Shown: positions 1-16,732 of the stretch, piece after piece
Numbering within the stretch: position 1 is the first letter of the stretch
Layout of the letters: every line of letters starts with the position of its first letter
The notes under the pieces: generated by a model
What the model was told of the DNA's origin: nothing
The model's input: the letters and a program-made list of their open reading frames with translations, nothing else
The model's database searches: none
Translations under genes and position numbers: made by a program
NCBI GenBank assembly: GCA_017420605.1
Contig: JAFOIS010000160.1
Location: 1-16,732, forward strand
Direction of reading: 5' to 3'
Length of the DNA: 16,732 nt
Source of the DNA: Lachnospiraceae bacterium
GTDB lineage: Bacteria > Bacillota > Clostridia > Lachnospirales > Lachnospiraceae

Positions 1-296
1 GGGATGTTCTTCGTCTTCGAATACTGGTCATACAGCAGTTCGACGGTACGTTTCTGCAGCGTCGAAAGTCCCTCGCTGTCGGCGGCCAGTTCCGAAAGCA
101 GCTCGATATAGTGGTCCGCGTGGGTCAGCCGGAAGATCTGGAGGGAGAGGAGAGAGACGTCTTCGCCGGCCTTTTCGATCCCTTCCTCCGGTGCGATGCA
201 TTCCATATCGAAATACGCGCGCCCCTCGCAGCGGCCGTAGATCTCGATCTCCTTCAGCAGTTCCTTAAGTTCCAGCCATTTTTCCTGATTCGTCAT
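1..296 (-). CDS. Carboxypeptidase, M32 family (N-terminal part, cut by window edge)
   Basis: About 98 N-terminal residues are present; the gene continues beyond base 1. The start ATG (294-296) follows an AGAAAGGAA ribosome binding site. The protein opens with an amphipathic helix, then the segment YGRCEGRAYFDMECIAPEEG, which resembles the N-terminus of M32 thermostable carboxypeptidases (typically a Y-x-x-A-x-x-L-x-x-WDMET-x-x-P pattern). A helical stretch and a KTKNIP segment follow, matching the family's K-K-I-P region. M32 enzymes are cytosolic metallo-carboxypeptidases of about 500 residues that trim C-terminal amino acids. The catalytic HExxH motif lies in the missing part, so activity cannot be judged. 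The gene lies 71 bases downstream of the TIGR04076 gene on the same strand with no obvious promoter between, so co-transcription is likely. A relative such as M3 oligoendopeptidase is less likely. Confidence 0.7.
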   Translation of the reverse strand, partial: MTNQEKWLELKELLKEIEIYGRCEGRAYFDMECIAPEEGIEKAGEDVSLLSLQIFRLTHADHYIELLSELAADSEGLSTLQKRTVELLYDQYSKTKNI

Positions 297-367
297 AGTA
301 TATTCCTTTCTGCCTGCCGCGTCTGCGGAACGTGCCCGCCGCGGCGTATTTACATATCTTTGTTCTG

Positions 368-685
368 TTACGGATCGATCCGCTCCAGCTTGAAGATGAC
401 CGGCCGGTAGCCGTCGGTGCAGCAGGTCACGAAGCACTTCTGGCCGCCGCGCGCCATGCCGTAGACCATGCGCTGAATATCTGCCCAGGCCCAGCCGCAG
501 AAGCCCTCCGGCATATCCCAGGGGCGTACGGGATCCGTTATATACTCATCCCCGATCTCAAAATGCGAGCACGGTGCCCAGTCCGCGGGGTTTGCGGCAT
601 AGCGTTCGACCATCTCCGGGTTGTACGTTTTCTTCATGACGGTGATCTTCACCGGATGCTGTTCGATTTTGAAATTCTCTGCCAT
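368..685 (-). CDS. TIGR04076 family protein
   Basis: A complete 105-residue protein. The start ATG has an AAAGGAGG site seven bases upstream. It shows the hallmarks of the small TIGR04076 family: an N-terminal VKITVMKKTYN strand, a C-x-x-F-E-I-G-D-E-Y-I segment, the core PEGFCGWAWADIQRMVYGMA, an ARGG turn, and the C-terminal CCTDGYRPVIFKLERI. The conserved cysteines (in the C-S-H-F region, the FCGWAW block and the CCTDG block) suggest metal or redox chemistry, but no function is established for the family. No signal peptide or membrane segment is visible. It is probably the first gene of a unit with the M32 peptidase downstream, driven by the extended -10 promoter at 715-723. The family assignment is firm; the role is unknown. 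Confidence 0.85.
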   Translation of the reverse strand: MAENFKIEQHPVKITVMKKTYNPEMVERYAANPADWAPCSHFEIGDEYITDPVRPWDMPEGFCGWAWADIQRMVYGMARGGQKCFVTCCTDGYRPVIFKLERIDP

Positions 686-714
686 GGCTCCTCCTTTCGC
701 GGATGCGCAGGAAC

Positions 715-723
715 ATTATAACA
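715..723 (-). promoter_or_regulatory. Extended -10 promoter for the TIGR04076 gene
   Basis: On the minus strand the sequence reads TGTTATAAT, a perfect extended -10 (TG, one base, TATAAT), about 30 bases upstream of the start codon. No good -35 box sits 16-18 bases further upstream, which fits extended -10 promoters that do not need one. Confidence 0.55.
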
Positions 724-796
724 TGAAGGCCGGACGGAAGATACAGAATCAGCGCGGACGGGATGGAAAATGGACGGCCGGAACCGGAAACGGCCG

Positions 797-817
797 CTTC
801 TTTCTGGCTTCTTTCTG
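797..817 (+). repeat. Tandem 11-bp repeat abutting the deoR-type promoter
   Basis: CTTCTTTCTG occurs at 797-806 and again at 808-817 with an 11-base period, directly before the TTGACA -35 box. It follows a small GC hairpin (CGGCCG at 775-780 and at 791-796). This could be a curved or protein-bound upstream element, or chance. Confidence 0.4.
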
Positions 818-845
818 TTGACAATGATATAAACCGTGTTATGAT
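818..845 (+). promoter_or_regulatory. Promoter of the DeoR-family regulator
   Basis: TTGACA at 818-823 is separated by 16 bases from TATGAT at 840-845, a strong SigA-type promoter. The -10 box lies inside the first TGTTAT repeat of the putative operator, so binding there should block transcription; autorepression is inferred. Confidence 0.75.
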
Positions 846-880
846 GTGTTATATCTAACGAAGATATTTCATATTTAACA
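837..880 (+). promoter_or_regulatory. Putative DeoR-family operator at its own promoter
   Basis: TGTTAT occurs at 837-842 and 847-852, exactly one helical turn apart. An inverted TTAACA lies at 875-880. The same TGTTAT-N4-TGTTAT arrangement recurs at the E2 promoter (1898-1932). The match in sequence, spacing and place relative to the promoter is the evidence that this is a shared operator. Confidence 0.55.
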
Positions 881-951
881 ATACATCTGCGCCGGCGGAA
901 GATGCGGCGGAATGAGCGCAGTTGGGACAGGTAAAGGATGGTGTAAGGATC

Positions 952-1788
952 ATGCGGAACGCACGGCAGAATGCGATACTGACCTATCTTGCCGAACACG
1001 GCGAGGCGAAAAATTCAGAGCTCCTTTCTCTTACGGAAGGCGTCTCCGCGATGACGCTGTGGCGGGATCTCGAGAAGCTGGAAGCGGAGGGGCTGATCAT
1101 GCGGTTCCGCGGCGGCGCGGCTTCCACCGTCGGCGGCAAGGGCGGCGAGGGACAGGAGATCAACTTCCTTCGGCGCGTGCGCCAGAATACCGACGCGAAG
1201 GAGAGCATCGCGGAGATCGCCGCATCGCTCATGCAGCCGGACCAGGCGTACTTCATGGATGCGGGAAGCACGGTCTATACCCTCGTGCATCACCTGCATT
1301 CCGGCAACTACAACTTCATCACGAGCGCGGTCAATATCGCCGCGGAGCTTGCAAAACACACGAATTACGACGTGACGATGCTCGGCGGGCAGGTCGGGAG
1401 CAATACGCTCTCGTGTTCCGGGCCGCAGACCGAGGAGATGCTGCGCGGCATCAACATCGATATCGCGATCATGGCGGCGTCCGGCTGGGCGCAGAGCACG
1501 GGTTTCACCTCGGGCCGTTACGCGGAAGCGCAGGTCAAGAAAATGGTCGTGGAGAAATCGGCCGTATCGGTCATGCTGATCGACGCGGAAAAGCTCGCGA
1601 AGCGTCATCCGTTCATCTTTGCGGAACTTTCGGATATCGACGCGCTGATCGGTGACGAGAACCTGCCCGAAGAATTCCGGTACGAATGCCGGCAGAGGGG
1701 GATCCTGGTCTTTACGCCGGACGACGGCCGTACGGCGGCGGAACGGGATGCGGCGTTCCGGGAACTGCTGGACAGAAAGCACGCCTGA
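952..1788 (+). CDS. DeoR-family transcriptional regulator
   Basis: A 278-residue protein with the classic DeoR layout. Residues 1-55 form a winged helix-turn-helix (RQNAILTYLAEHGEAKNSEL, then MTLWRDLEKLEAEG and a RFRGGA wing end). Residues about 75-235 form the sugar-phosphate-isomerase-like sensor domain, with DAGSTVYTL, SAVNIAAEL, LGGQVGSNTLS and a terminal DAEKLAK element typical of the family. Its ligand is normally a phosphorylated sugar or related metabolite; none can be named here. The start is placed at ATG 952 because MRNARQNAIL matches usual DeoR N-termini. An in-frame TTG at 922 would add ten residues. The nearest Shine-Dalgarno sequences are poorly spaced (AAAGGA 13 bases and AAGGAT 1-2 bases upstream), so the start is not certain. 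It sits directly before the dehydrogenase operon and shares operator-like repeats with it, so it is the likely local regulator. Confidence 0.88.
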   Translation: MRNARQNAILTYLAEHGEAKNSELLSLTEGVSAMTLWRDLEKLEAEGLIMRFRGGAASTVGGKGGEGQEINFLRRVRQNTDAKESIAEIAASLMQPDQAYFMDAGSTVYTLVHHLHSGNYNFITSAVNIAAELAKHTNYDVTMLGGQVGSNTLSCSGPQTEEMLRGINIDIAIMAASGWAQSTGFTSGRYAEAQVKKMVVEKSAVSVMLIDAEKLAKRHPFIFAELSDIDALIGDENLPEEFRYECRQRGILVFTPDDGRTAAERDAAFRELLDRKHA

Positions 1789-1850
1789 GTTCTAGCGCAC
1801 GGCGCCGATCCGGCGTCCATGCGTGAAAAAATATCGTGAAATAAATGAGA

Positions 1851-1864
1851 CAATGAAATCATTG
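1851..1864. repeat. Interrupted palindrome overlapping the -35 of the E2-E3-E1 promoter
   Basis: CAATGA (1851-1856), AA, TCATTG (1859-1864) is a perfect 6-bp inverted repeat. Its right arm overlaps the first bases of the TTGACA box (1862-1867). It could be a site for a second regulator, separate from the TGTTAT repeats downstream. Confidence 0.35.
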
Positions 1865-1890
1865 ACACTCCGCATGTTATCTGATATGAT
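1862..1890 (+). promoter_or_regulatory. Promoter of the 2-oxoacid dehydrogenase operon
   Basis: TTGACA at 1862-1867, a 17-base spacer, and TATGAT at 1885-1890 form a near-consensus SigA promoter. Transcription should start near 1897, giving a leader of about 70 bases that contains the operator repeats. Confidence 0.8.
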
Positions 1891-1897
1891 ACGAGTG

Positions 1898-1932
1898 TGT
1901 TATAAAATGTTATAATTTGTTAGTTTATAACA
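1898..1932 (+). promoter_or_regulatory. Putative DeoR-family operator of the dehydrogenase operon
   Basis: Three direct repeats start exactly ten bases apart: TGTTAT at 1898, TGTTAT at 1908 and TGTTAG at 1918. TTATAACA at 1925-1932 is the perfect inverse of TGTTATAA at 1908-1915. The block begins right at the expected transcription start, a typical roadblock position for a repressor. It matches the repeats at 837-852. Confidence 0.6.
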
Positions 1933-1969
1933 TTTCTATAGAAACAAGAATTTCCAGGGAGGAAAGAAC

Positions 1970-3325
1970 ATGGCAACAGCAATCATTATGCCCCGCAACG
2001 GCCAGTCGGTGGAATCCTGCATCATCACCAGCTGGAACAAGAAAGTCGGGGATGAAGTCCACGTCGGCGATATCCTTTTTGCCTACGAGACCGACAAGTC
2101 TTCCTTCGAAGAGGAAGCGAAGATGGACGGCACGCTTCTTGCGATCCTGCATGAAGAAGGCGACGACGTGCCGTGCCTTGAAAATGTATGCGTGATCGGC
2201 GCCCCGGGCGAAGACATTTCCGAATTCACGGGCGGCGCGGCAGCGGCCCCGGCCGCGGAAGAGGCTCCGAAGGCGGAAGCGGCTTCGGCGCCGGTTCCCG
2301 AAAAAGAAGCGGCTCCGGCGGCGAAAGCGACCGCGGAAAAGGCTGTCGGCGTTTCTCCGCGCGCACGCAATACGGCGGCACGCCTCGGCGTTGACCTTGC
2401 GAACGTGACCCCGACCGGACCGAACGGCCGTATCATCGAAAGAGACGTCCTGGCGGCGGAGAAGAGCACTTCCGCGGCCCTGAAGGCGGGCGTACCGGCC
2501 GGCGTTACCGGCACGGGCCTCGGCGGACGCATCACCACGGCGGATATCGAGAACGCGAAGAACGCGCCGAAGGCGGCGGAAGCTGCTCCGGCTGCGGCAC
2601 CCGCGGCAGCGGCAGCGCCGGCATCCGTCGGCTACCGCGACGAGAAGATCACGCGCATGCGTTCGATCATCGGCAAGTCCATGAAGAAGTCGCTGCAGGA
2701 GATCCCGCAGCTTACGCATATGATGTCCTACGACACCACGCAGATCGCCGCGTTCCGCGCCGCCCTCAAGGCGGCTCCGGAGACGCTCGGCCTGCCGAAG
2801 ATCACGATCAACGACATCGTCCTCTTCGCGGTATCGAGAGTCCTTTTGAATCATCCGGCGCTCAATGCGAATACGATCGACGAGAACACGATGCGCTTCT
2901 TCGACCACGTCCATCTCGGCATGGCCGTCGATACGCCGCGCGGACTCATGGTCCCGACGATCTTCAACGCGGACCAGAAGTCGCTTGCGGAGATCGCCGT
3001 CGAGGCGAAGGAACTGGCCGCGAAGTGCCAGGAAGGCTCGATCAGCCCGGATCTCCTTTCCGGCGCGAGCTTCACGGTATCGAACGTCGGCACGATGGGC
3101 GTCGAGTACTTCACGCCTGTCATCAACCCGCCGCAGACCGGCATCCTCGGTGTGGGCGGCATGACCGACCGCATCAAGGTCGTGGACGGCGCGGTGAAGC
3201 CGTACAAGGCAATGGGCCTGTCGCTTTCCTTCGACCATGCCGCGATCGACGGCGCCGGCGCCGCGAAGTTCCTCAAGGAACTTGCGACCGCGCTCGAAAA
3301 CTTCCAGTCCCTGCTTGCAAAATAA
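1970..3325 (+). CDS. 2-oxoacid dehydrogenase E2: dihydrolipoamide acyltransferase
   Basis: A complete 451-residue E2 core enzyme. Residues 1-80 form one lipoyl domain with the lipoylation site at Lys43 in the ETDKSSFE turn. An Ala/Glu/Pro-rich flexible linker follows (about 88-125). Residues 128-163 form a peripheral-subunit-binding domain (SPRARNTAARLGVDL to NGRIIERDV). A half copy of such a domain (GVTGTGLGGRITTADIENA, about 178-196) and a second Ala/Pro linker come next. The catalytic domain runs from about 223 to 451 and carries the active-site FDHAAIDG (His423, Asp427). The enzyme transfers an acyl group from lipoyl-lysine to CoA and forms the core of the complex. The substrate (pyruvate, acetoin or another 2-oxoacid) cannot be fixed from sequence; pyruvate is the default. 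The start has a GGGAGGAAAG ribosome site. It is first in an E2-E3-E1 operon, an unusual order. Confidence 0.93.
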   Translation: MATAIIMPRNGQSVESCIITSWNKKVGDEVHVGDILFAYETDKSSFEEEAKMDGTLLAILHEEGDDVPCLENVCVIGAPGEDISEFTGGAAAAPAAEEAPKAEAASAPVPEKEAAPAAKATAEKAVGVSPRARNTAARLGVDLANVTPTGPNGRIIERDVLAAEKSTSAALKAGVPAGVTGTGLGGRITTADIENAKNAPKAAEAAPAAAPAAAAAPASVGYRDEKITRMRSIIGKSMKKSLQEIPQLTHMMSYDTTQIAAFRAALKAAPETLGLPKITINDIVLFAVSRVLLNHPALNANTIDENTMRFFDHVHLGMAVDTPRGLMVPTIFNADQKSLAEIAVEAKELAAKCQEGSISPDLLSGASFTVSNVGTMGVEYFTPVINPPQTGILGVGGMTDRIKVVDGAVKPYKAMGLSLSFDHAAIDGAGAAKFLKELATALENFQSLLAK

Positions 3326-3337
3326 GAAAAACACGAA

Positions 3338-3366
3338 GCCGGAAGGGGCATCGGGCCCCTTCCGGC
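3338..3366 (+). other. Perfect 12-bp intercistronic hairpin between E2 and E3
   Basis: GCCGGAAGGGGC at 3338-3349 pairs perfectly with GCCCCTTCCGGC at 3355-3366 around a five-base loop. On the plus strand no T-run follows, so it is not a normal terminator there. It may protect or process the upstream mRNA and so set the E2 to E3/E1 ratio. Read on the minus strand it is followed by T-rich sequence, but no minus-strand gene needs it. Confidence 0.7.
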
Positions 3367-3390
3367 GCGTGATGAAGAGAGGATAATACT

Positions 3391-4752
3391 ATGGCATATG
3401 ATGTGATCGTACTCGGCGGCGGCCCCGGCGGATATTCGGCGGCCGAAAAAGCCGGCGCGGCGGGCCTTAAGACCGTCTGCATCGAAGGACGCGCCTACGG
3501 CGGAACCTGCCTTAACGAAGGCTGCATCCCGACCAAGGCGCTTCTGTACTCCGGAAAAATGTATGTGCACGCGAAGGAAGACGTCTACGGTGTGCACGCG
3601 GAAAACGTCACCATTGACCACAACGCCGTCATCGACCGCAAGAACAAGGTCGTGAAGACCCTGGTCTCCGGCGTCGAGGCGACGCTGAAGTCGAAAAAGG
3701 TCGAGATGGTGAAGGAATACGGCAAGGTCGTCGGCAAAGGCGCCGAGGGTTATCTTGTCGAAGCCGGCGGAAAGACCTACGAGGGCAAGAACCTCATTAT
3801 CGCGACCGGCTCGGTCTGCGCGATCATCCCGATCCCGGGCCTTAAGGAAGGCCTGGCCTCCGGTTACGTGCTTACGAACCGCGAACTCCTCGACATGCGC
3901 GAACTGCCGAAGAAGCTTGTTGTCCTGGGCGGCGGCGTCATCGGCCTCGAGATGGCGACGTATCTTGCGATGGTCGGCGTGGACATCACGATCATCGAAA
4001 TGCTGGACCACATCGCCGGCAATACCGATAAGGATCTCGTAAAGGATCTGCAGAAGAGCTGCGAGAAGATGGGCATGCACTTCATCCTCAAAGCGAAGGT
4101 CACCGAAGTGAAGGCCGACCGCGTCGTTTACGAGAAGGACGGCAAGACAATGGAAGCCGAAGCCGACAAGGTCCTCCTTTCCATCGGCCGCCGCGCGAAC
4201 ACGAAGGACGTGGGTCTCGAGAACATCGGCGTGGAGATGAACCGCGGCGCGGTCGTCACCGACGAGCATATGAAGACCAACGTCCCGAACGTCTACGCGA
4301 TCGGCGACGTCAACGCGAAGATCATGCTGGCGCACGTAGCGTACCGCGAGGCGGACGTTGCGGTGAACAACATCCTCGGCATAAAGGATGTCATGCGTTA
4401 CAACGCTGTCCCGTCCGTCATCTACACGCTGCCGGAGCTGTCCTCCGTCGGTGAGACCGAAGAGAGCGCGAAGGCGAAGGGGATCGACGTCCGCGTCATC
4501 AAGCTGCCGATGTCCTATTCGGGCCGGTTCCTGGTCGAGAACGAAGGCGTACGCGGCACGATGAAGCTCGTCTTCAACAAGAAGTACGACACCCTCATCG
4601 GCGCGCAGTTCCTGTGCAACTACTCGTCGGAATTTGTGGCGATCTGCGCGGGATACATTGAAATGGAGCTGACCGCAAAGGATATCCAGCAGATCATCAT
4701 GCCGCATCCGACCGTGGCCGAGATTATCCGCGAAGCTGTGAATCAGTACTGA
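3391..4752 (+). CDS. lpdA: 2-oxoacid dehydrogenase E3: dihydrolipoamide dehydrogenase
   Basis: A complete 453-residue flavoprotein disulfide reductase. The N-terminal FAD fold carries GGGPGG (residues 9-14). The redox-active pair is Cys40/Cys45 in GGTCLNEGCIPTKAL. The NAD-binding fold has VVLGGGVIGLE (about 177-187), a second FAD contact is YAIGDV (302-307), and the C-terminal catalytic His439/Glu444 lie in HPTVAE. It reoxidises the dihydrolipoyl group of E2 and passes electrons to NAD+. The length is normal for E3 and there is no N-terminal lipoyl domain. The start ATG has a GAGAGG site eight bases upstream. It follows E2 by 65 bases, with a stable hairpin between, and precedes the fused E1 by 26 bases; all three should be on one transcript. 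Confidence 0.95.
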   Translation: MAYDVIVLGGGPGGYSAAEKAGAAGLKTVCIEGRAYGGTCLNEGCIPTKALLYSGKMYVHAKEDVYGVHAENVTIDHNAVIDRKNKVVKTLVSGVEATLKSKKVEMVKEYGKVVGKGAEGYLVEAGGKTYEGKNLIIATGSVCAIIPIPGLKEGLASGYVLTNRELLDMRELPKKLVVLGGGVIGLEMATYLAMVGVDITIIEMLDHIAGNTDKDLVKDLQKSCEKMGMHFILKAKVTEVKADRVVYEKDGKTMEAEADKVLLSIGRRANTKDVGLENIGVEMNRGAVVTDEHMKTNVPNVYAIGDVNAKIMLAHVAYREADVAVNNILGIKDVMRYNAVPSVIYTLPELSSVGETEESAKAKGIDVRVIKLPMSYSGRFLVENEGVRGTMKLVFNKKYDTLIGAQFLCNYSSEFVAICAGYIEMELTAKDIQQIIMPHPTVAEIIREAVNQY

Positions 4753-4778
4753 TTACTTAAATAAATAAGGAGAACGAT

Positions 4779-7244
4779 ATGTCAAAACAGGTATACGTAG
4801 ATCCGAAGGCAACGCGCGCGCCGCGCACCATCACCTTCGCGGATATCGACGTCAACAAGTACCAGAAGGCCGTTAAGGACGAGCTCGGGAACATCCCGAA
4901 CGCCGACCTGGTCCAGATCTACAAGGACATGCTCTATGTCCGCGAGTTCGAGACCATGATCCAGAATATCAAGCAGACCGGCGCGTATCAGGGCACGGAA
5001 TACAACCATCCGGGTCCGGCGCACCTTGGCATCGGCCAGGAAGCCGCGTATGTCGGCCAGGCGTATCTGCTTACCACCGACGACTATTCCTTCGGTTCGC
5101 ACAGAAGCCACGGCGAGATCATTGCCCGTGCGATGCGCGCGGTCGAGACGCTTCCGGAAGACAAGCTCCTTGAAATCATGAAGGGCTTCGACGGCGGCAA
5201 GATCATGAAGGTCATCGGCGACTCTTCGGACGACATCCGCATGGTCGGCCGCAACTTCGTCCTTTACGGGATGACGGCGGAGACCTTCGGCCGCGAGAAC
5301 GGCTTCAACCGCGGGCTCGGCGGCTCTATGCACGCGTTCTTCACCCCGTTCGGCGTCTATCCGAACAACGCCATTGTCGGCGGTTCCGGCCCGATCGCGC
5401 CCGGTGCCGCGCTCTATAAGCTCTCCAACCGGAAGCCCGGCATCGTCGTCTGCAACATCGGCGACGGTTCCCTTGCCTGCGGTCCCGTCTGGGAAGGCAT
5501 GGTCTTCTCGACGATGGATCAGATCCGCGAGCTGTGGGGCGACGAGTTCACCGGTATGCCGATCCTCTTCAACATCTGGAACAACAGCTACGCGATGGGC
5601 GGACAGCCGGTCGGCGAGACCATGGGCATGCACGACCACGCCAGGATCGGCGCGGGCCTTATGCCGAACGAGCTGCACGCGGAGAAGATCGACGGCTACA
5701 ATCCGCTGGCCGTCATCGACGCCTACAGAAGGAAGAAGGACATCGTCAAGGAAGACGGCCCGGTCCTCTTCGATATCGTGACCTACCGTTATTCGGGACA
5801 TTCCCCGTCCGACGCTTCCACGTACCGCACCAAGGAAGAGATCGAAGCCTGGGAGAAGGAAGATTCGATCGAAGCCTATGGCAAACAGCTGATCGAAGCC
5901 GGCCTTGCGACCGAGGCGGACCTCGGCGACATGAAGGCGGCTGTCACGGAAGACATGCATCGCAACATGAAGCTCGCGATCGACGAGAAGATCTCCCCGC
6001 GTATCGACGTGTTCGGCAAGACCCCGAACGCGATCGGCGACCTGATGTTCTCGAACCAGGAAGTCAGAAGCTTCGATACGACCCGCAAGGCGGAAGTCAA
6101 TATGCCGTATGAAGAGTCCCCGCGTGCCGTGATGTTCGCGAAGAAGGAACGCAAGGGCATCGACGAGAAGGGCAACCTTGTCGGCAAGAACAAGGTCTAT
6201 CAGATCCGTGACGCGCTGGCAGAACCGATCCTGAAGAAGTTCTACGAGGATCCGACCCTCATCGCCTTCGGCGAAGACGTCCGTGACTGGGGCGGCGCCT
6301 ATGCGGTATACCGCGGCTTTACGGAAACGATCCCGTATCACCGCTTCTTCAACTCCCCGATCTCGGAAGCCGCCATCGTCGGCGCCGGCGTCGGCTATGC
6401 CATGAGCGGCGGCCGCGCGGTCGTGGAGATCATGTATGCCGACTTCCTCGGCCGTGCCGGCGACGAGCTCTTCAACCAGCTCTCCAAGTGGCAGGCCATG
6501 AGCGCCGGCGTGCTGAAGATGCCGGTCGTTGTCCGTATGTCCGTCGGCTCCAAGTACGGCGCGCAGCATTCGCAGGACTGGTCCGCGCTCTGCGCCCATA
6601 TTCCGGGCCTCAAGGTCGTGTTCCCGGCCACCCCGTACGACGCGAAGGGCCTTATGCAGTCCGCGATCAACGGCACGGATCCGGTCATCTTCTTCGAGAG
6701 CCAGCGGATCTATGACTACGGTGAGAGATTCCATCTCGAAGGCGTACCGGAAGCCGAGTACGAGATCCCGATCGGCGAGCCGGATGTCAAGCGCGAAGGG
6801 AGCGACGTCACGATCCTTTCGATCGGCGCGACCCTCTACCGCGTGGTCGAGGCGGCGGATATCCTGAAGGAGAAGTACGGCATTTCCGCCGAGATCATCG
6901 ACGCCCGTTCGCTGGTACCGTTCAACTACGAGAAAGTCATCGAGTCCGTCAAGAAGACCGGCCGCATCATCGTCACCGGCGATGCCTGCGAGCGCAACTC
7001 CTTCATGCGGAACCTGGCCTCCAACATCACCGAGCTGGCCTTCGATTACCTCGATGCCCCGCCGGTCGTCGTCGGCGCGAAGGACTGGATCACCCCGGCC
7101 CACGAGCTCGAGAAGTGCTTCTTCCCGCAGCCGAGCTGGATCATCGATGCGATCCACGAACGCCTGCTTCCGATCCCGGGTTATGTACCGAGCCACAACT
7201 GCACGACGCTCGAACAGATCCGCGAAAACGCCGCCGGCGTATAA
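4779..7244 (+). CDS. 2-oxoacid dehydrogenase E1, fused alpha and beta subunits (TPP-dependent)
   Basis: One 821-residue protein holds both E1 subunits. Residues about 40-410 are the alpha half: SHRSHGE (107-113), GGSMHAF, the thiamine-diphosphate motif starting at GDGS (228-231) and ending at NNSYAMGG (268-275), and the loop GHSPSD (340-345) that corresponds to the phosphorylation loop of pyruvate dehydrogenase. Residues about 411-470 are a linker. Residues about 471-800 are the beta half: IAFGEDV, the cofactor-contacting Glu530 in PISEAAIVG, His597 in AQHSQDW, and the C-terminal transketolase-like fold. It decarboxylates a 2-oxoacid and acylates the E2 lipoyl group. The GDG-to-NN distance is about ten residues longer than the usual ~30. 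A TAAGGAG site precedes the ATG. Fused E1 proteins exist in other bacteria; the substrate here is not determinable, with pyruvate most likely. Confidence 0.92.
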   Translation: MSKQVYVDPKATRAPRTITFADIDVNKYQKAVKDELGNIPNADLVQIYKDMLYVREFETMIQNIKQTGAYQGTEYNHPGPAHLGIGQEAAYVGQAYLLTTDDYSFGSHRSHGEIIARAMRAVETLPEDKLLEIMKGFDGGKIMKVIGDSSDDIRMVGRNFVLYGMTAETFGRENGFNRGLGGSMHAFFTPFGVYPNNAIVGGSGPIAPGAALYKLSNRKPGIVVCNIGDGSLACGPVWEGMVFSTMDQIRELWGDEFTGMPILFNIWNNSYAMGGQPVGETMGMHDHARIGAGLMPNELHAEKIDGYNPLAVIDAYRRKKDIVKEDGPVLFDIVTYRYSGHSPSDASTYRTKEEIEAWEKEDSIEAYGKQLIEAGLATEADLGDMKAAVTEDMHRNMKLAIDEKISPRIDVFGKTPNAIGDLMFSNQEVRSFDTTRKAEVNMPYEESPRAVMFAKKERKGIDEKGNLVGKNKVYQIRDALAEPILKKFYEDPTLIAFGEDVRDWGGAYAVYRGFTETIPYHRFFNSPISEAAIVGAGVGYAMSGGRAVVEIMYADFLGRAGDELFNQLSKWQAMSAGVLKMPVVVRMSVGSKYGAQHSQDWSALCAHIPGLKVVFPATPYDAKGLMQSAINGTDPVIFFESQRIYDYGERFHLEGVPEAEYEIPIGEPDVKREGSDVTILSIGATLYRVVEAADILKEKYGISAEIIDARSLVPFNYEKVIESVKKTGRIIVTGDACERNSFMRNLASNITELAFDYLDAPPVVVGAKDWITPAHELEKCFFPQPSWIIDAIHERLLPIPGYVPSHNCTTLEQIRENAAGV

Positions 7245-7262
7245 CGGAAAAGATCTATAAGA

Positions 7263-7300
7263 TACAAAGCGGCCCCGGAGCTATCCGGGGCCGTTTTGTA
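7263..7300. terminator. Bidirectional terminator between the E1 gene and the GPH transporter gene
   Basis: CGGCCCCGGA at 7270-7279 pairs with TCCGGGGCCG at 7284-7293 around a GCTA loop. The flanks TACAAAG and TTTTGTA extend the pairing (one G-U) to about 17 bp. A TTTT run follows on the plus strand and TTTGTA on the minus strand. It lies between two convergent genes and can serve both. Confidence 0.88.
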
Positions 7301-7322
7301 CGCAGTGGCAGGACGGCAGGGA

Positions 7323-8687
7323 TCATGCCTGCGCTTCTTTCATTTTCTTCATATCCTTGTCGATGCTGATAAAGATGGTCACGACGAGCATCAGGACCGA
7401 AAGCGCGAGCGGGATCCAGCCGAGCATGTTGTTGATGGTCGTGAGCGCCGCTTCCGGCTGGGAAGCAAGCTCCGCGTCGAAGCCGGCTTTATCGAGCGAA
7501 AGCGCGATGACCTCCGTCGCGATCGCGGAGGCGATGACCATGATGAAGCCGCTGACCGTGCCGAGGCAGGCGTCCATCCGCTTGCCGCAGCGGTATTCGA
7601 TGATGTCGCCGATGTTGCTGTAGTACACGAAGATCGTAACGAAGAGCAGCGCGCCGCCGATGCCGCTGACGGCGAAGTTGATGATCGCGCAGATCATATT
7701 CGTCGGCGCGAGAATGAACGGGATCTTGGAGACGCAGAAGAGGAGCGCACCGATCACCATCGTCTTTTTGTGACCCAGCTTATTGTCGAGCGGTTTCGTC
7801 AGCAGCGCCGTGGAAAGCAGCATGCCGACAAGATACGCCGCAAGATAGGTCGTGCTCATGGCGGAGGAGCCGTTGATATAGGTGGCATAGTAGGTGATCA
7901 CGGACTGCATGATCAGGATGATCACGTTATAGGCCATGATCTGGACGGTGCAGAGATCGAACTGCGCGTAGCTGAAAAGATCCTTCAGCATCTGGAAGAA
8001 ACCGACGTGCTGGCTCTCGTCATGGGGCCGGATGCGCTCCTTTGTGGTGAAGTAGTGGAAGAGCGAAGAGAAGATCGCGATCCCCGCGAAGATCGCCGCG
8101 ACGATAAAGAAGCCGCGGTCCGCGTTTCCGGGGATCAGGTTGCCGTCCGCGTCGAGAGCGCCGAAGAGATTGAGCAGCGGGAAGCAGGCAAGCGTCCCGA
8201 TGATCGTGCCGATATTCGAGCCGAAACTCCGGAAGATGTTGAGAGACGTCCGGTCTGCCTGATCGTCAGTCGCGACGATGCACATGGTCGAGTAACCGAT
8301 GCCGAAGAACGTGAACATCGTATCATAGACGAAGAAGGCCAGGCCCGCGATGATGATGGTCAGGGCGTCGGAAACATGGAAGTTGGTAAACAGAAGAAGA
8401 TAGCAGATCGCGACCGGCACCGCGAAATAGAGCAGGCTGTACCGGATATGCTCGCCCTTCCGGTTCGGATGGTTGACGGTCCAGTAGCCGATGAGCGGAT
8501 CATTGACCGCATCCCAGACGGCGCCCGCCGCGACCAGCGTACCGGCAGCCGCGATGCTGATGCCGAGCACATTCGTCAGGAAAAACAGATAGTAGGATCC
8601 TTTGAACAGGTAGACGAGGTTGTAGCCTCCGGCAAAGACGCCAAAGCCGAACTTTTCGCGGAAGCTGAGTTTTCCGGTTTCCTTCAT
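7323..8687 (-). CDS. GPH/MelB-type cation symporter (major facilitator superfamily)
   Basis: A 454-residue polytopic membrane protein with about twelve hydrophobic segments. The N-terminal motif WDAVNDPLIGYWTVN carries Asp59 and Asp63, spaced like the cation-binding Asp55 and Asp59 of MelB. It is followed by the loop NRKGEHIRYSLL, typical of the glycoside-pentoside-hexuronide family. A central cytosolic loop (TTKERIRPHDESQ) separates the two halves. Family members import glycosides, pentoses or uronides with Na+ or H+. The actual substrate is unknown, and no glycosidase gene is adjacent. The start follows a GGGAGGGAG site. The gene begins 12 bases after the stop of the hydrolase gene, whose TAG overlaps this ribosome site, so the two are co-transcribed and perhaps translationally coupled. 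Transport of the hydrolase's substrate or product is a reasonable guess only. Confidence 0.88.
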   Translation of the reverse strand: MKETGKLSFREKFGFGVFAGGYNLVYLFKGSYYLFFLTNVLGISIAAAGTLVAAGAVWDAVNDPLIGYWTVNHPNRKGEHIRYSLLYFAVPVAICYLLLFTNFHVSDALTIIIAGLAFFVYDTMFTFFGIGYSTMCIVATDDQADRTSLNIFRSFGSNIGTIIGTLACFPLLNLFGALDADGNLIPGNADRGFFIVAAIFAGIAIFSSLFHYFTTKERIRPHDESQHVGFFQMLKDLFSYAQFDLCTVQIMAYNVIILIMQSVITYYATYINGSSAMSTTYLAAYLVGMLLSTALLTKPLDNKLGHKKTMVIGALLFCVSKIPFILAPTNMICAIINFAVSGIGGALLFVTIFVYYSNIGDIIEYRCGKRMDACLGTVSGFIMVIASAIATEVIALSLDKAGFDAELASQPEAALTTINNMLGWIPLALSVLMLVVTIFISIDKDMKKMKEAQA

Positions 8688-8699
8688 GGTTCTCCCTCC

Positions 8700-10106
8700 C
8701 TAAATATACTTCCGGATCCGCTCCGGAAGCTTGTTGCACATGACTTCAGTTATCTGTTCCGGGGCGTCGAGGTCCCAGCAGTGCGCGCAGTTATTCAGTG
8801 TGAAGAAATCTTTATCCGGCGCGACCGTCTTTTCATAGAGCTCTTTTGCGAGCGCGTACGGCGTCTGCATATCCAGGTCCCCGTTGATATAGTAGACGGG
8901 CATCTGATAGACGAGCCCGAGCGAAGCCGCGTCGAATTCGGGCATTTCCACCCCGATCACATGGGGATAGGCTTTGTAGCCGAAAAGGTTGAGATTGTCT
9001 TTCAGAGAATAGTCCGGAGAGCGGAGCATCGGCAGGATCTCATATTTGAGCGCCGTCTTTGCGTCCGTGATCCGTGCGCTGGAAAAACCTTCCCTGATAA
9101 GAATGCGGTTCATGGCCAGCGTCTTTGCTTCGTCGACCCGGGACTCCTCCCAGTATGCGCCGAGGGAATCCAGATCGGCGAGCGCCTTCGTATCGCCGCG
9201 CTCTTCAAAACGCTTCCGGAAGAAGGCCGCCTGATAGGCGTATTCCCTGCGGCTTTCGGACATCGTTCCCGTGGAGATATACGCCGCGTAGCGGTCCGGG
9301 TGCTCCAGCGCAAGATGCGCTCCGAGGAACGTGCCCCAGGAGTGTCCGAAGAGAATGATCTTGTCCTTTCCGAAACGCTCCCGGAGAAAGTCCGTCAGGA
9401 CGAGGGCGTCGTCGAGAATGATCTTCGAAGTCAGCTCCACCGGCGAGGCCGTCCCGGAGATCGAGGCGGTCTTTCCGCTGCAGCGCTGGTCCCAGTTGAC
9501 GACGGTATAATATTTTTCCCACGGCCGCTGATACAGATAACTGAGCCCGGTCAGCGTCGATCCCGGTCCGCCGTGCAGGACCAGAAGCACAGGGTTCTCC
9601 TCCTTTGTGCCGCGGATCGTGACCCACTGCCGGACGCCGTTGATCGGAAGGGCAAAGGAATCGTGCAGGGCAAACATGGAGAAGGGGAGATGCTCCGGCA
9701 CGCGGATCTTCGTGACCTTTTCGCCGAGGGTATTGGCCTGGTTTTCAGGGAATACGGAAAAGTAGGATATGCCGGCCCGCAGCTTCTCGCCGTTATAATT
9801 TGCCGCCCAGATGCTGGACGGGATGCCGACGACAAAAAGATAAAGCGGGCCGAAGATCAGGGACTGGATGGAATGTCCGTATTCATGCGTAAGGTAAGCG
9901 TTCGGTTCCCCGTTCTCCATGAGGGGGTCGCCGACGAAAAGAAACATGCCGAGACTGATGCCGCCGCTGTGCGACCAGCGCGTGACATAGGCGCCGTGGA
10001 ACCAGAAATGCTCCTTTCCTTTGCCTTCCTTCAGGAGATAGACCAGTCCGACGAGGGTCTGCAGAATGCCCCACGTGCATTGCAGAAAGACGTACAGAAT
10101 ATTCAT
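8700..10106 (-). CDS. Composite protein: membrane HEYGH domain plus S33 prolyl-iminopeptidase-like hydrolase
   Basis: A 468-residue protein in two parts. Residues 1-125 contain hydrophobic segments (about 1-25 and 82-100) and HEYGHSIQS (74-82), an HExxH-type motif resembling small membrane proteins of anaerobic Bacillota with a putative metallopeptidase motif. Residues about 145-468 are an alpha/beta hydrolase of the S33 prolyl iminopeptidase type: HGGPGS (178-183, oxyanion), NWDQRCSGKT, nucleophile Ser256 in GHSWG, probable acid Asp412 in GDLDMQTP, and His442 in CAHCWD. The start is placed at ATG 10106, which has an AAAGGCAGG site and begins directly with the membrane segment. Upstream in-frame ATGs (10145, 10193) lack sites and would overlap the promoter region. 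It is first in a unit with the GPH symporter and divergent from a LysR gene. The substrate is unknown, and a fused peptidase pair is inference. Confidence 0.8.
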   Translation of the reverse strand: MNILYVFLQCTWGILQTLVGLVYLLKEGKGKEHFWFHGAYVTRWSHSGGISLGMFLFVGDPLMENGEPNAYLTHEYGHSIQSLIFGPLYLFVVGIPSSIWAANYNGEKLRAGISYFSVFPENQANTLGEKVTKIRVPEHLPFSMFALHDSFALPINGVRQWVTIRGTKEENPVLLVLHGGPGSTLTGLSYLYQRPWEKYYTVVNWDQRCSGKTASISGTASPVELTSKIILDDALVLTDFLRERFGKDKIILFGHSWGTFLGAHLALEHPDRYAAYISTGTMSESRREYAYQAAFFRKRFEERGDTKALADLDSLGAYWEESRVDEAKTLAMNRILIREGFSSARITDAKTALKYEILPMLRSPDYSLKDNLNLFGYKAYPHVIGVEMPEFDAASLGLVYQMPVYYINGDLDMQTPYALAKELYEKTVAPDKDFFTLNNCAHCWDLDAPEQITEVMCNKLPERIRKYI

Positions 10107-10164
10107 GACCCGTACCTGCCTTTGCGAAGCATGCAAGAAATGCATAATACCTGTATGATTATAC

Positions 10165-10193
10165 AGATTATGCCAAACTGATATAATTATCAA
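10165..10193 (-). promoter_or_regulatory. Candidate promoter of the hydrolase-symporter unit
   Basis: On the minus strand TTGATA (10188-10193) is followed after 17 bases by TAATCT (10165-10170). The match is moderate, but spacing and position are right. The -35 overlaps an inverted repeat (TGATA-TAAT-TATCA, 10179-10192), a plausible site for the divergent LysR protein. Confidence 0.4.
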
Positions 10194-10235
10194 TGCTAAA
10201 AATCTTATAGATATCTATTAAAATAATTGATATCA
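10179..10235. promoter_or_regulatory. Cluster of GATATC-type palindromes in the divergent LysR spacer
   Basis: Three inverted repeats lie in 57 bases: TGATA-TAAT-TATCA (10179-10192), the perfect 12-mer ATAGATATCTAT (10207-10218) and the perfect 8-mer TGATATCA (10228-10235). LysR-type regulators commonly bind AT-rich inverted repeats in the spacer with their divergent target, so these are candidate binding sites. Confidence 0.45.
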
Positions 10236-10264
10236 TGTGTACGGAAACGGTAAAAAATGAAACG

Positions 10265-10284
10265 CCCCGCACCGCGAAGCGGGG
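10265..10284 (+). other. Small GC hairpin in the LysR gene leader
   Basis: CCCCGC (10265-10270) pairs with GCGGGG (10279-10284) around an eight-base loop, ten bases before the GGAGG ribosome site of the LysR gene. No function can be assigned. Confidence 0.35.
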
Positions 10285-10304
10285 GAAAAGGCAGGAGGCT
10301 GGAA

Positions 10305-11237
10305 ATGAAACTTGCACAGCTCGAGCAGGTCATACGGATCACGGCGGAAGGGTCGATCAATAAGGCTGCCGCGTCCCTCTATATCACACAGTCGAATCTG
10401 TCCCAGTCCGTCAGAAATCTGGAGAAGGAGCTCGGCAGACCGATCTTTCTGCGGACCGGCAGCGGTGTGGAACTGACGAAGTTCGGCAGCGACTTCCTTG
10501 TGTATGCACGGGATATCGTCGGCCGCTGCCGCCGGCTGGAGAGCTTCTGCCGGGAAGAACTCGAACCCGTCACCGTCTTTTCGGTATCCTCCTGGCATAT
10601 CGATTTTATTACCCGTTATTTTGCCGAAACGTGCCTGCGGCACGCCGCGGAGCATACAAAGTTCTCCCTGTTTGACGGTACGCTCATCGAGATCCTGGAC
10701 CAGGTGCGGTACCAGCAGAGCGAACTGGGCTTCATTTTCCTGCCGCAGGAGGAACGGAAACAGTTCGAACTCCGGATGAAGGGAATGGGGCTTCTTTTTG
10801 AATCGCTCGTGGTAAGCCCGCTGCGGATCTGTGTGGGAAGCAAAAACCCGCTGTTCCACAGCGCCGAGGAAGCCGTGACGCTGTCGCGTCTCAGGGATTT
10901 TCCGCTGATCCTTTATGAGGACACGCTTTCCTCCTTCTATGATCTTCTGCACGATGCGGGGATCGACGATCATCCGCGCATCATTACCGTATCGGATCAG
11001 TACGCGATGAATTATCTGATGCTGAATACGGAAGGCTTTTCCCTGACGACCGATACCGGCGTATACGGCGTCACCGGGGGAGAAAGAGAGGTGCGGGAAT
11101 TCCGGCCGGAGGGCATAGATATCCAGATCAGCCTCGGTTTCGTCCGGAACAGCAGCCGGCCGCTGTCGCCGGCAGCGGAGGAATTCCTTTCGGGCATCCG
11201 GAAACAGCTGAAGAAGAAAAGTACGTATATCCATTGA
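10305..11237 (+). CDS. LysR-family transcriptional regulator
   Basis: A 310-residue protein. Residues 1-60 form the winged helix-turn-helix of LysR proteins (QLEQVIRITAEGSINKAAAS, then ITQSNLSQSVRNLEKELG and PIFLR). Residues about 85-300 form the periplasmic-binding-like effector domain. The start is ATG 10305, which has AGGAGG eight bases upstream and starts directly at the helix-turn-helix; an ATG 48 bases earlier has no ribosome site. It is divergent from the hydrolase-symporter unit and directly upstream of the MtmB-like/permease pair, so either or both could be its target. The -35 of the next promoter overlaps its stop codon. The ligand is unknown. Confidence 0.9.
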   Translation: MKLAQLEQVIRITAEGSINKAAASLYITQSNLSQSVRNLEKELGRPIFLRTGSGVELTKFGSDFLVYARDIVGRCRRLESFCREELEPVTVFSVSSWHIDFITRYFAETCLRHAAEHTKFSLFDGTLIEILDQVRYQQSELGFIFLPQEERKQFELRMKGMGLLFESLVVSPLRICVGSKNPLFHSAEEAVTLSRLRDFPLILYEDTLSSFYDLLHDAGIDDHPRIITVSDQYAMNYLMLNTEGFSLTTDTGVYGVTGGEREVREFRPEGIDIQISLGFVRNSSRPLSPAAEEFLSGIRKQLKKKSTYIH

Positions 11238-11263
11238 CAGTCTGCATGGGAATTCAATAGAAT
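11234..11263 (+). promoter_or_regulatory. Promoter of the MtmB-like/permease unit
   Basis: TTGACA at 11234-11239 is followed after 18 bases by TAGAAT at 11258-11263. The TTGACA contains the TGA stop of the LysR gene. The leader of about 80 bases can form two weak hairpins (CTGTT/AACAG at 11268-11284 and GTTA/TAAC at 11304-11318). No known riboswitch was recognised in it. Confidence 0.55.
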
Positions 11264-11349
11264 AAATCTGTTACAGGAGAACAGGCATACGGGACCGGAA
11301 AAAGTTACTTACGATAACGCCGCAGGCATGAAATAAGGAGGAACTGTCC

Positions 11350-12708
11350 GTGCACTTTCTTGACATCGTAAACCGGGGCTATACCGGAAAGACGGTATCC
11401 AAAGACGACTGGGATATGAATCACGTCGTAATGCCCATCATAGAGGTCCTTGAGGACTTTGAGCTGGAGAGGGAAGACGGGGCCGTGCTTCTTCACGACG
11501 AAGAGGAAGCCAGGCTCTATTTCGAAGCGGCGGTCGAGCTTCTGCTCCGTTCCGGCGTATACAACCAGTCCACCGGAAAGGTCATGGAGTTTACCAGGGA
11601 GGAGATCCTGGAAGCCGCACGGAACATGAAGCCGGAAGTGACCGTGGGAAACGGCGCGGACGCGTATACCTTCGTCGCGCGCGTTCCCGATGATCCGAGA
11701 CTTCCCGGCGTTGTCGCCGGCAACCCAGGCTGCCCCATGACGGAGGAAACCTTTTACAGGACCGTACTTTCCTGGGCCAAAGAGCCGGTCGTAGACATGG
11801 TCACCTGCGGTTCCCTTGTGGAAGTGGACGGGTTTCCGGTTGTCCGCGATTCGCCCTCCGAAGTGCTGGCGCTGCGCAGGGAAATGAAATACCTCAACGA
11901 GATCTGCGCGAAAGTCGGCCGTCCCGGGATCGGGCGCCTCGCCGCGGAGAGCAGCGTTTCCGAGATCGGCGACCTCGCCGCCATGGCACCGGGCGGTTTC
12001 CAGCCCGGCGACGCGCATCTTGTTTCGTTCAACAATGAGCTCATGATCTCCAATGACAACCTGATCCGTGTGGCAAACGCGATCGGCACGCCGGTCCTCA
12101 ACGCGTCGCTCGCCTGCGTCATGGTCGGCGGCCTTGCGGGGCGCGCGGAAGGCGCCGCGGTCTGCATGATCGCTTCGCTTCTTGCGTCGTCGCTCATCGG
12201 GCGCGCGGATTATCATCTCTGCCATCCGATCCATATCAATTACATCGCGACGTCCACGCCGGAATGCATCTGGCTTTCCAGCGTGGTCTGCCAGGCGTTC
12301 GCGGCCTGTGCGCCGGCCGTCATTATCTGCGACATCTATCCCAAGAGCGGTGCCGGCACGATCGAGCTGCTGCGGGAGGTCGCGGCAAACGCGCTCGCCA
12401 TCACCGTCTCCGGCGGAAACCTCGAAGGCGTCGGTTCCTGCGACGGCATGAAGCCGCACTGTTCGGGGCTGGAAGCCCGCCTCATGGGCGAAGTCGGCAA
12501 AGCCGCCGCCGCGCAGGGCATGACCCGCGCCGAGGCGGAACCGATCATCCTCCGGCTGGTCGACGAATATAAACATGTTTTTGCCAAAGGAAACGAAGGC
12601 CTGCCGTTCGAGGAAGTCTACGACGAAGACGGAAATCCGAGGGACTTCTGGCTGGCCATGTACGAGGAAGTCCGTGCGGAGCTTGCGGACCTGGGTCTTA
12701 AGCTGTAA
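11350..12708 (+). CDS. MtmB-family (monomethylamine:corrinoid methyltransferase-like) protein without pyrrolysine
   Basis: A complete 452-residue protein starting at GTG with a perfect AAGGAGG site seven bases upstream. By eye it aligns along its whole length with archaeal MtmB (about 458 residues, a TIM barrel that moves a methyl group from monomethylamine to a corrinoid protein). Matching blocks include DWDMNHVVM (19-27), GCPMTEETF (127-135), KVGRPGIGRL (188-197), FNNEL (227-231), HLCHPIHIN (289-297) and GLEARLMGEV (373-382). In MtmB, pyrrolysine 202 follows the RPGMGV block. The matching position here is Leu197, codon CTC at 11938-11940, and the frame has no internal TAG. The catalytic residue for methylamine is therefore absent, so the substrate is probably different or the protein has another role. 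It is followed by a xanthine/uracil-type permease. No corrinoid protein or reductive activase is in view. Confidence 0.85.
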   Translation: MHFLDIVNRGYTGKTVSKDDWDMNHVVMPIIEVLEDFELEREDGAVLLHDEEEARLYFEAAVELLLRSGVYNQSTGKVMEFTREEILEAARNMKPEVTVGNGADAYTFVARVPDDPRLPGVVAGNPGCPMTEETFYRTVLSWAKEPVVDMVTCGSLVEVDGFPVVRDSPSEVLALRREMKYLNEICAKVGRPGIGRLAAESSVSEIGDLAAMAPGGFQPGDAHLVSFNNELMISNDNLIRVANAIGTPVLNASLACVMVGGLAGRAEGAAVCMIASLLASSLIGRADYHLCHPIHINYIATSTPECIWLSSVVCQAFAACAPAVIICDIYPKSGAGTIELLREVAANALAITVSGGNLEGVGSCDGMKPHCSGLEARLMGEVGKAAAAQGMTRAEAEPIILRLVDEYKHVFAKGNEGLPFEEVYDEDGNPRDFWLAMYEEVRAELADLGLKL

Positions 12709-12723
12709 GCCGGAAAAAGAAGA

Positions 12724-12791
12724 GGACCGGCCCATCCGGCGGTCCCAAAGCAGATCGTAACCGGACGGCGGCAGCCGTAAAAGCATTTTTT
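12724..12791 (+). other. Intercistronic hairpins between the methyltransferase-like and permease genes
   Basis: GGACCG (12724-12729) pairs with CGGTCC (12740-12745). Further on, ACGGC (12765-12769) pairs with GCCGT (12774-12778), followed after six bases by a T-run (12785-12791). The second could be a weak attenuator that lowers permease expression. The stems are short and no competing structure was found. Confidence 0.35.
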
Positions 12792-12811
12792 CTGAGAGGG
12801 GGAAATTTATC

Positions 12812-14398
12812 TTGGAAACCAAAAAGAAAAGCCTGATACCGTTCTTTACGGAAGGCGACGTAGGCGGCCTGATCTACATGGTCGCGAACAACATCGTCAA
12901 CTACATCATCGTCATCGCGACACTGCAGGGATTTGAATGGCCGAACGAGATCATTTTCGGCCGCGTGATCCCGGGCCTTTCGCTCGGACTTCTGTGCGGA
13001 GGCGTATACTATGCGGTCATGGCATGGAGACTTTCAAAGAAGCTCGGGACGCCGAATGTGACGGCGCTGCCCTCCGGCATTTCCACGCCGGCCATGTTCG
13101 TTATCCTGTTCGGCGTCATCAGCCCGATCCACTACGCGATCGGCGATCCGGAGCTTGAATGGGCAGCCGCGACGGCCGCCTGCTTCATCGGCGGTTTCGT
13201 GGAATTCCTCGGCGGCTTCATCGGCCCGTGGGTCAAGAAGCATCTTCCGCGCGCGGCCCTGCTCGGCACCGTCGCCGGCATCGGCTTCATCTGGATGGCG
13301 ACCCAGGGCGTGTTCGACGTCTTCGGCGATCCGGTCGTCGGCCTTCCGATCCTTGCCGTCGCCATGCTCGGCGTCTTCGCCGGTTATCTCTTCCCGAAGA
13401 AGATCTCCCCGTTCCTGGTTGCGATCGTCGGCGGTATCGTTTACGCGTTCTGCCTGGGACGCACCACGGTGGATTTCAGCCAGGTCGGTTTCTACTTCCC
13501 GAATCCGGCGAACACGGTACAGTCCCTCATCAACGGCTTCGCTTATGTCGTGCCGTATCTTACGGTCGTCATCCCGGTCGAGATCTACAACTTCATCGAA
13601 ACGATGGACAACGTGGAATCCGCGAATGCGGCCGGCGATCCGTATAACGTCCGCGAGGCGCAGTTCGCCGACGGTATCTGCACCATGATCTCGTCGCTCT
13701 TCGGCGGCGTCGTTCCGAACACGGTCTGGCTCGGCCATCCGGGTCTTAAGAAACAGAAAGCCGGCGCCGGCTACAGCTGGATCGGCGGCCTGATCCTCGG
13801 TCTTGCCGGTTTCCTCGGCCTGTTCACGGTCCTTGCGGAACTTGTCCCGCCGGCAGTCGCCGCCATCACGTACATCTGGTGCGCGGTCATCATGGTGGCA
13901 CAGGCCTTCAAGGAATGCAATGTCAAGCACTATGCGGCCATCGGCATCGCCATGGTCCCGTCCATTGCCGACTATCTGTTTACGCAGGTGGAAGCTTCGC
14001 TGGCGACCGGTTCCATGATGGAAGGCGGCTGGGGTATCTGGTCGGAAGCGCTGGAAAGCGGCCTCAAGGGATTCCAGCCGGAAGTCGATGAGCTCCTGAT
14101 CGCCAACGGCGCCATGTGGAATGGTGTTCCGGCAGTCAAGGCCGGCGCGATCATCATCGGCATCCTGCTTGGCTCCATGTGTGTCTTTATGATCGACCAC
14201 AAGCTCCGCAGCGCGGCGGTCATTGCGCTTGCCGGCGCGGTCCTTGCATTCTTCGGGTTCATCCACCATGCGGCGCTCGGCATCTATCCGACTTCGCCGT
14301 TCATGATCGGCTGGCTCATCGTCGCGGCCCTGCTCTTTATCTTCAGCTTCGGAGAAGGAAAGTGGTTCAAGGCGCAGGACGACTTCAATTACGTCTGA
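12812..14398 (+). CDS. Xanthine/uracil-type permease (AzgA/NCS2-like)
   Basis: A 528-residue integral membrane protein with 12 or more hydrophobic segments. It resembles the bacterial xanthine/uracil/vitamin C permease group: an N-terminal FFTEGDVGG motif, NEIIFGRVIPG, NVTALPSGISTP (82-93), and a mid-protein IPVEIYNFIETMDNVESA segment corresponding to the family's conserved transport region. Family members move purines, pyrimidines or related rings with H+ or Na+; the true ligand here is unknown. The start is TTG at 12812 with GAGAGGGGG about nine bases upstream. The next in-frame ATG lies inside the first membrane segment and is unlikely. It is 103 bases downstream of the MtmB-like gene and should share its transcript. 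The pairing suggests that the permease brings in the methyltransferase substrate, which is inference. Confidence 0.85.
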   Translation: METKKKSLIPFFTEGDVGGLIYMVANNIVNYIIVIATLQGFEWPNEIIFGRVIPGLSLGLLCGGVYYAVMAWRLSKKLGTPNVTALPSGISTPAMFVILFGVISPIHYAIGDPELEWAAATAACFIGGFVEFLGGFIGPWVKKHLPRAALLGTVAGIGFIWMATQGVFDVFGDPVVGLPILAVAMLGVFAGYLFPKKISPFLVAIVGGIVYAFCLGRTTVDFSQVGFYFPNPANTVQSLINGFAYVVPYLTVVIPVEIYNFIETMDNVESANAAGDPYNVREAQFADGICTMISSLFGGVVPNTVWLGHPGLKKQKAGAGYSWIGGLILGLAGFLGLFTVLAELVPPAVAAITYIWCAVIMVAQAFKECNVKHYAAIGIAMVPSIADYLFTQVEASLATGSMMEGGWGIWSEALESGLKGFQPEVDELLIANGAMWNGVPAVKAGAIIIGILLGSMCVFMIDHKLRSAAVIALAGAVLAFFGFIHHAALGIYPTSPFMIGWLIVAALLFIFSFGEGKWFKAQDDFNYV

Positions 14399-14423
14399 TC
14401 AGGTACACTTGATCAGGTACATT
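14396..14423 (+). repeat. 14-bp tandem repeat over the permease stop codon
   Basis: TGATCAGGTACACT (14396-14409) is followed directly by TGATCAGGTACATT (14410-14423), 13 of 14 bases identical. The first TGA is the stop codon. It looks like a local slippage duplication. Confidence 0.8.
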
Positions 14424-14458
14424 CAGGACAGATACCATATCCCCAAACCGGGGCCGAA

Positions 14459-14490
14459 GAAAAGCCGCAGCATGTACGCTGCGGCTTTTC
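14459..14490. terminator. Bidirectional terminator between the permease and rubrerythrin genes
   Basis: GAAAAGCCGCAGC (14459-14471) pairs perfectly over 13 bp with GCTGCGGCTTTTC (14478-14490), with a six-base loop. The A-tract/T-tract ends make it work on both strands. It lies between two convergent genes. Confidence 0.92.
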
Positions 14491-14542
14491 GATTCATGTT
14501 GCTGATGCGGGGTTATCCTTTATGCGGCTTTCCGGAAACGGA

Positions 14543-15205
14543 TCAGTAGTTTTCCGCGTTGATCTCGAAGTAACTCTGCGGATGCGCGCAGACCGGGCAG
14601 ACTTCCGGGGCGGCCGTGCCCACGACGATATGGCCGCAGTTGCGGCATTCCCATACCTTGACTTCGCTCTTTTTGAACACTTCCTGCGCTTCTACGTTCC
14701 GAAGGAGGGCACGGTAGCGTTCTTCATGATGCTTCTCGATCGCGGCGACCATGCGGAATTTCGCTGCCAGCTCCGGGAAGCCTTCCTTCTCCGCGGTGAC
14801 GGCAAAGCCTTCGTACATATCCGTCCACTCGTAGTTTTCACCGTCCGCGGCGGCGGCCAGGTTCTCCGCCGTGCTGCCGATGCCGTTCAGTTCCTTGAAC
14901 CACATTTTCGCGTGTTCTTTTTCGTTGTCGGCGGTCTTCAGGAACAGGGCAGAAATCTGCTCAAAACCGTCCTTTTTGGCGCGGGAGGCGAAATAGGTGT
15001 ATTTGTTGCGGGCCTGGGATTCACCGGCAAACGCGGCTTCCAGGTTTTTCTCTGTCTGTGTGCCGGCGTAGGGGTTCTTCTTCGGCGCTTCCGCTTCGAC
15101 CTTCACGAATTTCGACGCGGGCTGCTTGCAGACCGGGCATCTGAAATCCTCCGGCAGGGGACCTTCGTGTATATAACCGCAGACTGAGCATTTCCACTTT
15201 TCCAT
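14543..15205 (-). CDS. rbr: Rubrerythrin (NADH-peroxidase type) with two rubredoxin domains, internal start
   Basis: From ATG 15205 a 220-residue protein can be made on its own. An AAAAAAGGAGG site eight bases upstream is the best ribosome site in the window, yet it lies inside the ferredoxin-like reading frame. Residues 6-26 form an N-terminal rubredoxin (Cys6, 9, 23, 26). Residues about 50-175 form the ferritin-like diiron domain with ligand motifs [19 protein letters not shown] and EKHHEERY. Residues 187-206 form a C-terminal rubredoxin (Cys187, 190, 203, 206). This layout is common in anaerobic Bacillota, where such proteins reduce hydrogen peroxide to water in the cytosol. The product overlaps the fused entry exactly, and the two should be read as alternative products of one locus. 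Confidence 0.85.
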
Positions 15206-15706
15206 TGTATTTTCCTCCTTTTTTATAACAGGTTCGTTGCAGGGGAGCGTTTCCAAAAGGAAATGCAGGGCTTCTTTCGGGAAGCCCGATTCCGTCTCAA
15301 ACGCGAGCATATCCTCGAGCATAAGATGCGCATTGGCGCTCTGCGGAAGCATGTATCCGGCCTCCCGAAGAAGATCTTCGGCCATGATCCGGCTGGATCT
15401 TTTCAGTGCTTCTGCATAAGGACCGGGGAGTCCTCCGGCGATCATTTCCTGCTCCGCTTTGCTGCTGACGAGCTGGCGGAGCGCCGCGGCCACTTCTTCC
15501 GTCTTGGCTTGCTGCGGCGGATATTCGCGCGGGACAAGGCTGATGGCTTTCGAGGGACAGGCGTCTGCGCAGGCGCCGCAGCCGGTGCATTTTTCCGGAT
15601 CGATCACGCTGTTTTCCGTGTCGGACGCGCCGGTAGGACAGACATAAAGGCAGAGACAGTCTTTTTCGCACAGCCGGATATTTCTGACGGCTACTTTTTC
15701 ACCCAT
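14543..15706 (-). CDS. Ferredoxin-like domain fused in frame to double-rubredoxin rubrerythrin
   Basis: A 387-residue open frame from ATG 15706 (GGAGG seven to eight bases upstream) to TGA at 14543. Residues 1-60 are ferredoxin-like: a first set [12 protein letters not shown] (Cys13, 17, 19, 23, an altered CxxxCxCxxxCP spacing) and a canonical [12 protein letters not shown] set, so one or two [4Fe-4S] clusters. Residues about 65-167 are a helical region not recognised. A short linker (IKKEENT) leads directly to the rubrerythrin part from residue 168. No stop codon separates them. The ATG lies four bases after the stop of the double-rubredoxin gene, so the two are translationally coupled. Either a true fusion is made, or this is two genes in which the first lost its stop. 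An electron relay from ferredoxin to the diiron peroxidase site would make sense; that is inference. Confidence 0.7.
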
Positions 15707-15710
15707 ATGC

Positions 15711-16340
15711 TCATCCTCCGATCTTTTCAAATTTGCGGTTCGGGACCTTGCATACCGGACAGACCTCCGGCAGCGTATCGCCCACATATACGAAACCGCA
15801 GATGGTGCACACGTATACGCCGGTGTTTTCCGGCAGGGTATCCCCCTCCCGTTCGTAACGGGTGAGAAGGGATTTCAGGATGCGCGTTACTTTTTCGCTC
15901 CAGACAAGGCTCCGCAAGGCGCCGCGGTCGCCATTCTCTTTCGCGGCGGCGTTTGCCGCAGGGAAAAGCGTGCCGAGATCGGCGTTTACCAGTTCCAGAA
16001 GCCGGCTGAAAGAAGGATCGGCCGGTTTTTCGTACTGCGTCCCGAACCAGTCCGCCAGTTTCCGGAAGGCGGCCGCCTGCTCGGGCAGGTACTGTTTTTC
16101 ACACCCCCTGGCAAGATTGGAACAGAGCGCAGCGGTCTCAATGGCCGAAAGAGGTTTCAGCGCGGCAGCCTCCGATGAGACCGCATCCGTATCTGCCGCG
16201 GACGGGGCCGCTCCTTCGGGAACGAAATCCGCTTTGGCAGCGCCGCAGAGAGGACACTTCCAGTCCTCCGGCAGGTCCGCCCAGGGGACGTTTCCCGCTT
16301 CGTCATAAACGTAACCACAGATTGAGCAAATATACCGCAT
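15711..16340 (-). CDS. Double-rubredoxin protein with helical middle domain
   Basis: A 209-residue protein with GGAAGGAGG six bases before its ATG. The N-terminal rubredoxin has Cys5, 8, 29, 32 in [12 protein letters not shown] and [11 protein letters not shown], with a shortened loop between the pairs. The C-terminal one (Cys178, 181, 194, 197; [20 protein letters not shown]) is of the compact rubrerythrin type. Residues about 60-165 are predicted helical with [18 protein letters not shown]. No ferritin-like ExxH pairs are visible there, so it is probably not a diiron enzyme. It is likely a cytosolic electron carrier for the rubrerythrin encoded just downstream, or a rubrerythrin relative that lost its iron site. 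It is the first gene of the operon and is driven by the promoter at 16410-16438. Confidence 0.78.
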
Positions 16341-16360
16341 CTAAAACCTCCTTCCGCGTC

Positions 16361-16383
16361 GGCGGGACAGTGCATTTCCCGCC
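16361..16383 (-). other. Hairpin in the leader of the rubredoxin-rubrerythrin operon
   Basis: GGCGGGA (16361-16367) pairs with TCCCGCC (16377-16383) around a nine-base loop, in the 5' leader about ten bases before the ribosome site. It may stabilise the mRNA. No PerR-type or Rex-type operator was recognised nearby. Confidence 0.4.
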
Positions 16384-16409
16384 CGTTATCTGCTCTGTAC
16401 TACAAAAAC

Positions 16410-16438
16410 AGCATAACAAAGCCCGTGTTCGCCGTCAA
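16410..16438 (-). promoter_or_regulatory. Promoter of the rubredoxin-rubrerythrin operon
   Basis: On the minus strand TTGACG (16433-16438), a 17-base spacer and TATGCT (16410-16415) form a good SigA promoter. The -35 contains the TGA stop (16435-16437) of the upstream GNAT gene. Confidence 0.7.
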
Positions 16439-16732
16439 CAAACCGGGATCCGTTCTGTTCCGGCTTCATTCCAGGCAGTGTACCGGTCATACGGGATGCC
16501 CATGTCGTCGAAGACGCCCCGCCAGCGCCCGGGCATGTCGTCCATGAAATACCAGGGGCGGAAGCCGAGCTTAAGATAGGTCCGGATGGCCGGAATACGG
16601 AATTCGTCCGTGAGAAGCTTGATGCGGGAAATCCCCTCGCGGGTCATTCTGTCCACGGCCGCGGCGCAGACCGGCGCCGACAGGCCGAGCCCCATGAACG
16701 GTTCGTCCATGCCGACCATGTGTAGAGAGGAC
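16435..16732 (-). CDS. GNAT-family N-acetyltransferase (C-terminal part, cut by window edge)
   Basis: About 99 C-terminal residues; the 5' end lies beyond base 16732 and the frame stays open to the edge. The piece has a short strand (LHMVGMDEPFMGLGLS) at the place of the acetyl-CoA-binding Q/R-x-x-G-x-G/A loop, with only part of the consensus kept. A helix follows (APVCAAAVDRMTREG), then IKLLTDEFRIPAIRTYLKLG and FRPWYF, the typical GNAT C-terminal half where the substrate residue loop T-D-x-x-R-x-P-A-I-x-x-Y-x-x-L-G-F is well conserved. The acceptor is unknown. Its stop overlaps the next promoter, so it may read through into the rubredoxin operon. Confidence 0.75.
   Translation of the reverse strand, partial: SSLHMVGMDEPFMGLGLSAPVCAAAVDRMTREGISRIKLLTDEFRIPAIRTYLKLGFRPWYFMDDMPGRWRGVFDDMGIPYDRYTAWNEAGTERIPVC

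Follow-up and report, generated by a model that had tools for sequence, protein, structure and literature searches.

A pyrrolysine-free MtmB homologue from Lachnospiraceae with a seemingly rebuilt pocket and a conserved permease partner

The stretch of DNA analysed here, called the window (16,732 nucleotides, contig JAFOIS010000160.1 of the Lachnospiraceae assembly GCA_017420605.1), encodes a pyrrolysine (Pyl)-free member of the MtmB methyltransferase family that has the MtmB fold and belongs to a single clade marked by Leu, Leu, Leu and Asp (LLLD) at MtmB positions 202, 229, 259 and 333. Its gene and that of an NCS2/AGZA-type permease form a conserved two-gene unit. The explanation that we prefer, tentatively and with somewhat less than even confidence, is that the protein is an MtmB-fold MT1 with a rebuilt pocket, and that an imported, N-methylated, purine-like donor would be demethylated through the corrinoid protein encoded on contig C85 of the same genome. 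The relevant features of the window are the following.

10257-11237, + strand: gene for a LysR-type regulator, 5' of the mtmB-like gene (Pfam)
11234-11263, + strand: promoter-like TTGACA-18-TAGAAT, 11 of 12 matches (three such in the region against 1.2 expected, which is not proof)
11335-11342, + strand: ribosome-binding-site-like AAGGAGGA before the GTG (sequence)
11350-12708, + strand: gene for the Pyl-free MtmB homologue, 452 residues, GTG start, TAA stop
11806-11808, + strand: Cys153 codon, directly after strand E150-152; 124/124 of the clade against 5% of 40 others
11938-11940, + strand: CTC codon of Leu197, facing the Pyl202 column, where barrel strand E195-197 ends (alignment)
12019-12021, + strand: Leu224 codon, at MtmB Glu229; Leu in 124/124 examined clade members (alignment)
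12109-12111, + strand: Leu254 codon, at MtmB Glu259; 124/124 examined clade members (alignment)
12115-12117, + strand: Cys256 codon, directly after strand E250-255; 124/124 of the clade against 7% of 40 others
12220-12225, + strand: Cys291 and His292 codons, end of strand E288-291; 124/124 of the clade against 0/40 others
12331-12333, + strand: Asp328 codon, at MtmB Gln333; 124/124 examined clade members, clade-specific
12812-14398, + strand: NCS2/AGZA-type permease gene, 528 residues, TTG start, 3' of the mtmB-like gene
14459-14490, + strand: terminator-like hairpin of 13 pairs, 3' of the permease gene (five such in the region against 3.6 expected, which is not proof)

The open reading frame at 11350-12708 contains no in-frame stop, and at position 202, where Pyl-MtmB has pyrrolysine encoded by an in-frame TAG, it has Leu197 encoded by CTC. 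In a Pfam profile search of the window, PF05369 matched residues 3-450 of the 452 with 282.6 bits (cut-off 25 bits), and the protein matched no other Pfam family at E 0.001. Structure comparison gave the TIM-barrel fold of MtmB, at 1.4 Å over the whole length and 31% identity. Leu197 faces the X at Pyl202 in the pairwise alignment with 1l2q (M. barkeri MtmB), and multiple alignments concur. The initial annotation had assigned the protein to the MtmB family over its length, with leucine at the pyrrolysine column and no in-frame TAG, and these claims hold; neither a placement outside PF05369 nor a displaced Leu197 was obtained. Given the low dN/dS (0.08-0.11 between the window and eight relatives), the ORF looks like a working gene. 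A hidden pyrrolysine codon is ruled out by the absence of an internal stop, a pseudogene by dN/dS, and chance similarity to MtmB by the PF05369 score together with the structure match. One TAG is present in G461 and G406, two relatives of the class, and no relative was found on plasmid records.

The LLLD combination occurs in 124 of 164 sequences of at least 400 residues, with identity to the window protein going down to 52%. These 124 are the best 120 of 905 relatives minus one fragment, plus the window protein and loci L002-L005; a second relatives search contributed the best 120 of 319, and the signature counts are drawn from the matches listed. The length limit excluded one clade member (P0110) and many half-length Pyl-MtmB fragments, and four further loci outside the count also carry LLLD. 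Three Pyl enzymes show Lys (for Pyl)-Glu-Glu-Gln, and the remaining 37 of the 164 show many other combinations. In a family tree of the kind that the initial annotation had called for (74 rows, of which 35 were drawn from the 124 of the clade; P0229 was omitted), the LLLD rows form one side of a single branch with 100/100 support; a link between the clade and the pair from G002 C72 and G021, supported at 87/61, may be a long-branch effect. Five full-length sequences (P0126-P0128, P0132 and P0134) have Lys at the Pyl column, either true lysine or a re-read TAG, and Leu or Val at 229, yet keep Glu259 and Gln333.

MtmB Glu229, Glu259 and Gln333 are taken here to be the contacts of the pyrroline ring, and the 1l2q sequence bears Glu, Glu and Gln at these aligned positions. 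None of the three was found in the clade, which has Leu, Leu and Asp in 124/124 examined members; the two presumed acidic contacts are thus leucines in the window protein, and the old site appears to have been rebuilt, not kept. Moreover, Cys153, Cys256, Cys291, His292 and Asp328 are placed in or directly after the ends of barrel strands, and because clade-specific invariants gather there, the pocket looks rebuilt rather than decayed. The comparison with the MtmB structure proposed in the initial annotation gave a matching fold, and the alignment shows different residues at 229, 259 and 333. The same annotation had pointed to the glutamate of FNNEL (Glu230) as retained and possibly still catalytic. 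It is indeed kept family-wide (95% of 40 sequences outside the clade), but it equals MtmB Glu235, whereas MtmB Glu229 aligns with Leu224, and Glu230 is ruled out as the retained catalytic glutamate. A Pyl-free branch acting on another methyl donor, as had been suggested, is probably what these sequences represent. The LLLD clade is a defined target, since its rebuilt pocket is invariant and its gene neighbourhood offers a clue to what the substrate may be, and it bears on the question of gain versus loss of pyrrolysine in the MtmB family.

The permease gene, which the initial annotation did not mention, follows the mtmB-like gene in all nine loci with downstream sequence (window, L002-L005 and L065-L068). 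Purifying selection acts on both genes, with dN/dS of about 0.05-0.12, and in all eight permease genes whose starts were examined a TTG start comes after a GGGGG-type Shine-Dalgarno-like stretch. Comparison of the MtmB and permease match lists gave five equal-sized contig pairs where about 0.9 would be expected (approximate; the P0295 entry, among others, is unreliable), which hints that the pair persists in more distant members. The LysR gene of the window was not found by tblastn in other loci of the clade and is perhaps local to the window. An Rfam search covered 11 sources, four further loci being omitted because of their size, and gave a match in L016 only; hence neither the window nor the included clade loci yielded a riboswitch.

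The window protein is thus like Pyl-MtmB of M. barkeri (1L2Q/1NTH) in its PF05369 match and its fold, but it differs in the lack of pyrrolysine, in Leu/Leu/Asp instead of Glu/Glu/Gln, in having no adjoining corrinoid gene that could be found, and in the adjoining permease. The MttB superfamily (Pyl-free MtgB and others) is a separate sequence family, with 11-13% structural identity to the window protein, which falls outside it. The initial annotation could name no Pyl-free MtmB of known function, a statement overtaken by MtqB of Methanococcoides methylutens Q3c, which the available text of a March 2026 paper presents as the first with a demonstrated function (PMC13044021). Its activity there is 42 nmol/min/mg with choline, 37 with tetramethylammonium and 11 with methylamine, and its partner MtqC has the adjacent locus tag (PMC13044021). 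In the published tree (n=1,061), going by its Figure 6 legend, the MtqB clade lies near the Pyl enzymes and the other non-Pyl MtmBs have no known function (PMC13044021). MtqB shares the family and the lack of pyrrolysine with the window protein, and is set apart by its description as archaeal, MtqC-dependent and assigned to tetramethylammonium and choline. A protein of ‘Ca. Formimonas warabiya’ DCMF, likened by description, is a bacterial, Pyl-free MtmB and belongs to the same superfamily; the accessible portion of its report gives it the highest fold change on dichloromethane and about 30% identity to other proteins of the family (PMC9768040).

By analogy with MtqB, the window protein could transfer methyl groups from quaternary amines, for instance choline or tetramethylammonium, to a corrinoid protein, and a quaternary ammonium group could suit the more hydrophobic pocket. 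However, MtqC is encoded beside MtqB whereas the window gene has no corrinoid gene found alongside, the window permease is of nucleobase type, and the position of MtqB near the Pyl enzymes leaves the remaining non-Pyl MtmBs functionally unassigned (PMC13044021, as far as its legend goes), all of which makes such a role unlikely.

The absence of a nearby partner raises another alternative, in which the enzyme would be corrinoid-free and Cys153, Cys256, Cys291, His292 and Asp328 would constitute a novel metal or thiol site for a different reaction on a nucleobase-like substrate. These five residues are invariant in 124/124 examined members, rare elsewhere and situated at or after barrel-strand ends, and a corrinoid gene beside the mtmB-like gene was found in 0/9 loci. 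Indeed, tblastn detected no corrinoid protein, activator or homocysteine methyltransferase (HcyMT) in the available flanks of the nine clade loci (those of L002 and L067, for example, are short), and an adjoining corrinoid gene like that seen at the Pyl genes L023 and L024 was not found there. Against this stand the overall fold, very close to MtmB at 1.4 Å, and the derivation of the putative metal site from sequence positions, and we regard a corrinoid-free enzyme as improbable.

In the preferred explanation, the partner would be encoded elsewhere in the genome. The window genome yielded a single PF02607/PF02310 corrinoid protein. Its gene lies on contig C85, where two HcyMT genes precede it and DUF2284 and then RACo follow, and it is provisionally paired with the mtmB-like gene because it is the only one found. 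No MetH-like frame or PF00809 match was found in this genome, whose completeness of 93.9% means that absence is not proof. Its RACo is split, with C-terminal matches at C85:70-366 and C162:4004-4201, each at a contig end, and the two partial matches probably belong to one gene that the assembly has broken; RACo is present in 8/8 genomes searched, five of them belonging to the LLLD clade. Exactly one such corrinoid protein occurs in seven of the nine genomes with an LLLD gene, and none was found in the other two (G467 and G480), both known from short contigs. In G468, G470, G472, G481 and G488 its neighbours are a URO-D-family protein, DUF2284 and RACo, while in G469 these three lie on a different contig from the corrinoid protein; a 407-residue protein with no Pfam match at E 1e-5 is encoded directly 5' of that lone corrinoid protein (L041:6548-7771). 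HcyMT is likewise part of the corrinoid cluster in G497, and in G470 it is encoded 5 kb away from the cluster.

The same corrinoid subtype (at least 70% identity) is found in 7 of 36 compared relatives without a PF05369 match, near a URO-D-family protein in five of the seven, which implies that it can serve other partners. Its co-occurrence with the clade (7/9 genomes against 7/36 relatives, Fisher 0.002, kinship ignored) is not proof, since kinship is left out of account and the corrinoid protein persists in close relatives that lack mtmB. Regarding the acceptor, G468 and G470 encode a PF00809 protein 47-49% identical to that of G029, which is directly 5' of a corrinoid protein and RACo, and by this resemblance tetrahydrofolate may be the methyl acceptor in those two genomes. 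As for methionine, folate-independent synthases have been described that probably depend on corrinoid proteins (PMC7857596, in the text available), and glycine betaine demethylation has been linked to methionine synthesis (PMC12478193, from the accessible part).

The nature of the donor is suggested by the permease. In structure comparison it resembles the UraA/UapA-type fold, with SLC26 anion transporters tying with UraA in Z, and, unlike NCS2/AzgA-type carriers (UraA, UapA, AZG), it has no PF00860 match, nor any other Pfam match even at E 10. Among the matches listed, the named homologues are nearly all annotated as xanthine/uracil/vitamin C or AGZA permeases. Two relatives with 65% identity have adenine-deaminase-type genes on one side and a nucleoside-phosphorylase-type gene on the other (neighbour families scored for G309 only), and since both come from one genus (two genomes) they count as one case. 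A corrinoid methyltransferase with a non-purine donor brought in by this permease, such as another N-heterocycle or a methylated acid, would fit the diverse solutes carried by the UraA/SLC26 fold and the missing Pfam assignment, but the names of the listed homologues and the relatives beside adenine-deaminase-type genes make it quite improbable.

Purine-related genes also accompany the other Pyl-free MtmBs of the genus, in which PF05369 occurs in 4 of 42 genomes, the window genome included. Corrinoid protein, mtmB and 8-oxoguanine deaminase follow one another in G021 and on G002 C72; the deaminase of G021 scores 577.9 bits (cut-off 532), its G002 C72 counterpart is 79% identical to it, and XdhA comes next in G021 on the other strand (1104 bits, cut-off 780). 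On G002 C103, a cobalamin riboswitch (L016:2960-3135, 109.7 bits against a cut-off of 31.5) is on one strand with genes for a corrinoid protein and MtmB and with an XDH fragment. One corrinoid protein-mtmB pair of G014 is followed by a PF00860 permease, whose best NCBIfam model is the xanthine permease TIGR03173 (326 bits, under the cut-off of 414), and a second mtmB-corrinoid pair has no purine gene directly adjoining. Purine genes thus lie beside corrinoid protein and mtmB in 4/5 loci, against 0/9 corrinoid loci without mtmB (from 11 such contigs in the genus, with the window's C85, likewise without a match, left out); the association (Fisher 0.005) is suggestive only, the probes having been taken from positive loci, several of the nine being short and the loci being related.

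Two further observations concern G014. A very divergent MtmB homologue (L018:15448-16863, signature TLET, 23% identity to the window protein) has its own corrinoid gene and no purine gene as a direct neighbour. In L050, RACo is lined up with genes for an 8-oxoguanine-deaminase-like protein, DUF1638, a URO-D-family protein, DUF5714 and a CobW-like GTPase; in this stretch the deaminase-like gene scores 495.7 bits (cut-off 532), and a CO-dehydrogenase-type flavoprotein C-terminal domain is also present.

According to the preferred explanation, the permease would import a small N-methylated, purine-like compound, which the barrel would bind over a floor lined with leucine, where Asp328 would be the only polar group among the four, in an anionic cleft deprived of two acidic side chains, now leucine. 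The Co(I) of the corrinoid protein, presumably the lone stand-alone protein of C85, would attack and take the methyl group directly, with no need for a pyrrolysine adduct, and the methyl would then pass to homocysteine, giving methionine, or to another acceptor. Several findings weigh against it: the purine link is direct only in divergent MtmBs outside the LLLD clade (23-34% identity to the window protein; signatures GHFM, TQGI and TLET), and one of their five loci lacks an adjoining purine gene; no corrinoid gene was found beside any of the nine clade genes, none at all was found in G467 and G480, and the corrinoid subtype occurs with other partners; the acceptor in G468 and G470 may be tetrahydrofolate; and the permease has no Pfam family and scores equally with SLC26 anion transporters and UraA. 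A more specific version is distinctly doubtful: a B12-dependent N-demethylase of gut anaerobes for methylated purines (methylxanthines, or methylguanine and methyladenine from nucleic acids), in which permease, LLLD barrel, lone corrinoid protein and homocysteine S-methyltransferases would yield methionine without folate. If the genetic clue holds, it would point to an oxygen-free route for N-methyl removal from purines in gut and rumen. Searches of open-licence literature gave nothing relevant that connects purines or methylxanthines with either MtmB or corrinoid demethylation; in the text available, a genome paper makes no connection between corrinoid demethylation and purines (PMC4791908), and a methylxanthine review names Pseudomonas ndm enzymes only (PMC11332652).

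Elsewhere in the window, a 2-oxo acid dehydrogenase operon (1970-7244, + strand) encodes E1 alpha and beta fused in 821 residues (Pfam), preceded by E2- and E3-like genes, as judged by eye. Downstream of the two-gene unit, positions 14543-15787 (- strand) encode a protein of 414 residues whose N-terminal part is of 4Fe-4S type and whose C-terminal part is a rubrerythrin, and the adjoining gene at 15711-16340 encodes 209 residues, with a rubredoxin-like domain at either end.
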